Shown piece after piece: positions 1 through 64,000 of a DNA stretch of 64,000 nt. The stretch covers positions 496,001 to 560,000 of the forward strand of contig NZ_JALHQD010000002.1 of NCBI RefSeq assembly GCF_022842145.1, in the 5' to 3' direction. The DNA is from Tabrizicola sp. Its GTDB lineage: Bacteria > Pseudomonadota > Alphaproteobacteria > Rhodobacterales > Rhodobacteraceae. The notes below the pieces were generated by a model. It was not told the origin of the DNA. It saw only the letters and a program-made list of their open reading frames with translations, and ran no database searches. Made by a program: the position numbers and the translations under genes. Position 1 is the stretch's first letter. Each line of letters starts with the position of its first letter.

Positions 1-603
1 GAGGCCGAAGGGGCGTTTGCCGCGGAAGCGGTGCGGGTGACGAAGGCGCGGGTTGCGGCCGCGAAGAAGCTGGATACGGCGATGGCGGCGGAACTGGCAC
101 CCCTGAAGATGGAGCGGGCGGTCTTTGCCACCGAAGTGACGGCAGGGGAGCCGGGGCCGGACGGGGTGGACGCGGTGACCTTCACCGTGGCCACGAACCC
201 CGGTGCGCCTTCGGGTCCGCTGAACCGGATCGCCTCGGGTGGGGAGCTGTCGCGGTTTCTGCTGGCATTGAAGGTCTGCCTGACCGGGGACAGCCCCGGC
301 CTGACGCTGATCTTCGACGAGATCGACCGGGGGGTCGGTGGGGCAACGGCGGATGCGGTCGGGCGGCGGCTGAAGGCACTGGCCGAGGGCGCGCAGGTTC
401 TGGTGGTGACGCACTCACCGCAGGTGGCGGCCTTTGGCGCCCGGCACTGGCGGGTCGAAAAGCGGGTGGCCAAGGGGCAGACCCTGTCCACGGTCACGGG
501 GCTGGACGCCGCGGATCGGGTGGAAGAGATCGCCCGGATGCTGGCGGGCGACACGGTGACCGAGGCGGCACGGGCTGCGGCGCGGGCATTGCTGCAGGGC
601 TAG
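1..603 (+). CDS. recN: DNA repair protein RecN, C-terminal part (5' end outside window)
   Basis: The frame is open from base 1 to the TAG at 601-603, giving about 200 residues of the C-terminal half of RecN, an SMC-like ATPase that acts in recombinational repair of double-strand breaks. The visible part carries the ABC signature region (NRIASGGELSRFLLALK) and the Walker B segment LTLIFDEIDRGVGGATA, followed by the H-loop region VLVVTHSPQVAAF. These are all hallmarks of the RecN head domain. The coiled-coil and N-terminal Walker A parts lie upstream of the window. No unusual residue is seen in the portion present. Confidence 0.95.
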   Translation, partial: EAEGAFAAEAVRVTKARVAAAKKLDTAMAAELAPLKMERAVFATEVTAGEPGPDGVDAVTFTVATNPGAPSGPLNRIASGGELSRFLLALKVCLTGDSPGLTLIFDEIDRGVGGATADAVGRRLKALAEGAQVLVVTHSPQVAAFGARHWRVEKRVAKGQTLSTVTGLDAADRVEEIARMLAGDTVTEAARAAARALLQG

Positions 604-732
604 GCGTTCTGCGTAAAGCTGCGGCAGTAATGTAGCGACCCATGCGCCCCACGCATGACGGCACTTCGAGGTTGGCCCTACAATGCTGCACTGCAGCGTC
701 CTATCTTCTGAACAAGAAGAAAGGGTATCAAA

Positions 733-894
733 ATGTTCAACTTGTTAAAATCCTTGGTCAATGGCAGCGCGTTTCCGCGGATCGCCGATCTTGAGCGCGC
801 TTATCTGAACGCCTCGGTCTCGCGGAGCGACCTGGAGCGCCGGGAGCGTGAGGTCGATAACGGCCTGTTCCGCCGGTCGAGCTTTGATCTCTGA
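733..894 (+). CDS. DUF3563-family micro-protein (53 aa)
   Basis: A 53-codon gene starting at ATG 733 with a purine-rich leader (agaagaaagg) about 6-12 bases upstream. The product begins MFNLLKSLVNG and contains ADLERAYLNAS followed by SDLERREREVDNGLFRR. The pattern 'D..YL..S.....LERR.RE.D' is what I recall of the short DUF3563 proteins of Proteobacteria, whose function is unknown. It has no membrane segment or signal peptide. It is convergent with the flavoprotein dehydrogenase: its TGA ends at 894 and the other gene's stop begins at 895. The family assignment rests on motif memory, not a search. Confidence 0.7.
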   Translation: MFNLLKSLVNGSAFPRIADLERAYLNASVSRSDLERREREVDNGLFRRSSFDL

Positions 895-2271
895 TCAAGG
901 CTGACCCGGGACCAGTTTCCCGGGGTTCATCAGGTTGAGGGGATCGAGCGCGGCCTTGAGCGCGCCCATGACCTGCCAGCCCGCCCCATGCTCGGCCGCC
1001 ATCAGGCCGAGTTTTCCGAAGCCGACCCCATGCTCTCCGGTGATGGTTCCACCCAGTCGCAGCGACCGCTCGGCCATCCGCTGCGCGAGGGCTTTTGCCA
1101 CTGCCGCCTCGTCCGGCCGCGACGGGTCCACCAGCAGGATGGCGTGGAAATTCCCATCCCCGACATGACCGAGGATCGGGCCGGGGATGCCCGAGGCGGC
1201 GATGTCGGCCCGCGTCTCCTCGACCGCTTGTGCCAAAGCCGAGATAGGCACGCAGACGTCCGTCACAACTGCCTTCGCCCCCGGGCGTGACGCCAGGATC
1301 GCCCAGTAGGCGGCATGGCGGGCGGCCCAGAGGCGGGTGCGGTCTTCCTGCTTTTCCGCCCAGTCCAGATCCTTGGCGCCGAACGCGTCAGCCAGATCGC
1401 GGAAGCGGCGGACATCTTCCGCCAGCCCCTCGGGATGGCCGTGGAATTCCACCAGAAGCTGCGGGGCGAGGGGCAGGGCGAGCCGGGAATAGGCGTTGCA
1501 GGCGGCGACGGTGTCGGTGTCCAAAAACTCGATCCGGGCAGGGGTCAGGCCCATCTGCATCGTGGCGATGACGCAATCGACTGCCGAGCCGACCGATGGG
1601 AAGGCCGCCACCGCGGTCATCACCGCCTCTGGCTGGCCGTGAAGCTTGAGCGTCAGTTCGGTCATCAGACCCAGCGTCCCCTCGGAGCCGACGAAAAGCG
1701 CCGTCAGATCGTAGCCCGCCGCCGACTTGGGCGCGGCCGTGCCGGTCCGGATCACCTCGCCGCCCGCCAGCACCACCTCCAGCCCCCGGACATTGTCGCG
1801 CATCGTGCCATAGCGGACCGCCGTGGTCCCTGACGCGCGCGTCGCGGCCATCCCGCCGATCGAGGCATTCGCTCCGGGATCGACCGGGAACATCAGCCCC
1901 GTGGTCCGCAGTTCGTGATTCAGCGCCTCACGCGTGATGCCGGGCTGGACGCGGACAAGGCGGTCCTCGGCCCGGACCTCCAGCACGGCGGCCATGTCGC
2001 GGAAGTTGACGGCCACGCCGCCCGTCAGTGCCAGCGCGTGACCCTCCAGCGAGGTGCCCGCACCCCAGCCGATCAGTGGCACCCGGTGGGTGGTGGACCA
2101 GGCGGCAAGGGCGGCGACCTCGGCGGTCGTCCGGGGAAACACCACGGCGTCGGGCTGACCCGCGGTGACAAGGCTTTCGCTTTGGGCATGTTCGACCAGA
2201 ACGGCAGGGCTGACCGATAGCCGGTCGCCGAAGAGCGCGCCAAGCGCGGAAAGGGCGGGATCGCTGAGCAT
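895..2271 (-). CDS. FAD-linked oxidase, D-lactate dehydrogenase (cytochrome) / GlcD type
   Basis: 458 residues, normal length for the D-lactate dehydrogenase (cytochrome) / glycolate oxidase GlcD family, which oxidises 2-hydroxy acids with FAD and passes electrons to cytochrome c or quinone. The FAD_binding_4 domain is at about residues 40-220, with the FAD pyrophosphate motif IGWGAGTSLEGHAL and DPGANASIGGMAATRASG. The C-terminal FAD-oxidase domain has the conserved GHVGDGNFHA and TGEHGVGFGKLGL motifs near the end, which supply His residues for substrate binding. It stands alone, divergent from purQ with 97 bases between the starts. Substrate (D-lactate, glycolate or D-2-hydroxyglutarate) cannot be decided from sequence. 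Confidence 0.85.
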   Translation of the reverse strand: MLSDPALSALGALFGDRLSVSPAVLVEHAQSESLVTAGQPDAVVFPRTTAEVAALAAWSTTHRVPLIGWGAGTSLEGHALALTGGVAVNFRDMAAVLEVRAEDRLVRVQPGITREALNHELRTTGLMFPVDPGANASIGGMAATRASGTTAVRYGTMRDNVRGLEVVLAGGEVIRTGTAAPKSAAGYDLTALFVGSEGTLGLMTELTLKLHGQPEAVMTAVAAFPSVGSAVDCVIATMQMGLTPARIEFLDTDTVAACNAYSRLALPLAPQLLVEFHGHPEGLAEDVRRFRDLADAFGAKDLDWAEKQEDRTRLWAARHAAYWAILASRPGAKAVVTDVCVPISALAQAVEETRADIAASGIPGPILGHVGDGNFHAILLVDPSRPDEAAVAKALAQRMAERSLRLGGTITGEHGVGFGKLGLMAAEHGAGWQVMGALKAALDPLNLMNPGKLVPGQP

Positions 2272-2368
2272 GGCTTCAGCCTAGCGGCTTTGCGATCCGG
2301 CACAAGCTCTGGCCCTTTCCCGCGCTTTCGGCTATCAGGCGCGCATTCCCCAGACAGGAGTCGCCCCG

Positions 2369-3037
2369 ATGAAAGCCGCCGTCGTCACCTTCCCGGGTTC
2401 GAACTGCGACCGCGACCTTGCCGTCGCCTTCGAGGGCGCAGGCTTCCAGGTGGAACGCGTCTGGCACAAAGACACCGCATTGCCTGCGGGCGTGGACGTG
2501 GTGGGCATCCCCGGCGGGTTCAGCTTCGGCGACTACCTGCGCTGCGGTGCCATCGCGGCCCAGTCGCCGATCAGCGCCGCGGTCCGGGCGCATGCGGACA
2601 AGGGCGGCTATGTGCTGGGCATCTGCAACGGCTTTCAGGTCATCACCGAGATGGGCCTGCTGCCGGGCGTGCTGATGCGCAACGCCACGCTGAAGTTCGT
2701 CTGCCGGACGATCAGCCTGACCGTTGCCACGACACAATCGGACTTCACCGGCGCCTACAAGGCCGGACAAGAGATCCGCATTCCGATCGCCCATCACGAC
2801 GGGAACTACACCATCGATGCCGCAGGACTGGCCCGGCTGAAGGCCGAGGATCGCATCGCCTTTACCTATGCGCAGAACCCCAATGGCAGCATGGCGGACA
2901 TTGCCGGCGTCCTGTCGGAAAACCGCCGTGTTCTCGGGATGATGCCGCATCCCGAGCGCGCGACCGAGGCGGCTTTGGGGTCGTCGGACGGCAAGGGGCT
3001 GTTCGGCTCGCTCATGCGCGGGATGGCGCTGGCCTGA
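2369..3037 (+). CDS. purQ: Phosphoribosylformylglycinamidine synthase, glutaminase subunit PurQ
   Basis: 222 residues, typical of PurQ, the class I glutamine amidotransferase subunit that feeds ammonia to PurL in purine synthesis (FGAR to FGAM). The start [16 protein letters not shown] is the canonical PurQ N-terminus. The nucleophile elbow [16 protein letters not shown] carries the catalytic Cys, and [10 protein letters not shown] near the C-terminus supplies the catalytic His and Glu. Its partner purS lies 11 kb downstream on the opposite strand, and purC 13 kb downstream, so the usual purC-purS-purQ order is broken here. A ribosome-binding sequence (acaggagt) precedes the ATG. Confidence 0.96.
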
Positions 3038-3083
3038 ACCCCTTCGCCTTGAGGCCACTTCGGCGCGGCCCTACTCTCCGGCC

Positions 3084-4844
3084 ATGACCGCCACCGACAT
3101 CAGCGCAGCTCCCTCGACGACGCCAGGCTTGCCCTGGCGCGCCAAGCTGGTCGTGGTGCTCCTGGTGCTTCTGGCGGTCGTGGTCGTGCTGGTGTCGAAC
3201 CGTCTCTTGACCGACCGCTACACCGCCGATACCCGCAGCCGGGCCGAGGTTCGGCTGGCGCTTTATACCGGCAACCTGATGGCCGAGTTGCAGCGGACTT
3301 CCGTGGTTCCGCTGCTTCTGGCCGGGGACCCGGACCTGATCACCGCGCTGCAGGACGGCAACTTTTCCAGCACCTCGGCCAAGCTCATATCGCTGCAAAG
3401 CCAGTTGGGCGTGGCCTCGATCCGGCTGGTGGATTCCGACGGACGGGTGGTCGGGGCGACGAACCGGAACGTGCTGGGCACCAGCCACCGCAACGAGACC
3501 TATTTCGTCGATGCGCAACGGACCAAGGAAACCGTGTTCTCGCCGGTCCTGCGCGACTCGGGCGGCTTCGACTTTGTCTATTCCCGGTCGGTGATGTCGG
3601 ATTCCAAGGTCCTCGGGGTGATCATCGTCTCGGTCGATCTGATGAAATACGAACGCGCCTGGGCGGGGCTTCAGGACGCGATCATGGTCACCGACAGCGA
3701 AGGCACCGTCATGCTGTCGACCGAGCCGCGCTGGCGCGGTCTGCCCCGGGATGAGGCGCTTGCGCTGCGCGATCCCCCCTCGGCGATTTCGCGGGCGTTG
3801 CAGGCCACCACCGAATGGGCGCAGGAGCCGCCGGACGCCTATGTCCGGGGCGAAGCGGTGATGAGCACCGAGGCGCGCATTCCCTTCCGCGGCTGGAAGA
3901 TTGCGACCTTCACCGCCTATGGCTCGGTCCGCGAGCAGGTGAACGGCATTCTCGCGCTGGAGATCATGGGGTTCGCCATCCTGATGGCCTTCACCTTCTA
4001 CCTTCTGTCGCGCCGGGCCTGGTCGCGGTCGGTCTCGTACCAGCGGGAATCGGCGGAACTGCGGCTCTTGAACGCGCGGCTGCAGCGGGCGATTGCCGAA
4101 CGCGAGAAGGTGAAGAAGGACCTCGAAGTTGCCGAGCTGACGCTGGCGCAGTCCTCTAAACTGGCGGCCTTGGGCGAGATGTCGGCGGCCGTCAGCCACG
4201 AGCTGAACCAGCCGCTGGCCGCGATGAAAACCTATCTGGCGGGGGCGCGGCTCTTGTTGCAGCGCAAGCGGCTGGATGAGGCTTTGTCCAGCTTTCAGCG
4301 CGTGGATGACCTGATCGAACGCATGGGAGCCATCACGCGGCAGTTGAAGTCCTATGCCAGGAAGGGCGGAGAAGCCTTTGAGGAAGTTGACCTTCGGGCC
4401 TGCGTCTCCTCGGCGCTGGCGATGATGGAGCCGCAGTTGAGGGCCCGCGTTGTCAAGATCAGCCGCGGCATGCCGCGCCAGGCGGTGATGGTCATGGCCG
4501 ACCGTCTGCGGCTGGAGCAGGTGATCATCAATCTTCTGCGCAACGCGCTGGACGCCACGAAAGACACCAAGGACCCGCAGATCGACATCCTTCTGTCGGC
4601 GGGCGAAACCGCGACCCTTACGGTGCGCGACAATGGCCACGGGATCACCGATCTCGAGAACCTGTTCGAACCCTTCTACACGACGAAGAAACCCGGCGAG
4701 GGCGTGGGGCTTGGCCTTGCGATCTCATCCGGGATCGTCACCGATCTGGGCGGCCGTCTGACCGCGCGGAACGGGGACGGGGGTGGCGCAGTTTTCGAGA
4801 TGCAGTTGCCGATCCTGGGCAACAAACAGGAAGCAGCAGAATGA
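3084..4844 (+). CDS. dctB: C4-dicarboxylate-sensing histidine kinase DctB
   Basis: 586 residues. Transmembrane helix 1 at about residues 20-40 (LVVVLLVLLAVVVVLVSN), a periplasmic double-Cache-type sensor region at about 45-280, and helix 2 at about 290-310 (ILALEIMGFAILMAFTFYLL). A coiled linker follows, then the HisKA domain with the H-box AAVSHELNQPLAAMKTY and a HATPase domain with N-box NLLRNALDA, G1 DNGHGI and G2 GVGLGLAISSGIV. This order is that of DctB, which senses succinate, malate or fumarate and phosphorylates DctD. The response regulator starts 10 bases after the stop, indicating an operon. The dctPQM transporter genes are not in the window. Confidence 0.9.
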   Translation: MTATDISAAPSTTPGLPWRAKLVVVLLVLLAVVVVLVSNRLLTDRYTADTRSRAEVRLALYTGNLMAELQRTSVVPLLLAGDPDLITALQDGNFSSTSAKLISLQSQLGVASIRLVDSDGRVVGATNRNVLGTSHRNETYFVDAQRTKETVFSPVLRDSGGFDFVYSRSVMSDSKVLGVIIVSVDLMKYERAWAGLQDAIMVTDSEGTVMLSTEPRWRGLPRDEALALRDPPSAISRALQATTEWAQEPPDAYVRGEAVMSTEARIPFRGWKIATFTAYGSVREQVNGILALEIMGFAILMAFTFYLLSRRAWSRSVSYQRESAELRLLNARLQRAIAEREKVKKDLEVAELTLAQSSKLAALGEMSAAVSHELNQPLAAMKTYLAGARLLLQRKRLDEALSSFQRVDDLIERMGAITRQLKSYARKGGEAFEEVDLRACVSSALAMMEPQLRARVVKISRGMPRQAVMVMADRLRLEQVIINLLRNALDATKDTKDPQIDILLSAGETATLTVRDNGHGITDLENLFEPFYTTKKPGEGVGLGLAISSGIVTDLGGRLTARNGDGGGAVFEMQLPILGNKQEAAE

Positions 4845-4854
4845 AGAGGTCCAC

Positions 4855-6183
4855 ATGGCCCGGGCAATGAAAGTCGCTATCGTCGATGACGAGGCCGACA
4901 TGCGGCAGTCGATCAGCCAGTGGCTGGCCCTGTCGGGCTTCGACACGGAAACCTATGCCAGCGCCGAAGAGGCGCTGAAGGTGATCGGGCCGGATTTCCA
5001 GGGCGTCGTGGTCAGCGACATCAAGATGCCGGGGATGGACGGGATGGCGTTCCTGAAGCGGCTGATGGGGCAGGACTCCGGCCTGCCCGTGATCATGATC
5101 ACCGGCCACGGCGACGTGCCGATGGCGGTCGAGGCGATGCGGGTCGGGGCCTTCGACTTTCTGGAAAAGCCCTTCAACCCCGACCGGATGACCGAACTTG
5201 CCAAGCGCGCGACCCAGGCGCGGCGGATGACGTTGGACAACCGGGCCTTGCGGAAAGAGCTGTCGGACGGGTCCACCATCATCAAGAAGCTGATCGGCAC
5301 CTCTCCGGCGATGGAGCGGCTGCGCGAGGATATCCTGGATCTGGGGCAGGCGGACAGCCACGTCCTGATCGACGGCGAGACGGGGACGGGCAAGACGCTG
5401 GTCGCCCATGCCCTGCACGCGGTGGGGCCGCGCGCGTCGAAGAAGTTCGTGGCGATCTCGTGTGCTGCCTGGTCCGAGGACAAGCTGGCCGCCCGGCTGT
5501 TTGGCCCCGCCGAGGATGGGGCGCTGCCCCTGGTCGAGGAGGCGCGGGGCGGAACGCTGTGCCTGGAGGACATCGAGGCCATGCCAAGCGCGATGCAGGC
5601 GCGGCTGCTGACGTTCATCAACGACCAGGGTCTGCCTCCGGAAACCCGGATCATCGCGATCTGCAACAGCCATGCGCCGGATACGACGCTGGAGCAGACC
5701 TTGCGGCCCGATCTCTATTACCGGCTGGGGGCGATGACGATCCTGCTGCCGCCCCTACGGACGCGGGGGGAGGATATTCTGCAGCTCTTCACCCGGCTTT
5801 CGGAACAGTTTGCCGAGGAATATGGCTGCGACGCGCCGCAGGTGACGGCTCAGGAAGCGGCGCAGCTTCTGCAGGCGCCCTGGCCGGGGAACGTGCGGCA
5901 GCTGGTCAACATCGCCGAGCGGGCGGTCTTGCAGAACCGGCGGGGGTCGGGGTCGATTGCGTCCCTGCTGATGGCCGAGAACGAGGCTTCGGGGCCGGCG
6001 CTGACCACGGAAGGCAAGCCGTTGAAGGACTATGTCGAGGCCTTCGAAAGGATGCTGATCGACAACACGATGCGGCGGCACAAGGGGTCGATCGTGGCGG
6101 TGATGGAGGAGCTGTGCCTGCCGCGCCGGACCCTGAACGAGAAGATGGCCAAGTATGGGCTCAGCCGCGGGGACTATGTCTGA
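4855..6183 (+). CDS. dctD: DctD-type response regulator lacking the GAFTGA loop
   Basis: 442 residues from ATG 4855 (gaagagg lies 6 bases upstream; a longer in-frame start at 4783 would overlap dctB and lacks support). The receiver domain is at residues 5-120, with phospho-acceptor Asp55 in VVVSDIKMPG and Lys105. The AAA+ domain has Walker A GETGTGKT at 174-181, and a Fis-type helix-turn-helix occupies the last 45 residues. It differs from sigma-54 activators of the NtrC family: the stretch between LFG (215-217) and GGTLCLEDI (232-240) is about 15 residues too short, so the GAFTGA loop that contacts sigma-54 is missing, and the usual Walker B DE is ED. It may act through the housekeeping sigma factor, as Rhodobacter capsulatus NtrC does. 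Confidence 0.85.
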   Translation: MARAMKVAIVDDEADMRQSISQWLALSGFDTETYASAEEALKVIGPDFQGVVVSDIKMPGMDGMAFLKRLMGQDSGLPVIMITGHGDVPMAVEAMRVGAFDFLEKPFNPDRMTELAKRATQARRMTLDNRALRKELSDGSTIIKKLIGTSPAMERLREDILDLGQADSHVLIDGETGTGKTLVAHALHAVGPRASKKFVAISCAAWSEDKLAARLFGPAEDGALPLVEEARGGTLCLEDIEAMPSAMQARLLTFINDQGLPPETRIIAICNSHAPDTTLEQTLRPDLYYRLGAMTILLPPLRTRGEDILQLFTRLSEQFAEEYGCDAPQVTAQEAAQLLQAPWPGNVRQLVNIAERAVLQNRRGSGSIASLLMAENEASGPALTTEGKPLKDYVEAFERMLIDNTMRRHKGSIVAVMEELCLPRRTLNEKMAKYGLSRGDYV

Positions 6184-6389
6184 CCCATGGGGCTGTCCAC
6201 GAGTGGGCAGGGTTTCGGCCGCTTGGAAATCAAGGGCTTGGCGGCGGGCGTTAGGGTTCTGTTAGGACCTGTCCACGTCTGAGGGGTGGCCTTGCGCCGC
6301 CCCTTTCCCGTCCTGACAGGCTGGATACCGGACTTGCCTGCTGCCCCCTTCCCGTGCCTTTCTGCTGCCAAAGCGCGGAGGGTGGCAGC
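6184..6389 (+). other. Intergenic stretch after dctD, no gene seen
   Basis: About 200 bases between dctD and the next coding region. I see no conserved RNA, no convincing terminator with a T-tract and no open frame with a ribosome-binding site. It presumably contains the promoter of the downstream frameshifted gene. Confidence 0.4.
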
Positions 6390-7174
6390 GTGCGAAACGG
6401 GTGGGCAAGTCTTCTTCTGACGGCGGCCCCGGCGCGGGCGGAGTGTCTGGGGGCCTGCGCGAAGGACCTGGAGGCGGCGCTTCTGTCGCTGGTGGTCTAT
6501 CTGGTGATCGGGGTCAGGCATGGACGGCCTGGACGTTGCGGGCGGTCGAGGGGCGCGAGATCGTGGCGACGCCCCCGGCCCTGGCCCGGCGGACACCGCT
6601 TCTGCTGACGCCGGACCAGTATTGCAGCGACAGTGCCTGCGAGGCGGTGGTGCGGGGGCGCGGCGCGGCAGGGGTTCATGTCGTGCTGACCTCGGTGCTG
6701 GAGGGGGTGGACCTGACCCAGCCGGTCGCCATCGCGGACCTGGCCATAGAGATGTGGGCGCAAGCGACGGTCGGCGGCGAGATCCAGCGCCGGAAGCTGA
6801 CGGCTTCGGAACGGCATGCGGCAGCGACCCGGATCGACTATCTGGTGGTGACCGCCTGGCCCTACTATCCGGCCGAGCCGGGGCCCATCGAAGCGGGGCT
6901 GCGGGCAAATCCTGCTGTGGCGGGCATGGGCGCGCGTGAGGTGGTGCGGTTCCTGATGGCCCCGCTAGACCCGGCGGAGGGTGCCATTGTCTTTGCCGGG
7001 CTGACGCCTGACCTCTTGGACCTCAGCCTTCTGGACCGTGCCCTCGCGATTCCGCTGGCGCCACGCAACCTTCAGGGGGCGGGAAACCTGTCCGTCGACA
7101 TGGCCGCTGCTGCGGCCGCGATCTGCCGGGCGGATGATCCCAGCGGCAATTGCCTGTCCCTGCTGGAGCGATAA
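6390..7174 (+). pseudogene. Probable envelope protein gene split by a frameshift (unknown family)
   Basis: A good start exists at GTG 6390, preceded by GGAGGG seven bases upstream. It opens a secreted-looking protein: MRNGWASLLLTAAPARA reads as a signal peptide ending AxA, followed by ECLGACAKDLEAALLSLVVY. This frame soon becomes arginine-rich nonsense. The frame shifted by -1 continues a well-composed protein from about base 6515 (AWTLRAVEGREIVATPP) to TGA 7172-7174, about 215 residues with no other credible start. One base (or 3n+1 bases) appears to be missing near 6500-6530. This is either a real pseudogene, a sequencing error or a programmed -1 shift. The product is not recognised; it contains CSDSACEAVVRG and a run of alanines near the C-terminus. 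Confidence 0.6.
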
Positions 7175-7570
7175 GCCGCCGGACGAGCCCGCGAATTTCG
7201 TCATTGCCCTTGACGCGGCTTCCCCATAGGGTCGCGGGAAGGCAGTCTTTCTGCCCGAAGAATTCTCTCCCTTGTGGCCTGGGCGCGTAGAAACGTGTCG
7301 CCGTAGGGGAGCCGGATCGGCCGCAAGGTCGTGCACATCGCTGGCAAGTCTTTGGATTTGTTGGCTTGATTAGGTGGAGGGCCCGAAAGGCCCTTCAATT
7401 GTAACCGCGATGAGGCGTGCAGGTATTTTAAGCAGCGGACCGTTCGACCCACAGGGTCGAGGACCGATGCATGTGCCCGCTGCCCGCGCCCAGACAAGCC
7501 GCCCCGTCCGTTCTGTCTCCCTGTCTGGTCCGCCAGGCACACCGTTGCGCCCGGGGCGCAGTGGACAAAC
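7175..7570 (+). promoter_or_regulatory. Long leader / promoter region of rne
   Basis: About 400 bases with no convincing gene on either strand lie directly before rne. A small hairpin, gggcccgaaaggccc, is centred near 7385. RNase E genes in other bacteria have long 5' untranslated leaders used for autoregulation by mRNA cleavage. That is the likely role here, but it is inferred from position and length only. No strong Shine-Dalgarno sequence precedes the rne ATG at 7571, which fits translation control. Confidence 0.4.
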
Positions 7571-10291
7571 ATGTCAAAGAAAATGCTTATCGATGCCACC
7601 CACCCCGAGGAAACCCGGGTTGTGGTGGTCGACGGAAACAAGGTCGAAGAATTCGACTTCGAGACCGTAAACAAGCGCCAGCTGGCCGGAAACATCTACC
7701 TGGCCAAGGTGACGCGGGTCGAACCCTCGCTGCAGGCGGCCTTCGTGGAATATGGCGGAAACCGCCACGGTTTCCTGGCCTTCGCGGAAATCCATCCGGA
7801 TTATTACCAGATCCCGGTCGCCGACCGTAAGGCGCTGATCGAGGAAGAGCGGGCGATGGCCCGCGCCGAGGAAGAGGAAGACAACCGCCGCTCGCGCCGC
7901 CGCAGCCCTCGGCCGCAAGGCAAGGCCGAAGCGGTGAAGTCCGACGATGCGGTGACCGACGGTCCCGCCGGGATGGATGTGGTCGACCTGGGCGAGGATG
8001 AGGCGAACGAAGGTCCGCTGGTTGCCGCGCGCGAGGCAGAGGATGATCATCAGGATCATGACCACGGGCAGGATCACGGGCAGGATCACGACAACGGTCA
8101 CGCGCATGATCACGACCACCACAACGAATCCGTCGACAGCGGCAATGGCGGGCGTTACCGCGCCGTGGACCATGCCAGCGACACCGACGAAGAGATCGAA
8201 TCCATCGCCGAAGAGGACGTGGCCGAGGAAATCGCCCAGCCGCGTCGGCCTCGGGCACGGCGCTACAAGATCCAGGAAGTCGTCAAGGTCCGGCAGATCA
8301 TGCTGGTCCAGGTCGTCAAGGAAGAGCGCGGCAACAAGGGCGCGGCGCTGACCACCTATCTGTCGCTGGCGGGTCGCTACTGCGTCCTGATGCCGAACAC
8401 CGCACGGGGCGGCGGGATTTCCCGCAAGATCACCAATGCGGTGGATAGGAAGAAGCTGAAGGAAATCGCGGGCGAGCTGGAGGTGCCGGAAGGTGCCGGC
8501 CTGATTGTCCGGACGGCGGGTGCAAAGCGCACGAAGCCCGAGATCAAGCGCGACTACGAATATCTTATGCGGCTCTGGGAGCAGATCCGCGAGCTGACGA
8601 TGAAGTCGATCGCTCCGGCCAAGATCTACGAGGAAGGCGACCTGATCAAACGGTCGATCCGCGATCTGTACAGCCGCGAGATCGACGAGGTTCTGGTCGA
8701 GGGCGAGGGCGGTTACCGCACCGCCAAGGACTTCATGCGGATGATCATGCCGAGCCACGCCAAGCAGGTGATCCGCTATACCGAGCCGACGCCGCTGTTC
8801 GCCAAGTTCCAGGTGGAAGGCTACCTGGCCGGGATGTTCAACCCGACGGTGCAGCTGAAATCCGGCGGCTACATCGTGATCGGCGTGACCGAAGCGCTGG
8901 TCGCCATCGACGTGAACTCGGGTCGGGCGACCAAAGAGGGGTCGATCGAAGAAACCGCGCTGAAGACAAACGTCGAGGCGGCCGAGGAAATCGCGCGGCA
9001 GCTGCGTCTGCGTGACCTTGCGGGCCTGATCGTCATCGACTTCATCGACATGGAAGAGCGGCGCAACAACGCCACGGTCGAGAAGCGGCTGAAGGAAAAG
9101 CTGAAGACCGACCGGGCGCGCATCCAGATCGGGCGCATTTCGGGATTCGGTCTGCTGGAGATGAGCCGTCAGCGGTTGCGGCCGGGGATGCTGGAATCGA
9201 CGACCCAGCCCTGCCCGCATTGCCACGGCACCGGGTTGATCCGGTCGGACGATTCGATGGCGCTGCAGGTCCTGCGCGCGCTGGAGGAAGAGGGCACGCG
9301 GAAGCGGTCGCGCGAGGTGCTGCTGAAGGCGCCGGTCGGGATCGTGAACTACCTCTTCAACCAGAAGCGCGAACACGTGGCGATGATCGAGGCGCGTTAC
9401 GGCATGTCCGTGCGGCTTGAGGCGGACCCGCTGATGATTTCGCCGGACTACTCCATCGAGAAGTTCAAGACGGCGCTGCGGGTTGTCCCGGAAACTCCGG
9501 TCGTGTCTGGCCATGCGGGCCTGATGGGCGCGCCGGTGGCCGAGGAAGAGGAAGACGAGGATTTCGTCGACGATCTGGTCGAAGAGGAAGTCGAGGAGGA
9601 GGCCGTCGTGGCCGCTCCGGTCGCTGCCACGGCTCCGTCCGCGCCTGCGGCCGAAGGAGATGGCCAGCCGGGTCGGAAGAAGCGTCGGCGTCGGCGGCGG
9701 CGGCGGGGTGGTCAGCGCGAGGGCGGTCCGGAGAACGGGTCGGCCGAAGAGCTGGGCGCTGATGGCGAGGGCGACGACGACGGCGACGAGGACGAGGGCG
9801 ATGTGACCGAGGTCGCGGCCGAGCCGGTGGCTGAGGCGGCTCCGGCCCCGAAGCCGAAGCGGACCCGCAAGCCGCGTGGCGCGAAGGCGGAGGCGGCGGA
9901 AGCCGTGGCTTCTGCTGCGGAACCGGTGGCCGAAGCGGCACCCGAGCCGGTGCCTGCGCAGGTGGCTGAGGCTGCGTCCGAGCCGGTGGCTGAGGTGGTC
10001 GTCGAGGATAAACCCGCGCCGAAGAAGCGGGCGAGCCGGTCCAAGGCCGCAGCGCCAGAGGCTGAAGCCGTGGTGGCTGAGGCTCCAAAGCCGAAGGGTC
10101 GCGGATCGCGTGCCAAGGCGGCGGTCGAGGCTGCGCCGGAACCTGTGGCGGCGCCTGCTGCCGCAGTGGCTGTGGCCGCCGAAGTGGTCGCCGAGACGCT
10201 GGTTGCGGAACCGGTCGAAGCGGAGGCTCCTGCCTCCGATCCGGACGCACCGGCGAAGCCCAAGCGCAAGGGTTGGTGGTCGGCCCGCTGA
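7571..10291 (+). CDS. rne: Ribonuclease E (RNase E/G family)
   Basis: 906 residues. The endonuclease initiates mRNA decay and rRNA processing and scaffolds the degradosome. The N-terminus (MSKKMLIDATHPEETRVVVVDG) and S1 domain are followed by the catalytic DNase I-like domain with AIDVNSGRATKEGS and VIDFIDMEERRNN, whose Asp residues bind Mg. The Zn-link CPHCHGTG comes after these. The C-terminal third is low-complexity Ala/Glu/Pro/Lys sequence with an arginine run (KKRRRRRRRRGGQR, about residue 700), typical of RNA-binding and scaffold segments. An unusual insertion at about residues 155-200 splits the S1 domain and is rich in His and Asp (DHDHGQDHGQDHDNGHAHDH). The insertion could bind metal, but this is inference. 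Confidence 0.95.
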   Translation: MSKKMLIDATHPEETRVVVVDGNKVEEFDFETVNKRQLAGNIYLAKVTRVEPSLQAAFVEYGGNRHGFLAFAEIHPDYYQIPVADRKALIEEERAMARAEEEEDNRRSRRRSPRPQGKAEAVKSDDAVTDGPAGMDVVDLGEDEANEGPLVAAREAEDDHQDHDHGQDHGQDHDNGHAHDHDHHNESVDSGNGGRYRAVDHASDTDEEIESIAEEDVAEEIAQPRRPRARRYKIQEVVKVRQIMLVQVVKEERGNKGAALTTYLSLAGRYCVLMPNTARGGGISRKITNAVDRKKLKEIAGELEVPEGAGLIVRTAGAKRTKPEIKRDYEYLMRLWEQIRELTMKSIAPAKIYEEGDLIKRSIRDLYSREIDEVLVEGEGGYRTAKDFMRMIMPSHAKQVIRYTEPTPLFAKFQVEGYLAGMFNPTVQLKSGGYIVIGVTEALVAIDVNSGRATKEGSIEETALKTNVEAAEEIARQLRLRDLAGLIVIDFIDMEERRNNATVEKRLKEKLKTDRARIQIGRISGFGLLEMSRQRLRPGMLESTTQPCPHCHGTGLIRSDDSMALQVLRALEEEGTRKRSREVLLKAPVGIVNYLFNQKREHVAMIEARYGMSVRLEADPLMISPDYSIEKFKTALRVVPETPVVSGHAGLMGAPVAEEEEDEDFVDDLVEEEVEEEAVVAAPVAATAPSAPAAEGDGQPGRKKRRRRRRRRGGQREGGPENGSAEELGADGEGDDDGDEDEGDVTEVAAEPVAEAAPAPKPKRTRKPRGAKAEAAEAVASAAEPVAEAAPEPVPAQVAEAASEPVAEVVVEDKPAPKKRASRSKAAAPEAEAVVAEAPKPKGRGSRAKAAVEAAPEPVAAPAAAVAVAAEVVAETLVAEPVEAEAPASDPDAPAKPKRKGWWSAR

Positions 10292-10312
10292 AGGCCTGAC
10301 GCACAAGATCGC

Positions 10313-10336
10313 ACGGGCGGCTTCGGCCGCCCGTTT
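10313..10336 (+). terminator. Rho-independent-type terminator after rne
   Basis: ACGGGCGGC (10313-10321), loop TTCG, GCCGCCCGT (10326-10334), then TT. The nine-base GC stem with a UUCG tetraloop sits between the convergent ends of rne and the TusA-like gene, so it could serve both strands, though the T-tract is short. Confidence 0.65.
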
Positions 10337-10341
10337 GCGTT

Positions 10342-10572
10342 TCAACCGCGGCGGATAAGGTGCAGGGTTACGGCACCTTCGGTCTCACAGCCCAGATAGG
10401 CATGCCCCGCCTCGGTGCAGAAATGCGGCAGGTCGATCAGGGCCATCGCGTCAGTCGTCCGGACGCAGACCACCGTGCCGGGCGCCAGCGACAACAGCCG
10501 CTTGCGCGCGCGCAGCACGGGCAGGGGGCAGAGGAGCCCCTCGCAGTCGATCTCGATGTCCCAATCTGCCAT
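10342..10572 (-). CDS. TusA-family sulfurtransferase-like protein
   Basis: 76 residues from ATG at 10572 (MADWDIEIDCEG). The protein has the TusA/SirA/YedF signature, with the CPxP motif in LLCPLPVLRARKRL. The first Cys of that motif carries the persulfide in TusA, which relays sulfur for thiolation of tRNA, molybdenum cofactor synthesis or sulfur oxidation. A second Cys occurs in HFCTEAGH. A longer in-frame start exists upstream, but the extension (MARCNLAAGRCGRYTRR) has no ribosome-binding site. It diverges from ccdA with 122 bases between starts; the pairing with a thiol-redox gene is suggestive but not proof of shared function. Confidence 0.85.
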   Translation of the reverse strand: MADWDIEIDCEGLLCPLPVLRARKRLLSLAPGTVVCVRTTDAMALIDLPHFCTEAGHAYLGCETEGAVTLHLIRRG

Positions 10573-10694
10573 GCGGCGGGTGTAGCGACCGCATCGGCCC
10601 GCGGCAAGGTTACAGCGGGCCAACGGGGATGTGACGCGCTGTCCCGGTGACGCGGCGCGCGAAAGCGGCTATCTGGATCGGGCGGGGGAGTCCC

Positions 10695-11453
10695 ATGTTC
10701 GGAATCGAGATCATCGACGCTGCCCTTCTGCCCGCGATGCTGGTCGCGCTGCTGGCAGGGGTCCTGTCGTTTCTGTCGCCTTGCGTCCTGCCGATCGTGC
10801 CACCCTACCTGGCCTACATGGGCGGGATCAGCATGGGCGAGATGACCACCCAGGGTGTGCAGCGCCGCCGGGTGATCCTGCCTGCACTCTTCTTCGTGAT
10901 GGGCCTGTCGACGATCTTCCTGCTCTTGGGCTTCACGGCATCCGCCTTCGGCAGCTTCGTTCTGCAGAACCAGCTTCTGCTGGCCCGCATCTCGGGGGTG
11001 ATCATCATCATCTTCGGCCTGCATTTCCTGAGCGTCTTCCGCATCCCGCTTCTGGACCGCGAAATGCGGATGGATGCCGGCGACCGCGGTGGGAGCGCGC
11101 TGGGGGCTTATCTCCTGGGACTGGCCTTCGCCTTCGGCTGGACCCCCTGCATCGGCCCGCAACTGGGTGCGATCCTGTCGCTGGCGGCCCAGGAAGGCAG
11201 CATGGAACGCGGCACGCTTCTTCTGGGCGTCTACGCGCTGGGACTTGGACTGCCATTTCTGCTGGCTGCGATTTTCATTGAAAGATCAATGTACCTGATG
11301 GCGAAGCTGAAGCGCCACATGAAGCTGATCGAGCGGCTGATGGGCGGTCTTCTGATCATCGTGGGGCTGGCCCTTGTGACCGGCGCCTTCACCGATTTCA
11401 GCTACTGGATGCTGGAGACCTACGAGGTTCTGGGTCTGCCCCTGCCGGGTTGA
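10695..11453 (+). CDS. ccdA: Cytochrome c biogenesis / thiol-disulfide transport protein CcdA
   Basis: 252 residues with six predicted transmembrane helices. The conserved redox cysteines are in FLSPCVLPIVPPYLAYM (first helix) and FGWTPCIGPQLGAIL (fourth helix), the exact signature of CcdA. CcdA moves electrons from cytoplasmic thioredoxin across the inner membrane to periplasmic thioredoxin-like proteins for cytochrome c maturation. ATG 10695 is chosen because GGGGGAG lies four bases upstream; an in-frame GTG at 10647 would add 16 charged residues before the first helix. Confidence 0.93.
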   Translation: MFGIEIIDAALLPAMLVALLAGVLSFLSPCVLPIVPPYLAYMGGISMGEMTTQGVQRRRVILPALFFVMGLSTIFLLLGFTASAFGSFVLQNQLLLARISGVIIIIFGLHFLSVFRIPLLDREMRMDAGDRGGSALGAYLLGLAFAFGWTPCIGPQLGAILSLAAQEGSMERGTLLLGVYALGLGLPFLLAAIFIERSMYLMAKLKRHMKLIERLMGGLLIIVGLALVTGAFTDFSYWMLETYEVLGLPLPG

Positions 11454-11504
11454 TGCTTCCCTCTTGCTAACCGTCAGGTAAGGTATGCCGGGCAGAGTGG
11501 CGGC

Positions 11505-12719
11505 ATGGTGGGGCGCGTGAAACGAACGGCAAAGGGGGGAGAGAAGGGCGCGTACCGGCGTCACGTCCTTTACATCCCCGGCTATGACCCGTTCCCGCCC
11601 CGCCGCTACCGTGAGCTTTACCGCAGCGAAGGTGCGGCGCAGGCGGCGATTTCGGGCTATGACCTGACGCTGAAATCCCGTCCGGGCGAGACTTACGGCT
11701 GGCATGTCCAGGCCCATATCGACGGGCGCGACATCGAGGCCGAGGTCGAGGTTCTGGTCTGGTCCGACCTCGTCAAGGGCTCGATGACGCGCGGTATTGC
11801 CGGGACCTATCTGCTGCTGGCACGGACGGCTTGGGTCTACATCTCTTCGGGCGCGCTTTTCCGGCTGGTCCGGTTGCGCAAGGGGCCGATGATCGCGGCG
11901 CTGTATCCGGCCGTGCTGCTCCTTTTGCAGGGGCTGGTGGCCCTTGGGGCGGGGGCGCTGGCGATATGGCTTGCCCCCTGGGCGGGGATCGACTGGGCGC
12001 TGGGGGCTGCGGTGGTCTGGGCGGTGCTGGCGGGGTTCCGACGGCTGGACCGGCGGCTGTATGTCTACTACCTGATGCACGACTTTGCCTTCACGGCCCT
12101 GCGAGGCGGGGCCTATCCCGACGCGCTGGAGGAACGGCTGGCCGCCTTTCGCGCGCGGGTGCGGGCGGCGCTGGCCAGCGGGGTGCAGGAGGTGCTGGTC
12201 GTCGGCCATTCCTCTGGCGTGCATATCGGCGTGTCGATGCTCGCCGACCTGATCCGCGAGGGACTGCCCGCAGGCCCCTCGCTTTCATTCCTGAGCCTGG
12301 GGCAGGCGGTGCCGATGGCATCCTTCCTGCCGGGGGCGCAGCGGTTGCGGGCCGACCTGCGCTGCCTGTCCGAATGCGCCGAGGTGGCCTGGGTCGACGT
12401 GACGGCGCCCAGCGACGGGTGCAGCTTTGCGCTGTGCGACCCGGTGGCGGTCAGCGGTGTCGCGACCGCGGCGCAGCGCTGGCCGCTGGTGATCTCGGCC
12501 TCGTTCACCCAGACCCTGAGCCCAGAACGCTGGCGGGCGCTGAAGCGGCGGTTCTTTCGGCTGCATTTCCAGTACATGTGCGCCTTCGATCGCCCGGGCG
12601 ACTATGACTATTTCCAGATCACGGCGGGCCCGATGTCCTTGCGCAAACGCTACCGGCGCCGCAACCCTTCAGCCAGCCGGATCACCCGGTCCTACAGTCC
12701 CTATCGGGACGCGGCATGA
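11505..12719 (+). CDS. Membrane-anchored alpha/beta-hydrolase-like protein
   Basis: 404 residues, family not recognised by name. A cytoplasmic-looking N-terminal part begins RHVLYIPGYDPFPPRRYREL. Two hydrophobic helices follow at about residues 130-175, and then a region with the nucleophile elbow VLVVGHSSGVHIG (GxSxG, about residues 231-243). This suggests a serine hydrolase of the alpha/beta fold anchored in the inner membrane. The stop overlaps the start of the P450 gene (ATGA at 12716-12719), so the two are translationally coupled and probably act in one pathway, perhaps on a lipid or lipophilic ester. The substrate is unknown and the catalytic Asp and His cannot be assigned with confidence. 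Confidence 0.6.
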   Translation: MVGRVKRTAKGGEKGAYRRHVLYIPGYDPFPPRRYRELYRSEGAAQAAISGYDLTLKSRPGETYGWHVQAHIDGRDIEAEVEVLVWSDLVKGSMTRGIAGTYLLLARTAWVYISSGALFRLVRLRKGPMIAALYPAVLLLLQGLVALGAGALAIWLAPWAGIDWALGAAVVWAVLAGFRRLDRRLYVYYLMHDFAFTALRGGAYPDALEERLAAFRARVRAALASGVQEVLVVGHSSGVHIGVSMLADLIREGLPAGPSLSFLSLGQAVPMASFLPGAQRLRADLRCLSECAEVAWVDVTAPSDGCSFALCDPVAVSGVATAAQRWPLVISASFTQTLSPERWRALKRRFFRLHFQYMCAFDRPGDYDYFQITAGPMSLRKRYRRRNPSASRITRSYSPYRDAA

Positions 12720-14041
12720 CCCCGCCGAAACCGGAGCCGCGGGCGGACAAGGTCTCGCTCTTTGCCCATCTGCGCGCGTTTCGGCGCGATATCCTGTCGG
12801 CGCAACCGGTGCGGCTTTACCGGGCCTGGATGGCCGAATTCCGGACGCCGTTTTTCCGCAGCTACCTGTGCAACGATCCGGCGCTGGTGCGGCGGGTGCT
12901 GGAGGAACGGCCCGGGGATTTCCCGAAGTCGGACCGGGTGACGGAAGGGCTGCGGCCGCTCTTGGGCCGGTCGGTCTTCGTGACCAACGGCGAGGAGTGG
13001 CTGCGGCAACGGCGGATCATCGATCCGGCCTTCGAGGGCGGGCGGCTGAAGGAGGCATTCCCCGCGATCTGGGCGGCCTGCGAGGCGGCCGTGGCGCGGA
13101 TGGTCCCGGGTGTGGTCGAGGTTGAGTTGGCGGCCAGCCATGCGGCAGCGGATGTGATCTTCCGGACGCTGTTTTCCATTCCGATCGAGGACCGGGTGGC
13201 GCAGGCGGTGTTCCACGAATTCCGGGCCTACCAGCGGTCCGCGCCGATCCTGAATCTGGGCGCCTTCTTGCCGCTCCCGCGCTGGTTTCCCCGTCTGCAC
13301 CGGGGCGCGACGAAACGCTCGGCCCGGACGATCCGGGGGTTGATCGCGGCGCTGACGGCGGCCCGGGCTGTGGCGATTGCGGAAGGGCAGGCTCCTGACG
13401 ATCTGGCGACCAAGATCATGACGACGCCGGACCCGGTCAGCGGTGCCACGTTCGGGACGGTCGAGATGGTCGACCAGGTGGCGATCTTCTTCCTGGCCGG
13501 GCACGAGACCAGCGCCTCGGCTCTGGGCTGGGCGCTTTATCTGCTGGCCACGCACCCCGAGGCGCAAGAGCGGGTGGCGGCCGAGGCTGCGGCGCTGCGA
13601 CCGGAGTTCGGGGTGGTGGGCGGCTTGCGGTTCACCCGGGATGTCTTCCGCGAGGCGCTGCGGCTGTATCCGCCGGTGCCGATGCTGGTACGCGAGGCGG
13701 CAAGGCCCGAGGAGTTCCGGGGGCGAAAGGTCGCCCGGGGCGCGCAGGTGGTGATCAGTCCCTGGCATCTGCACCGGCACGAGCGGCTGTGGGACCGGCC
13801 CGACGCGTTTGACCCCGACCGCTGGGCCGGCGAGGTGCCGCAGGGGGGCTACCTGCCATTCTCGCGCGGGGCGAGGGTCTGCCCGGGGGCGGGGTTCGCG
13901 ATGCTGGAGGGCACGCTGATGCTGGCGCATCTGGTGCGGGCGTTCCGGTTCGAAGCGGTGGAGGGGCGCGTGCCGGTCCCGGTGGCGCACCTGACGGTCA
14001 GGGCGAAGGACGGGATCTGGCTGCGGGTCTTTCGACGGTAG
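12716..14041 (+). CDS. Cytochrome P450
   Basis: 441 residues, normal for a soluble bacterial P450. The I-helix oxygen-activation motif is FFLAGHETSASAL, the K-helix ExxR motif is in VFREALRLYPPVP, and the haem-ligand loop is FSRGARVCPGAGF with Cys389 as thiolate ligand. No fused reductase or ferredoxin domain is present and no redox partner gene is adjacent. The start overlaps the previous gene's stop by four bases. The overall pattern resembles class I, CYP102/CYP4-like fatty-acid hydroxylases more than sterol enzymes, but the substrate is undetermined. Confidence 0.93.
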   Translation: MTPPKPEPRADKVSLFAHLRAFRRDILSAQPVRLYRAWMAEFRTPFFRSYLCNDPALVRRVLEERPGDFPKSDRVTEGLRPLLGRSVFVTNGEEWLRQRRIIDPAFEGGRLKEAFPAIWAACEAAVARMVPGVVEVELAASHAAADVIFRTLFSIPIEDRVAQAVFHEFRAYQRSAPILNLGAFLPLPRWFPRLHRGATKRSARTIRGLIAALTAARAVAIAEGQAPDDLATKIMTTPDPVSGATFGTVEMVDQVAIFFLAGHETSASALGWALYLLATHPEAQERVAAEAAALRPEFGVVGGLRFTRDVFREALRLYPPVPMLVREAARPEEFRGRKVARGAQVVISPWHLHRHERLWDRPDAFDPDRWAGEVPQGGYLPFSRGARVCPGAGFAMLEGTLMLAHLVRAFRFEAVEGRVPVPVAHLTVRAKDGIWLRVFRR

Positions 14042-14100
14042 GTGGGCAGATCGCCCACCCTACAGGGGCGCGGGCGTAGGGTGGGCGATCCGCCCACCTT
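14042..14100. repeat. Large inverted repeat after the P450 gene
   Basis: AGGTGGGC(A)GATCGCCCACCCTAC on the left arm is mirrored by GTAGGGTGGGCGATCCGCCCACCT on the right, with a roughly 12-base GC-rich loop. Each arm is itself near-palindromic around GATC. A related copy of one arm (gggtggatcgcccaccctac) occurs at 39590-39611, so this is a dispersed element. Here it lies between the convergent P450 and purS genes and could end transcription on both strands. Confidence 0.7.
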
Positions 14101-14107
14101 CCCGGCG

Positions 14108-14347
14108 TCAGATAAGCTCGACCCGGTAGCTTTCGATCACCGTGTTGGCCAAAAGCTTGTCGCACATCGCCTTGACGTCAGCCTCGGCACGGGTGCGATC
14201 GGTCTCGGCGAGGTCCAGTTCGATCACCTTGCCCTGCCGAACGCCCTGTACGCCCTGGAACCCCAGCGACCCCAGCGCATGGCGCACCGCCTCGCCCTGC
14301 GGATCAAGGACGCCGGTCTTCAGCATGACGGTGACGCGGGCTTTCAT
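14108..14347 (-). CDS. purS: Phosphoribosylformylglycinamidine synthase subunit PurS
   Basis: 79 residues from ATG 14347 (MKARVTVMLKTGVLDPQGEA), the canonical PurS opening. PurS is the small structural subunit that couples PurQ and PurL in the FGAR amidotransferase complex. The conserved segments LGFQGVQGVRQGKVIELDL and CDKLLANTVIESYRVELI are intact. A longer in-frame start at 14404 adds residues not found in the family. Its usual neighbour purC is 1.8 kb away on the same strand, separated by the opposite-strand ArsR/SRPBCC/SDR cassette. Confidence 0.94.
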   Translation of the reverse strand: MKARVTVMLKTGVLDPQGEAVRHALGSLGFQGVQGVRQGKVIELDLAETDRTRAEADVKAMCDKLLANTVIESYRVELI

Positions 14348-14465
14348 CGGGGCCTCCGGGTTTTGATGTGCCGCGTCCTTAGCGAAGGGACGGCGGCGCG
14401 ACAAGGGGGTAGCGCGTGGGTCGCATTACCGAATGGTTGTATGAAGCCGCGAGATGCGATAATTA

Positions 14466-14477
14466 TACCTATAGGTA
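14466..14477. promoter_or_regulatory. Palindromic operator in the ArsR-gene promoter
   Basis: TACCTATAGGTA is a perfect 12-base palindrome in an AT-rich island only 17 bases before the ArsR-family start. It overlaps a plausible promoter (TTGTAT at 14437-14442, 17 bases, TAATTA at 14460-14465). Position and symmetry suggest autoregulation by the adjacent ArsR-family protein; binding is inferred. Confidence 0.55.
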
Positions 14478-14493
14478 AAATGAGAATCAGCAG

Positions 14494-14826
14494 ATGGACC
14501 AGATCTTTCACGCCCTGGGCGACGAGACCCGCCGCGCGATGCTGCGGATGCTGGCCGCAGGCGAGCGCACGGTCGGAGAGTTGTCGGCCCCATTCCCGAT
14601 GACGCTGGCCGCGGCCTCGAAACACATCCGGGTGCTGGAGAGCGCGGGGCTGTTGCAGCGCGAGATCCGCTGGCGGACCCATATCTGCCGGCTGAACGCG
14701 GCTCCGCTGCAGGCGGCGCTGTCCGAGCTGGCTTACTACGAACGGTTCTGGATCAGCCGGATCGACACTCTGGACCGCCTGCTGCGCGAGGAAGACGCCG
14801 CAGCGTCCCTGAAAGGAGAGGACTGA
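14494..14826 (+). CDS. ArsR/SmtB-family transcriptional regulator (non-metal type)
   Basis: 110 residues. The winged helix-turn-helix is visible as ALGDETRRAMLRMLAAGERTVGEL then AAASKHIRVLESAGLLQREIR. There is no Cys cluster for metal sensing; the only Cys is in HICRLN. This subtype (HTH_20 class) is commonly paired with an SRPBCC protein, as here: the next gene starts within this gene's stop codon (TGATG). It probably represses its own three-gene unit through the palindrome upstream. The signal is unknown. Confidence 0.87.
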   Translation: MDQIFHALGDETRRAMLRMLAAGERTVGELSAPFPMTLAAASKHIRVLESAGLLQREIRWRTHICRLNAAPLQAALSELAYYERFWISRIDTLDRLLREEDAAASLKGED

Positions 14827-15365
14827 TGCAGATGAAGGACATTGACGCAGACCGGGCGCGGATGGTCGACGATGGGACGCTGGTCATCCAGCGCTGGTTG
14901 CCGGGGCCGGCTGAGAGACTGTGGCGCTATCTGGTGGACAGCGAGAAGCGCCGGCAGTGGCTTGCGGCGGGGGAGATGGAGCTGGTGGCGGACGCCGCCT
15001 TCGAACTTGTCTGGCGCAATGACGAATTGAGTGTGGCGGCCGACCCGCGACCCGAAGGCTTCCCCGAGGTGCAGCGGCTGCAAAGCCGGGTGGTCGCGGT
15101 CGACCCGCCAAGGCGGCTGGTGATCGCCTGGGGGGTGGGAGAGGTCAGCTTCAACCTCGACGACCGTGGCGACCGGGTCCTGCTGACCGTCCGGCACAGC
15201 GGCCTGTCCGCAGGTCCGGTCCGGTCCGAGGTCGCGGGGGGCTGGCACATGCATCTGGACATCCTGGCCGACCGGCTTTCCGACCGCACGCCGCGGTCGT
15301 TCTGGTCGGGCTGGGCCCGGCTGCGCGACCTTTATGCCGGTCTGGCACCCGAAGCGCAGCCATGA
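14826..15365 (+). CDS. SRPBCC / AHSA1-like (START-fold) domain protein
   Basis: 179 residues. It has the pattern of Aha1 C-terminal-domain-like proteins: an opening strand with IQRWLPGPAERLWRYLVDSEKRRQWL, the central ELVADAAFELVW, and LTVRHSGLS before the long C-terminal helix (WHMHLDILADRLSD). Such START-fold proteins bind a hydrophobic ligand in a cavity; no catalytic motif is defined. The gene overlaps both neighbours by 1-4 bases, so the ArsR, SRPBCC and SDR genes are one translational unit. Confidence 0.85.
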   Translation: MQMKDIDADRARMVDDGTLVIQRWLPGPAERLWRYLVDSEKRRQWLAAGEMELVADAAFELVWRNDELSVAADPRPEGFPEVQRLQSRVVAVDPPRRLVIAWGVGEVSFNLDDRGDRVLLTVRHSGLSAGPVRSEVAGGWHMHLDILADRLSDRTPRSFWSGWARLRDLYAGLAPEAQP

Positions 15366-16153
15366 CCGCGAAGACCGTGGTCATCTATGGCGGCATCGGC
15401 GCGATCGGAGCCGCCACGGCGTGGGCTTTCGCCCGCGAGGGCCACCGCGTCTGGCTGGGCGCGCGCAGGCTGGCACGGGCGGAACGGCTGGCCGGGGCGA
15501 TCCGGTCGGAGGGCGGTCTGGCCGAGGCGTTTCAGGCCGATGTCCTGGATGGCCCGGCGACCGCCAAGGCCACGGCCCGGCTGGCCGGGGAGGCCGGGGG
15601 CATCGATACGGTCGTCAACGCCACCAGCTTTCTGCACGATCAGGGGAAGGAACTGGCCGACCTGTCGCTGGACGAGTTCCAGGCTGGCGTCACGCCCTAT
15701 CTGACGGCGTTGTTCAACATCTCTCAGGCCGTCACGCCGCACATGGGCGGCGACGGGGGTGGGGTGATCGTCACGATCACCGCCCCGGCCGCCAAGCTGG
15801 CGGTGCCTGGCCACCTGGGCCATATCGTGGGCTGTGCGGGCAGCGAAGCCTTTGCCCGGGCGCTTGCCAGCGAGCTTGGGCCCCGCAACATCCGCGTGGT
15901 CTGCCTGCGGTCGCATGCCATCTCCGATGCGGTCGCGGCAGGGTCCTTCACGGCCGAGCTTTTTGCGCCGAAGGCAAGGGCGATGGGTCTTGGAGTGCAG
16001 GATTGGCTGGGCGGCGCCTCGGCCACGACGATGCTGCAGCGCTTGCCGACGCTGGCTCAGGTCGCTGGCACCATTGCTTTTCTTGCCTCGGACCAAGCAG
16101 GTGCCATGACCGGGTCGGTCGTCAACCTGACGGCGGGGTTCACGACCGACTGA
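15362..16153 (+). CDS. SDR-fold protein without the catalytic Tyr-Lys pair
   Basis: 263 residues with a Rossmann fold of the short-chain dehydrogenase type. The nucleotide-binding glycine motif is IYGGIGAIGAATAWAF at residues 8-23, and a central VNATSFLHDQ stands where NNAG is expected. The catalytic Tyr-x-x-x-Lys is absent: the matching region reads GHIVGCAGSEAFARALASE. The Ser of the triad may be the T/A in TITAPAAK. The protein may therefore be a binding or regulatory homologue, or use other residues. It starts inside the stop of the SRPBCC gene (ATGA). Confidence 0.75.
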   Translation: MTAKTVVIYGGIGAIGAATAWAFAREGHRVWLGARRLARAERLAGAIRSEGGLAEAFQADVLDGPATAKATARLAGEAGGIDTVVNATSFLHDQGKELADLSLDEFQAGVTPYLTALFNISQAVTPHMGGDGGGVIVTITAPAAKLAVPGHLGHIVGCAGSEAFARALASELGPRNIRVVCLRSHAISDAVAAGSFTAELFAPKARAMGLGVQDWLGGASATTMLQRLPTLAQVAGTIAFLASDQAGAMTGSVVNLTAGFTTD

Positions 16154-16160
16154 GGGCTGG

Positions 16161-16913
16161 TCAGTTGATCAGGGTCGGCTTCGTCGTGTGGGTGATGTTC
16201 GTCGGCAGCACGCCCAGCCGACGCGCAAGCTCGGTGTAGACGTCGTTCATCGGCTGCGGGTCGGGGATCGTTCCGTCGGGACGTTCGGGCTGGCGCATGT
16301 CCCAGAGCCGGCAGCTGTCCGGGCTGATCTCGTCCGCGATGATCAGGCGCATGAAATCACCCTCCCAGACGCGGCCGACCTCGATCCGGAAATCCGCAAG
16401 CCGGATGCCCACGCCCATCATCACGCCCGACAGGAAATCGTTCACCCGCAGCGACAGCGCCACGATGTCATCGAGGTCCTGCTGGTTGGCCCAGTTGAAG
16501 GCGACGATGTGCTCTTCGGCCACGAGCGGCGACTGGAGCTTGTCGTCCTTGTAATAGTACTCGACGATCGGGCGGGGCAGCTGCGTGCCTTCCGGGATTC
16601 CCAGCCGCGTTGCAAGGGGCCCGGCGGAGAAGTTGCGCACCACCACTTCCAGCGGGATGATCTCGGCCATCCGCACCAGCTGCTCACGCATGTTGATGCG
16701 GCGGATGAAATGCGTTGGCACGCCGATCTGGTTCAGGCCCGCCATGAAGAATTCCGACAGCCGGTTGTTCAGGACACCCTTGCCCTCACGCGAGGCGGGC
16801 GCCGCGACCGTCGGGGCGTTATCGTCCTTGAAGTACTGGATCAGCGTCCCCGGTTCGGGTCCTTCGTACAGGATCTTGGCCTTGCCTTCGTAGACCTTCT
16901 TGCGCCGTGCCAT
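16161..16913 (-). CDS. purC: Phosphoribosylaminoimidazole-succinocarboxamide synthase PurC
   Basis: 250 residues, typical of SAICAR synthetase, which joins aspartate to CAIR with ATP in purine synthesis. The N-terminal KKVYEGKAKILYEGPEPG, the KDDNAPT and GKGVLNNRLSEFFM segments and the SAICAR signatures (IPLEVVVRNFSAGPL and LIIADEISPDSCRLWD) are all present. It diverges from the DUF1476 gene with 178 bases between starts. The convergent SDR gene ends 7 bases from its stop. Confidence 0.96.
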   Translation of the reverse strand: MARRKKVYEGKAKILYEGPEPGTLIQYFKDDNAPTVAAPASREGKGVLNNRLSEFFMAGLNQIGVPTHFIRRINMREQLVRMAEIIPLEVVVRNFSAGPLATRLGIPEGTQLPRPIVEYYYKDDKLQSPLVAEEHIVAFNWANQQDLDDIVALSLRVNDFLSGVMMGVGIRLADFRIEVGRVWEGDFMRLIIADEISPDSCRLWDMRQPERPDGTIPDPQPMNDVYTELARRLGVLPTNITHTTKPTLIN

Positions 16914-17091
16914 GCTTCACTCGATCAGGGGGGGCGGCGACAGGGCTTCACCTTCAGACCGCTTTCCTTGGGCTATAGTCCAAGGGGGCCACACTCGCAA
17001 GGCGCGAGCAGCCCGCGCGTGGCCAAGGGGCTTGCGGTGTTGGGTCTGGATGGGCATATGAGGGGAAACAACCGTCCTTCCGGGGGAGCCC

Positions 17092-17406
17092 ATGACCAGT
17101 TTCGACGACCGCGAGAATGCCTTCGAATCCAAGTTCGCCCATGACAGCGAAATGCAGTTCCGGGCCGAGGCACGGCGCAACAAGCTGGTCGGGCTCTGGG
17201 CCGCAGGGCTGATGGGCAAGACGGATGATGCCGCTGCGGCCTATGCGCTGGAAGTGGTCAGCGCCGACTTCGAGGAAGCGGGCGACGAAGACGTGGTCCG
17301 CAAGGTCGTGGCCGATCTGGCTGGCAAGGCCAGCGCCGAGGTCGTGCGGGCCAAGATGAAGGAAATGCTGCCCATCGCCAAGGCGCAGCTGATGTCCGAA
17401 ATCTGA
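17092..17406 (+). CDS. DUF1476 protein, F1-ATPase inhibitor zeta subunit homologue
   Basis: 104 residues, all-helical. The sequence closely follows the zeta subunit described from Paracoccus denitrificans F1FO-ATP synthase: FDDRENAFESKFAHDSEMQF, then AEARRNKLVGLWAAGLMGKT, and a C-terminal SAEVVRAKMKEMLP. In Paracoccus the N-terminal segment inserts into F1 and blocks ATP hydrolysis. A strong GGGGGAG lies just before ATG 17092 and a good terminator follows, so the gene is a single transcription unit. Inhibitory function in this organism is inferred; strength varies among alphaproteobacteria. Confidence 0.9.
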   Translation: MTSFDDRENAFESKFAHDSEMQFRAEARRNKLVGLWAAGLMGKTDDAAAAYALEVVSADFEEAGDEDVVRKVVADLAGKASAEVVRAKMKEMLPIAKAQLMSEI

Positions 17407-17426
17407 TCCTGCCGGACGGAATGCAG

Positions 17427-17455
17427 GCGCGGTCCCGCCCGGGGCCGCGCTTTTT
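17427..17455 (+). terminator. Rho-independent terminator after the DUF1476 gene
   Basis: GCGCGG (17427-17432), a 12-base GC-rich loop, CCGCGC (17445-17450), then TTTTT. It lies 20 bases after the stop codon. Confidence 0.8.
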
Positions 17456-17698
17456 CATTGCGCATCGGACAGGTCAGGTGGCTCGCCGGGCGGGCGGCAG
17501 GAATCGCGCAGGGGCGCCGGGCGTCATCGTCGGCTGGCGCTGACGCCGGTTGGTCGGGAGATCTGGCGCCGGGTGTGCCACGCCGTCGCATTCGGCCGGC
17601 TTGAGGACGACCGCAACACGTCATGCGGATAATGAAATTGCCTCCGGCCGCAACCCGTGGCAGAGGTGAAAGCTAGGCCTGCCCGAAGGAACCCGACG
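17456..17698 (+). promoter_or_regulatory. Leader region of the homocysteine methyltransferase gene
   Basis: About 240 bases without a gene. It presumably holds the promoter and leader of the methyltransferase gene. I looked for cobalamin, SAM-II and SAM/SAH riboswitch motifs and found none complete; only a weak B12-box-like AGCTAGGCCTGCC occurs near 17670. GAAGGA precedes ATG 17699. Confidence 0.3.
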
Positions 17699-18712
17699 AT
17701 GACCGATGCCCTGACCCGGATGCTTGCGACGCGTGACTGGCTGATGGCCGATGGCGCGACGGGGACGAACCTGTTCAACATGGGGTTGTCGTCGGGCGAG
17801 CCGCCGGAATTCTGGAACGTCGAGAAGCCGCAGAATATTCTGAAGCTTTATGGCGACGCGGTGGCTGCGGGGTCGGACCTGTTCCTGACCAATACCTTTG
17901 GCGGCAATGCGTCGCGGCTGAAGCTGCACCAGGCGCAAGGTCGGGTGCGCGAGCTGAACCGGGTTGGCGCCGAGCTGGGCCGCGAGATCGCCGACAAGGC
18001 GGGCCGTCCGGTCGTGGTGGCGGGCTCGATCGGCCCGACGGGCGAGATCTTCGAGCCGATGGGGACACTGACGCATGAACTTGCAGTCGAGATGTTCCAT
18101 GAACAGGCCGAGGCGCTGAAGGAAGGCGGGGCGGACGTCCTGTGGGTCGAGACGATCTCGGCCCCCGAGGAATACCGCGCGGCGGCGGATGCAGCGCTGC
18201 GGGCCGACATGCCCTGGTGCGGCACGATGAGCTTTGACACTGCAGGTCGCACGATGATGGGCACCACCTCGGCCACGATGGCAGACATGGTGGAGCGGCT
18301 GGTGAACCCGCCGATCGCGTTCGGCGCGAACTGTGGTGTGGGCGCGTCGGACCTGATGCGGACGGTCCTGGGCTTTTCGGCCACGGGGACCGAGCGCCCG
18401 ATCATCGCCAAGGGCAATGCCGGGATCCCGAAGTATCACGATGGTCACATCCACTACGATGGCACTCCGGAACTGATGGCGGAATATGCCGTGATGGCGC
18501 GGGATGCCGGCGTGCGGATCATCGGCGGCTGCTGCGGCACGATGCCGGAACACCTGCGTGCGATGCGGGTGGCGCTGGAAAGCCGGCCCAAGGGCAATCG
18601 GCCGTCGCTGGAGGTGATCCAGGCGAAACTGGGCGGATTTTCCTCGGCATCTGACGGGACCGGCGATGATGCGGGTGCCGGCCGGCGGGAACGTCGCGGT
18701 CGTCGGGGCTGA
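17699..18712 (+). CDS. bmt: Homocysteine S-methyltransferase (Bmt / MetH N-terminal type)
   Basis: 337 residues from ATG 17699; a longer in-frame start at 17657 lacks support. The single homocysteine-methyltransferase domain has WLMADGATGTNLFNMGL, FLTNTFGGNASRLKLH, AGSIGPTGE and the zinc-binding cysteines in FGANCGVGASD and RIIGGCCGTMPEHL. Annotated relatives are called betaine-homocysteine methyltransferase. In Rhodobacterales the same type of protein serves as the homocysteine-binding part of a split methionine synthase. The downstream corrinoid and DUF1638 genes favour that second role. A short arginine-rich tail (AGRRERRGRRG) is unusual. Confidence 0.85.
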   Translation: MTDALTRMLATRDWLMADGATGTNLFNMGLSSGEPPEFWNVEKPQNILKLYGDAVAAGSDLFLTNTFGGNASRLKLHQAQGRVRELNRVGAELGREIADKAGRPVVVAGSIGPTGEIFEPMGTLTHELAVEMFHEQAEALKEGGADVLWVETISAPEEYRAAADAALRADMPWCGTMSFDTAGRTMMGTTSATMADMVERLVNPPIAFGANCGVGASDLMRTVLGFSATGTERPIIAKGNAGIPKYHDGHIHYDGTPELMAEYAVMARDAGVRIIGGCCGTMPEHLRAMRVALESRPKGNRPSLEVIQAKLGGFSSASDGTGDDAGAGRRERRGRRG

Positions 18713-18730
18713 ACCGCAGCGCCAGGGCCC

Positions 18731-18778
18731 AAAATCCTTGAGGAAGGATTTTGTCAAATTCCTTGCTTAAGGAATTTG
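18731..18778. terminator. Two tandem perfect hairpins between convergent genes
   Basis: Stem 1: AAAATCCTT / AAGGATTTT (18731-18739 and 18744-18752, loop GAGG). Stem 2: CAAATTCCTT / AAGGAATTTG (18755-18764 and 18769-18778, loop GCTT). The two are near-copies. They lie between the convergent methyltransferase and radical SAM genes and could stop transcription from either side. A related array is at 22900-22965. Confidence 0.7.
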
Positions 18779-18795
18779 GTCCAGGACGGGCCCGC

Positions 18796-19881
18796 CTAGA
18801 ACAGCGTCAACTGGTCGCCTGCCCTTGGCGGTGGTGCGAAGAGGTCGGTCCGCAGGGCAGGCAGGGTCTCATCGAGCACCAGCCTTTTGCGGGCCACGGA
18901 CGCGCGCAGGTGGATCAGGTCGGCCCAGGGACCCTCGCCCCGCATCCGCTTGCCCCATTCCGGGTCATAGTCGCGCCCGCCGTGCAACTCGCGCACCCGG
19001 CCCATCACACGCTCGGCCCGGTCGGGAACCGTGGCGGCCAGCCAGTCGCGGAAGAGCCCCGACACCTCCAGCGGCAGGCGCAGCGGGATCGTGTTCGACG
19101 CCCGCGCCCCGGCATCGCGACCCGCCTCCATCACGGCTTCCAGCTCATGGTCGGTCAGCGCGGGGATCAGCGGCGAGACCTGCACCCGGACCGGCACCCC
19201 GGCTTCGGCCAGCCGCCGGATCATCTGCAACCGGCGTTTGGGCGCCGGAGCGCGGGGCTCCATCTTCCGCGCCAGACCTTCATCCAGCGTGGTCACCGAG
19301 ATCGACACCGAGGCCAGCCCCTCGGCGGCCATCGCGGCGATGAGATCAATGTCGCGTTCGATCGTCGTGCCGCGCGTGGTGATCCAAACCGGATGCCGGA
19401 AATCCGAAAGCACCTGCAGGACCTGCCGCATCAGCCCATGCTCGCGTTCGATAGGCTGATAGGGGTCGGTGTTGGTGCCGATGGCCACGGGACCGACCTT
19501 GTAGGACGGGCGGCGCAATTCGGTCTCCAGCACCTCGGCGATGCCGGGGCGGGCGATGAGCCGGGTCTCGAAGTCGAGGCCGGGAGAGAGGTTGAGAAAG
19601 GCGTGCGTCGGCCGTGCGAAACAGTAGATGCAGCCATGTTCGCAGCCGCGGTAGGGGTTGATCGACCGGTCGAAGGGCACATCCGGCGAGCGGTTGAAGG
19701 TCAGCGCGGACCGCGGGCGCTCCAACCGCACTTCGGTGGCGACCAGGCGGTCCTCTTCGGGCAGGTCCCAGCCGTCGTCGAACGCCTCGCGGTCGGTGGC
19801 TTCAAATCGGCCGGTCCGATTGCTTTCGGCCCCCCGCGCCCGCAAACGCTGGCCCGGCAAGAGAGTTGCAGTGCGAGTCAT
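18796..19881 (-). CDS. PA0069/Rv2578c-family radical SAM protein
   Basis: 361 residues. The radical SAM [4Fe-4S] motif is YRGCEHGCIYCFARPTHAF (CxxxCxxC, about residue 75), followed by a TIM-barrel with VAIGTNTDPYQPIER and SISVTTLDEGLARKMEPR. This is the PA0069/Rv2578c group, close to the spore-photoproduct-lyase-like (SplB) fold, of unknown reaction. The gene is inserted, in reverse, between the homocysteine-methyltransferase and corrinoid-protein genes. It diverges from the corrinoid gene with 157 bases between starts, but nothing in its sequence shows a link to methionine synthesis. Confidence 0.88.
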   Translation of the reverse strand: MTRTATLLPGQRLRARGAESNRTGRFEATDREAFDDGWDLPEEDRLVATEVRLERPRSALTFNRSPDVPFDRSINPYRGCEHGCIYCFARPTHAFLNLSPGLDFETRLIARPGIAEVLETELRRPSYKVGPVAIGTNTDPYQPIEREHGLMRQVLQVLSDFRHPVWITTRGTTIERDIDLIAAMAAEGLASVSISVTTLDEGLARKMEPRAPAPKRRLQMIRRLAEAGVPVRVQVSPLIPALTDHELEAVMEAGRDAGARASNTIPLRLPLEVSGLFRDWLAATVPDRAERVMGRVRELHGGRDYDPEWGKRMRGEGPWADLIHLRASVARKRLVLDETLPALRTDLFAPPPRAGDQLTLF

Positions 19882-20038
19882 GCTGCAAATCTAGAACAAA
19901 AACGGAACACCCGCCACAACATTCCGCCTCGCGATGGCTTTCTGTCGGCTTTCATCCGGTGTATGTCGCTTGCCGCATAGTGACCCGGTCGGTTTGCGAC
20001 CATCACCATGCCAAACCCTTCCGCTTGGAGCACGCCCG

Positions 20039-20737
20039 ATGGCTGACGACGAAGAGATCATCCTTTCCGAACTGTCGGATGACGAGCTTGTGCTGCAGAT
20101 GCATGACGATCTCTATGATGGTCTCAAGGAAGAGATCGAAGAGGCGGTCAACCTCCTGATCGCACGCGGCTGGACACCCTATGATGTGCTGACCAAGGCG
20201 CTTGTCGCCGGCATGACCATCGTCGGCGCCGACTTCCGCGACGGGATCCTGTTCGTTCCCGAAGTGCTGCTTGCGGCCAACGCGATGAAGGCCGGCATGT
20301 TCATCCTGAAGCCGTTGCTGGTCGAAACCGGCGCGCCGCGGATGGGCAAGATGGTGATCGGCACCGTGAAGGGCGACATCCACGACATCGGCAAGAACCT
20401 TGTCGCCATGATGATGGAGGGCGCCGGGTTCGAGGTGAAGGACCTGGGCATCAACAACTCGGTCGAGAAATACCTCGAGGCGCTGGAGTCCGAGAAGCCC
20501 GATATCCTGGGCATGTCGGCTCTGCTGACCACGACGATGCCCTACATGAAGGTCGTGATCGACACGATGAAGGAAAAGGGCCTGCGCGAGGATTACATCA
20601 TCCTCGTTGGCGGTGCGCCGCTGAACGAAGAGTTCGGCAAGGCCATCGGCGCCGACGCCTATTGCCGGGACGCGGCCGTTGCCGTGGAGACCGCCAAGGC
20701 CTGGGTCGCGCGCAAGCACAACCAGCTGAACGGCTGA
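20039..20737 (+). CDS. Corrinoid (B12-binding) methyl-carrier protein
   Basis: 232 residues. The N-terminal helical cap (B12-binding 2 / MetH-cap domain) spans about residues 15-95 (AVNLLIARGWTPYDVLTKALVAGM). The Rossmann B12 domain follows, with the cobalt-ligand motif GDIHDIGKNLVAMMMEGAGF, then SALLTTTMPYMK and LVGGAPLNEEFG. This is the MtbC/MttC/MetH-middle type that carries a methyl group on cobalt. With the nearby homocysteine methyltransferase and DUF1638 genes it fits the B12 part of a split methionine synthase. The pterin-binding part and reactivation protein are not in the window. Confidence 0.92.
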   Translation: MADDEEIILSELSDDELVLQMHDDLYDGLKEEIEEAVNLLIARGWTPYDVLTKALVAGMTIVGADFRDGILFVPEVLLAANAMKAGMFILKPLLVETGAPRMGKMVIGTVKGDIHDIGKNLVAMMMEGAGFEVKDLGINNSVEKYLEALESEKPDILGMSALLTTTMPYMKVVIDTMKEKGLREDYIILVGGAPLNEEFGKAIGADAYCRDAAVAVETAKAWVARKHNQLNG

Positions 20738-20811
20738 CACACGCCTGTGATTCGCGAGGGGCTTGTCTTGGGCCCCTCCGAAGCGCAGATTGAATGTCAG
20801 GGAGGCGCATA

Positions 20812-20970
20812 ATGCCCTTGACTCACTTTCTTGGACTGATTGCCCTGGTGATCGTCGCAGCCGGTTTGACTATCTGGCTTGCGCTGTGGACCGGGGTCCC
20901 CTTTGCGGCGCTGGCCTTTGCCGCGCTGTCGGCCACCGTGATCCTGACCTGGACCCGCGTCAGCCGATAA
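20812..20970 (+). CDS. Small membrane protein (52 aa) between corrinoid and DUF1638 genes
   Basis: 52 codons from ATG 20812, preceded by a strong GGGAGG seven bases upstream. The product MPLTHFLGLIALVIVAAGLT continues into a second hydrophobic stretch (PFAALAFAALSATVILTW) and ends RVSR. It has two predicted transmembrane helices with a short hairpin (WTGVP) between them. It lies 74 bases after the corrinoid gene and 9 bases before the DUF1638 gene, clearly in the same transcription unit. I do not recognise the family. Confidence 0.75.
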   Translation: MPLTHFLGLIALVIVAAGLTIWLALWTGVPFAALAFAALSATVILTWTRVSR

Positions 20971-20979
20971 GGCCGCCCG

Positions 20980-21612
20980 ATGGATGACATCACCCTTTCC
21001 GAAACCGGGCTACAGCCAGCCCACTCCGGGCGCATTCTGCTGATCGCCTGCGGGGCGCTGGCGCATGAAATCCTGGCGCTGAAGGCGGCAAACGGCTGGG
21101 CCCATATGGATTTGCAGTGTTTGCCGGCGAAGCTGCATCTCTGGCCCGACAAGATCATTCCAGCCGTGGAAGAGGCCGTTGCCGCCGCGCGTGGGGCCTA
21201 TGAGACGGTGTTCGTCGTCTACGCCGATTGCGGAACGGGCGGACTGCTGAAGGCCGCCTGCGACCGGCTGGGGGTCGAGATGGTAGAAGGCCCGCACTGC
21301 TATGCCTTCTTCGAGGGGAATGCGGAGTTTGCCGCCAAGGCGGAAGAAGAATTCACAGCCTTCTATCTGACCGATTTCCTGGTCCGGCAGTTCGACGCCT
21401 TCGTCTGGAAGCCGATGGGCCTGGACCGCCATCCGGAGCTGCGGGACATGTATTTCGGGAATTACACCAAGCTGGTCTACCAGGCGCAGAAAGACGATCC
21501 AGCGCTGGACGCAAAGGCCGAGGACTGCGCGCGGCGGCTGGGCCTGGATTATGAGCGGCGCTTCACCGGCTATGGCGACCTGGCGGTGGCCCTGTCCCGC
21601 GTGGCCGGTTAA
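20980..21612 (+). CDS. DUF1638 protein, associated with corrinoid methyltransferases
   Basis: 210 residues. The opening RILLIACGALAHEILALK, LHLWPDKIIPAVEEAV, VVYADCGTGGLLKAACDR and EGPHCYAFFEGNAEF are the conserved blocks of DUF1638. DUF1638 proteins occur beside corrinoid methyltransferase genes. As I recall, fitness data in a Phaeobacter strain tied one to a split methionine synthase. Conserved Cys residues (IACGALA, ADCGTGG, PHCYAF) may bind a metal or thiol substrate. The gene ends four bases into the convergent alcohol dehydrogenase gene (stops overlap). Confidence 0.85.
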   Translation: MDDITLSETGLQPAHSGRILLIACGALAHEILALKAANGWAHMDLQCLPAKLHLWPDKIIPAVEEAVAAARGAYETVFVVYADCGTGGLLKAACDRLGVEMVEGPHCYAFFEGNAEFAAKAEEEFTAFYLTDFLVRQFDAFVWKPMGLDRHPELRDMYFGNYTKLVYQAQKDDPALDAKAEDCARRLGLDYERRFTGYGDLAVALSRVAG

Positions 21613-22646
21613 CCCGCGAAATCGGTGATGACGGCGACACCGGGAGCTGTCGGTCCGTCGAAGGCGCGAAGCTCCTCCGTCGTCTGGCTTAGGGCGACCG
21701 TGCGGGCCACGATGGGACGGACGTCGATCCTGCCGGTTTCAATCAGGCTCAGCAGCGTCGGATAGCGCCAGGCGGGCATGCCCCTGGTGCCGAAGACGGA
21801 CAGCTGCCGCATGTAAAGCGTGTTCATGTCGATTGTCATCTGCGCGGTGTGGCCGGTGGGCAGGCCGACCTGGACATGACGACCAAGCGGACGGAGGCAC
21901 TTCAGCGAGTTGTTCGCAGTGGCCTCGATTCCCAGCGCCTCGACGCTGACATGGGCGCCGCCGCCGGTCAGGTCGACGATCCGGGCCGCCACGTCGCCGT
22001 CGCGGGCGTCGAGGGCAGCCTCGGCACCCAGGGTCAGGGCATGGGCGAGCTTCTCGGGAACGACGTCGACGACGATCACCCTTGCGCCAAGCGCCTTGCC
22101 GATCAGTAGACAGGACAGCCCGATCCCGCCGGTGCCGTGGACGGCGAGCCATTCGCCGGCCTGCAGGGCGGCCCGGCCAGTAAGGGCATGGAACGCGGTG
22201 GTGACGCGGCACCCAAGGCCGGCGGCGAGGGCGGGCGACAGGCTTTCCGGCAGGCGGGTCAGGTTGTGGGCATGCGGGACCGAGACGTATTCGGCATAGG
22301 CACCGCGGTCGCCGAAGCCGGGGACGCGCTGACTGCGACAGGTGGTGGTCTGGCCCGAGCGACACTCGGGGCAGTCGCCGCAGGCCAGGATGAAGGGGGC
22401 GATGACGCGGTCGCCCTTGCGCCATTTGGCCAGCGGCCCGGCTTCCATGACCTCGCCGCAGTATTCATGGCCCGGGATGTCGCCGGGCTTCACCTTTGGA
22501 TGCTCGCCGACCCAACCGTGCCAGTCGCTTCGGCAGATGCCGCAGGCCAAGGTCTTCAGGACCACGCCATCGGCCTCGCAGGCCGGATCGGGGACGGATT
22601 CCAGGCTGAGGGGTTCGCGGTAGGCACGAAGGACGGCGGCGCGCAT
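21609..22646 (-). CDS. Zinc-dependent alcohol dehydrogenase (MDR family)
   Basis: 345 residues from ATG 22646 (a GTG directly before it is an alternative). Catalytic zinc ligands are in TLACGICRSDWHG and PGHEYCGEV, and the structural zinc cysteines are in ACGDCPECRSGQTTTC. The Rossmann motif is VHGTGGIGLSCLLIGKAL. Length and motifs are normal for medium-chain zinc alcohol dehydrogenases; the substrate is unknown. Its start overlaps the stop of the ribbon-helix-helix gene upstream on the same strand, suggesting co-translation. Confidence 0.9.
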   Translation of the reverse strand: MRAAVLRAYREPLSLESVPDPACEADGVVLKTLACGICRSDWHGWVGEHPKVKPGDIPGHEYCGEVMEAGPLAKWRKGDRVIAPFILACGDCPECRSGQTTTCRSQRVPGFGDRGAYAEYVSVPHAHNLTRLPESLSPALAAGLGCRVTTAFHALTGRAALQAGEWLAVHGTGGIGLSCLLIGKALGARVIVVDVVPEKLAHALTLGAEAALDARDGDVAARIVDLTGGGAHVSVEALGIEATANNSLKCLRPLGRHVQVGLPTGHTAQMTIDMNTLYMRQLSVFGTRGMPAWRYPTLLSLIETGRIDVRPIVARTVALSQTTEELRAFDGPTAPGVAVITDFAG

Positions 22647-22864
22647 CACGATCTCCGGTAGTGGTTCAGGCAGAAGACACGGATGGCGGAGGCGAGACCC
22701 TCCTCTCCGCGACGCGCGGCGTCGATTTCGGCCGCAAGGGCGTTGAGGGGAGTGTCCTTCTCGGCGGCGATCGCGCGGAAGGCGTCCCAGAACTCGGGTT
22801 CCAGCGAGACCGACGTGCGGTGGCCGTGGAGGGTGAGGGAGTGCTTGGCGGGGCGGGTGGTCAT
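22646..22864 (-). CDS. Ribbon-helix-helix domain protein
   Basis: 72 residues from ATG 22864 (MTTRPAKHSLTLHGHRTSVS). SLTLHGHRTSVSLEPEFWDAF is the strand and first helix of a ribbon-helix-helix fold, and NALAAEIDAARRGEEGLASA follows. Similar small proteins accompany fumC and DUF4169 genes in Rhodobacterales. It may be a DNA-binding regulator or antitoxin-like protein; no toxin gene is adjacent. A longer in-frame start at 22993 runs through the hairpin array and is rejected. Confidence 0.75.
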   Translation of the reverse strand: MTTRPAKHSLTLHGHRTSVSLEPEFWDAFRAIAAEKDTPLNALAAEIDAARRGEEGLASAIRVFCLNHYRRS

Positions 22865-22899
22865 GGGGGGAGAGGGTAGCGCAACGGTCGGCGTTGTCA

Positions 22900-22965
22900 C
22901 CGGAGTTTTCGAAAACTCCGGTTCGGACCCTTCAAAGGGTCCGGCACGATTTCTTTGAAGGAATC
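22900..22965. repeat. Array of three tandem hairpins
   Basis: CCGGAGTTTTC/GAAAACTCCGG (22900-22921, a perfect 22-base palindrome), CGGACCCTT/AAGGGTCCG (22924-22943) and GATTTCTT/AAGGAATC (22948-22965, one mismatch) follow one another without gaps. They lie between the ribbon-helix-helix gene and the 76-residue gene, both on the minus strand, and probably act as terminators or mRNA stabilisers. The third hairpin resembles those at 18731-18778. Confidence 0.7.
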
Positions 22966-22967
22966 GG

Positions 22968-23198
22968 CTAGGCGACCCGGCGGATCGCCTCACGGTTACA
23001 AAAGATTATGAACTGTCCTGCGTTCTCCACTACGGGAAACCCACGGCGCTTCATCTCGTCCAGGAAAGGCTCACGACCGACGTAGCGTTCGACGTCACGG
23101 ACTTTCCGACGAATTACCCCACCTTCGCGCGCCGCTTGCGACGAAAACAGGTGAGAAATCCACTCATCGGATGACAGGAATTCCGGCATGGCTGACAT
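22968..23198 (-). CDS. Conserved small protein (76 aa), function unknown
   Basis: Starts MSAMPEFLSSDEWISHLF; AGGAGG seven bases before ATG 23198 supports this start over the in-frame ATG three codons later. The body VIRRKVRDVERYVGREPFLDEMKRRGFPVVENAGQ ends FIIFCNREAIRRVA. Relatives of this length are found in Rhodobacterales near fumC and, as I recall, some are misnamed phosphoribosylanthranilate isomerase. The length excludes that enzyme. A single Cys lies near the C-terminus. Function unknown. Confidence 0.7.
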   Translation of the reverse strand: MSAMPEFLSSDEWISHLFSSQAAREGGVIRRKVRDVERYVGREPFLDEMKRRGFPVVENAGQFIIFCNREAIRRVA

Positions 23199-23245
23199 CG
23201 GCGCACCTCCTGCCGAAACCCTGCCAAAGCAGGGTTAACGGCGGG

Positions 23246-23425
23246 TTACCCCGGTTCGCGCTTGTGCCCGTCCAATGTGCGCGCTGCCTTCTCCGACCGC
23301 GCTTTCTCCAGCTCCCGCTCAGCCTTCTTGCGGCCATGCTTCGCTGCATTGGCATCCGCGTCTGAACGGGCGGCCTTGCGGGCCGCCTGTTTCTTTACGG
23401 TGCGAAGGTTGACGATCTCGGCCAT
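23246..23425 (-). CDS. DUF4169 protein (59 aa)
   Basis: [20 protein letters not shown] followed by SDADANAAKHGRKKAERELE and TLDGHKREPG: a very basic, helical 59-residue protein that matches DUF4169. Its ATG overlaps the stop codon of fumC by one base, so it is translated as the second gene of the fumC unit. Function unknown; the composition suggests nucleic-acid or acidic-protein contact, which is only inference. Confidence 0.85.
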   Translation of the reverse strand: MAEIVNLRTVKKQAARKAARSDADANAAKHGRKKAERELEKARSEKAARTLDGHKREPG

Positions 23426-24819
23426 CAGCCTTTCGGGCCAACCATGTCCTCGGGGCGGACGATGCGGTCGAAGGTTTCGCCGTCGACAAAGCCGAGAGCA
23501 ATCGCCTCTTCCCGCAGGGTCGTGCCGTTCTTGTGCGCGGTCTTGGCCACCTTGGTCGCGTTGTCGTAGCCGATGGTGGGCGCCAGCGCCGTCACCAGCA
23601 TGAGCGATTCCTTCATCAGCTTTTCGATCCGGGGAATATTCGCCTGCGTGCCCACGACCATGTTGTCGGTGAAGCTGGAGGCGGCATCGCCCAGAAGCTG
23701 GATCGATTGCAGCACGTTGTAAGACATCATCGGGTTGTAGACGTTCAGCTCGAAATGGCCCTGCGACCCGGCGAAGCCAACGGCGGCGTCGTTGCCCATC
23801 ACATGGGCGCAGACCATCGTCAGTGCCTCGGCCTGGGTTGGGTTCACCTTGCCCGGCATGATGGAACTGCCTGGCTCGTTCTCCGGCAGGATCAACTCGC
23901 CGAGGCCCGAGCGGGGGCCGGAGCCGAGGAGGCGGAGGTCGTTTGCAATCTTGAAGAGCGAGCCGGCCACGGTCTTCAAGGCGCCCGAGAACATGACCAT
24001 CGCGTCATGGGCGGCCAGCGCCTCGAACTTGTTGGGGGCGGTGATGAAGGGGAGACTGGTGATCTTTGCGATCTCGGCCGCCACGCGGACATCGAAGCCG
24101 ACGCGGGAGTTCAGGCCGGTGCCAACGGCGGTGCCGCCCTGGGCAAGCTCGTAGATGTCGGGCAGGCAGGATTTCACCCGGGCGATGCCCTTGTCGACCT
24201 GGGTCGCGTAGCCCGAGAATTCCTGGCCCAGCGTCAGCGGGGTCGCGTCCTGGGTATGGGTGCGGCCGATCTTGATGATGTCCTTGAACTCGTGCGACTT
24301 GGACCAAAGAGCCTTGGCCAGCTTCTCCAACCCCGGGATCAGCACGTCGCGGGTGTGCATGCCGATCGCGACATGCATCGCGGTGGGGAAGGTGTCGTTC
24401 GACGACTGGCCCATGTTCACATGGTCGTTCGGGTGGACGGGCTTTTTCGAGCCCATCACACCGCCCAGCATCTCGATCGCGCGGTTCGAGATCACCTCGT
24501 TGGCGTTCATGTTCGACTGGGTGCCTGACCCGGTCTGCCAGACCACCAGCGGGAAGTTGTCGTCGAACTTGCCGTCGATCACCTCACCTGCAGCCGCGAC
24601 GATGGCATCGCCCAGCGTAGCGTCCAGGTCGCCCTGCGCCATGTTCACTACGGCGCAGGCCCGCTTGATGACGCCAAGCGCGCGGATGATCGGGACCGGC
24701 TGGCGTTCCCAGCCGATGGGGAAGTTGATGATCGACCGCTGGGTCTGCGCGCCCCAGTACTTGTCGGCGGGGACTTCAAGCGGGCCGAAGCTGTCGGTTT
24801 CGGTACGGGTCGCGGTCAT
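23425..24819 (-). CDS. fumC: Fumarate hydratase, class II
   Basis: 464 residues, the usual length of the iron-independent fumarase of the citric acid cycle (fumarate to L-malate). The superfamily signature [13 protein letters not shown], the N-terminal [31 protein letters not shown] and [16 protein letters not shown] are all present. It is followed on the same strand by DUF4169 with overlapping stop and start codons. Confidence 0.97.
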
Positions 24820-24900
24820 GGCAAACTCCTCAAGCTCTCGCGCGAGCCATAGCTCCGGCGGCGCGCGAAATCAATCCGGCATGCAATGGTATACCGAAAA

Positions 24901-25452
24901 TCAGGCCCGGCGGAAGCGGTAGACCGTGGCGGGGGGCAGGTTGGCCCAGACCTTGTGGCCCTTGTTCACCTTCAACCCCAGCGTCTCGATGGTTTCGGGC
25001 GGCAGAGGCGGGCGCGGGCCATAGGTGAACTGCACGTAGTGGCCGCGCGGGGCCAGGATCGCGAAGGCGGCACTGACGATACCTTCACGCACGTCGGAGG
25101 GCATCGACAGAAGCGGCAGGCCCGAGATGACCGTGGAGACGCCAGGTGCGACCAGATGGGCCGCATCCTGTGCGGGAAGCTGATGGATGGTGACGCCGGG
25201 AAACTTCTTGCGCAGGTAGTCGACGAATTCCTCGTCCAGCTCGAACAGGGTCACGTTCTCGGGCGGTACGCCGCGGGCCAGGATCGCCTCGGTGAAGCGA
25301 CCGGTTCCGGGGCCGAACTCGACCACCGGGCCGCTGTTCGGCCCAAGGCCCAGGGTCATGGCGCGGGCCAGGGTCCGCGAGGATGGCGCAATCGCCGATA
25401 CCTGCCGGGGGTTCTTCAGAAGCCGCCGGCGGAACAGCGCAAGGTCGGACAT
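24901..25452 (-). CDS. PmtA-like SAM-dependent methyltransferase
   Basis: 183 residues from ATG 25452. The SAM-binding motif I is VVEFGPGTGRFTEAIL, with acidic motif II VTLFELDEEFVDYL. The region ALFRRRLLKNPRQVSAIAPSS and the VISGLPLLSMP segment match the phospholipid N-methyltransferase (PmtA, Rhodobacter type) and related small methyltransferases. The ATG overlaps the stop of sspB by three bases, indicating co-translation. Phosphatidylethanolamine as substrate is a family-based guess. Confidence 0.75.
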   Translation of the reverse strand: MSDLALFRRRLLKNPRQVSAIAPSSRTLARAMTLGLGPNSGPVVEFGPGTGRFTEAILARGVPPENVTLFELDEEFVDYLRKKFPGVTIHQLPAQDAAHLVAPGVSTVISGLPLLSMPSDVREGIVSAAFAILAPRGHYVQFTYGPRPPLPPETIETLGLKVNKGHKVWANLPPATVYRFRRA

Positions 25453-25910
25453 CAATGCTTCCGGAACTGGTCGAGCGAAACGATCTCGGCGTCCTGGCGC
25501 ACAGGCTCTTCCTCGACCTCGATCTCCAAATCCTCGTCGTCTTCGTCCTCGTCCTGAACCTGTGTCTCGAACCGCAGTCCGAATTCGACGGAAGGGTCGA
25601 CGAAGGTGCGCAGCGCGTCGAAGGGGATGACCATCGGCTCGGGGTTGTTGCCGAAGTTCAGCGTGATGCTGAAGCCTTCGTCGGTGACGATAAGGTTCTC
25701 GTACCAGTGCTGGATGACGACGGTCATCTCGGTAGGATAGCGTTCCTTCAGCCAGTCGGCGATCTGCACGTCGGGGTGCGTGGTGTCGAAGGTGATGAAG
25801 AAATGGTGACCGCCCGGAAGCCCGTTCTCGGCGACATCCGCCAGGACCGACTGGATCAGGCCCCGCATCGCGCGGTGCATGAGATTGCCGTAGTCGATGC
25901 TGCGCGCCAT
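25452..25910 (-). CDS. sspB: ClpXP adaptor protein SspB (alphaproteobacterial type)
   Basis: 152 residues from ATG 25910. The substrate-binding domain contains FFITFDTTHPDVQIADWLK, MTVVIQHWYENLIV and FSITLNFGNNPEPMVIPFDAL. It is followed by an acidic linker (DEDEDDEDLEIEVEEE) and a short C-terminal tail (VSLDQFRKH) that fits the ClpX-binding peptide. SspB binds ssrA-tagged proteins and hands them to ClpXP. The ssrA gene itself is about 0.9 kb upstream on the same strand, which is a satisfying neighbourhood. Confidence 0.92.
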   Translation of the reverse strand: MARSIDYGNLMHRAMRGLIQSVLADVAENGLPGGHHFFITFDTTHPDVQIADWLKERYPTEMTVVIQHWYENLIVTDEGFSITLNFGNNPEPMVIPFDALRTFVDPSVEFGLRFETQVQDEDEDDEDLEIEVEEEPVRQDAEIVSLDQFRKH

Positions 25911-26049
25911 TGTCGCCGTCCTTTCCCGGTTGGGCGTGCAGCATAGGGGATTTGGGGGCCAAGGGAAGGGGGCTGCTGTCGGTGTGGCAAGCCCCGGACG
26001 AAGAACCGCCCTGTCGGTCGCCGCACTGGCCTTGCCGCGAAAGGCCGGG

Positions 26050-26700
26050 TTAGCCAACGGGGTTGGTCAATTCGCGCAAGAGCTTGAGCCGCAAAGTCCG
26101 CGCATAGTCCTGCAACCCGCGGGCGGTGACGACGAAGCCTTCCGGGGTGATGATCCAGTTGCGGTAGTAGCTGGTGATCGGCGAGGCCGGCCCCGGTTCC
26201 TCGATGGCGATGGCGTTGATCATGACGGCTGCGGCGATGGCCTCGGATCTTGCATCGGTGTCGGTGAAGCCCGCGTTCTCTTGGCCGTCACCCGAAATGT
26301 CGAGGACCTTTCGCCCGCAATCAGAGACGGCGGCGAACTGGGCGGTGGCAAAGCGGATGCCCTGGCCGACGGCGGTATCGGAACCGCTGAAGGCCCGGGG
26401 GACCTTTGCGGCGCGGGCGGCAAAGCGGGTGACGTCCGCCGGGGCAAGCATCCGTTGCCAGGACAGGACAAGGGCATGTTCCCCGACGCCCGACCACTGG
26501 ATGACGGCCAGTGCTACCTGGTCGCGAACCAGCGCCTCGGCGACTTCGGGGTCGGTCAGTGCGGCCGCCAGCCCTTCGGTCTGCAGCCGGTAATCGCCGC
26601 CGTCGATAGAGCCGGAGACATCGATGGACAAAAGCAGCGCCGTCTCGCAGGCGAGGGCGGGTTGGGCGGTCAGGCAGGCAAGGACGGCCGCGCGGAGCAT
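26050..26700 (-). CDS. DUF1194 secreted VWA-domain protein
   Basis: 216 residues. A short signal peptide (MLRAAVLACLTAQPALAC) is followed by a von Willebrand A-type domain: the MIDAS motif is in LLSIDVSGSIDGGDYRLQ (DxSxS), with further metal ligands in FSGSDTAVGQGI and VLDISGDGQENAG. This is the DUF1194 family, common in Rhodobacterales, periplasmic or exported, of unknown role. It lies between sspB and ssrA without evident link to them. Confidence 0.88.
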   Translation of the reverse strand: MLRAAVLACLTAQPALACETALLLSIDVSGSIDGGDYRLQTEGLAAALTDPEVAEALVRDQVALAVIQWSGVGEHALVLSWQRMLAPADVTRFAARAAKVPRAFSGSDTAVGQGIRFATAQFAAVSDCGRKVLDISGDGQENAGFTDTDARSEAIAAAVMINAIAIEEPGPASPITSYYRNWIITPEGFVVTARGLQDYARTLRLKLLRELTNPVG

Positions 26701-26819
26701 GGCAAAGGATGGGGTCTGCTTGCGCGGTCTGGCAAGGGAAAGCTCGGCGATGACTTCGTCACTCCTCGCGGGCGCGGCTATCGACGCGGCGACGAAGTTG
26801 AACGACGAAAGGAAGGGAA

Positions 26820-27136
26820 GGTGCAGGTTTCTGTTGCCAGGTACCTGCGAACCCCGCCTTACGGTGCTAACCGCAAGGGCTTAGTTTTGGTATTGCGAGC
26901 CGCTTACGCGGCCAGCGCCACCGGAGCACGGTTGTCGTTGGCAACTGTGATCATGGACCGATAACGGTGGTACCTCACCGAGCGAAAGCTGGCCTCTTTG
27001 GTCGTTCGTCGATCCTATTTCGACCCCACACGCCCGCAACGAACGGGAAAGTCTGGTGGAGTCGCCGGGTACCGCCCCCGGGTCCGAGCCGATTATTACA
27101 GGTGCGTTTATCGCCATAGTCGGAGTTGCCCCCGAC
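26820..27136 (-). ncRNA. ssrA: tmRNA, circularly permuted two-piece form
   Basis: On the minus strand the acceptor piece comes first and ends ...GGCGACTCCACCA with CCA at 27054. The coding piece begins at 27027 with GGGGTCG. These seven bases pair with CGACTCC of the acceptor piece as a tRNA-like acceptor stem with the G3-U wobble that directs alanylation. The 26 bases between (27028-27053) are the excised loop. The tag frame encodes ANDNRAPVALAA, the Rhodobacter tag. Downstream of the tag stop, pairing segments such as GCAGGT...ACCTGC near 26820-26850 fit the pseudoknots. The 5' end follows from the promoter; the 3' end near 26820 is approximate. Permuted tmRNA is typical of alphaproteobacteria. 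Confidence 0.95.
26904..26942 (-). other. tmRNA tag reading frame (ANDNRAPVALAA + stop)
   Basis: The resume codon GCC is at 26942-26940, the tag runs A-N-D-N-R-A-P-V-A-L-A-A and the stop TAA is at 26906-26904. The ANDN start contacts SspB and the terminal LAA is the ClpX degron. Confidence 0.93.
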
Positions 27137-27143
27137 AAGGGTC

Positions 27144-27172
27144 AATATAGGGGCCGCATCCGGGGGCCGCAA
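27144..27172 (-). promoter_or_regulatory. Sigma-70-type promoter of ssrA
   Basis: On the minus strand TTGCGG (27172-27167), 17 bases, TATATT (27149-27144). Transcription would start near 27136-27137, directly at the acceptor piece of the tmRNA. Only the position and consensus support it. Confidence 0.7.
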
Positions 27173-27328
27173 GGGTCGTGTCCTTGCTGGTCGCCGCGTG
27201 TGGGTGCATGAAATTCTAGGGACTGGACGTGGGTGTTCGGGGCGTTCAACGAGTCCCGTCGACAAGCTGCCGGTGCGGCGCCGCTTGGCAGGCATGCTGT
27301 ACGGTCGCCTTCCAACGCCGTCCGTTTC

Positions 27329-28903
27329 CTAGACCTCGATCAGCCTTGCCGGCTGGCGGTCGAGGTCGATCGCGCGCGCTGCCTGGTCGGCCAGCCCGAT
27401 CCCGGCCTGGTTCATCGTCTGGTAGATATGGTCCGCCCCCGCGGTCTTGAGCCGGAGCACGTGGTCCTCATACAGCGCGTGGGCGATAATCGGGCCGTGA
27501 AACCCCTTGGCCCGCAAGGCCCGCGCGGCGCTTTCCTTGGCTTCGACGCTGTCCATCGCCAGAATCGCGCCTTCGACCTTCGCCATCTTCAGCCCGCGCC
27601 AGAATGCTGCGTCCTCGACATCGGCGAAAAGCACATTGCGCCCGGCGGCGACATGGCCGGCAACGCGGTAGGAGTCGGCGTCGATCCCGAGGGCGCGAAA
27701 CGGCCCCTCCATCTGGTCATAGGCAGCCGTTCCGGTCCGGCCCATGCCAAGGATCAGGACGGTCGCGGCGCCAAGGTCGGTTGGCAGTTCGTCGCGGTGG
27801 ACCCGGCGGGCCTCGAACCCTTCGAGCCAGGGCTCCAGGCGCTCGAACAGGCGGTCGGCGAACCGGTCGAGCGGGGCGGCACAGACGAAGGACAGGCTGA
27901 CGGCAAGGGCCAGGGGGACCAGCCATTCGGGCAGGACCGCAGCGGCGACGATCAGGCTGAACTCGCTGTAGGCGGTCAGATTGGCGGCGGTCAGGAAGGC
28001 GGTCCGCGCCCGCAGCCGGAAGGCAAGGAGGAGCGCGAAGTAGAGCGCACCCTTCAGGGGCAAAAGGACGACCAGGGCGAGGGCCAGCATCAAGTCGCTG
28101 GGTCCGGGCAGGCCCGACATCCCGATCTGCAGGAAGAAGCCGACCAGGAATATCTCCTTCAACCCCCAAAGGGCGTCCGAGAGTTCGTTCGCGCGCGGGT
28201 GGGTGGACAGCAGGAGGCCCATCACCAGCGCGCCGATCTCGGCACCCAGGCCGACGGCCTGAAAGCCCGCGCCGCCCGCGACGACGGCAAGGAGCATCCC
28301 GGCGAGGACCATGAGTTCGTCGTGGCCAGAGACGTCGACAAGCCAGTGCAGGACGGGCCGCAGGAGGGGGAGGGCCGCGAGGAGGGCCAGCGCCCAAGGC
28401 GAGGGGGCCTGGCCGCTGTAAAGGGCAAGGACGGCCAGCGCGATGATGTCCTGAACGATCAGGATGCCGATGGCGGTGCGGCCGTAGAAGGCACCGATGT
28501 CGCGCTTGGCCTCGAGCACCTTGGCCGAGAAGACGGTGGAAGAGAAAGACAGGATCACGCCCAGAAGCAGCGCGGTGGACCAGTCGAGGCGCAGGAAGAC
28601 GACGAAGCCGAAGCTGAAGACGGCGGTGGTGATCGCCGAATGGATCAGCGCGCCGCCGAAGACCTGGGGCTGGGCAAGCTGGCCGAGGCGGAGCTTCAGG
28701 CCGACGGCGAAGAGCAGGAGAAGGACGCCGAGGTGGGCGACATGATCAAGGATCGCGCCGGACTCGGCGGGCAGGCCAAGGCGGGGACCGACCGCATGGA
28801 TCGCGAAGCCGGCGGCGAGGAAGCCGACCATCGGCGGCAGGGCGAACCGGCGAACGGCGAGACCGAAGAAGAAGGCGAAGCTGAGGGAAATGACTTCGAA
28901 CAT
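27329..28903 (-). CDS. KefB/YbaL-type cation:proton antiporter
   Basis: 524 residues. About 12 transmembrane helices of the Na+/H+ exchanger fold (CPA2) fill residues 1-375, e.g. GVLLLLFAVGLKLRLGQL and FSSTVFSAKVLEAKRD. They are followed by a cytosolic RCK_N-type Rossmann domain starting ATVLILGMGRTGTAAYDQM that probably binds NAD or glutathione derivatives. This is the order seen in Kef/YbaL potassium-efflux systems. No separate ancillary (KefF/G) gene is adjacent. Ion specificity is not decidable here. Confidence 0.87.
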   Translation of the reverse strand: MFEVISLSFAFFFGLAVRRFALPPMVGFLAAGFAIHAVGPRLGLPAESGAILDHVAHLGVLLLLFAVGLKLRLGQLAQPQVFGGALIHSAITTAVFSFGFVVFLRLDWSTALLLGVILSFSSTVFSAKVLEAKRDIGAFYGRTAIGILIVQDIIALAVLALYSGQAPSPWALALLAALPLLRPVLHWLVDVSGHDELMVLAGMLLAVVAGGAGFQAVGLGAEIGALVMGLLLSTHPRANELSDALWGLKEIFLVGFFLQIGMSGLPGPSDLMLALALVVLLPLKGALYFALLLAFRLRARTAFLTAANLTAYSEFSLIVAAAVLPEWLVPLALAVSLSFVCAAPLDRFADRLFERLEPWLEGFEARRVHRDELPTDLGAATVLILGMGRTGTAAYDQMEGPFRALGIDADSYRVAGHVAAGRNVLFADVEDAAFWRGLKMAKVEGAILAMDSVEAKESAARALRAKGFHGPIIAHALYEDHVLRLKTAGADHIYQTMNQAGIGLADQAARAIDLDRQPARLIEV

Positions 28904-29124
28904 GTGAAACCGGGTTGGGGTCCCCCTGAATTAGACGGGGCGGGCAGGCCACGCAACCGGGGTTTGAGGACCTGCGCGGCGCCCACGCGTGGCGGCTTTA
29001 CAGGCGTGAGGGAAATCAAGGGGTTGGCTTCGGACGTTGAGGATTTGGAAAGCATTGCGTTTGGCGGGGGGTGGTGGACCGGCCGATGGGTCGCCAAGAA
29101 CCAGGGGAAGGACCCGCCGCTTTA
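28904..29124. other. Intergenic stretch, no gene seen
   Basis: About 220 bases between the antiporter start and the stop of the repeat/Hint gene, both on the minus strand. I see no RNA gene and no clear terminator; the antiporter promoter must lie here. Confidence 0.4.
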
Positions 29125-32100
29125 CTAATGGGCCAGCAGAACGTCGGCCTCATGCCGTTTCAACACACGGCGGGCCGCTTCGAAACCGCTTGCCTTCAGG
29201 TCTGCAAGGTCCGGAAACAGCTTGAACAACTCGCCCCGCTGCTCACGATCCACCGCTTTCAGCGCCCCGTCTCCGGGAAGGAAGCTTTCCGTCCAGCTTC
29301 CGTTCGCCCGCACGATCTGGTGGTGGTCGAACATGAAGTGGATGTAACTGACATCGGTTGCCGGCAGCTGGATGACTCCGCTGATTTGCGTGAGCAGTCG
29401 TGCAGAAATCAGCACTTCGGGCTCTTCGAAATAAAGCTGAGCGCGGCGCGACATGACCAGCATCCGATGCACGGGACTGACCATCATGTCGCGGTCCGGA
29501 AGGCCATCGCCAAGCGAGCCTGCCTTGATCAGGATGGGGGCGAGAGACGGGTCTTGGGCGACCTGCGCGCGGGAAAGGTCGCGGCGGCCAACCCAGCGGA
29601 TCTGCTGATAGCCGTTGTCCCGCGTCGCCATCCAGTCGCCTTCGCGCAGATGTTCCACCGGAACCGGACCCTGGCGCGTGTCGATCAGGGTGCCGGGGGT
29701 GAAGCAGATGATCCCCTCGATCTCGTCGAAGACCAGCGTGCCGGTGACAACGGTCGGGTTGTTCGGATCGTAGAAGGTGACGGTGCCCGAGAGATCGCTC
29801 TGCGTGCTGGCACCGTCAAAGACGATCTTGCGCGGTCCGGTGATCGCGCTGAAATCGAGCACGTCCTCGTCGTTGCCGCCTTCGCCACCAAGGATCGTAT
29901 CCGACCCGACGCCAAGGACTCGGAGCGTGTCGCGGTCATCGCCGCCGAAAAGGGTCTCGCCTTGGCCGGAGGCGACGATCGTGTCGTTTCCGACCCCGCC
30001 AAACAGGGCATCGACGTCCGCGCCGCCATCCAGAAGGTCGTTTCCGAGACCGCCGTAAAGGATATCGGCGCCGCTGCCACCGACCAGCGTGTCGTCGCCC
30101 GATCCGCCGTAGAGCGTGTCAGTGCCCGCGCCGCCCGCGAGGCTGTCGATGCCAAGTCCGCCAGTCAGGACGTTGGACCCGCCATCGCCGGTCAGGGTGT
30201 CGTTGAAGTCCGAACCGGTGAGGTTTTCCACCCCGCTGATCGTATCGCCTGCGGCGTCCCCGCCGGTCTGACCTCCGACGTTGGTCAGGTTGACGTTCAC
30301 CGCCGTACCGGAGCTGGAATAGTCGGCGAGGTCCGTCCCGGCCCCGCCATAGAGGAGGTCCGCGCTACCGTCGCCGATCAGGGTATCATCGGCCGATCCG
30401 CCATAAAGCGTGTCGATGCCCGCGCCGCCCGAAAGGCTGTCGTTGCCCAAGCCCCCGGTCAGGATGTTGGTGCCGCCGTCGCCGGTCAGGGTGTCGTTGA
30501 AGTCCGAGCCGGTGAGGTTTTCGACCCCGCTGAGCGTGTCATCGGCTGCATCGCCGCCGGTCTGCGTCCCGGTGACTGCCAAGTTGACATTCACTGCCAC
30601 GCCGGAGCCGGAATAGTCGACCAGATCCGTCCCGGCCCCGCCATAGAGGAGGTCCGCGCTGCCGCCACCGATCAGGGTGTCGTCGCTTGATCCGCCATAA
30701 AGCGTGTCGATGCCCGCGCCGCCCGAAAGGCTGTCGTTGCCAAGTCCGCCGGTCAGGATGTTGGCGGCAGTGTCGCCGGTCAGGGTGTCGTTGAAGTCCG
30801 AGCCGGTGAGGTTTTCGACCCCGCTGAGCGTGTCCCCGGCTGCATCGCCGCCGGTCTGCGCCCCGGCAAGCGTCAGGTTGACGTTCACCGCCGTGCCGGA
30901 GCCGGAATAGTCGGCCTGATCGATTCCGGCCCCGCCATAGAGGAGGTCCGCGCTGCCGCCACCGATCAGGGTGTCATCGGCCGATCCGCCATAAAGCGTG
31001 TCGATGCCCGCGCCGCCTGAAAGGCTGTCGTTGCCAAGTCCGCCGGTCAGGAAGTTGGCGGCAGTGTCGCCGGTCAGGGTGTCGTTGAAGTCCGAGCCGG
31101 TGAGGTTTTCAACCCCGCTGATCGTGTCACCGGCTGCATCGCCGCCGGTCTGCGCTCCGGCAAGCGTCAGGTTGACGTTCACCGCCGTGGTGGAGCCGGA
31201 ATAGTCCGCCACGTCGATCCCGACATCGCCGGTCAGCACGTCCGCGCCCGCGCCGCCATTCAGCGTGTCGTCGCCCGTCCCCGCCAGCAGCGTGTCATTG
31301 CCCGCGCCGCCGCTGAGGATGTCGTTGCGCAGGCCGCCGGTCAGTACGTTGGCGGCTGTGTCCCCGGTCAGCGTGTCGTTGAAGTCCGACCCGGTGAGGT
31401 TCTCGACCCCGCTGACCGTATCGCCCGCCGCATCGCCACCCGCCTGGGCACCGGCAAGCGTCAGGTCGACGTTGACCGCCGCGGTTGAGCCGGAATAGTC
31501 GGCGAGATCCACCCCGACATCGCCCGTCAACAGGTCCGCGCCTGCGCCGCCGATGAGGGTGTCGTTGCCCGTACCGGCATCGACGCTGTCGTCGCCCGTC
31601 CCGCCGAGAAGTCTGTCGTCGCCGTCGCCGCCAAACAGGGTGTCGTTTCCGCCGGCACCATCGACAGTGTCGTTTCCGCCTTGGCTGGTGAGCACGTTCG
31701 CGACGGAGTTTCCGACGACCGAGTCGGTGCCTGCCCCTGTGGTCACGTTCTCGACGTTGCGGAAGAATTGGTCGCCGAGGATGCCGTCCAGGGGCTGGGT
31801 GAGGAGTCCCGGCTCGGCCATGGTGATGCGCAGGGTGGTGCCGCTCAGCGTGGCCGGATTGTAGTCGAAGACGATGGTGTCGGTGCCTGCGCCGCCGTCG
31901 ATGGTCGACGCGCTGTTGGCCAGTTCGGTGACGTAGATCAGGTCGTTTCCGTCGCCAGCGTCGATGGTGTCGGTGCCGGTTCCCGAAGCCAGCGTCCCGG
32001 TATTGCCGGTGTAGATCGTGTCGTTGCCGAGGCCGCCAAAGATGGTGTCGCTGCCAAGGCCTCCGGCCAGAAGGTTGTCGCCGGTGCTGCCAACGATCGA

Positions 32101-32457
32101 GTCGTTGAAGGCCGTACCGATGATGTTCTCGATGCTGACCAGGGTGTCGGTGCCGCCGCTGCCGCCGGTGACTGTGGCCGTCGCGGCGCCCAGGTTTGCG
32201 CTGATCGCCGCAGTATCGGACGAATAACTTGCCGTGTCGGTTCCGGTGCCGCCGTCGAGCAGGTCGCTTCCGGCGCCCCCGGACAGAACGTCAATCCCGG
32301 TTCCGCCGTAAAGCCTGTCATCGCCGGTGCCGCCGTCGAGAAGGTCATTGCTGCCGCCCCCATAGAGCGTGTCGCTGCCGCCGAGGCCGGTGATGGTGTC
32401 GTCTTGAGCCGTGCCCGTAAGCGTGTCGGCGCCAGCTGTGCCTGGGATGGTCGCCAA
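29125..32457 (-). CDS. RTX-like calcium-binding repeat protein with C-terminal Hint domain
   Basis: 1110 residues from a TTG start at 32457 (AGGA a few bases upstream; no ATG fits). The N-terminal 870 residues are glycine/aspartate nonapeptide repeats (GGxGxDxLxG), which form calcium-stabilised beta-rolls. They include five near-identical 98-residue units with the core AVNVNLTLAGAQTGGDAAGD and GVENLTGSDFNDTLTGD. A Hedgehog/intein (Hint) domain starts CFTPGTLIDTRQGPVPVEHL and contains MMVSPVHRMLV and a C-terminal HQIVRANGSWTESFLPGD. This is the Rhodobacterales Hint-domain exoprotein family, probably secreted by a type I system and possibly self-processing. No type I exporter genes are adjacent. 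Confidence 0.88.
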   Translation of the reverse strand: MATIPGTAGADTLTGTAQDDTITGLGGSDTLYGGGSNDLLDGGTGDDRLYGGTGIDVLSGGAGSDLLDGGTGTDTASYSSDTAAISANLGAATATVTGGSGGTDTLVSIENIIGTAFNDSIVGSTGDNLLAGGLGSDTIFGGLGNDTIYTGNTGTLASGTGTDTIDAGDGNDLIYVTELANSASTIDGGAGTDTIVFDYNPATLSGTTLRITMAEPGLLTQPLDGILGDQFFRNVENVTTGAGTDSVVGNSVANVLTSQGGNDTVDGAGGNDTLFGGDGDDRLLGGTGDDSVDAGTGNDTLIGGAGADLLTGDVGVDLADYSGSTAAVNVDLTLAGAQAGGDAAGDTVSGVENLTGSDFNDTLTGDTAANVLTGGLRNDILSGGAGNDTLLAGTGDDTLNGGAGADVLTGDVGIDVADYSGSTTAVNVNLTLAGAQTGGDAAGDTISGVENLTGSDFNDTLTGDTAANFLTGGLGNDSLSGGAGIDTLYGGSADDTLIGGGSADLLYGGAGIDQADYSGSGTAVNVNLTLAGAQTGGDAAGDTLSGVENLTGSDFNDTLTGDTAANILTGGLGNDSLSGGAGIDTLYGGSSDDTLIGGGSADLLYGGAGTDLVDYSGSGVAVNVNLAVTGTQTGGDAADDTLSGVENLTGSDFNDTLTGDGGTNILTGGLGNDSLSGGAGIDTLYGGSADDTLIGDGSADLLYGGAGTDLADYSSSGTAVNVNLTNVGGQTGGDAAGDTISGVENLTGSDFNDTLTGDGGSNVLTGGLGIDSLAGGAGTDTLYGGSGDDTLVGGSGADILYGGLGNDLLDGGADVDALFGGVGNDTIVASGQGETLFGGDDRDTLRVLGVGSDTILGGEGGNDEDVLDFSAITGPRKIVFDGASTQSDLSGTVTFYDPNNPTVVTGTLVFDEIEGIICFTPGTLIDTRQGPVPVEHLREGDWMATRDNGYQQIRWVGRRDLSRAQVAQDPSLAPILIKAGSLGDGLPDRDMMVSPVHRMLVMSRRAQLYFEEPEVLISARLLTQISGVIQLPATDVSYIHFMFDHHQIVRANGSWTESFLPGDGALKAVDREQRGELFKLFPDLADLKASGFEAARRVLKRHEADVLLAH
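30030..31510 (-). repeat. Five tandem 294-bp coding repeats
   Basis: Inside the repeat/Hint gene, five copies of a 98-codon unit recur at exactly 294-base spacing (the DYSGS core of each unit falls near 31498, 31204, 30910, 30616 and 30322). The DNA itself is highly conserved between copies, which points to recent duplication or gene conversion. The copies differ mainly around the N-x-LTGG and TNVGG positions. Confidence 0.85.
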
Positions 32458-32629
32458 TTGCTTCCTGCCCTTCCGGATATCCGGAGGCGGCAGAATTGCC
32501 GACGGCGGAAGGCAAGCGTATCGATCATCCCGCGGTGTGCAATTTCGCGAAGGTCGAGTGTGCAGGATCTTTGGTATAGTCCGGCAGCCAAACCGTGCCG
32601 TGTACGTGCGCGAGGGCCGGACCAGACCA
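32458..32629. other. Promoter region of the repeat/Hint gene, no gene seen
   Basis: About 170 bases upstream of the TTG start. It contains an inverted repeat (ggatatccgg near 32475, perfect around GATATC). No open frame with a ribosome-binding site was found on either strand. Confidence 0.35.
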
Positions 32630-32660
32630 TGAAAAACGCCCGAGGTTTCCCCCGGGCGCT
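32630..32660 (-). terminator. Rho-independent terminator after the polyamine-type binding protein gene
   Basis: On the minus strand GCGCCCGGGGG, loop AAA, CCTCGGGCG, then TTTTT, about 20 bases after the stop at 32682. Confidence 0.85.
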
Positions 32661-32681
32661 TCCTGCGTCAAAAAAGCGGGA

Positions 32682-33728
32682 TCAGAAGCCCGATTTGATC
32701 AGCTCGAATTCCTCGATCATGCGGTCGCGGAGTTCGGTCGTCGGCGGCGACTGGACGAAGAGCGGCGTGGTCACCTGGTCGACGTAGGCGGCCTTCAGCG
32801 CGTCGGCCGGGATCGCAGCCATCGCGGCGTCGTTGGCCAGCGCGTAGCCGATCGCATCCAGAAGCGGCTGGGCCGAGGTGTGCGCCAGAAGCGAGTTGAT
32901 GTGGTCGTAGGCCTTGTCTTCGACGCCGGGACCATCCTTGACGTTCACGAAGCCGCAGTACCAGGTCGCGGCCCCTTCGGCGGCGGCGCGGTTGAAGCCG
33001 ACCGGGAAACCTTCGTCCTGCAGGATCGCCACGGGGTCGTTCCAGGACCAGGCGACCTGCACCTCGCCCGAGGCCATCAGCTGCGACAGTTCCGAAGGGT
33101 CGGACCAGTAGGCGCGGACGTTGGGGTGGACCTTGCGGAGCCAGTCGGCGGCGGCGGTGAACTGTTCTTCCGTGATGTTGTCCCAGGAGGTGACGCCGGT
33201 GGCCATGAAGGCCAGGGACCAGACGTCATCAGTGTTGTCCGGCATCGAGATGCGGCCGGCGTATTTCTCGGACGCGAAGACCTGGACCGAAGCGACATCC
33301 TCGGCGGGCACCGTCTCGGCGTTGTAGGCGATGGCGGTGTAGGCGTAGTCGGTCGGGATGAACCAGACGCCCTGGTCATTGGTGAAGGGTTCGACCATCC
33401 GCGCCGGGACATTGGCGAATTCCGGGATCTTCGAGGTATCCCAGGGCTCGATCAGGCCTGCGTCGATGTAGCGTGGAACCGCGGCGGCGCAGGGGTGGAC
33501 CACGTCGGCCTTGAAGCCCGAGGACATCTTCTGGAACGCCTCGTCATCGTCGGCGAAGAAGACATACGACGGCTTCTGGCCGTGCTTTTCGACGTAGGGC
33601 TGCAGCATCCCGTCGATCTCCCAGCCGGCCCAGTCGAGCACGGTCAACTCGGGGTCGGCGGCCTGGGCGGCGATGGAGAGCGACAGCACCGATGCGGCGC
33701 TGAGAAGGGCAAGGGATCTACGGCTCAT
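32682..33728 (-). CDS. Extracellular solute-binding protein, PotD/PotF-like
   Basis: 348 residues from ATG 33728 (GAGGAG seven bases upstream). The signal peptide is MSRRSLALLSAASVLSLSIAAQA. The mature start ADPELTVLDWAGWEIDGML and the segments VVHPCAAAVPRYIDAGLIEPWD, WFIPTDYAYTAIAYNAE and LMASGEVQVAWSWNDP follow the spermidine/putrescine periplasmic binding proteins. No permease or ATPase gene is next to it and it is flanked by its own terminator, so it is an orphan binding protein. The ligand (polyamine or other cation) is inferred from family only. Confidence 0.82.
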   Translation of the reverse strand: MSRRSLALLSAASVLSLSIAAQAADPELTVLDWAGWEIDGMLQPYVEKHGQKPSYVFFADDDEAFQKMSSGFKADVVHPCAAAVPRYIDAGLIEPWDTSKIPEFANVPARMVEPFTNDQGVWFIPTDYAYTAIAYNAETVPAEDVASVQVFASEKYAGRISMPDNTDDVWSLAFMATGVTSWDNITEEQFTAAADWLRKVHPNVRAYWSDPSELSQLMASGEVQVAWSWNDPVAILQDEGFPVGFNRAAAEGAATWYCGFVNVKDGPGVEDKAYDHINSLLAHTSAQPLLDAIGYALANDAAMAAIPADALKAAYVDQVTTPLFVQSPPTTELRDRMIEEFELIKSGF

Positions 33729-34156
33729 GTGTGCTCCTCTGTGTGACAAGCGGACAGCACCAGCGGCTGCCGGATCTTCGTTCTTGTGGTCAAGGCGGAA
33801 CCCCCTCGGCACGCCCCTATCGGCAGAAATTGGTTTGGGTCTTCAGAAAGGACAAGGGGAAATTGCGGGATTTTGTGGCCGATGGCGCAGAAAGAGGCAC
33901 GAAACCGGATGACCTTGCGTCAGCTTGCCCGTTTGCCGGGCGCCGGGCGACTTTCGCCGCCCGGTTGCGGGGCTTCGTCGAGGGGGTTGCGGGGAGGGGG
34001 GCGGGCCGCTAATCCTTTCGGCGAGGCCGGGGACACCCCCGGCTCTGGTCGCCGGGGAGACATCCGGCGGCCTGGCTGGAAGACCTGCCGCGGACCGGGA
34101 TATGCCCGCCTCGCGCGGGGTCTGCCAGGAGCCGCGGCCCATTGGAGGAGCCGCTG
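33729..34156. other. Intergenic divergent region, no gene seen
   Basis: About 430 bases between the divergent binding-protein and class V aminotransferase-fold genes. Open frames cross it on both strands, but they have the biased composition of spurious high-GC frames and lack ribosome-binding sites. It should hold both promoters; I could not place them confidently. Confidence 0.4.
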
Positions 34157-35383
34157 GTGGCACTTGATCTTGAGTTCGTCCGTTCGCAGTTCCCGGCGTT
34201 TTCGTCGCCGGTGCTGTCTTCCCACGCGTTCTTCGAGAATGCGGGCGGGAGCTATCCGTGCGTGCAGGTGGTGGACCGCCTGACGCGGTTCTACCGCGAC
34301 CGGAAGGTGCAGCCCTATGGACCCTATCCGGGGGCGCAGGCGGGGGGGGCCGAGATGGACGAGGCACGGACCCGGCTGGCGGCGATGATGGGGGTGGCAC
34401 GCGAGGAAGTGTCGTTCGGGCCTTCGACCAGCGCCAATACCTATGTGCTGGCGCAGGCCGTGCGGACCTGGCTCGCGGGCACGGGTGGCGCGGTGGTGGT
34501 GACGAACCAGGACCACGAGGCGAACTCGGGCGTGTGGCGGCGGCTGGCGGAAGCGGGGATCGAGGTCCGGGAGTGGAAGATCGACCGGGCTACCGGGTCG
34601 CTGGACCTGGAGACGCTGGATTCGCTTCTGGCGGATGGCAAGGTGCGGCTGGTCTGCTTCCCGCATTGTTCCAACGTGATCGCCGAGATCAACGACGTCG
34701 GGGCCATTTGTGCGATGGCGAAGGCGGCGGGGGCCCGGACGGTGGTGGACGGGGTGTCTTACGCCCCCCATGGGTTCCCGGACGTGGCGGCGCTGGGCTG
34801 CGATGTGTATCTTTTCTCGGCCTACAAGACCTTTGGGCCGCATCAGGGGATCATGGTGCTGCGCGAGGGCTTTGGAATGGAGCTGCCGGGGCAGGCGCAT
34901 TTTTTCAACCACGGCACGCTTTACAAGCGGCATACTCCGGCCGGGCCGGACCATGCGCAGATCGCGGCCTGTGCAGGGATGGCGGATTACATCGATGCGC
35001 TGGCCGAGCGGCATGGAATCGCGGGCGATCCGGCAGCGCGGAACCGGGGGGTGCATGACCTGATGCGGGCGCAGGAGGTGGCGGTGATCCAGCCGCTCTT
35101 GGACTATCTGGGCCAGCGGAACGACGTGCGGCTCTTGGGACCGCGGGAGGCAGACCGGCGGGCGCCGACGGTGGCCATCGAGCTGGACCGGGTGGCGGAG
35201 CCGGTGTCCGAGGAGCTTGGCCGCAACGGAATCGCCTGCTGGGCGGGCGATTTTTACGCGGTGCGGCCGCTGGAGGCGCTGGGGATCGACCGGGAGAAGG
35301 GCGTGCTGCGGATGTCGGCGGTCCACTACACCAGTGCCGAGGAAGTGGCGCAGCTGATCGCGGCGCTGGACCGGGTGCTGTAA
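34157..35383 (+). CDS. Cysteine-desulfurase-like class V aminotransferase-fold protein
   Basis: 408 residues from GTG 34157, chosen because GGAGGA lies seven bases upstream; an in-frame TTG at 34142 precedes that site. The opening SHAFFENAGGSYPCVQVVD and VSFGPSTSANTYVLAQA, then TVVDGVSYAPHG and the PLP-lysine motif YLFSAYKTFGPHQGIMV, match the VC1184-type cysteine-desulfurase-like group. The group's reaction is not established. The Cys loop of true desulfurases is not evident. It stands alone as a single-gene unit followed by a dispersed repeat. Confidence 0.82.
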   Translation: MALDLEFVRSQFPAFSSPVLSSHAFFENAGGSYPCVQVVDRLTRFYRDRKVQPYGPYPGAQAGGAEMDEARTRLAAMMGVAREEVSFGPSTSANTYVLAQAVRTWLAGTGGAVVVTNQDHEANSGVWRRLAEAGIEVREWKIDRATGSLDLETLDSLLADGKVRLVCFPHCSNVIAEINDVGAICAMAKAAGARTVVDGVSYAPHGFPDVAALGCDVYLFSAYKTFGPHQGIMVLREGFGMELPGQAHFFNHGTLYKRHTPAGPDHAQIAACAGMADYIDALAERHGIAGDPAARNRGVHDLMRAQEVAVIQPLLDYLGQRNDVRLLGPREADRRAPTVAIELDRVAEPVSEELGRNGIACWAGDFYAVRPLEALGIDREKGVLRMSAVHYTSAEEVAQLIAALDRVL

Positions 35384-35394
35384 GGTCAGCTTGG

Positions 35395-35530
35395 CCATGA
35401 CGTCAGCTTGACGGAGCGCTGACGCGCAAGCCTTTGTGTTTGTCCCTTGCGCGAAGTGTGCGCAAGGGACGGTGATTGGGGGTTTTCCACCCCCAAACCC
35501 CCGGAGGATATTTGCCGCCAGGTGAAAGGG
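35395..35530. repeat. Composite intergenic repeat (copy 1)
   Basis: Contains GACGCGCAAGCC, the hairpin GTCCCTTGCGC/GCGCAAGGGAC (35442-35452 and 35460-35470, loop of seven bases), a second hairpin TGGGGGT...ACCCCCA, and the tail CCCCGGAGGATATTTG followed by GTGAAAGGGTT. The same order (GCGCGAGGC, long hairpin, CCGGCGGGGATATTTG, GTGAAAGGGTT) occurs at 54195-54352. A third partial copy is near 39640-39685. Confidence 0.7.
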
Positions 35531-35535
35531 TTAAG

Positions 35536-35561
35536 TGATCCGACCTTTCTTGGCGGGCGTA
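35536..35561 (+). promoter_or_regulatory. RpoE/ChrR-type (ECF11) promoter of the phr unit
   Basis: TGATCC (35536-35541), exactly 16 bases, CGTA (35558-35561), 26 bases before the phr ATG. TGATCC and CGTA are the -35 and -10 motifs known for RpoE of Rhodobacter sphaeroides, which is released from ChrR by singlet oxygen. phrA and the adjacent cfa gene are established members of that regulon in R. sphaeroides. Binding here is inferred. Confidence 0.75.
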
Positions 35562-35587
35562 TCGTTCTTGATTGAGAAGGCTGGGGA

Positions 35588-37000
35588 ATGTCCGAGATAC
35601 CGTTGATCCTGTGGTTCCGCCGCGACTTGCGGCTGGGGGACCAGCCGATGCTGTCGGCTGCTGTCGCATCGGGCCGTCCGGTGGTGCCTGTGTTCATTCT
35701 GGACCCGGAGACCGAGGCGCTGGGCGCGGCGCCCAAATGGCGGCTGGGACTCGCGGTCGAAGCTTTCGCGAAGGCGCTGGAAGGGCTGGGCTTGCGGCTG
35801 ATCCTGCGGCGGGGCAACGCGCTGGACGTGTTGCGCACCCTGGTTGCGGAGACCGGGGCGGGCGGAGTCTGGTGGTCTCGGCTTTATGATCCGGCGTCGG
35901 TCGCACGGGATACTGCGGTCAAGGCCGCGCTGAAGGGCGACGGCATCGAGGCGCGGAGTTTCGCGGGGCATCTTCTGCACGAACCCTGGGACGTTCAGAC
36001 CGGGCAGGGCGGGTTCTACCGGGTGTTCACGCCATACTGGAAGGCGACGCGGGGCATGGGGGTGTCCGCGCCCGAACCGCTGCCGAGCCGGGTGCGGGGG
36101 TTGGAGGTCTGGCCTGGCTCGGACCGGCTGGAGGACTGGCGGCTGGGCGCTGCGATGAACCGGGGGGCCTCGGTTGTCCTGCGGTATCAGGTGGTGGGCG
36201 AGGCGGCGGCGCGGGCGAAGCTGGCGGCGTTTCTTGACGGGCCGGTCGGGCGTTATTCCGAGATGCGCGATGTGCCGGGGGTTCAGGGAACCTCGCGGCT
36301 GTCGGAGAACCTGACCTACGGCGAGATCGGCATCCGGGAGGTCTGGCATGCCGGCCTACGCGCGCGCGACGAGGGCCGCGCAGGGGCGGAAAGCTTCCTG
36401 CGGGAACTGGCCTGGCGCGAGTTCAGCTATCACCTGATGCATCACACGCCGCAGATCACGACGGGGAACTGGCGACCGGAGTGGGACGCCTTCCCCTGGC
36501 GCGGCGACAATCCGGATGCGGAGCGCTGGCGGCGCGGCACGACCGGCGAGCCTTTCGTCGATGCGGCGATGCGCGAGATGTATGTGACGGGGACGATGCA
36601 CAACCGGGCGCGGATGATCGCGGGAAGCTACCTGACCAAGCATCTTCTGACGCATTGGAAAGTGGGTCTGGACTGGTTTGCCGACTGTCTGACCGACTGG
36701 GACCCGGCGGCGAATGCGATGGGCTGGCAATGGGTTGCGGGGTCCGGTCCCGATTCGTCTCCGTTCTTCCGGGTGTTCAACCCGGCCGGGCAGGCGGAGA
36801 AGTTCGATGCCGATGCGCGCTATCGGCGCCGATTCATCGCCGAGCTGTCAAAGGTGCCGGGGCCCGAGGCCCTGGCCTTCTACGACGCGGTGCCACGGTC
36901 CTGGGGGCTGGCGCCGGATCAGCCCTATCCGAAGCCGGTGATCGATCTGGCCGCTGGCCGGGCGGCCGCCCTTGCGGCATATGGGGCACGAAATGCTTGA
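35588..37000 (+). CDS. phr: Deoxyribodipyrimidine photolyase
   Basis: 470 residues. The N-terminal antenna domain starts IPLILWFRRDLRLGDQPML. The FAD-binding domain carries YGEIGIREVW, FLRELAWREFSYHLMHH, NRARMIAGSYLTKHLL and the conserved end WFADCLTDWDPAANAMGWQW followed by SSPFFRVFNP. These are the class I CPD photolyase signatures, so the enzyme repairs pyrimidine dimers using blue light. It is the first gene of a probable phr-cfa-trgA-trgB unit behind an RpoE-type promoter. Confidence 0.95.
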   Translation: MSEIPLILWFRRDLRLGDQPMLSAAVASGRPVVPVFILDPETEALGAAPKWRLGLAVEAFAKALEGLGLRLILRRGNALDVLRTLVAETGAGGVWWSRLYDPASVARDTAVKAALKGDGIEARSFAGHLLHEPWDVQTGQGGFYRVFTPYWKATRGMGVSAPEPLPSRVRGLEVWPGSDRLEDWRLGAAMNRGASVVLRYQVVGEAAARAKLAAFLDGPVGRYSEMRDVPGVQGTSRLSENLTYGEIGIREVWHAGLRARDEGRAGAESFLRELAWREFSYHLMHHTPQITTGNWRPEWDAFPWRGDNPDAERWRRGTTGEPFVDAAMREMYVTGTMHNRARMIAGSYLTKHLLTHWKVGLDWFADCLTDWDPAANAMGWQWVAGSGPDSSPFFRVFNPAGQAEKFDADARYRRRFIAELSKVPGPEALAFYDAVPRSWGLAPDQPYPKPVIDLAAGRAAALAAYGARNA

Positions 37001-37055
37001 GCAACGCATCGCCATTGGTGAAAGTGTTGCCGACAAAGACCCTGGGGGTGGGCCG

Positions 37056-38270
37056 ATGGACGTGTTGACGACGGTGAAGGGTGAGGCAGGTCTGCCGCGC
37101 TACTTCGCCACCGCATTCGAGACTGCGAGGCGGCTGGGCGAAGGCAGGCTGGATTTCGTGCTGCCGGATGACCGGCGTTTCCGGGTCGAGGGCAAGGCCC
37201 CCGGCATCGCGGCGGAGATCCGGGTGGTGAACCCGGACCTTTTCGCGCGGCTGGTGCGGGAGGGCGACCTTGGCTTCTGCGACGCCTACCTGGATGGCTG
37301 GTGGACGACCCCCGACCTGCAGGCCTTCCTGGATCTGGTCCAGAGGCCGGCAAACAACGTGGTCAATGACGGGTATCCGGGGCGCGGCCTGGTCCGCGCC
37401 TACGAGCGGCTGCGCTTCTGGTTGCAGTCGAACTCGAAGCGGCAGGCCAAGAAGAACATCTCGTACCACTACGATCTGGGGAATGATTTCTACCGGCTGT
37501 GGCTGGACGAGACGATGACCTATTCCTCGGCGCTGTTTCAGAACTCGCAGGAGAGCCTCGAGGCGGCGCAGATCCGCAAATACGCCAGCATGGTCGACCA
37601 GATGGGCGCGCAGCCCGGCGAGCATGTGCTGGAGATCGGCTGCGGCTGGGGCGGATTCGCGGAATATGCGGCCAAGGAGCGGGGGCTGCGGGTCACCGGC
37701 CTGACGATCAGCCAGGCGCAGCACGACTATGCGGTGGAGCGGATCGCCCGGGCGGGGCTGTCGGACCGGGTCGAGATCAAGCTGCAGGACTACCGCGACG
37801 AACGCGGCAGTTACGACGGCATCGCCAGCATCGAGATGTTCGAGGCGGTGGGTGAACGCTACTGGCCGGTCTATTTCGGGACGTTGCGCGATCGGCTGAA
37901 GCCGGGGCGGCATGCCACGCTGCAGATCATCACCGTGTCGGATGCGCGCTGGGAGATCTACCGCAGGGGCGTCGACTTCATCCAGAAGTACGTCTTTCCG
38001 GGCGGGATGCTGCCGGCTCCGTCGGTGCTGCGGGCCGAGGTGGAGAAGGCGGGCCTGCACGTCAAGGGATCGATCGAGTTCGGCGAGAGCTACAGCCTGA
38101 CCTTGCGGCGCTGGCACGAGACCTTCAACGACCGCTGGGGCGAGATCAGGAAGCTGGGATTCGACGACCGTTTCAAGCGGATGTGGGACTTTTACCTCGC
38201 CTCTTGCGCGGGGGCCTTTCAGGGTGGAAACTGCGATGTGACGCAGATCACGGTGACGCGTCCAAGCTGA
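37056..38270 (+). CDS. cfa: Cyclopropane-fatty-acyl-phospholipid synthase-like methyltransferase
   Basis: 404 residues from ATG 37056 (GGGGGTGGG just upstream). An alternative ATG at 36993 overlaps the phr stop and would add 21 residues. The CFA synthase family blocks are SYHYDLGNDFYRLWLDETMT, the SAM motif VLEIGCGWGGFAEYAA, MFEAVGERYWPVYF and IQKYVFPGGMLPAPS. The enzyme methylates unsaturated fatty acyl chains in membrane lipids. In R. sphaeroides the homologue next to phrA belongs to the singlet-oxygen regulon and, as I recall, supports furan fatty acid or cyclopropane formation. Operon position here agrees. Confidence 0.88.
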   Translation: MDVLTTVKGEAGLPRYFATAFETARRLGEGRLDFVLPDDRRFRVEGKAPGIAAEIRVVNPDLFARLVREGDLGFCDAYLDGWWTTPDLQAFLDLVQRPANNVVNDGYPGRGLVRAYERLRFWLQSNSKRQAKKNISYHYDLGNDFYRLWLDETMTYSSALFQNSQESLEAAQIRKYASMVDQMGAQPGEHVLEIGCGWGGFAEYAAKERGLRVTGLTISQAQHDYAVERIARAGLSDRVEIKLQDYRDERGSYDGIASIEMFEAVGERYWPVYFGTLRDRLKPGRHATLQIITVSDARWEIYRRGVDFIQKYVFPGGMLPAPSVLRAEVEKAGLHVKGSIEFGESYSLTLRRWHETFNDRWGEIRKLGFDDRFKRMWDFYLASCAGAFQGGNCDVTQITVTRPS

Positions 38271-38280
38271 GGGCTTTCGA

Positions 38281-38733
38281 ATGGCGCAACCGATGCCGAC
38301 TGCTGCAAAGCTTATGGCCGCGATCTCGTTCGGGGTCGTGGGCTGGGTGATGGCTAACTACTACGCGCAGAACATCCCCGACGCCGCATCGCTGGGTCCG
38401 CTTCGCGAAGGGGCGGCGCTGGTCGGCATCTTCATCGGCTGGTCGGTGATGGGCAATTCGACCGGCCGGGGCTATGTCGAGTCGGCGGGTGCGGGCATCA
38501 AGACGGCGGTGATCCTGGCGGTCGTGGCGCTGTTCCTGCTGGCCTTGGGCGAGATGCTCGAGAACTCGGTCAAGATGCGGTACGAGGACGCGATGGAAGC
38601 GATCCTTTCGGTGGTCGACACCATGGCGAAGCGGGCGCATGCGCTATTGTCGCTGGGGGTCTTCGGGACAATCCTCTTGGGTGGGATCCTGGGCGGGCTG
38701 CTCAGCGAGAACGTCGGTCGACGCTGGAAGTGA
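38281..38733 (+). CDS. trgA: TrgA-family membrane protein (tellurite resistance)
   Basis: 150 residues with three to four predicted transmembrane helices (LMAAISFGVVGWVMANYYAQ, LVGIFIGWSVMGNSTGRGY, AVILAVVALFLLALGEML, LSLGVFGTILLGGILGGLL). Length, opening MPTAAKLMAAISFG and the FIGWSVMGNSTGRGY block follow TrgA of Rhodobacter sphaeroides, found in a tellurite-resistance screen together with TrgB. The next gene overlaps by four bases and is the TrgB homologue. The molecular role of TrgA is unknown. Confidence 0.85.
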   Translation: MAQPMPTAAKLMAAISFGVVGWVMANYYAQNIPDAASLGPLREGAALVGIFIGWSVMGNSTGRGYVESAGAGIKTAVILAVVALFLLALGEMLENSVKMRYEDAMEAILSVVDTMAKRAHALLSLGVFGTILLGGILGGLLSENVGRRWK

Positions 38734-39584
38734 CCGGGCGGGACAGGACGGACTGGCCGGATGCACTGCGCGCGGCGGTGGCGGCTGGCGGCGCCGAGTG
38801 CGAAGATTTCCTGGAAGCGGTTCTGGGTCAGGCGGAGGCCGACCCGGACCTGGTGGCGCAGGTGTTGCGCTACTTTGGACATCTGCCGGCAGAGCGCGTG
38901 GCGGGTCGGCTGCAGGCCCTTCGGGTCGAGGCCGCGAGCCGGGGGCGGGCGGTGGCTGCGGCTGCAGGGGCGGGGCGCGGCATTCGGGCGGGATCGGGTG
39001 AGGTGGACGCAGTTCAGGTGCGGCCGTTGCACGCCGGGTTCTTCGCGCTGGACCTGTGGCAGTTGCGCCACCGGCGGTTTGACGGCGGGATGAGCCCGCC
39101 CCTGACCCGCGAGGTTTTCGTGGCCGGTGATGCGGTCACGGTGCTGCCCTACGACCCTGCGCGGGACCGGGTGCTGCTGATCGAACAGATGCGGATCGGC
39201 CCCCTGGGTCGGGGCGATCCCTTGCCCTGGCAGCTGGAGGCCATCGCGGGGCGGATCGATCCGGGCGAGACGCCGCAAGAGGCCGCATGCCGCGAGGCGG
39301 TCGAGGAGGCGGGGCTGGTTCTGGGCGCGCTTGAGAAGGTGGCGGAGTATTATCCGACGCCGGGGGCGATGACGGAATATCTGTACTCCTACGTGGCGCT
39401 TTGCGACTTGCCGGACGGGGTCGCGGGGGTCTTCGGTGCCGCCCAGGAGGCCGAGGACATCAAGGGACACCTGCTGTCGTTCGACCGCTTGGTCGAGGTC
39501 ATGGCGGCGGGGGAGATCAGGAATGCGCCGCTTTTGCTGAGTGTGCTGTGGCTGCAACGCGAGCGTGCGCGGCTGCGCGGGTAG
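38730..39584 (+). CDS. trgB: TrgB-type NUDIX hydrolase
   Basis: 284 residues. A NUDIX domain of the ADP-ribose pyrophosphatase type occupies the C-terminal two-thirds, with the Nudix box GRIDPGETPQEAACREAVEE followed by AGL, then EYYPTPGAMTEYLYSYVA. The N-terminal 90 residues are an extra helical region typical of TrgB. The start GTG 38730 overlaps the trgA stop, indicating coupled translation. ADP-ribose as substrate is inferred from the motif pattern. TrgB was linked to tellurite resistance in Rhodobacter. Confidence 0.87.
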   Translation: MTGRDRTDWPDALRAAVAAGGAECEDFLEAVLGQAEADPDLVAQVLRYFGHLPAERVAGRLQALRVEAASRGRAVAAAAGAGRGIRAGSGEVDAVQVRPLHAGFFALDLWQLRHRRFDGGMSPPLTREVFVAGDAVTVLPYDPARDRVLLIEQMRIGPLGRGDPLPWQLEAIAGRIDPGETPQEAACREAVEEAGLVLGALEKVAEYYPTPGAMTEYLYSYVALCDLPDGVAGVFGAAQEAEDIKGHLLSFDRLVEVMAAGEIRNAPLLLSVLWLQRERARLRG

Positions 39585-39589
39585 GGACG

Positions 39590-39685
39590 GTGGGTGGATC
39601 GCCCACCCTACGCGGTGGCTGACCGGACAGGTCAGGGCGTCGCCTGGGGGTTTCACACCCCCAGTCCCGCTGGGATACTTCAGGA
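39590..39685. repeat. Dispersed inverted-repeat arm plus partial composite repeat
   Basis: GGGTGGATCGCCCACCCTAC (39592-39611) matches an arm of the inverted repeat at 14042-14100. Then CTGGGGGTTTCACACCCCCAG forms a hairpin and GCTGGGATACTTCAGG resembles the tail of the composite repeats at 35395 and 54197. The region separates the convergent trgB and oxidoreductase genes. Confidence 0.6.
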
Positions 39686-39695
39686 CTTATCGCCC

Positions 39696-40853
39696 TCAGA
39701 GGTTCAGGCTGACCCAGGCGCCGTTTCTGGACGAGGACCTGACGCAGGCGTCGACGAATGCCACACCCTCCAGGCCTTCCTTGAGGCCGGGGAAGGTGGT
39801 GCCGTCCGGGACCGGCGTTCCCGCCTTCGCGGCGCGGATCGCGCGGGCGGCCTCGGTGTAGATGGTGGCGAAGCCTTCCAGGTAGCCCTCGGGGTGGCCG
39901 GGGGGGATGCGGCTGACGCGGGCGGCTTCCGGGCCGGCGCCGGCACCGCCACGGGTGATCTTGCGTTTTTCCTGCCCGAAGGGCGTGAACCAGAGGTAGT
40001 TCGGGTCCTCCTGCGCCCATTCGAGCCCGCCCTTGGTGCCGTAGATGCGCAGGCGGAGGCCGTTCTCGTTGCCGGGGGCGACCTGGCTGCACCAGAGCAT
40101 GCCGCGTGCCCCGCCCTGATAACGCATCAGCACGTGGCCGTTGTCATCCACCCGGCGGCCGGGGACGAAGGCGGTGAGATCGGCGGCCAGCGTGTCCAGC
40201 GTCAGGCCGGTGACGAAGTTCGCCAGGTTGAAGGCGTGGGTGCCGATGTCGCCGGTGGAGCCTCCCACCCCGGACCGCGCCGGGTCGGTGCGCCAGTCGG
40301 CCTGCTTGTTGTCGACCACCTCGGTCAGCCAGTCCTGGACGTATTCGACGTTGACGAGACGCAGGTCGCCAAGGTCTCCGTTGGCGATCATCGCCTTGGC
40401 CTGTCGGATCATCGGGTAGCCGGTGTAGTTGTGGGTGAGAGCGAAGACCACGCCCGATGCCTCGGCAGCCTTGGCGAGCTTCTTCGCCTCGGCCAACGTC
40501 GCGGTCAGGGGCTTGTCGCAGATGACGTGGATGCCGCGCTTGAGGAACTGCATCGCCACGGGGGCGTGCATGTGGTTCGGCGTCACGATGGCGACGGCGT
40601 CGATCCCGTCCTTGCGGCGGGCTTCCTTGGCCGCCATCTCGGCGAAGGAGGTGTAGGCGCGAGGGACGCCGAGGTCTTGCGCGGAGGCGAGGGCCTTCTC
40701 GGGGTTGGATGAGAAAGCGCCTGCAACCAGTTCATATTGATCGTCAATCCGCGCGGCGATGCGGTGGACGGCACCGATGAAGGCGTCGCGTCCGCCGCCG
40801 ACCATGCCAAGGCGGAGACGTTCGGGGCGGGCGGTGTGGGCGGCGTCGATCAT
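39696..40853 (-). CDS. Gfo/Idh/MocA-family sugar oxidoreductase (first copy)
   Basis: 385 residues from ATG 40853. The N-terminal Rossmann domain has [19 protein letters not shown] (GxGxxA-like motif) and [18 protein letters not shown], the substrate-domain motif [13 protein letters not shown] (EKP-type, here DKP) and [15 protein letters not shown] with the catalytic His. Such enzymes oxidise sugars or inositols, often to 3-keto intermediates, with NAD(P). It follows the epimerase and LacI genes on the minus strand, forming one arm of the sugar regulon. Long in-frame extensions upstream of the chosen ATG are arginine-rich and rejected. Confidence 0.87.
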
Positions 40854-40858
40854 GGGTC

Positions 40859-41914
40859 TTACTCCAGTCCAAGCATGCGGCGGTTGGCGGCGCGGTCGGT
40901 GCCGGCGTCGGCGAAATCGTCGAAGGCCTTTTCGGTCACGCGGATGATGTGGGCATCGACAAAGGCCGCGCCTTCGCGGGCGCCATCCTCGGGGTGTTTC
41001 AGGCAGCATTCCCATTCAACCACGGCCCAGCCGTCGAAATCGTGCTGGGTCAGCTTGGAGAAGATGCCGCCGAAATCGACCTGCCCGTCGCCGGGGGACC
41101 GGAAGCGGCCGGCGCGGTTGACCCAAGACTGGAAGCCGCCGTAGACGCCCTGGCGGCCCGTCGGGTTTAGCTCGGCGTCCTTGACGTGGAACATCTTGAT
41201 CCGGTCGTGGTAGATGTCGATATGCTCAAGGTAATCAAGGTGCTGCAACACGTAGTGCGAGGGATCGTACAGCATGTTGGCGCGTTTGTGGCCCTTCACG
41301 CGGTCGAGGAACATCTCGAAGGTGACGCCGTCATGCAGGTCCTCACCGGGGTGGATCTCATAGCAGACGTCGACGCCGCAATCCTCGGCATGGTTGAGAA
41401 GCGGCGTCCAGCGGCGGGCGAGTTCGTCGAAGGCTTCTTCCACCAGGCCCGCGGGGCGCTGGGGCCAGGGGTAGAGGTAGGGCCAAGCGAGAGCGCCGGA
41501 GAAGGTGGCGTGGGCGGTGAGGCCGAGGTTCTTCGAGGCGGTGAGGGCCGTCTTCACCTGGTCCACGGCCCATTCGGCGCGGGCTTTGGGGTTGCCGCGG
41601 ACGGACGGGGCAGCAAAGCCGTCGAACTGGGTGTCATAGGCGGGGTGGACGGCGACAAGCTGGCCCTGCAGGTGAGTGGAAAGTTCGGTCACCTCGATGC
41701 CGGCGTCCTTCGCAATCCCTTTGAACTCATCGCAGTAGGCCTTTGAGCTGGCAGCTTTTTCCAGGTCGAACAAACGTGCGTCCCAGCTTGGCACCTGCAC
41801 GCCGACATAGCCGCAATCGGCGGCCCATTCGGTGATCGACTTCCACGAGTTGAACGGGGCAGCATCCCCCGCAAACTGCGCCAGGAACAGGGCCGGGCCC
41901 TTGATCGTCTTCAT
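40859..41914 (-). CDS. Sugar phosphate isomerase/epimerase family protein (first copy)
   Basis: 351 residues, AP-endonuclease-2-type TIM barrel. The conserved metal-ligand strands are visible in GVDVCYEIHPGEDLHDG (Glu), NMLYDPSHYVLQHLD (Asp, His), MFHVKDAELN (His, Asp) and WAVVEWECCLK (Glu). Members act as isomerases or epimerases of sugars and keto-sugars. The ATG overlaps the stop of the LacI gene (ATGA) and the oxidoreductase starts five bases after its stop, so the three are one operon. Confidence 0.87.
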   Translation of the reverse strand: MKTIKGPALFLAQFAGDAAPFNSWKSITEWAADCGYVGVQVPSWDARLFDLEKAASSKAYCDEFKGIAKDAGIEVTELSTHLQGQLVAVHPAYDTQFDGFAAPSVRGNPKARAEWAVDQVKTALTASKNLGLTAHATFSGALAWPYLYPWPQRPAGLVEEAFDELARRWTPLLNHAEDCGVDVCYEIHPGEDLHDGVTFEMFLDRVKGHKRANMLYDPSHYVLQHLDYLEHIDIYHDRIKMFHVKDAELNPTGRQGVYGGFQSWVNRAGRFRSPGDGQVDFGGIFSKLTQHDFDGWAVVEWECCLKHPEDGAREGAAFVDAHIIRVTEKAFDDFADAGTDRAANRRMLGLE

Positions 41915-42975
41915 GTCTTGTCCTCCACTTCGCGGCCTGGCGGCCTTTGTTCTACCTTGACTGGAACTTCCAGGCCTTGCCGGTCGGTCCAGTCGCGTTT
42001 TTCGATCTCGGCCAGAAGCGCCCGGGCGAGAAACTCGCCAGCGCGGCCCACGTCTTCGCGGACGATGAGGATATCCTGCCGGAAGCGGCGCAGGACGGCG
42101 ATGGCTTCCTTGGCGACGACGTCGAAGTCGCGGCCCAGAACGCGGCCCGAGCTCTCGGCGCCGGCGATGGTGGCCATCGCGGAGGTGGTCGAGCCGACGA
42201 GGATGCCGTCGGGCGGGTTCGGCTGATGGAAGCGGGCGGCGATGGCGGCCTCGACCGCCTCGCCGCCGCTGTCGGAGGTGATGTCCTGCGACACTTCGAA
42301 GGGCAGGCCCCGCAGCGCGCATTCGTCCGAGAAGCCGAAGGTCATATGGCGGGCGTACATGTGCGCGCGGGGCGGAGGCACGATCAGCAGACGCTTGCGG
42401 CCGCGTTCGGCCATGACGCGGGCACCGAGGCGGCCGTAAGCCTCGTTGTCGAAGTCGAAGAAGGAATGGTCGATGCCCATCGAGGTCCGGCCGTGTGCGG
42501 CGAACGGAAAGCCGTGATCGTGCATGTAGCGGACGCGGGGGTCGTCTTCCTTGGTCTGGTTCAGGATGATCCCGTCGGCGCTTTCGGTTTCGACGATGTA
42601 GCGGATCGGCTCCATCGGGTCCTGGTCGGGGAAGAACGGGGTCACGATCAGATGGTAGGCGGTGCCGCGGAGCGCGTTGGCGATCGAGTAGATCAGCCGC
42701 GAGGTGTGGTTCATCACGTCTGTCTCGGTCGAAAGGACCAGAGCGATGACGTTGGTCTTGCCGGTGCGCAGGCGGACGCCGGCGCGGTTTGGGCGGTAGC
42801 CGAGCTGTTCGGCCGTCTCGCGGACGATGCGCTTGGTCTCCTCGCCGATGTCGGGGGCGTCCTTCAGGGCGCGGCTGACCGTGGCGATGGCGAAACCCGT
42901 CGCGGCGGCGATGGTCTTCAGCGTGGGCCGCTGAGTGTCCGAATCAGGTGTGGGTGGATCAGTGATCGTTGCCAT
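41911..42975 (-). CDS. LacI-family transcriptional regulator of the sugar regulon
   Basis: 354 residues from ATG 42975 (AGGGGGG five bases upstream). The LacI helix-turn-helix is TLKTIAAATGFAIATVSRAL followed by the hinge helix region NRAGVRLRTGK. The sugar-binding periplasmic-type domain includes NVIALVLSTETDVMNHTSRL and ESADGIILNQT. It is transcribed away from the ABC transporter operon, with two CTATAACGTTATAG-type palindromes between them. It probably represses both directions until a sugar binds. The C-terminus is slightly extended (REVEDKT). Confidence 0.93.
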   Translation of the reverse strand: MATITDPPTPDSDTQRPTLKTIAAATGFAIATVSRALKDAPDIGEETKRIVRETAEQLGYRPNRAGVRLRTGKTNVIALVLSTETDVMNHTSRLIYSIANALRGTAYHLIVTPFFPDQDPMEPIRYIVETESADGIILNQTKEDDPRVRYMHDHGFPFAAHGRTSMGIDHSFFDFDNEAYGRLGARVMAERGRKRLLIVPPPRAHMYARHMTFGFSDECALRGLPFEVSQDITSDSGGEAVEAAIAARFHQPNPPDGILVGSTTSAMATIAGAESSGRVLGRDFDVVAKEAIAVLRRFRQDILIVREDVGRAGEFLARALLAEIEKRDWTDRQGLEVPVKVEQRPPGREVEDKT

Positions 42976-43245
42976 GATCCCCCCTGTTTGCATGCAAGCG
43001 ACCGAAGAGGCGAGGGCGAATCCCCCGGACTGATTCGGCCCCGGTGGTCCGCTTTGCATCTGCAGCGCGACCCACCGATCCGGAGGCGGGAAGGTCCCGT
43101 CCGGAAAGGGAATCGGCGTGGTTTTGGCGGTGCAGCATGGGCGCGGTTTTCCGGGTGTTTTGCGCGGAGATGGGCGCGGGGAATCCCCTCATGAAAACTT
43201 GGAGAGAGGGCGCGAACAAGCGAAAAGATGTGTTGATCGGCAAAT

Positions 43246-43280
43246 CTATAACGTTATAGGTTATTTCTATAACGTTTTAG
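43246..43280. promoter_or_regulatory. Two LacI-type operators before the sugar transporter operon
   Basis: CTATAACGTTATAG (43246-43259, perfect 14-base palindrome with the central CG typical of LacI-family sites) and CTATAACGTTTTAG (43267-43280, one mismatch). Centres are 21 bases, two helical turns, apart, and the second site is 17 bases before the binding-protein ATG. They lie in the divergent region beside the LacI gene. Confidence 0.8.
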
Positions 43281-43297
43281 AAACCGGGAGGAACGGT

Positions 43298-44521
43298 ATG
43301 AAACTATCGAAGATGACGGCGCTTCTTGCGATGTCCGTGGCGATGCCCGCCATGGCGACGGAGCTTGAGGTCACCCACTGGTGGACCTCGGGCGGGGAAG
43401 CCGCCGCGGTGGCCGAGCTTGCCAAGGCGTTCGACGCCTCGGGCGACAAGTGGGTCGACGGCGCCATTGCTGGCGGTGGCGGCACGGCGCGTCCGATCAT
43501 GATTAGCCGGATCACCGGCGGCGACCCGATGGGCGCCACCCAGTTCAACCATGGCCAGCAGGCGCTGGAACTGGTCGAAGCCGGGCTGATGCTGGACCTG
43601 ACCGACGTGGCCGAAGCCAACAACTGGAAAGAGATCGTCTTCCCGCCGTCGCTGCTGGAAGCCTGCACGGTCGACGGCAAGATCTACTGCGCGCCGGTGA
43701 ACATCCACTCGCCGGAATGGCTGTGGCTGTCGAACAAGGTCTATGAGGATCTGGGCATCCCGGTTCCGACCAACTGGGACGAGTTCGTCGCGACCGCACC
43801 GCAGGTCGACGCGGCGGGCAAGATCCCGCTGGCTCTGGGCAACCAGCCCTGGCAGTCGAACCTTGCCTTCGGCGCGATGCAGATCGCTGTGGCCGGGATC
43901 GATGCATGGAAGGCCGTGAACGTCGAGAAGAACATGGATGTCGCAGCCGGGGCGGAATACGCCAAGGTTTTCGCGGCAGCTGCAGCGGCCCGGGAACTGG
44001 CGCGCAAGTCGACCGTCCAGGACTGGAACCAGGCCACCAACCTCGTGATCACCGACGAAGCTGCCGGACAGATCATGGGTGACTGGGCGCAGGGTGAATT
44101 CCAGGTGGCTGGCGAAGTGGCCGGCAAGGACTACACCTGCCTGCCGGGTCTGGGTCTGAACCAGTACATCTCGACCGGTGGTGACGCCTTCTACTTCCCG
44201 AAGCTGGACGATCCGGAGAAGGAAGCTGCACAGAAGCGTCTGGCCGCACAGCTGGTCAGCCCGGAAGTGCAGGTTGCGTTCAACCTGAAGAAGGGCTCGC
44301 TGCCGATCCGTGGCGACGTCGATCTTTCGGCCGCCAACGACTGCATGAAGAAGGGTCTGGAGATCCTGGCCGGTGGCAACATCCTTCCGGCTGGCGACAT
44401 GGTCTGGTCGCCCGACGTGCAGAAGCAGGCGGAAGACCTGATGGTGGAGTTCTGGAAGTCGGAAATGCCGGCCGAAGAAGCCCATACCAAGTGGGTGGAA
44501 ATCCTGAAGACCGGTCTCTGA
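43298..44521 (+). CDS. Sugar ABC transporter periplasmic binding protein (CUT1)
   Basis: 407 residues from ATG 43298 (GGGAGGA seven bases upstream). The signal peptide is MKLSKMTALLAMSVAMPAMA. The mature protein opens TELEVTHWWTSGGEAAAV, the standard start of family 1 sugar-binding proteins. Other blocks are GGGGTARPIMISRITGGDP, YCAPVNIHSPEWLWL and GGDAFYFPKL. It is the first gene of the transporter operon, directly after the LacI-type operators. A stem-loop after its stop may raise its mRNA level over the downstream genes. Confidence 0.92.
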   Translation: MKLSKMTALLAMSVAMPAMATELEVTHWWTSGGEAAAVAELAKAFDASGDKWVDGAIAGGGGTARPIMISRITGGDPMGATQFNHGQQALELVEAGLMLDLTDVAEANNWKEIVFPPSLLEACTVDGKIYCAPVNIHSPEWLWLSNKVYEDLGIPVPTNWDEFVATAPQVDAAGKIPLALGNQPWQSNLAFGAMQIAVAGIDAWKAVNVEKNMDVAAGAEYAKVFAAAAAARELARKSTVQDWNQATNLVITDEAAGQIMGDWAQGEFQVAGEVAGKDYTCLPGLGLNQYISTGGDAFYFPKLDDPEKEAAQKRLAAQLVSPEVQVAFNLKKGSLPIRGDVDLSAANDCMKKGLEILAGGNILPAGDMVWSPDVQKQAEDLMVEFWKSEMPAEEAHTKWVEILKTGL

Positions 44522-44538
44522 GACTGACCTGACGACGG

Positions 44539-44569
44539 GGGGCTGTCCGACATCGGGCAGCCCCTCTTT
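44539..44569 (+). terminator. Intercistronic hairpin after the sugar-binding protein gene
   Basis: GGGGCTGTCCG, loop ACAT, CGGGCAGCCCC, then TCTTT. The 11-base stem (one G-T pair) sits between the binding-protein and first permease genes. It may act as a partial terminator or 3' stabiliser that gives the binding protein its usual excess. Confidence 0.7.
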
Positions 44570-44600
44570 CGCACCTGAAGCGGCAAGGGGGCTGGGGCCG

Positions 44601-45536
44601 ATGTCATCCACCACAACCGAGGCGGAACCTGTCCGCACAGCGACCTACGCCAAGCCGCGCGCGCGGTGGACCCGCAATATCAGTGCCAAGATCGCGGCGC
44701 TTCCGATGGTGGCGACGGCCCTGGTCGTCTTCCTTGGCGGAACGATATGGACGGTCGTCTACTCTTTCACCAACTCGAAGTTGCTGCCCAGGGCCAACTT
44801 TGTGGGCTTCGACCAGTATGAGCGGCTCTGGTCGAACAGCCGCTGGCTGATCTCGATCGAGAACCTGCTGTTCTACGGCGTGATGTCGATGATCTTCACC
44901 GTGGTCATGGGCTTCATCCTGGCCGTGTTGATGGACCAGAAGATCCGCTACGAAGACACGTTCCGGACCATCATGCTGTATCCCTTCGCGCTGTCGTTCA
45001 TTGTGACCGGCCTGGTATGGCAGTGGATCCTGAATCCGGACTTCGGCATCCAGGGTGTCGTGCGCGACTGGGGCTGGACGAGCTTCAATTTCGACCCGCT
45101 GAACAACCCCGACACCGTGCTTTACGGCTTGCTGATCGCGGGACTATGGCAGGGCACCGGCTTCGTCATGTGCCTGATGCTGGCCGGCCTGCGCGGCATC
45201 GACGAGGACATCTGGAAGGCCACCCGCGTCGACGGCATCCCGACCTGGAAGACCTATGTCGTGGTGATCATCCCGATGATGCGCGCGGTCTTCATCACCA
45301 CGCTGGTGATCGTGGCCAGTGGCATCATCCGGCTTTACGACCTGGTGGTCGCCATGACCTCGGGCGGACCCGGCGGCAACGCCAGCCAGGTGCCCGCGAT
45401 GTATGTCTACGACTACATGTTCCAGGCGCAGAACCTGGGCCAGGGGTTTGCAGCCTCGACCATGATGCTGCTCAGCGTCCTGATCGTGCTGATCCCCTGG
45501 GCCTATCTTGAATTCGGAGGCAAGAAGCATGGCTGA
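44601..45536 (+). CDS. Sugar ABC transporter permease 1 (MalF/UgpA type)
   Basis: 311 residues with six predicted transmembrane helices. The inner-membrane permease EAA loop is DEDIWKATRVDGIPTWKTYV, which contacts the ATPase. The N-terminus (TRNISAKIAALPMVATALVV) resembles permeases of oligosaccharide and glycoside CUT1 importers. The second permease gene overlaps its end by eight bases. Confidence 0.92.
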   Translation: MSSTTTEAEPVRTATYAKPRARWTRNISAKIAALPMVATALVVFLGGTIWTVVYSFTNSKLLPRANFVGFDQYERLWSNSRWLISIENLLFYGVMSMIFTVVMGFILAVLMDQKIRYEDTFRTIMLYPFALSFIVTGLVWQWILNPDFGIQGVVRDWGWTSFNFDPLNNPDTVLYGLLIAGLWQGTGFVMCLMLAGLRGIDEDIWKATRVDGIPTWKTYVVVIIPMMRAVFITTLVIVASGIIRLYDLVVAMTSGGPGGNASQVPAMYVYDYMFQAQNLGQGFAASTMMLLSVLIVLIPWAYLEFGGKKHG

Positions 45537-46434
45537 TACGTCAATGAACGCCATGACCGGGCCCCGGGGCGCCAAGCCGAAAAAGGCGATGAACCCCCGC
45601 AACATCATGCTTTACGGCATTCTCATCCTGGTCTGCGTCTACTATCTGCTGCCGCTTTACGTAATGGTGATGACCAGCCTGAAGGGGATGCCCGAAGTCC
45701 GCCTTGGCAACATTTTCGCACCCCCGGTCGAGATCACCTTCCAGCCCTGGGTCAAGGCCTGGTCCGAGGCCTGCACCGGCCTGAACTGCGACGGGCTGAG
45801 CCGCGGCTTCTGGAACTCGGTTCTGATCACGGTGCCGTCGGTGATCGTGTCGATCGCCATCGCAAGCGTGAACGGCTATGCGCTGATCAACTGGAAGTTC
45901 AAGGGATCGGACGTCTTCTTCACCATCCTGATCTTCGGGTCCTTCATCCCGTACCAGATCATGCTTTATCCCATCGTGATCCTGCTGCGTGAGGCGGGGA
46001 TCTACGGCACGCTCTGGGGGCTGATCGTCGTGCATACGATCTTCGGGATGCCGATCCTGACGCTTCTGTTCCGCAACTACTTCAGCTCGATCCCCGAGGA
46101 GCTGTTCAAGGCCGCCCGTGTCGATGGGGCCGGGTTCTGGGGCATCTACTTCCGCATCATGCTGCCGATGAGCTTGCCGATCTTCGTGGTGGCCCTCATC
46201 CTGCAGGTGACGGGCATCTGGAACGACTTCCTCTTCGGGGTCGTGTTCACCAAGCCGGACCTCTACCCGATGACCGTGCAGCTGAACAACATCGTCAACT
46301 CGGTCCAGGGGGTGAAGGAATACAACGTCAACATGGCGGCCACGGTGCTGACCGGTCTGGTGCCGCTGGTTGTCTACTTCGTCTCTGGCAAACTCTTCGT
46401 CCGCGGTATCGCCGCCGGTGCCGTGAAAGGCTGA
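45529..46434 (+). CDS. Sugar ABC transporter permease 2 (MalG/UgpE type)
   Basis: 301 residues from ATG 45529. Six predicted transmembrane helices; the EAA loop is PEELFKAARVDGAGFWGIYF and the typical LPLYVMVMTSLKGMPEV segment lies after the first helix. It pairs with the upstream permease to form the membrane channel. The ATPase gene starts three bases after its stop. Confidence 0.92.
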   Translation: MADTSMNAMTGPRGAKPKKAMNPRNIMLYGILILVCVYYLLPLYVMVMTSLKGMPEVRLGNIFAPPVEITFQPWVKAWSEACTGLNCDGLSRGFWNSVLITVPSVIVSIAIASVNGYALINWKFKGSDVFFTILIFGSFIPYQIMLYPIVILLREAGIYGTLWGLIVVHTIFGMPILTLLFRNYFSSIPEELFKAARVDGAGFWGIYFRIMLPMSLPIFVVALILQVTGIWNDFLFGVVFTKPDLYPMTVQLNNIVNSVQGVKEYNVNMAATVLTGLVPLVVYFVSGKLFVRGIAAGAVKG

Positions 46435-46437
46435 TCC

Positions 46438-47517
46438 ATGGTTAACTCGATTGAAGTCAAGGACCTGACGCTGAACTTCGGCTCGGTGTCCGTGTTGAAG
46501 AACATGAACATCGACGTGGCGGAGGGGGAGTTCGTTGTCCTTCTTGGCCCCTCGGGCTGCGGGAAGTCGACGCTTTTGAACTGTCTGGCGGGATTGCTGG
46601 ACATCACCGACGGGCAGATCTGGATCAAGGGCAAGAACGTCACCTGGTCGGAGCCGTCGGAGCGCGGGATCGGGATGGTGTTCCAGTCTTACGCGCTTTA
46701 CCCGCAGATGACGGTGCGGGGGAACCTGTCCTTCGGTCTGAAGAACGCCAAGGTGCCACAACCCGAGATCGACAAGCGGATCGCCCGGGCGGCGGAGATT
46801 TTGCAGATCCAGCCCTTGTTGGACCGCAAGCCGGCGGCCCTGTCGGGCGGGCAGCGGCAGCGCGTCGCCATCGGGCGGGCGCTGGTGCGGGACGTGGACG
46901 TGTTCCTGTTCGACGAGCCCTTGTCGAACCTGGACGCCAAGCTGCGGAGCGAACTGCGGGTCGAGATCAAGCGTCTGCACAACGCGCTGGGCAACACGAT
47001 GGTCTATGTGACCCACGACCAGATCGAGGCGCTGACCCTCGCCGACCGCATCGCGGTGATGAAGGGCGGGGTGATCCAGCAACTGGCCGCTCCGCTGGAG
47101 ATCTACAACCGCCCGTCGAACCTGTTCGTGGCAGGCTTCCTGGGGAGCCCGTCGATGAACTTCCTGAAGGGCAGGACGATCGACAACGGCCGGGCGTTCC
47201 AGTTCGGTTCGACCAGGATCGACCTGGCGGGATACGAGGGCGGGGCGGTGCTGGAGCGGGACGACGCTATTCTGGGCGTGCGGCCGGAGCATATCACCGT
47301 GTCGACGGTGCCGGTGTCGGGGCCATCGATCCCGGCCGAGGTCGAGATCGATGAACACCTGGGCGCCGACAGCCTTTTGTGGCTGAAGGCCGAAGGGACC
47401 AACATGAGCGTGCGGGTGCCGGTCGAAGGCCGGTTGCCGGCGGGGACGAAGGTGCATCTGGGGCTCGATATCCCCAAGGCCTCGCTCTTTGACTCGAAGA
47501 CGGAACAAAGGATCTGA
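46438..47517 (+). CDS. Sugar ABC transporter ATP-binding protein (MalK/UgpC type)
   Basis: 359 residues. Walker A is VLLGPSGCGKSTLLNCLAG, the ABC signature is AALSGGQRQRVAIGRAL, Walker B is VFLFDEPLSNLDAKLR and the H-loop is VYVTHDQIEAL. The C-terminal OB-fold domain (about 240-359) is present, so this is a full MalK/UgpC-type subunit with a regulatory domain. It supplies ATP hydrolysis for the importer encoded by the three genes before it; the GH2 gene follows after three bases. Confidence 0.95.
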   Translation: MVNSIEVKDLTLNFGSVSVLKNMNIDVAEGEFVVLLGPSGCGKSTLLNCLAGLLDITDGQIWIKGKNVTWSEPSERGIGMVFQSYALYPQMTVRGNLSFGLKNAKVPQPEIDKRIARAAEILQIQPLLDRKPAALSGGQRQRVAIGRALVRDVDVFLFDEPLSNLDAKLRSELRVEIKRLHNALGNTMVYVTHDQIEALTLADRIAVMKGGVIQQLAAPLEIYNRPSNLFVAGFLGSPSMNFLKGRTIDNGRAFQFGSTRIDLAGYEGGAVLERDDAILGVRPEHITVSTVPVSGPSIPAEVEIDEHLGADSLLWLKAEGTNMSVRVPVEGRLPAGTKVHLGLDIPKASLFDSKTEQRI

Positions 47518-47520
47518 ATC

Positions 47521-49893
47521 ATGCTCGATCTGGCGGGGTGCTGGACGCTTTCGGATGAAAGCGGCGCCCATGTCGTGCCGTTCGACCTGCCCGGGGATGG
47601 CGTCTCGGCACTGGCGAAGGCGGGGGTGATCCCGGACCCGTATTGGGGCCGGAACGAGTATGAGTGCCGCTGGGTTTCCGAGCGGGACTGGGTGGCGCGG
47701 CGGGTTTTTGGCCATGACGGATCGGCGGCGGAGCTCGTGGTCGAAGGGCTGGACACCGTGGCCGAGGTGCGGCTGAACGGGGTTCTGGTGCTGTCGGCGG
47801 CCAACGTGCACCGGCGCTGGCGGGTGGACGTGTCTGCGGCGCTGAAGGCGGGCGAGAATGCGGTGGAGATCCACTTCCGCTCGCCGGTCCGCGAGGCATT
47901 GGCGCGGGCGGCGCGGATGCCGTTTCCGATCCCCTATCAGCAGGTGAACGGGGCGATTGCCTTCAACAACATGCTGCGAAAACAGCAGTGCGATTTCGGC
48001 TGGGACTGGAATATTGCTCTGGGCATCTTCGGGGTCTCGGGTGCGGTGCGGCTGGAAAACATCGGGCCGCGGATCGGCGATGTGCTGGTGGAGCAGGTAC
48101 ATTCGTCCGGTCAGGTCGAGGTACGTTTGCGGGTTCACGCGGCGTCTGAGGATGTGACGGCAAGTCTTTGCGGTGTCACGCAAACTGCTTCGGTCGCGGG
48201 TGGCGTGGCCGAAGTGGTGATGGTCATCCGCGACCCTGTGTTGTGGTGGCCTGCGGGTCAGGGCGCGCAGGTGCTGCATGATCTGGTGCTCACCGGCGGC
48301 GGGGCTCGCGCCGTGAAGCGGATCGGGCTGCGAGACATGAAGCTGGTGTCCGAGCCGGACGCGGCGGGGCGGTCGTTTGGCGTGCAGGTCAACGGCCGGG
48401 CGGTCTTTGCCAAGGGCGCGAACTGGATCCCTGCGGATGCGCTGTTCGGGCGGATCACGGTCGAAAGCGTTCGGGGGCTTTTGCAGTCCGCCGTGGACGC
48501 CAACATGAACATGATCCGCATCTGGGGCGGCGGGCGGTACGAGCCGGACTGGTTCTACGACCTGTGCGACGAGTTGGGGCTGATGGTCTGGCAGGACTTC
48601 ATGTTCGCCTGCCACCTTTACCCCTCGACGCCGGAGTTTCTGGCCGAGGTGGATGCCGAGGTCCGGGATGTCGTGGCAAGGATCAGCCACCACGCCTGCA
48701 TCGCGCTGTGGTGCGGCGACAACGAGTTGATCGGGGCGCTGACCTGGTTTCCGGAATCGCGGGCCGACCGGGACCGCTATCTGGTGAACTATGACCGGCT
48801 GAACCGGACGGTCGAGGCGGCGCTGCTGGACGTCCTGCCGCGGGCGAACTGGTGGCCTTCGTCGCCGTCGCCGGGGCCGATGGCGTTCGGGGATGCGTGG
48901 CATGATGACTCGTCGGGCGACATGCACTTCTGGTCGGTCTGGCACGAGGGCAAGGATTTCGATCACTATCGCGACGTAAGCCCCCGTTTCTGTTCCGAGT
49001 TCGGTTTCCAGTCCTATCCTTCGCTGACCGCCATCGCGCGCTTTGCCGACCCCCAGGACTGGAACATCGCCGCGCCGGTGATGGAGAGCCACCAGAAGAA
49101 TCCCGGCGGGAACGCGCGGATTGCCGAGACGATGTTCCGATACTTCCGCTTCCCGGTGGACTTCCCGAATTTCGTCTATGTCAGTCAGATCCAGCAGGGG
49201 CTGGCGATCAAGACGGCGGTGACGCATTGGCGGAGCTTGAAGCCGCACTGTCAGGGGACGCTCTACTGGCAACTGAACGACACCTGGCCCGTGTGCAGCT
49301 GGGCAAGTCTGGACCACGGCGGGAACTGGAAGCTCTTGCATCACATGGCCGCGCGGTTCTATGCGCCGGTGATGGTGACAGCGGTGCCGAAGGACGGCGG
49401 GATCGAGCTGCGGGCGGTGAATGACCGGCCCGAGGTGGTAACGATCACGGTTGTGGCCAATGCTGCGGCGATGGATGGATCAACGCGAAAGCTGGCAGAA
49501 GCAACGGTAACGGTGTCCCCGGATGCCGCTGTGCCGGTGCTGACCATTCCCTCGGATGCGCTGCGCGCCGACGAGGTTCTGGCCTTCATCTGGAGCGGCG
49601 ACGCGCAGGGCGGGGACGTCCACGCGCCGAAGCCGTGGAAGGCTTACGACCTGCTGCCTTCGGGGCTCACGGCGGACATCAAGCGCGAAGGTGACATGTG
49701 GAAATTTACGTTGCAAGTCAACGTACTCGCCCCGTTTGTTGCGGTGGAGTCTGAAGTTCCGGGCCGCTTTTCGGCCAATGCAGTCACCATGTTCCCGGGG
49801 TATCCGGCCACGATCACCTTCACCCCCGAGGACCCCTCGGTGGTGCCGACCTTCACCCTGAGAGATCTCCATTCCGCCACCTACGGCGGCTGA
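47521..49893 (+). CDS. Glycoside hydrolase family 2, beta-mannosidase-like
   Basis: 790 residues. The N-terminal galactose-binding-like domain includes GWDWNIALGIFGVSGAVRLE, a block typical of beta-mannosidases. The catalytic barrel has the acid/base Glu in IALWCGDNELIGALTW and the nucleophile Glu in SEFGFQSYPSLTAI, with WQDFMFACHLYPSTPEFL between. No signal peptide is seen, so it acts in the cytoplasm on sugars imported by the adjacent transporter. The fit is to GH2 beta-mannosidase rather than beta-galactosidase. The true substrate could be manno-oligosaccharides or a mannosylated glycoside. Confidence 0.88.
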   Translation: MLDLAGCWTLSDESGAHVVPFDLPGDGVSALAKAGVIPDPYWGRNEYECRWVSERDWVARRVFGHDGSAAELVVEGLDTVAEVRLNGVLVLSAANVHRRWRVDVSAALKAGENAVEIHFRSPVREALARAARMPFPIPYQQVNGAIAFNNMLRKQQCDFGWDWNIALGIFGVSGAVRLENIGPRIGDVLVEQVHSSGQVEVRLRVHAASEDVTASLCGVTQTASVAGGVAEVVMVIRDPVLWWPAGQGAQVLHDLVLTGGGARAVKRIGLRDMKLVSEPDAAGRSFGVQVNGRAVFAKGANWIPADALFGRITVESVRGLLQSAVDANMNMIRIWGGGRYEPDWFYDLCDELGLMVWQDFMFACHLYPSTPEFLAEVDAEVRDVVARISHHACIALWCGDNELIGALTWFPESRADRDRYLVNYDRLNRTVEAALLDVLPRANWWPSSPSPGPMAFGDAWHDDSSGDMHFWSVWHEGKDFDHYRDVSPRFCSEFGFQSYPSLTAIARFADPQDWNIAAPVMESHQKNPGGNARIAETMFRYFRFPVDFPNFVYVSQIQQGLAIKTAVTHWRSLKPHCQGTLYWQLNDTWPVCSWASLDHGGNWKLLHHMAARFYAPVMVTAVPKDGGIELRAVNDRPEVVTITVVANAAAMDGSTRKLAEATVTVSPDAAVPVLTIPSDALRADEVLAFIWSGDAQGGDVHAPKPWKAYDLLPSGLTADIKREGDMWKFTLQVNVLAPFVAVESEVPGRFSANAVTMFPGYPATITFTPEDPSVVPTFTLRDLHSATYGG

Positions 49894-49908
49894 CGAAAGG
49901 CAACCCTG

Positions 49909-50658
49909 ATGTTCAGCTATCAACTCTACTCATCCCGCAACTTCCCGCCGATGTCGAAGACCTTCGAAATGGTGTCGCAGGCGGGCTATACCGCCGTGGA
50001 AGGCTATGGCGCGCTTTATGCCGACGATGCGGCGGTTGAGGCGACGAAGGCCGGTTTGGCGGCCACCGGGCTGTCGATGCCCACGGGGCACTTCGGGCTG
50101 GCACAGCTGGAGACCGACGTCGAGAAGGTGCTGGGCATCGCCCGTGCGCTGAAGATGGAGCGGCTGTATTGCCCCTTTGTGATGCCGGACGATCGGCCGA
50201 CCGATGCGGCGGGGTGGAAGGCATTCGGGGAACGTCTGCAGAAGGCGGGCGCGCCCTACAAGGCGGCGGGATACGGCTTCGGCTGGCACAACCACGACTT
50301 CGAGTTCAAGGCGCTGGCCGACGGGTCGATGCCGCAGGACCGCATCTTCGAGGGCGGGCCGGGGCTGGAGTGGGAGATGGACGTGGCCTGGGTGATCCGG
50401 GGCGGCGCGGACCCGCTGGCCTGGATCGAGAAGTACAAGGACCGGATCACCGCGGCACACGTCAAGGACATCGCGCCTGCGGGCGAGTACAGCGACGAGG
50501 ACGGCTGGTCGGACGTGGGCCACGGCACCGTTGACTGGGCGTCGATCATGGCCGCGCTGCGCAAGATCGGGGTCAAGCACTTCGTCATGGAACACGACAA
50601 TCCGAAGGACGATGCGCGGTTCGCTACCCGCTCGATCGCTTCGGCCAAAGCCTTCTGA
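49909..50658 (+). CDS. Sugar phosphate isomerase/epimerase family protein (second copy)
   Basis: 249 residues, TIM barrel of the xylose-isomerase-like class. Metal-ligand strands are GFGWHNHDFEFKAL (His, Glu), LEWEMDVAWVIRGG (Asp), ITAAHVKDIAPAG (His, Asp) and KHFVMEHDNPKDD (Glu). It is shorter than and only distantly similar to the copy at 40859-41914. It lies between the beta-mannosidase and a Gfo/Idh/MocA gene in the same operon. Confidence 0.88.
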   Translation: MFSYQLYSSRNFPPMSKTFEMVSQAGYTAVEGYGALYADDAAVEATKAGLAATGLSMPTGHFGLAQLETDVEKVLGIARALKMERLYCPFVMPDDRPTDAAGWKAFGERLQKAGAPYKAAGYGFGWHNHDFEFKALADGSMPQDRIFEGGPGLEWEMDVAWVIRGGADPLAWIEKYKDRITAAHVKDIAPAGEYSDEDGWSDVGHGTVDWASIMAALRKIGVKHFVMEHDNPKDDARFATRSIASAKAF

Positions 50659-50669
50659 GGAAAGAGAAA

Positions 50670-51803
50670 ATGGCAAATCTTGGTATCGGGATCATCGGGG
50701 CGGGCAATATCTCCAGCGCCTATCTGCGGCTGGCGCCCCTGTTCAAGGGGCTGGAGGTCCGGGCCGTCGCCGACGTGAACATGGAGGCCGCGACGCTGCG
50801 GGCCGAAGAGTTCAACGTGAAGGCGCAGTCGGTCGATGACCTTCTGGCCAACAAGGACGTGGATGTGGTGATCAACCTCACCATCCCGGACGCGCATTAC
50901 GCGGTGACGAAGCGCATCCTGGAGGCGGGCAAGCACGCCTATTCCGAAAAGCCGCTGGTCCTGACGCTGGAGCAGGGCAAGACCCTGCGCGATCTGGCGG
51001 CCTCGAAGGGGCTGGCCGTGGGCTGTGCGCCGGACACGTTCCTCGGCGGCGCGCATCAGCAGGCGCGGGCGATCCTGGACGAGGGGCGTGTGGGGACGGT
51101 CACCTCGGCTGTCGCCTGCGTACAGAACCACGGGCCGGAAGGCTGGCACCCGAGCCCGGAGTTCTTCTTCCTGCCGGGGGCGGGGCCGATGCTGGACCTG
51201 GGGCCTTACTACATCGCCAACCTGATCAACTTCCTGGGTCCGGTTCGCCGGGTGGGGGCGATCACCTCGTCGCAGACGCCGACCCGGACCATCGGGTCGG
51301 GCGCGCGGGCGGGGCAGGAGATCCCGGTCAAGACGCCGACGAACATCCATGCGCTTCTGGAGTTCCACAACGGCACGGTGGTGAACCTGACGACCTCGTG
51401 GGACGTCTGGCACCACAAGCGCAACCACTTCGAGCTTTATGGCACGGAGGGCACGCTGTACGTCCCCGATCCGAACTTCTTCGGCGGGACCGTGGAAGTC
51501 GCGGACAAGGCCGGCGCGCTGACCGAGGTGGCACCCTGGGACCACCCGTTCGGCATCCCGAACCAGGAGCACCCGAAGCACGGTGCACTGGCGAACTACC
51601 GGACGGCGGGGCTGGCCGACATGGTCGCGGCGCTGCAGGGTGGGCGTGATGCGCGTTGTTCCCTCGAACGCACGCTGCACGGGGTGGACGTGATGACCGC
51701 CTGCCTGACCTCGGGCGAGACGGGAGGCTTCGTGACGCTGACGACCACCTGCACGCGGCCTGCCGCGCTGTCGCCGGATGAGGCGCGGGCGCTCTTGGTC
51801 TAA
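50670..51803 (+). CDS. Gfo/Idh/MocA-family sugar oxidoreductase (second copy)
   Basis: 377 residues. Rossmann motif GIGIIGAGNISSAYLRLAP, then VINLTIPDAHYAVTKRIL and the EKP motif AYSEKPLVLTLEQGK. The substrate domain includes FFFLPGAGPMLDLGPYYIANL, where Asp and Tyr stand near the usual catalytic His position (the DxGxH motif reads DLGPYY). It ends the first part of the operon; a hairpin pair lies after its stop. With the epimerase upstream it may oxidise and rearrange glycosides via keto-sugar intermediates. Confidence 0.87.
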   Translation: MANLGIGIIGAGNISSAYLRLAPLFKGLEVRAVADVNMEAATLRAEEFNVKAQSVDDLLANKDVDVVINLTIPDAHYAVTKRILEAGKHAYSEKPLVLTLEQGKTLRDLAASKGLAVGCAPDTFLGGAHQQARAILDEGRVGTVTSAVACVQNHGPEGWHPSPEFFFLPGAGPMLDLGPYYIANLINFLGPVRRVGAITSSQTPTRTIGSGARAGQEIPVKTPTNIHALLEFHNGTVVNLTTSWDVWHHKRNHFELYGTEGTLYVPDPNFFGGTVEVADKAGALTEVAPWDHPFGIPNQEHPKHGALANYRTAGLADMVAALQGGRDARCSLERTLHGVDVMTACLTSGETGGFVTLTTTCTRPAALSPDEARALLV

Positions 51804-51805
51804 GG

Positions 51806-51878
51806 GTTGGCCGAGACCTGGCACCTCCCTGTCAGGTCGGCCGCAACGGGCGGAGGGATTGAGGGGTCCTTCCGCCCG
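51806..51878 (+). repeat. Two hairpins between oxidoreductase and GH43 genes
   Basis: First GGCCGA...TCGGCC (51810-51842, with CCTG/CAGG inside), then CGGGCGGA/TCCGCCCG (51847-51854 and 51871-51878). There is no T-tract. They could lower read-through into the GH43 gene or protect upstream mRNA. Confidence 0.55.
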
Positions 51879-51898
51879 TATTCATGAAGAGGTTGATG

Positions 51899-53473
51899 AT
51901 GCTGGAAAATCCCGTGATCCGCGGCTTCAATGCCGACCCGTCCTTCTGCCGCGTGGGCGAGGATTACTATGTCGCGACCTCGACCTTCGAGTGGTATCCG
52001 GGGGTGCAGATCCACCATTCCCGCGACCTGGTGAACTGGCGGCTGGTGTCACGACCGTTGCGGCGGCAAAGCCAGCTGGACATGCGGGGGAACCCGGACA
52101 GCTGCGGGATCTGGGCGCCATGTCTGTCCCATGCGGACGGGCGGTTCTGGCTGGTCTACACCGACGTCAAGCGGTTGGACGGGGCGTTCAAGGACGCGCA
52201 CAATTACATTGTCACCTGTGCGACGGTGGACGGGGACTGGTCGGACCCGAAATATGTGACCTCATCGGGGTTCGATCCGTCGTTGTTCCATGATGTGGAC
52301 GGGCGGAAGTGGTTCGTCAACATGCGCTGGAACCATCGGGAAAAGGGCACGGGGCTGAACCCGGCGCATGACCGTTTCGACGGGATCGAGTTGCAGGAGT
52401 GGCACCCGGAGGAGGGGCTGCTGGGCGAGGTCACGACGATCTATGTCGGGACGGACCTTGGTCTGACCGAAGCGCCGCATCTCTTCTGGCACGGCGGGTA
52501 TTACTACCTGACCACGGCGGAAGGGGGCACGGGCTATGACCATGCGGTGACCTTGGCGCGGGCGAAGGACATCCGCGGGCCGTATGAGACCCATCCCGCC
52601 AAGCATGTGATCACCGCTCGGTTCAATCCGGAGAACCCGATCCAGCGGATGGGACATGGGCAGTACGTCGAGGGGCATGACGGGCGGTTCTGGCATTCCT
52701 TCCTGTGCGGGCGGCCGCAGCAGGGGCCCAAGGGTCTGTTCTGCGCCACGGGGCGTGAGACGGGCCTGGCTGAGGTTGTCTGGCGGGACGGCTGGCTGTG
52801 GCTGAAGGACGGGGGAATGTTGCCCCCGACGACGGTCGATCTGCCGGCGGAGCGGGTGGTGCCGGGGGCGGTGGAGTATGACTTCTCTGGTCCTGCGCTG
52901 CCGGGTGATTTCCAGTGGCTGCGGACGCCGGTACCAGAGCGGATATTCCAGATGACCGGGAGCGCGCTGCGGCTGATCGGACGGGAGAGTTTGGGGTCGT
53001 GGTTCGAGCAGTCGCTGGTCGCGCGGCGGCAGGATGAGCCGTCCTATGAAGCGGAGTGCGACGTGGTCGCCGACCCGCCCAACTGGCAGCGGGCGGCGGG
53101 GCTGATCACCTATTACAACCGGCACAAGTTCCATGCGGCGCTGGTGACGCGGGAGGCCGGGGAGCGGGTGGTGACGCTGGTCTCGTGCGAAGGCGACTGG
53201 CCGGGCGAGGCGCTGACTTTCCACGGGCGGTTTCCGGTGGCGGAGGGGAAGGTGACCTTGGCCGTGACGGTGGACCGGGCGGTGCAGCGGTTCAGGGTGA
53301 ACGGGGTTGCGGTCGGGCCGGAACTGGATGCCTCGGTGGTGTCGGACGAAGGCGGGCGGGGCGAGCATGCCAGCTTTACCGGGTCCTTCGTCGGCGTCGT
53401 CGCGCATGACCTGACGGGGCAGGGCTGGACAGCGGATGTGACGCGGTTCCGCTATGCGCCGAAAGCGGGTTGA
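51899..53473 (+). CDS. Glycoside hydrolase family 43 protein
   Basis: 524 residues from ATG 51899, which has AAGAGG six bases upstream; in-frame ATGs at 51884 and 51896 lack such spacing. The five-bladed propeller domain (about 1-310) starts NPVIRGFNADPSFCRVGEDY with the catalytic Asp, continues with SSGFDPSLFHDVDGRKWFVN, and has the catalytic Glu in LTEAPHLFWHGGYYYL. A C-terminal beta-sandwich (about 330-520, DUF1349-like) follows. This is the beta-xylosidase/arabinofuranosidase type. No signal peptide is present. It is the last gene of the sugar operon. Confidence 0.9.
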   Translation: MLENPVIRGFNADPSFCRVGEDYYVATSTFEWYPGVQIHHSRDLVNWRLVSRPLRRQSQLDMRGNPDSCGIWAPCLSHADGRFWLVYTDVKRLDGAFKDAHNYIVTCATVDGDWSDPKYVTSSGFDPSLFHDVDGRKWFVNMRWNHREKGTGLNPAHDRFDGIELQEWHPEEGLLGEVTTIYVGTDLGLTEAPHLFWHGGYYYLTTAEGGTGYDHAVTLARAKDIRGPYETHPAKHVITARFNPENPIQRMGHGQYVEGHDGRFWHSFLCGRPQQGPKGLFCATGRETGLAEVVWRDGWLWLKDGGMLPPTTVDLPAERVVPGAVEYDFSGPALPGDFQWLRTPVPERIFQMTGSALRLIGRESLGSWFEQSLVARRQDEPSYEAECDVVADPPNWQRAAGLITYYNRHKFHAALVTREAGERVVTLVSCEGDWPGEALTFHGRFPVAEGKVTLAVTVDRAVQRFRVNGVAVGPELDASVVSDEGGRGEHASFTGSFVGVVAHDLTGQGWTADVTRFRYAPKAG

Positions 53474-53476
53474 GGA

Positions 53477-53485
53477 TTTGATCAA
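53477..53485. promoter_or_regulatory. GntR-type half operator before the GntR gene
   Basis: TTTGATCAA, 55 bases before the GntR gene start, matches the core of the operator palindrome at 54366-54379. Autoregulation is inferred from the shared motif only. Confidence 0.45.
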
Positions 53486-53539
53486 CTCTTGATTGCCGGG
53501 AAGATGGCGTCATAAAGAGGGCAGCCGAAGGGAGGCCCG

Positions 53540-54196
53540 ATGGACGCCGACAGCCGCAAGATCCCCAGCCACGAGATCACCTATACGCGGTTGCGCGACA
53601 TGATCCTGTTTGGACATCTGGCGCCGGGGGCTCCGGTGACGATCCAGGGGCTGATCACCGATCTGGGGGCCGGGATGACCCCGGTCCGCGAGGCGATCCG
53701 GCGGCTGACCGCCGAGGGTGCGCTTCTGCCGCAGGGCAACCGGCGGGTGGCGGTGCCGGAACTCTCGGCAGAGATGCTGGAGCAGGTGGCCTTCGCGCGG
53801 CTGGCGATCGAGCCGAAGCTGGCTGAACTCGCGGCACCAAAGCTGACGGCCGCGCAGATCGACCGGCTGGATGCAATCGACGGGGCGGTGAACCGGGCCA
53901 TCGCGGCGGGGAAACTGCCGGATTATCTGGCGGCGAACCATGCGTTCCACTTCGCGCTTTACGAAGCGGCCGAGGCACCTGTCTTGCTGGACCTTGCGCG
54001 GTCGCTGTGGCTGCGGGCGGGACCGTCCTTGCGGGCAGTGATCGACCGCTATGGCCGCGACGTGGCGCCCGATCTGCACCGCGAGGCGCTGGCCGCGATG
54101 CGGGCAGGCGATGCGAAGGGTCTTGCGCGGGCCATCGAGCAGGACATCCAGCAGGGTGTGGACCACATCCGGCAGGCGCTGGCCGAGGGTCACTGA
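53540..54196 (+). CDS. GntR-family regulator, FCD (FadR) subfamily
   Basis: 218 residues. The winged helix-turn-helix is LRDMILFGHLAPGAPVTIQG through GAGMTPVREAIRRLTAEGAL. The C-terminal all-helical FCD domain has the metal-ligand pattern NHAFHFALYEAA and DLHREALAAMRAGD. It faces the omega-aminotransferase gene on the same strand, and matching TTTGATCAAA palindromes lie before both genes, so it probably controls the aminotransferase in response to a carboxylic acid or amine. Confidence 0.92.
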   Translation: MDADSRKIPSHEITYTRLRDMILFGHLAPGAPVTIQGLITDLGAGMTPVREAIRRLTAEGALLPQGNRRVAVPELSAEMLEQVAFARLAIEPKLAELAAPKLTAAQIDRLDAIDGAVNRAIAAGKLPDYLAANHAFHFALYEAAEAPVLLDLARSLWLRAGPSLRAVIDRYGRDVAPDLHREALAAMRAGDAKGLARAIEQDIQQGVDHIRQALAEGH

Positions 54197-54352
54197 CGTC
54201 ATCAGATGGAGCGCCTTGCGGCGCGAGGCTTTTGACTCGCCGCTTTGCGTGAAGGACGCAAAGCGGCTCGGCCGCGACATGGTTTGCCTGCACCAGTGGC
54301 GGAAACCCTGTCGCCTCCGGCGGGGATATTTGGGCAAAAGTGAAAGGGTTTT
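54197..54352. repeat. Composite intergenic repeat (copy 2)
   Basis: Contains GCGCGAGGC, the strong hairpin GCCGCTTTGCGT/ACGCAAAGCGGC (54239-54250 and 54256-54267, loop GAAGG) and the tail CTCCGGCGGGGATATTTG followed by GTGAAAGGGTT. The order matches the element at 35395-35530, although the hairpin sequences differ in a compensatory way. Confidence 0.7.
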
Positions 54353-54365
54353 CGGCAGGTTCAGG

Positions 54366-54406
54366 AATTTGATCAAATTTCTTGAACGGCGGCGCGTTTG
54401 ATCATA
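54366..54406. promoter_or_regulatory. Two GntR-type operators before the aminotransferase gene
   Basis: AATTTGATCAAATT (54366-54379, perfect 14-base palindrome) and TTTGATCATA (54397-54406). Their GATC centres are 29 bases apart, close to three helical turns, and the second is about 50 bases before ATG 54459. The core is shared with 53477-53485. Confidence 0.65.
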
Positions 54407-54458
54407 TCCTTGGGACAAGACGGGGCATTCGGCCCTGCTGATTCCGCGAGGTCACCCC

Positions 54459-55853
54459 ATGAACATGATCACCAACCACATGCCGACGGCAGAGTTGCAG
54501 CGCCTGGACGCGGCGCATCACTTCCACCCCTTCACCGACAAGGCTGGGCTGGCTGCCAAGGGGGCCCGGGTCATCACGCGGGGCGAAGGGGTCTGGCTGA
54601 CCGACAGCGAGGGCAACCGGATCATCGACGGGATGGCGGGCCTGTGGTGCGTGAACATCGGCTACGGGCGCAAGGAACTGGCCCAGGTCGCGGCGCGGCA
54701 GATGGAGGAGTTGGCCTATTACAACACCTTCTTCCAGACGACCCATGTGCCGGCAATTGCCCTTGCGGCGGAGATCGCGAAGCTGGCTCCCGGTGATTTG
54801 AACCACGTCTTCTTTGCCGGGTCGGGGTCGGAGGCGAACGATACCAACATCCGCCTCGTGCGCCGGTACTGGGACGTGAAGGGGATGCCGTGGCGCCGGA
54901 CGATCATCGGGCGCTGGAACGGGTATCACGGGTCCACGATGGGCGGCGGCTCGTTGGGTGGCATGAAGCCGATCCACGCGCATGGCGGCAAGATCGACGG
55001 GATCGAGCATATCGATCAGCCCTACTGGTGGGGCGAGGGCGGGGACATGTCGGAGGATGACTTCGGCCTGGCCCGCGCGCGGCAACTGGAGGAGAAGATC
55101 CTGCAGGTCGGGCCGGACAATGTGGCGGCCTTCATCGGCGAGCCGGTGCAGGGCGCAGGTGGGGTGATCATTCCTCCGCGCACCTACTGGCCGGAGATCC
55201 AGCGGATCTGCGACAAGTACGGCATCCTGCTGATCGCGGATGAGGTGATCACCGGGTTCGGGCGGACCGGCAACTGGTTCGGGTCGGAAACCTTCGGGAT
55301 CAAGCCGCATATCATGACCATCGCCAAGGGTCTGTCGTCGGGCTACCAGCCGATTGGCGGCAGCATCGTCTGTGACGATGTGGCCGAGGTTGTCGGTGGC
55401 GGGGGCGAGTTCTTCCACGGCTACACCTATTCGGGTCATCCTGTCGCCGCAGCGGTGGCGCTGGAGAACCTGCGGATCATGCAGGATGAGGGTATCGTCG
55501 ACCATGTCCGGGACGTGGCCCACCCCTATCTGAAGGAGCGTTGGGACGCGCTGGTGGATCATCCGATGGTCGGCGAGGCCAAGCTGGTGGGTCTTATGGG
55601 GTCCATCGCCCTGACCCCGAACAAAGCCAAGCGGGCCAAGTTTGCCAGCGAGGCCGGGACGGTCGGGTTCAAGATGCGGGAGCGTTGCTTTGCCAACAAC
55701 CTGATCATGCGGCACGTCGGGGACCGGATGATCATCGCGCCGCCGCTGGTGATCACCACGGATGAGATCGACGTGCTGATCAGCCGTGCGAAGACGTCGC
55801 TGGATGAGGCCTACAAGGTCGTCAAGGACGAAGGGTTGTGGGTCGAAGCCTGA
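54459..55853 (+). CDS. Omega-aminotransferase (class III, SpuC-like)
   Basis: 464 residues. Class III PLP aminotransferase blocks: HHFHPFTDKAGLAAKG, DGMAGLWCVNIGYGRKELA, VFFAGSGSEANDTNIRL, WNGYHGSTMGGGSLGG, LLIADEVITGFGRTGNWFG and the PLP lysine in HIMTIAKGLSSGYQPIGG. The pattern resembles putrescine- or beta-alanine-pyruvate aminotransferases (SpuC/taurine type). The amino donor is unproven; an amine such as putrescine would agree with the polyamine-type binding protein elsewhere in the window, but that link is speculative. Control by the adjacent GntR protein is likely. Confidence 0.88.
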   Translation: MNMITNHMPTAELQRLDAAHHFHPFTDKAGLAAKGARVITRGEGVWLTDSEGNRIIDGMAGLWCVNIGYGRKELAQVAARQMEELAYYNTFFQTTHVPAIALAAEIAKLAPGDLNHVFFAGSGSEANDTNIRLVRRYWDVKGMPWRRTIIGRWNGYHGSTMGGGSLGGMKPIHAHGGKIDGIEHIDQPYWWGEGGDMSEDDFGLARARQLEEKILQVGPDNVAAFIGEPVQGAGGVIIPPRTYWPEIQRICDKYGILLIADEVITGFGRTGNWFGSETFGIKPHIMTIAKGLSSGYQPIGGSIVCDDVAEVVGGGGEFFHGYTYSGHPVAAAVALENLRIMQDEGIVDHVRDVAHPYLKERWDALVDHPMVGEAKLVGLMGSIALTPNKAKRAKFASEAGTVGFKMRERCFANNLIMRHVGDRMIIAPPLVITTDEIDVLISRAKTSLDEAYKVVKDEGLWVEA

Positions 55854-56310
55854 CCTTGTCCACGGTGGGCGGTCCTGTCTGGCCCTGACAAATCAATGTC
55901 TTGGGCGTGGGCGTTCAGGAACTGTCAAGAATTGGTCGGCGCGTCGGAGTAGGTCCGGCGCGCCGTTTCGTTTGGGTCATCAGCCACTCCGCCGCGGCCA
56001 GATTGAAGACCCGTGCGCTGGTGATCATCATCGCGCGGGGGTGGCGGTGACGCCCTTGGTCTTCGCCGGGAGGATGGCAGGTTTGGAGCCGGGGTTGCGG
56101 GACTGACCGGCAATCCCGGTGTGGCTGATCGCGCACCGGGAAGTGCAGACCAGCCGTCGCATCCGGGTGGTGTTCGGTTTTCTGGCCGAGGCGCTGGGCT
56201 GCGGCCAAGTCCTTGAAATTTTTGTCGAAGCGGCCGGTATCGGTCCGACTGTCCGTTCCTTGCCGGGGAAGGGCGGGAAATCTCCTGCTGTATATTGCAA
56301 ACCTTACAAG
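55854..56310. other. Intergenic stretch before the RND operon, no gene seen
   Basis: About 460 bases. A minus-strand frame (complement 55915-56031) would encode 38 residues but has no ribosome-binding site. No RNA gene was recognised. The last 60 bases become AT-rich and contain the operon promoter (see the operator entry). Confidence 0.4.
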
Positions 56311-56326
56311 CTTTATATATGTAAAG
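56295..56326 (+). promoter_or_regulatory. Promoter/operator of the sulfide-type RND operon
   Basis: An AT-rich island holds TTGCAA (56295-56300), 17 bases, and TATGTA (56318-56323) as a possible promoter. Overlapping the -10 region is the near-palindrome CTTTATATATGTAAAG (56311-56326), 20 bases before ATG 56347. BigR-type regulators bind AT-rich palindromes over the -10 region, so this is the likely site for the ArsR-family sensor encoded at the end of the operon. Confidence 0.55.
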
Positions 56327-56346
56327 GCCAACCAGGAGACCGTTGC

Positions 56347-57351
56347 ATGATCCGTCCCGCATTCTTTCTGCTCGCCACCAGCCTTCTCGCCCTGTCGGCA
56401 CCGCTCTGGGCCGAGCCCTTTACGCTGGTCCCGACCGCCGTGACGGAGTGGAAGGCGGTCTATGGCACGGTCGAGGCGAAGGACCGCATCCCGGCGCGGG
56501 CCCGGATCGGTGGGGTGTTGGTCGAGCTGTTGGTGGCCGAGGGCGACGCAGTCGCCGCGGGTCAGGAACTGGCCCGGATCGTCGATGACAAGCTGGAGTT
56601 CCAGTTGGCGGCGCTTGCGGCACAGACGGAGGCGGTGGCGGCGCAACTGGCCAATGCCGAGGCGGACCTGCAGCGCGGTGAAGACTTGCTGAAGAACGGG
56701 GTGACCACGGCACAGCGGGTGGACGGGCTGCGGACCCAGGTGGATGTGCTGAAGGGCCAGATCGCCGCGCTGGAGGCGCAGTCGGATGTGATTGCGCAGC
56801 AGACGAAGGAAGGTGTGGTGGTGGCCCCGGTCGCGGGCCGCGTGCTGGACGTTCCGGTCACCAAAGGCGCGGTGGTCATGCCGGGCGAGCCTGTGGCGGT
56901 GGTGGGCGGTGGCGGGACCTTCCTGCGGATCGCGGTGCCGGAGCGCCATGCGGCGGCGCTGGAGGCGGGCGATCGGATCGTGCTTTCCGAGGCGGACGTC
57001 GACCGCGAAGGGACGCTGGCCCGGGTCTATCCGTTGATCGAGGGCGGCCGGGTTGTTGCGGATGTCGAGATCGAGGGTCTGCCGGACACCTATGTCGGAG
57101 CGCGGATGCTGGTGCGTCTGCCCGTCGGTGAACGCGACGCCCTGCTGGTGTCGGCGGCCGCTGTCGTGACCCGGTCGGGACTGGATTTCGTCGGAGTGCA
57201 GGGTGCCGAAGGCCCGGCTCTGCGGTCCATCGTGACGGGTGAAGTTCATGTGGTCGACGGGGTCGAGATGGTCGAGGTGATCAGCGGACTCGCGGCCGGT
57301 GATGTGGTGGTTTCGGCCGCGGATGTAGCCACTGGGGTGGGTCATGAGTGA
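56347..57351 (+). CDS. RND efflux periplasmic adaptor (membrane fusion) protein
   Basis: 334 residues from ATG 56347 (CAGGAG nine bases upstream). The signal peptide is MIRPAFFLLATSLLALSAPLWA. The barrel-sandwich halves are RARIGGVLVELLVAEGDAVA and VVVAPVAGRVLDVPVTKGAV, flanking a short coiled-coil hairpin (residues about 85-145). Beta-barrel and membrane-proximal domains follow. It links the RND pump to an outer-membrane channel that is not encoded nearby. The RND gene starts eight bases before its end. Confidence 0.92.
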   Translation: MIRPAFFLLATSLLALSAPLWAEPFTLVPTAVTEWKAVYGTVEAKDRIPARARIGGVLVELLVAEGDAVAAGQELARIVDDKLEFQLAALAAQTEAVAAQLANAEADLQRGEDLLKNGVTTAQRVDGLRTQVDVLKGQIAALEAQSDVIAQQTKEGVVVAPVAGRVLDVPVTKGAVVMPGEPVAVVGGGGTFLRIAVPERHAAALEAGDRIVLSEADVDREGTLARVYPLIEGGRVVADVEIEGLPDTYVGARMLVRLPVGERDALLVSAAAVVTRSGLDFVGVQGAEGPALRSIVTGEVHVVDGVEMVEVISGLAAGDVVVSAADVATGVGHE

Positions 57352-60300
57352 ACGTGGCAAGCATCCGCTGGGGATCGCCGGAGGGCTGACGAAGGCCTTC
57401 ATCAGTTCGGCGCTGACGCCCTTGTTCATCCTGGCCGCACTGGCAGCAGGGATCGTGGCGCTGGTCAGCCTGCCGCGCGAGGAAGAGCCGCAGATCTCGG
57501 TCCCCTTGGTCGACATCCATGTGATGGCGCAGGGGTTGCGTGCCGAGGATGCGGTCAAGCTGGTGACCGAGCCGCTGGAAGTGATCGTCAAGGGAATCAA
57601 CGACGTCGAGCATGTCTATTCGTCCACCCGGGACGATGCGGCGATGGTGACGGCGCGGTTCGAGGTCGGCACGCGGTCCGAGGATGCGATCCTGCGGGTG
57701 CATGACAAGGTGCGGGCGAACATCGGGGCGATCCCGGTGGGCATCCCCGAGCCGCTGATCGTGGGCCGCGGGATCGACGATGTGGCGATCCTGACGCTGA
57801 CGCTGTCCGCCGAAGACCTGTCCGCCAATGACCTGACCCGGATCGCGCGGGTGTTGCAGACCGAGGTTGCGAAGACCGAGAATGTGGGCCTGACCTATCT
57901 GGTCGGCGACGCGCAGGACGCGATCCGGATCGAACCGGACCCGGACCGGCTGGCGCTGTATGGCGTGACCTTGCAGCAGTTGGCCGGGAAGGTTTCCCAG
58001 GCGAACCGGACGCTGAACACCGGCAAGCTGCGCGATCAGGGTCAGATGGTCGACCTGGTGGCAGGCGAGACGCTGACGGCTCCGGCCGAGGTGGCGCAAT
58101 TGCTGCTGACCACGCGGGACGGGCGGCCGGTCTATGTCTCGGACGTCGCCACGGTGCGGTACGTGGAGAACACCAAGGACGCCATCGTCTCGCATCTGGC
58201 GAAGGACGGGACGGGCGGCCCGGCCGTGACGCTGGCGATTGCGAAGCGGGCGGGGGCGAACGCGGTCGTGGTGGCCGAAGAGGTGCTGCACCGGGTCGAG
58301 GCGCTGGAGGACAAGCTGATCCCCGAGGGTGTGATGGTGACGATCACCCGCGACTATGGCGAAACGGCGAATGAGAAGGCTAACGAGCTGCTGTTCCATC
58401 TGGGGCTGGCGACGGTGTCGATCATCCTCTTGGTCTGGCTTGCCATCGGCTGGCGCGAGGCGGGGGTGGTGGCGATCGTCATTCCGGTGACGATCCTGCT
58501 GACGCTGTTTGCGGCCTGGGTCATGGGCTTCACGCTGAACCGCGTGTCGCTGTTCGCGCTGATCTTCTCCATCGGTATCCTGGTCGACGACGCCATCGTG
58601 GTGATCGAGAACATCGACCGGCACTGGGGCATGGACCGGCGGAAGTCGCGCATTGAGGCGGCCATCGAGGCGGTGGCCGAGGTCGGCAACCCGACCATCG
58701 TGGCGACGCTGACGGTGGTGGTGGCCCTTCTGCCGATGCTGTTCGTCAGCGGGCTGATGGGGCCCTACATGTCGCCGATCCCGGCCAATGCCAGCGCGGC
58801 GATGATCTTTTCCTTCTTCGTTGCGGTGATCATCACGCCCTGGCTGATGGTCAAGATCGCGGGTCGGGCGGACATGCACGACCATGCCGGCGATGATGTC
58901 CACGGCGGACATCATGGTGGGTGGCTGGAGAAGGCCTATGCAGCCACCGCCCGCCCGATCCTGAAAACCAAGGCCCGAAGCCTGGGCTTCCTCCTGGTCA
59001 CGGCGGTGCTGTCCTTTGGGTCGCTTGCGGCGCTGTATACGCGGGACGTGACGGTCAAGCTCTTGCCCTTCGACAACAAGTCGGAGCTGAGCGTGGTGAT
59101 CGACCTGCCCGAGGGCTCGTCCATTGAGGCGACGGACCGCGTGGCGCGGGATGTGGCGGATGTGGTGATGGGATTGGAGGAGGTGACCTCGGTCCAGACC
59201 TATGCCGGCACGCCTGCGCCGTTCAATTTCAACGGGTTGGTGCGGCATTACTACCTGCGGTCGGAACCGCAGCTGGGCGAGGTGGCGATCAACCTTGCGC
59301 CGAAGACCGACCGGGACCGGGCGAGCCATGACATCGCGCTGGACCTGCGGGAGCGGTTGGCCTCGCTTGCGGTGCCCGAGGGGACGAGCCTGAAAGTGGT
59401 GGAACCGCCGCCGGGGCCGCCGGTGATCGCGACCCTTTTGGCCGAGGTGTACGGGCCCGATGCCGAGACGCGGCGCGAGGCGGCGACGATGATCAGGGCT
59501 GCGTTCGAAGCGGTGCCGTTCATCGTGGACGTGGACGACAGTTTCGGGACCCAGGCGCGGCGGTTGCGGGCGACAATTTCCAGCGATGACCTCGATTTCT
59601 ACGCGGTGCAGGAGCAGGACGTGTTCGACACGCTGGCGCTGCTGAATGGCGGGCAGACCGTCGGCTATTCGCACCGGGGCGAAGGCCGCCTGCCGATCCC
59701 GCTGGTGGTGGGCCGCGACAAGTCGGACCGGGTGCTGGATGAACGGTTCCTGACGACTCCGATCCCCGCCAATGCCCTGCCGGGCGCGCGGGGCGTGGTG
59801 GAACTGGGCGACGTGATCCGGGTCGAGGAGGAGGCCGCGAGCTTCCCGATCTTCCGCCACAACGGCCGCGATGCCGAGATGGTGACCGCGGAATTGGCCG
59901 GCGACTTCGAAGCGCCGCTTTACGGGATGCTGGCGGTGGCCGACGAGATCGAGAAGATGGATTGGCCGGAAGGCATGAAACCCGAGATCTCGCTGCATGG
60001 ACAGCCCGAGGACGAGGGCAAGGTCACCCTCCTGTGGGACGGCGAGTGGGAAGTGACCTTCGTCACCTTCCGCGACATGGGGGCCGCGTTCGGGATAGCA
60101 CTTCTGGGCATCTACATCCTGGTCGTGGCGCAGTTCGGGTCGTTCAAGCTGCCCTTGGTGATCCTGACGCCGATCCCGCTGACGTTTCTGGGAATCATGG
60201 TCGGGCACTGGCTGTTTGCGGCCCCGTTTTCGGCCACGTCCATGATCGGCTTCATTGCGCTGGCCGGGATCATCGTGCGCAACTCGATCCTCCTGGTGGA

Positions 60301-60553
60301 CTTCATCCGCCACGGGAAGGGGGACACGGTGACGGTGGACCTTCTGATCGAGGCCGGGGCGATCCGGTTCAAGCCGATCCTTCTGACCGCCATCGCCGCC
60401 ATGATCGGCGCGGTGGTGATCCTGGCGGACCCGATCTTTCAGGGTCTCGCGATTTCCCTGCTCTTCGGTCTGCTGAGTTCGACGCTCCTGACCGTCCTTG
60501 TCATCCCGGCGATCTACCGCGTGTTCCGAACCGGGTCGGAAGCCATCGCCTGA
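57344..60553 (+). CDS. RND family efflux transporter permease (AcrB/MdtC-like)
   Basis: 1069 residues with the 12-helix, two-docking-loop plan of RND pumps. The proton-relay aspartates are in FSIGILVDDAIVVIENIDRH (helix 4), and the second half has the matching GFIALAGIIVRNSILLVDF (helix 10). Conserved opening: ALTPLFILAALAAGIVALV. A histidine-rich loop, DMHDHAGDDVHGGHHGG, at about residues 509-527 lies after helix 6 on the cytoplasmic side and is unusual. The substrate is unknown; the operon context with a sulfide-oxidising flavoprotein suggests export of sulfur compounds or of something toxic under sulfide stress. Confidence 0.93.
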   Translation: MSERGKHPLGIAGGLTKAFISSALTPLFILAALAAGIVALVSLPREEEPQISVPLVDIHVMAQGLRAEDAVKLVTEPLEVIVKGINDVEHVYSSTRDDAAMVTARFEVGTRSEDAILRVHDKVRANIGAIPVGIPEPLIVGRGIDDVAILTLTLSAEDLSANDLTRIARVLQTEVAKTENVGLTYLVGDAQDAIRIEPDPDRLALYGVTLQQLAGKVSQANRTLNTGKLRDQGQMVDLVAGETLTAPAEVAQLLLTTRDGRPVYVSDVATVRYVENTKDAIVSHLAKDGTGGPAVTLAIAKRAGANAVVVAEEVLHRVEALEDKLIPEGVMVTITRDYGETANEKANELLFHLGLATVSIILLVWLAIGWREAGVVAIVIPVTILLTLFAAWVMGFTLNRVSLFALIFSIGILVDDAIVVIENIDRHWGMDRRKSRIEAAIEAVAEVGNPTIVATLTVVVALLPMLFVSGLMGPYMSPIPANASAAMIFSFFVAVIITPWLMVKIAGRADMHDHAGDDVHGGHHGGWLEKAYAATARPILKTKARSLGFLLVTAVLSFGSLAALYTRDVTVKLLPFDNKSELSVVIDLPEGSSIEATDRVARDVADVVMGLEEVTSVQTYAGTPAPFNFNGLVRHYYLRSEPQLGEVAINLAPKTDRDRASHDIALDLRERLASLAVPEGTSLKVVEPPPGPPVIATLLAEVYGPDAETRREAATMIRAAFEAVPFIVDVDDSFGTQARRLRATISSDDLDFYAVQEQDVFDTLALLNGGQTVGYSHRGEGRLPIPLVVGRDKSDRVLDERFLTTPIPANALPGARGVVELGDVIRVEEEAASFPIFRHNGRDAEMVTAELAGDFEAPLYGMLAVADEIEKMDWPEGMKPEISLHGQPEDEGKVTLLWDGEWEVTFVTFRDMGAAFGIALLGIYILVVAQFGSFKLPLVILTPIPLTFLGIMVGHWLFAAPFSATSMIGFIALAGIIVRNSILLVDFIRHGKGDTVTVDLLIEAGAIRFKPILLTAIAAMIGAVVILADPIFQGLAISLLFGLLSSTLLTVLVIPAIYRVFRTGSEAIA

Positions 60554-60571
60554 TCAGAAGAGGAGACTGAA

Positions 60572-61855
60572 ATGGCACATGTCGTTGTTTTGGGGGCCGG
60601 ACTTGGCGGCGCCATCATGGCTTACGAGTTGAAGGACCAGTTGCGTCCCGAGGACAAGGTGACGGTGGTCACGAAGGACCCGAAGTATCACTTCGTGCCC
60701 TCGAACCCCTGGATCGCCGTCGGCTGGCGCGACCGGGAGGATATCACGGTGGATCTGGCACCGGTCATGCAGAAGAAGGGGATCGCCTTCATCCCAGTGG
60801 CCGCCGAACGGCTTATCCCCGAGGAGGACCGGGTTCTTCTGGTCGATGGCAACTCGGTCCCATACGATTATCTGGTGATCGCGACGGGGCCGGAGCTTGC
60901 GTTCGACGAGGTGCCGGGGTTGGGGCCGCAAGGATTCACCCAGTCGATCTGCCACATCGACCACGCCGAGGCCACGAAGGCGGTTTTCGAGAAACTGGTG
61001 GCCAACCCCGGCCCGGTGGTGATCGGGGCGGCGCAGGGCGCGAGCTGCTTCGGCCCGGCCTACGAGTTCCTGTTCATCCTTGAGACGGCCCTGCGCCGCG
61101 CCAAGGTGCGCGACCGGGTGCCGATGACATTCGTGACGCCCGAGCCTTACGTGGGTCACCTGGGGCTGGACGGGGTGGGGGATACCAAGGGGCTTCTGGA
61201 AAGCCAGATGCGCGAGAAGCACATCAAGTGGATGACCAACACCAGGGTGAAGCGGGTCGAGGAGGGCCATATGTTCGTCGAGGAAGTCGGCGACGATGGT
61301 GTGGCGAAACCCGAGAAGGACCTGCCGTTCGCCTTCTCGATGATGCTGCCTGCGTTCCGGGGGATCAAGCCGGTGGCGGGGATCGAGGGCCTGAGCAATC
61401 CGCGCGGGTTCACCATCGTCGACAAGCACCAGCGCAATCCGATGTATCCCAATGTCTTTGCCGTGGGTGTCTGCGTGGCGATCCCGCCGATGGGGCCGAC
61501 CCCCGTGCCATGCGGCGTGCCGAAGACCGGGTTCATGATTGAATCGATGGTCACCGCGACGGCGCACAACATCGGCAACATCGTGCGCGGGAAGGAACCC
61601 GACAGCATCGGCACCTGGAACGCGGTCTGCCTGGCGGACTTTGGCGACGGAGGCATCGCTTTTGTCGCCCAGCCGCAGATTCCGCCGCGCAACGTCAACT
61701 GGTCGTCTTCCGGCAAATGGGTGCACCTCGCGAAGGCGGGGTTCGAAAAGTACTTCATCCGCAAGCTGCGGAAGGGGACATCCGAGCCGTTCTACGAAAG
61801 CCTGGCACTGAAGGTGCTGGGGATCGACAAGCTGAAGCAAACCACGAAAGGATGA
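60572..61855 (+). CDS. Sulfide:quinone oxidoreductase-like flavoprotein
   Basis: 427 residues. The FAD-binding motif is HVVVLGAGLGGAIMAYEL at the N-terminus, with the second motif PYDYLVIATGPELAFDE and the PNVFAVGVCVAIPP FAD-ribityl segment. Cys127, Cys159 and Cys314 (SICHID, GASCFG, PVPCGVP) fall at positions where sulfide:quinone oxidoreductases carry catalytic cysteines, and the C-terminal amphipathic part suits membrane attachment. It probably oxidises sulfide to polysulfide and reduces quinone. GAAGAGGAG precedes the ATG 18 bases after the RND stop, so it belongs to the same operon. Confidence 0.85.
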   Translation: MAHVVVLGAGLGGAIMAYELKDQLRPEDKVTVVTKDPKYHFVPSNPWIAVGWRDREDITVDLAPVMQKKGIAFIPVAAERLIPEEDRVLLVDGNSVPYDYLVIATGPELAFDEVPGLGPQGFTQSICHIDHAEATKAVFEKLVANPGPVVIGAAQGASCFGPAYEFLFILETALRRAKVRDRVPMTFVTPEPYVGHLGLDGVGDTKGLLESQMREKHIKWMTNTRVKRVEEGHMFVEEVGDDGVAKPEKDLPFAFSMMLPAFRGIKPVAGIEGLSNPRGFTIVDKHQRNPMYPNVFAVGVCVAIPPMGPTPVPCGVPKTGFMIESMVTATAHNIGNIVRGKEPDSIGTWNAVCLADFGDGGIAFVAQPQIPPRNVNWSSSGKWVHLAKAGFEKYFIRKLRKGTSEPFYESLALKVLGIDKLKQTTKG

Positions 61856-61859
61856 TGAA

Positions 61860-62063
61860 ATGTCTATTGATGCCGCTGTTCTGCGTTTTGCCGGGGTGAT
61901 GGTCCTTCTCAGCGTGGTGCTGACGACCTATGTATCGCCTCTGTTCGTCTGGTTCACCGTCTTCATCGGGTTGAATCTGTTGCAATCGTCGTTCACCGGG
62001 TTCTGTCCGGCGGCGCGGGTGTTCCGGGCGATGGGGATCAGGAAGGGGTGCGCCTTCGAGTGA
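61860..62063 (+). CDS. DUF2892 / YgaP-like membrane protein
   Basis: 67 residues with two transmembrane helices. VLRFAGVMVLLSVVLTTYVS, FIGLNLLQSSFTGFCPAARV and FRAMGIRKGCAFE follow the DUF2892 pattern, the same as the membrane anchor of the rhodanese YgaP. The two conserved Cys (GFCPA and GCAF) may interact with persulfide sulfur. Such genes regularly accompany sulfide:quinone oxidoreductases and BigR/SqrR regulators. It starts four bases after the flavoprotein stop. Confidence 0.88.
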   Translation: MSIDAAVLRFAGVMVLLSVVLTTYVSPLFVWFTVFIGLNLLQSSFTGFCPAARVFRAMGIRKGCAFE

Positions 62064-62085
62064 GGCGGGCGTGGAGGAGCGGGTG

Positions 62086-62400
62086 ATGGCGGAGATTCTG
62101 GAAGGGTTCGGCGGTACCGCCGAGCAGGCCGCGAAGGCGGTGGCTTTGCTGAAATCGCTGTCGCACGAAGGGCGGTTGCAGATCCTTTGCTGCCTGGTCG
62201 AGGGCGAGATGAACGTCAGCCAGCTGGCGGAGGCGGTGGGCTCCAGTCCCGTGACGGTGTCGCAGCAGCTGATGCGGCTGCGCGCCGAAGGGATCGTGCA
62301 GACCCGGCGCGACGGCAAGAGCGTGATCTACCGTCTGGCGCGGGCCGAGGTCGCCACCGTGGTCTCGGCCCTGCGCAATGCGTTCTGCAAAAGGGCCTAG
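62086..62400 (+). CDS. SqrR/BigR-type persulfide-sensing ArsR regulator
   Basis: 104 residues from ATG 62086 (GGAGGAG six bases upstream; GTG 62071 is the alternative). The winged helix is LLKSLSHEGRLQILCCLVEG then SSPVTVSQQLMRLRAEGIVQ. Cys35 (or 36) and Cys101 (NAFCKRA) are 66 residues apart, exactly the spacing of the reactive pair Cys41/Cys107 in Rhodobacter capsulatus SqrR. Persulfide linkage between these releases the repressor. It closes the adaptor, RND, flavoprotein and DUF2892 operon and likely controls it. Its stop overlaps the convergent phosphomannomutase stop. Confidence 0.9.
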   Translation: MAEILEGFGGTAEQAAKAVALLKSLSHEGRLQILCCLVEGEMNVSQLAEAVGSSPVTVSQQLMRLRAEGIVQTRRDGKSVIYRLARAEVATVVSALRNAFCKRA

Positions 62401-63764
62401 GCGGCCGAGCGGATCAGCTGAGACAGTTCCTCCTGCCGCCGGGCGAGAAGGTCCTGGCACCCCGCGGTTTCGACGTTGAGGCGCAGGAGCGGCTCGGTGT
62501 TCGAACTGCGCAGGTTGAACCGCCAGTCGGTGAATTCGAAGCTGAGACCGTCGAGGTCGTTTACCGTCTCGGCCCGGGGGGCGTAGCGGCGAAGGATTGC
62601 GTCCAGGATCGCCGCGGGATCGCGGACGCGGAAGTTGATCTCGCCCGAGGAAGGGTGGCGCTGGCGCATCTCGGCGACCTCGGCGCTGAGGGTCTGTCCG
62701 GTGCGCGACAGGTGCGCCAGGATCAGGAGCCAGGGGATCATGCCGCTGTCGCAAAACATGAAATCGCGGAAGTAGTGGTGGGCTGAAATCTCGCCGCCGT
62801 AGGCCGCGTTGTGGCGGCGCATGCGGTCCTTCATGAAGACATGGCCGACCGGAGAGGCGATGGCGCGGCCGCCGTGAGCGGTGACGATGCGCCGGGTGTT
62901 CCAGACAACGCGGGGGTCGTGGACGATGGGACCGGGGTCGTCGCGGTCAAGGATCGACCGGGCGAGGAGGGCCACCACATATTCTCCGGGGACGAAGGCT
63001 CCGGTTTCGTCGAAGAGGAAACAGCGGTCGAAGTCGCCGTCCCAGGCGATGCCGAGGGCGGATCGGGTGGCGCGGACTGCGTCCCCGGTCGCGGCGTGGT
63101 TCTCGGGGAGAAGGGGGTTCGGAACGCCGTTCGGAAAGCTGCCGTCTGGGGCGTGGTGGACGCGGTGGATGTCCAAGGTTGCGCCACGGGTCTTGAGGGC
63201 GGTGGCGATGGCGTCGAAGGTCGGCCCGGCGGCGCCGTTTCCGGCGTTGGCGACGATGCGGAGGCGCGCGAGGGAGCCGGGGTCGATGAAGGAGAGGACC
63301 CTGTCGACGTAAGCGGCCCGGGTGTCGGTTGGCAGGATGCGGCCCGGTTGTATCTGGCGCGGAGGGGGCGGGGCATCGACCAGCGCCTGAATGGCGCGGA
63401 AGTCGGCATCGGGAAGGGGGCGGGCCTCGGGGCCGATCAGCTTGAAGCCGTTGTATTCGACCGGGTTGTGCGAGGCGGTGACCATGATCCCCGCGCCTGC
63501 GCCAAGGTGGTCGGTGGCGAAGTAGACCTCTTCGGTACCGCAGAGGCCGAGGTCGTGGACCTGCACGCCTTCGCTGGCAAGGCCCCGGGCAAGAGCGGCA
63601 GCAAGGGCCGGGGAACTTTCGCGGACGTCGCCGCCGACGACGACGGAGCCGGGAGCGAGTTGCAGGGCAACCGCGCGGCCGAGCCGGAAGGCGAAATCGG
63701 CGTCGATCTGTGAGCCGACCTTGCCGCGGATGTCATAGGCTTTGAATGGGGATGTCAGGGTCAT
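62397..63764 (-). CDS. manB: Phosphomannomutase / phosphoglucomutase (ManB/AlgC type)
   Basis: 455 residues. The active-site phosphoserine is in IMVTASHNPVEYNGFKL, the metal loop is GIAWDGDFDRCFLFD, the sugar-specificity loop is GGEISAHHYFRDF, and the phosphate-binding loop is RSSNTEPLLRLNVE. The enzyme converts mannose-6-phosphate to mannose-1-phosphate for GDP-mannose. The guanylyltransferase gene lies upstream on the same strand, so the two form a mannose-activation unit for polysaccharide or lipopolysaccharide. Confidence 0.94.
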   Translation of the reverse strand: MTLTSPFKAYDIRGKVGSQIDADFAFRLGRAVALQLAPGSVVVGGDVRESSPALAAALARGLASEGVQVHDLGLCGTEEVYFATDHLGAGAGIMVTASHNPVEYNGFKLIGPEARPLPDADFRAIQALVDAPPPPRQIQPGRILPTDTRAAYVDRVLSFIDPGSLARLRIVANAGNGAAGPTFDAIATALKTRGATLDIHRVHHAPDGSFPNGVPNPLLPENHAATGDAVRATRSALGIAWDGDFDRCFLFDETGAFVPGEYVVALLARSILDRDDPGPIVHDPRVVWNTRRIVTAHGGRAIASPVGHVFMKDRMRRHNAAYGGEISAHHYFRDFMFCDSGMIPWLLILAHLSRTGQTLSAEVAEMRQRHPSSGEINFRVRDPAAILDAILRRYAPRAETVNDLDGLSFEFTDWRFNLRSSNTEPLLRLNVETAGCQDLLARRQEELSQLIRSAA

Positions 63765-63792
63765 GATTTGGGTCCAATGGCACGGGTTACAG

Positions 63793-63815
63793 CCGGGCGG
63801 GACAACCCCGCCCGG
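63793..63815 (-). other. GC-rich intercistronic hairpin
   Basis: CCGGGCGGG, loop ACAAC, CCCGCCCGG between the guanylyltransferase stop and the phosphomannomutase start. No T-tract follows, so it may stabilise the upstream mRNA or attenuate rather than terminate. Confidence 0.6.
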
Positions 63816-63823
63816 TCACGGGG

Positions 63824-64000
63824 TCAGGCGCGGGCGTAGATGTCCTCGTACCGGGTTATGTCGTCTTCGCCGAGGTAGGCGCCGGTCTGTACTTCGATCA
63901 GGCGCAGCTGGACCTTGCCGGGGTTGGACAGACGGTGGATCTCGCCCAGGGGAATGTAGACCGACTGGTTCTCGGCCACCTGGGAGACGGTGTCGCCGAT
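63824..64000 (-). CDS. manC: Mannose-1-phosphate guanylyltransferase / mannose-6-phosphate isomerase, C-terminal end
   Basis: Only the last 58 residues are in the window; the 5' part lies beyond base 64000. The segment GDTVSQVAENQSVYIPLGEI, then HRLSNPGKVQLRLIEVQTGA and YLGEDDITRYEDIYARA, is the cupin end of ManC/AlgA-type bifunctional enzymes. These isomerise fructose-6-phosphate and form GDP-mannose. The neighbouring phosphomannomutase supports the call. Confidence 0.9.
   Translation of the reverse strand: MGDTVSQVAENQSVYIPLGEIHRLSNPGKVQLRLIEVQTGAYLGEDDITRYEDIYARA

Follow-up and report, generated by a model that had tools for sequence, protein, structure and literature searches.

Oxidation of sulfide by enzymes of the sulfide:quinone oxidoreductase (SQR) family yields polysulfide or zero-valent sulfur, and in regulators such as SqrR and SoxR sulfane sulfur bridges two cysteines, upon which the repressor leaves its operator. 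We know of no named transporter for the oxidized sulfur that leaves SQR-bearing cells. The RND superfamily of pumps is known mainly for drugs and metals, and to our knowledge the BigR and YgaV operons contain no RND pump. In YgaVP, a described system, a sulfide-responsive repressor of the ArsR type goes together with a YgaP-like membrane protein (PMC9774250), and the locus presented below likewise encodes an ArsR regulator and such a protein.

RND efflux pumps appear among the gene neighbors of sulfane-sulfur ArsR regulators in a 2025 survey (PMC12423496), whose section 2.1 gives no family, operator or substrate for them. In Azospira suillum PS, SQR is encoded together with an RND permease and an RND adaptor in the operon Dsui_3440-3443, which gave a Bar-seq signal and was highly expressed while H2S was being oxidized; deletion of the operon left the H2S oxidation rate unchanged, and the authors assign this oxidation to the perchlorate reductase and suggest metal-sulfide export for the operon (PMC5358917). 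The pairing of SQR with an RND pump is thus already in print and is not new. A sequence-only reading of the present locus knew of no description of sulfur export by this pump type, a statement that, given the published RND-regulator neighbors and the Azospira operon, is right only in part. In the paper listings and main-text passages searched, we met no account of how widely pump and sulfur genes are associated, of a SqrR site ahead of pump genes or of a pump beside sqrR.

The locus lies in a window of 64,000 nucleotides, the whole stretch of Tabrizicola sp. DNA that was analyzed, and comprises five genes:

56347..57351, + strand: RND periplasmic adaptor, 334 aa, no cysteine (open reading frame, Pfam, TIGR01730 over cut-off)
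57344..60553, + strand: RND permease, 1069 aa, no cysteine; D415, D416, R979 (open reading frame, Pfam, alignment)
60572..61855, + strand: type I sulfide:quinone oxidoreductase (SQR), 427 aa; C127, C159, C353 (open reading frame, PDB match)
61860..62063, + strand: DUF2892 / YgaP-like TM protein, 67 aa (PF11127, 43.4 bits, cut-off 25.3)
62071..62400, + strand: ArsR/SqrR-like repressor, GTG start at 62071 or ATG at 62086 (open reading frame, Pfam, PDB match)

The coordinates bear out the initial description of five genes that overlap or lie less than 25 bases apart: the adaptor and permease frames overlap by 8 bases, and the following intervals measure 18 bases (permease to SQR), 4 (SQR to DUF2892) and 7 or 22 (DUF2892 to ArsR, from the GTG or the ATG start, respectively). 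Pfam models above cut-off are HlyD_3 and HlyD_D23 in the adaptor, ACR_tran in the permease, Pyr_redox_2 in SQR, YgaP-like_TM in the DUF2892 protein and HTH_5 in the regulator. A class III aminotransferase gene lies 5' of the operon and a phosphomannomutase-like gene 3' of it on the opposite strand, neither being an obvious operon member, and no Rfam family matched at its gathering score. The pump had been called complete, which did not hold: the operon encodes an adaptor-permease pair only, Pfam detecting no outer-membrane factor (OEP) among its five genes, and the one OEP-family gene found by a genome search is on another contig (C6). The Azospira operon likewise combines SQR, RND permease and adaptor, a likeness of pumps that goes by their published description; in the published passages about it, that operon differs by a fourth gene of unknown function, by another gene order and by the naming of no ArsR regulator.

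Among PDB entries, the operon SQR matches the sulfide-quinone reductase 3sz0 best (E 7.1e-153), which we take to be the Acidithiobacillus enzyme; its three aligned cysteines are kept, and the match to this solved structure is the basis for the assignment to type I. C127, C159 and C353 are retained in 52 of 52 SQR hits, some genomes being repeated in this count. For the regulator, the nearest solved relatives are 3pqj (E 2.4e-20), the biofilm growth-associated repressor BigR, and 6o8k (E 2.7e-20), presumably SqrR of R. capsulatus. Domains and PDB matches agree with the earlier view that this is an operon of the sulfide type whose repressor resembles SqrR. That view had also singled out Cys35/36 and Cys101 with a SqrR-like spacing of 66 residues. 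These cysteines, numbered from the ATG, are residues 40, 41 and 106 from the GTG, and the alignment with 6o8k confirms the spacing by pairing the cysteines of SqrR with C40 and C106. Judged by its ArsR fold and the two cysteines 66 residues apart, the protein would belong to the SqrR/BigR-type persulfide sensors. It is not classed as BigR, scoring 86 bits where the NCBIfam BigR equivalog needs 155, a difference from the BigR and YgaV systems. Like Rhodobacter SqrR, whose gene adjoins the same pump type in Rhodobacter-type genomes, it is a two-cysteine ArsR repressor. Compared with the ortholog of R. aestuarii, it is 46% identical across 84 residues; the two differ in recognition helix and operator.

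Taken together, the genes present, their recurrence in different orders, the cysteine pair of the regulator and the SqrR-type site before the pumps of many relatives suggest an operon induced by sulfane sulfur, whose adaptor-permease pair exports reactive sulfur derived from SQR. We give this reading, in which we infer repression, direction of transport and substrate, about an even chance. SQR of the operon would oxidize sulfide to polysulfide or zero-valent sulfur; sulfane sulfur, as it builds up, would bridge the two cysteines of the SqrR-like repressor, the operator would presumably be released and the operon expressed; and the adaptor-permease pair, joined by a TolC-like channel whose gene lies outside the operon, would pick up polysulfide, zero-valent sulfur or a small thiol persulfide in the periplasm or outer leaflet and expel it. 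Within this scheme, regulation of the pump module by reactive sulfur is likely, and export of SQR products by the pump is our best guess, the substrate being presumed. The age and breadth of the pairing commend the pump as a candidate exporter of reactive sulfur, a role that, if true, would add a reactive-sulfur substrate to the RND superfamily. The unchanged H2S oxidation rate of the Azospira deletion counts against it.

Conservation of the locus was assessed in three sets of genomes. The permease was used to search species genomes, and the best 80 of at least 572 loci were kept; in these, genes were called and neighbors clustered. A family sample of 198 evenly spread genomes contained 50 with a match at E<=1e-250, 48 of which (the window's included) have an ortholog with its neighborhood, the other two having the sister type only. 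A phylum sample of 398 genomes contained 140 with a match at E<=1e-200, and 32 further orthologs above 1100 bits were fetched; the pumps termed distant are 27, 38-46% identical, among the matches listed. Pumps were considered linked if SQR, DUF2892 or ArsR occurred between 6 kb before and 8.2 kb after the permease start.

Linkage was found for 28/32 phylum-sample orthologs, for 26 of the 27 from Alphaproteobacteria outside the window's family (locus L158 is the exception) and for 17/27 distant pumps, with DUF2892 in 17 of these 27 loci and SQR in 3. Within the family, the window included, 17/48 orthologs are linked (18/48 with any sulfur marker), and the 31 unlinked ones weigh against export of sulfane sulfur. 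The sister clade, with its longer open frames, has no linked member (0/5 and 0/16, hence 0/21), nor are the four other RND genes of the Tabrizicola genome linked (0/4); sister clade and paralogs together rule out chance linkage, some contigs there ending early. Recurrence across the sampled relatives likewise rules out a joining confined to one genome: the neighborhood check proposed with the sequence-only reading finds RND, SQR and SqrR genes together well beyond Tabrizicola, and the pump is a genuine member of the operon. In a tree of 134 permeases (FastTree, with a long-branch warning), orthologs and sister pumps occupy separate branches, the distant group is not a single clade, and linkage changes at least 12 times. 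The module of pump, SQR and sulfane-sulfur sensing is real, old and widespread. As for the sister RND clade itself (L144-L147, L180, L212-L227), its open frames span about 1200-1460 codons with no sulfur marker nearby, and 5-7 cysteines are present in the aligned part where counted.

Linked loci vary in gene order and strand. The order of the operon, adaptor-RND-SQR-DUF2892-ArsR, is also found in relatives, as are a form without SQR and the order SQR-DUF2892-adaptor-RND, once with ArsR in front. In Thioclava/Defluviimonas-type loci, the RND gene lies next to a sox cluster that encodes SoxX and SoxY, both scoring over cut-off, as well as a TsuA-like transporter (Sulf_transp), which, like a DsbD-like protein, scores under it. 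Genes for rhodanese, TauE, MBL-fold or OEP proteins are added in some relatives. Three Ruegeria loci (L051, L053, L058) have an RND pump followed by one protein that bears SoxY and SoxZ domains; at L165, L166 and L169, TauE and MBL-fold genes adjoin the pump/SQR/ArsR set; and two distant loci, L193 and L198, hold genes for DUF2892, SQR and an OEP channel lined up with the pump, a full tripartite version, together with a divergent ArsR gene whose product has neither sensor cysteine.

The cysteine pair was read in 60/74 regulators adjoining pump loci, some genomes being shared between the best-80 loci and the samples. It is present in 28/28 regulators of the best-80 loci, 12/12 of the family sample, 14/26 of the class sample and 6/8 of the distant group. 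The other 12 class-sample regulators, which all fall within L165-L178, have the first cysteine in the alignment but lack the second; this counts against a sulfane-sulfur-induced exporter, and some pumps may be under a repressor with a different sensing mode.

Three elements were considered upstream of the adaptor gene:

56295..56323, + strand: proposed promoter TTGCAA, 17-base spacer, TATGTA (read from the sequence)
56301..56312, + strand: proposed operator, inverted repeat ACCTT-AC-AAGCT, inside the promoter spacer; recurs in relatives
56311..56326, + strand: near-palindrome CTTTATATATGTAAAG, present; right arm poorly kept

A consensus promoter scan listed no site at 56295..56323. The near-palindrome CTTTATATATGTAAAG had been put forward as the operator just before the first gene; it is indeed there, and it was rejected as the exact operator on account of its right arm, which the alignment of relatives does not conserve. 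The form AGCTT-N2-AAGCT, with up to 2 mismatches, is present in 14/14 loci of the window's clade, those of 13 relatives plus the window's own; shuffled sequences average 0.49/14 (highest 3), and 3/107 other upstreams have it. This enrichment test is not independent, as the motif was picked by eye from the same loci.

A de novo palindrome search by EM upstream of pump operons returned an AtATTC-N8-GAATAT-like motif in linked and unlinked high-scoring loci (mostly Rhodobacteraceae) and in other Alphaproteobacteria, with log-likelihoods of 371, 538 and 217, respectively, against 31-35 for shuffled sequences (one set each). This motif is the published SqrR site, deduced as ATTC-N8-GAAT in R. capsulatus (PMC9774250). 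Exact copies were counted within 260 bases, leaving the window's clade out of the high-scoring group: 19/39 linked and 31/68 unlinked upstreams of this group carry the site (18/36 and 29/62 when distinct upstreams are considered), as do 7/12 linked and 11/30 unlinked upstreams in the sampled genomes alone, and 5/32 linked and 1/4 unlinked in other Alphaproteobacteria, the control being 8/499 upstreams of other genes in family loci. A SqrR site therefore precedes many pump operons, including some without any sulfur gene close by. Its frequency in distant (0/27) and sister (1/5) pumps speaks against the sulfane-sulfur exporter, as does its absence upstream of the operon throughout the window's clade (0/14, the window and 13 relatives). 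The recognition helix reads SSPVTVSQQLMRLR in the operon regulator, versus [ST]RQAAVSQQLARLR in ATTC-N8-GAAT loci with a SoxR/SqrR neighbor. Joint change of protein and site would produce such a differing helix with a differing site, and may have done so here, to go by a correlation seen in one clade only. The genome's one site within 1 mismatch of ATATTC-N8-GAATAT, at C6:248574, was set aside, since no sulfur gene clearly follows it.

The permease belongs to the RND superfamily (AcrB-type), having the ACR_tran domain and the proton-relay residues. The relay is D-D-R in 189/190 members of the wider group, the single exception being gapped at the R position, and D-D-K in 25/30 control permeases. 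Cysteine is absent from 146/158 orthologs (137/149 distinct), from 70/80 permeases of the sampled genomes (38/46 linked, 32/34 unlinked), from 17/27 distant pumps and from 0/21 sister pumps (0/5 and 0/16). Once trimmed to the aligned part, 2/30 AcrB-type controls of the class are cysteine-free, as are, trimmed alike, 2/4 other RND permeases of the genome and 3/6 in-locus RND paralogs; genes over 700 aa lack cysteine in 7/27 cases, large genes in general being no control. The zero-cysteine state changes 14 times on the permease tree and partly reflects shared ancestry. A permease free of cysteine would fit a thiol-reactive substrate. As evidence this is weak, since the genome's other RND permeases and the in-locus paralogs include cysteine-free proteins as well and ancestry is shared, and the trimmed controls and paralogs led us to discard it as a strong marker. 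A permease cysteine acting as sulfur carrier was also discarded: the operon's copy has none, and none is conserved.

Other features of the permease would also suit a metal cation. The loop after TM6 (residues ~508-526) is His-rich, with at least 2 His in 154/158 orthologs and 20/27 distant pumps versus 2/5 sister and 9/30 control permeases, and the acidic residues E46, D587, E595 and D899 are common to linked pumps and absent in the sister clade. The pump might then export metal ions, or metal-sulfide species freed or formed with sulfide, sulfur sensing being the trigger only, much as the Azospira authors propose (PMC5358917). However, the permease reaches 241 bits where the HME metal RND model (CusA/CzcA, TIGR00914) requires 701, and its recurring neighbors are sulfur genes, with no metal-resistance gene among those annotated, so that we consider metal export unlikely. 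Clearance of secondary damage products such as sulfur-modified quinones, lipids or small thiols, as opposed to inorganic sulfur, would agree with the hydrophobic molecules that RND pumps usually take, and with the distant group, in which DUF2892 (17/27) is a commoner partner than SQR (3/27). No such damage or repair gene is prominent among the neighbors annotated, though, and we rate this possibility as quite unlikely.

The sox genes and TsuA-like sulfur transporter that adjoin the pump in Thioclava/Defluviimonas-type loci could point to end products, for instance thiosulfate or sulfite, as the exported species; yet small hydrophilic oxyanions are atypical RND substrates, and some relatives already have a gene of the TauE family, a known type of sulfite exporter, which makes this very improbable. 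Still smaller is the probability we grant to a general stress or multidrug pump merely co-regulated with sulfide oxidation: AcrB superfamily membership and the 31/48 unlinked family orthologs are in its favor, but a SqrR site stands before 29/62 distinct unlinked upstreams of the high-scoring group, linkage survives rearrangements, and the scores for curated multidrug/efflux RND models miss their cut-offs (NF033617, 413 vs 1250 bits; NF000282, 325 vs 1250; TIGR00915, 265 vs 940). A bolder form of the preferred reading, export of SQR-derived reactive sulfur, is that of a dedicated RND subfamily under ancestral SqrR-type control, exporting the S0 or polysulfide made by SQR as the missing step to external sulfur, with the near absence of cysteine as an adaptation; we regard this form as possible and rather doubtful.

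In R. aestuarii (L085), the pump adjoins the gene of a SqrR that matches 6o8k with E 2e-57. Across the Rhodobacter-type genus of genome G046, a SqrR match at E<=1e-30 is found in 17/18 genomes, and an RND permease gene lies within the 1.5 kb flank of sqrR at 14 of these 17 loci (best per genome), from which we conclude that the pump locus is the usual home of sqrR in the genus. Three genomes encode a SqrR that matches the 6o8k chain without a difference over 105 residues, and in all three the pump lies beside sqrR. If the pump is the exporter, sulfur exit could be tested at once in Rhodobacter, where sqrR sits beside it. The Tabrizicola genome also encodes a second SqrR-like regulator (L002, C4:194127-194390), in which the first sensor cysteine is present and the second absent, and, in a 282-codon frame, a SoxY-domain protein (L279, C5:208567-208869).
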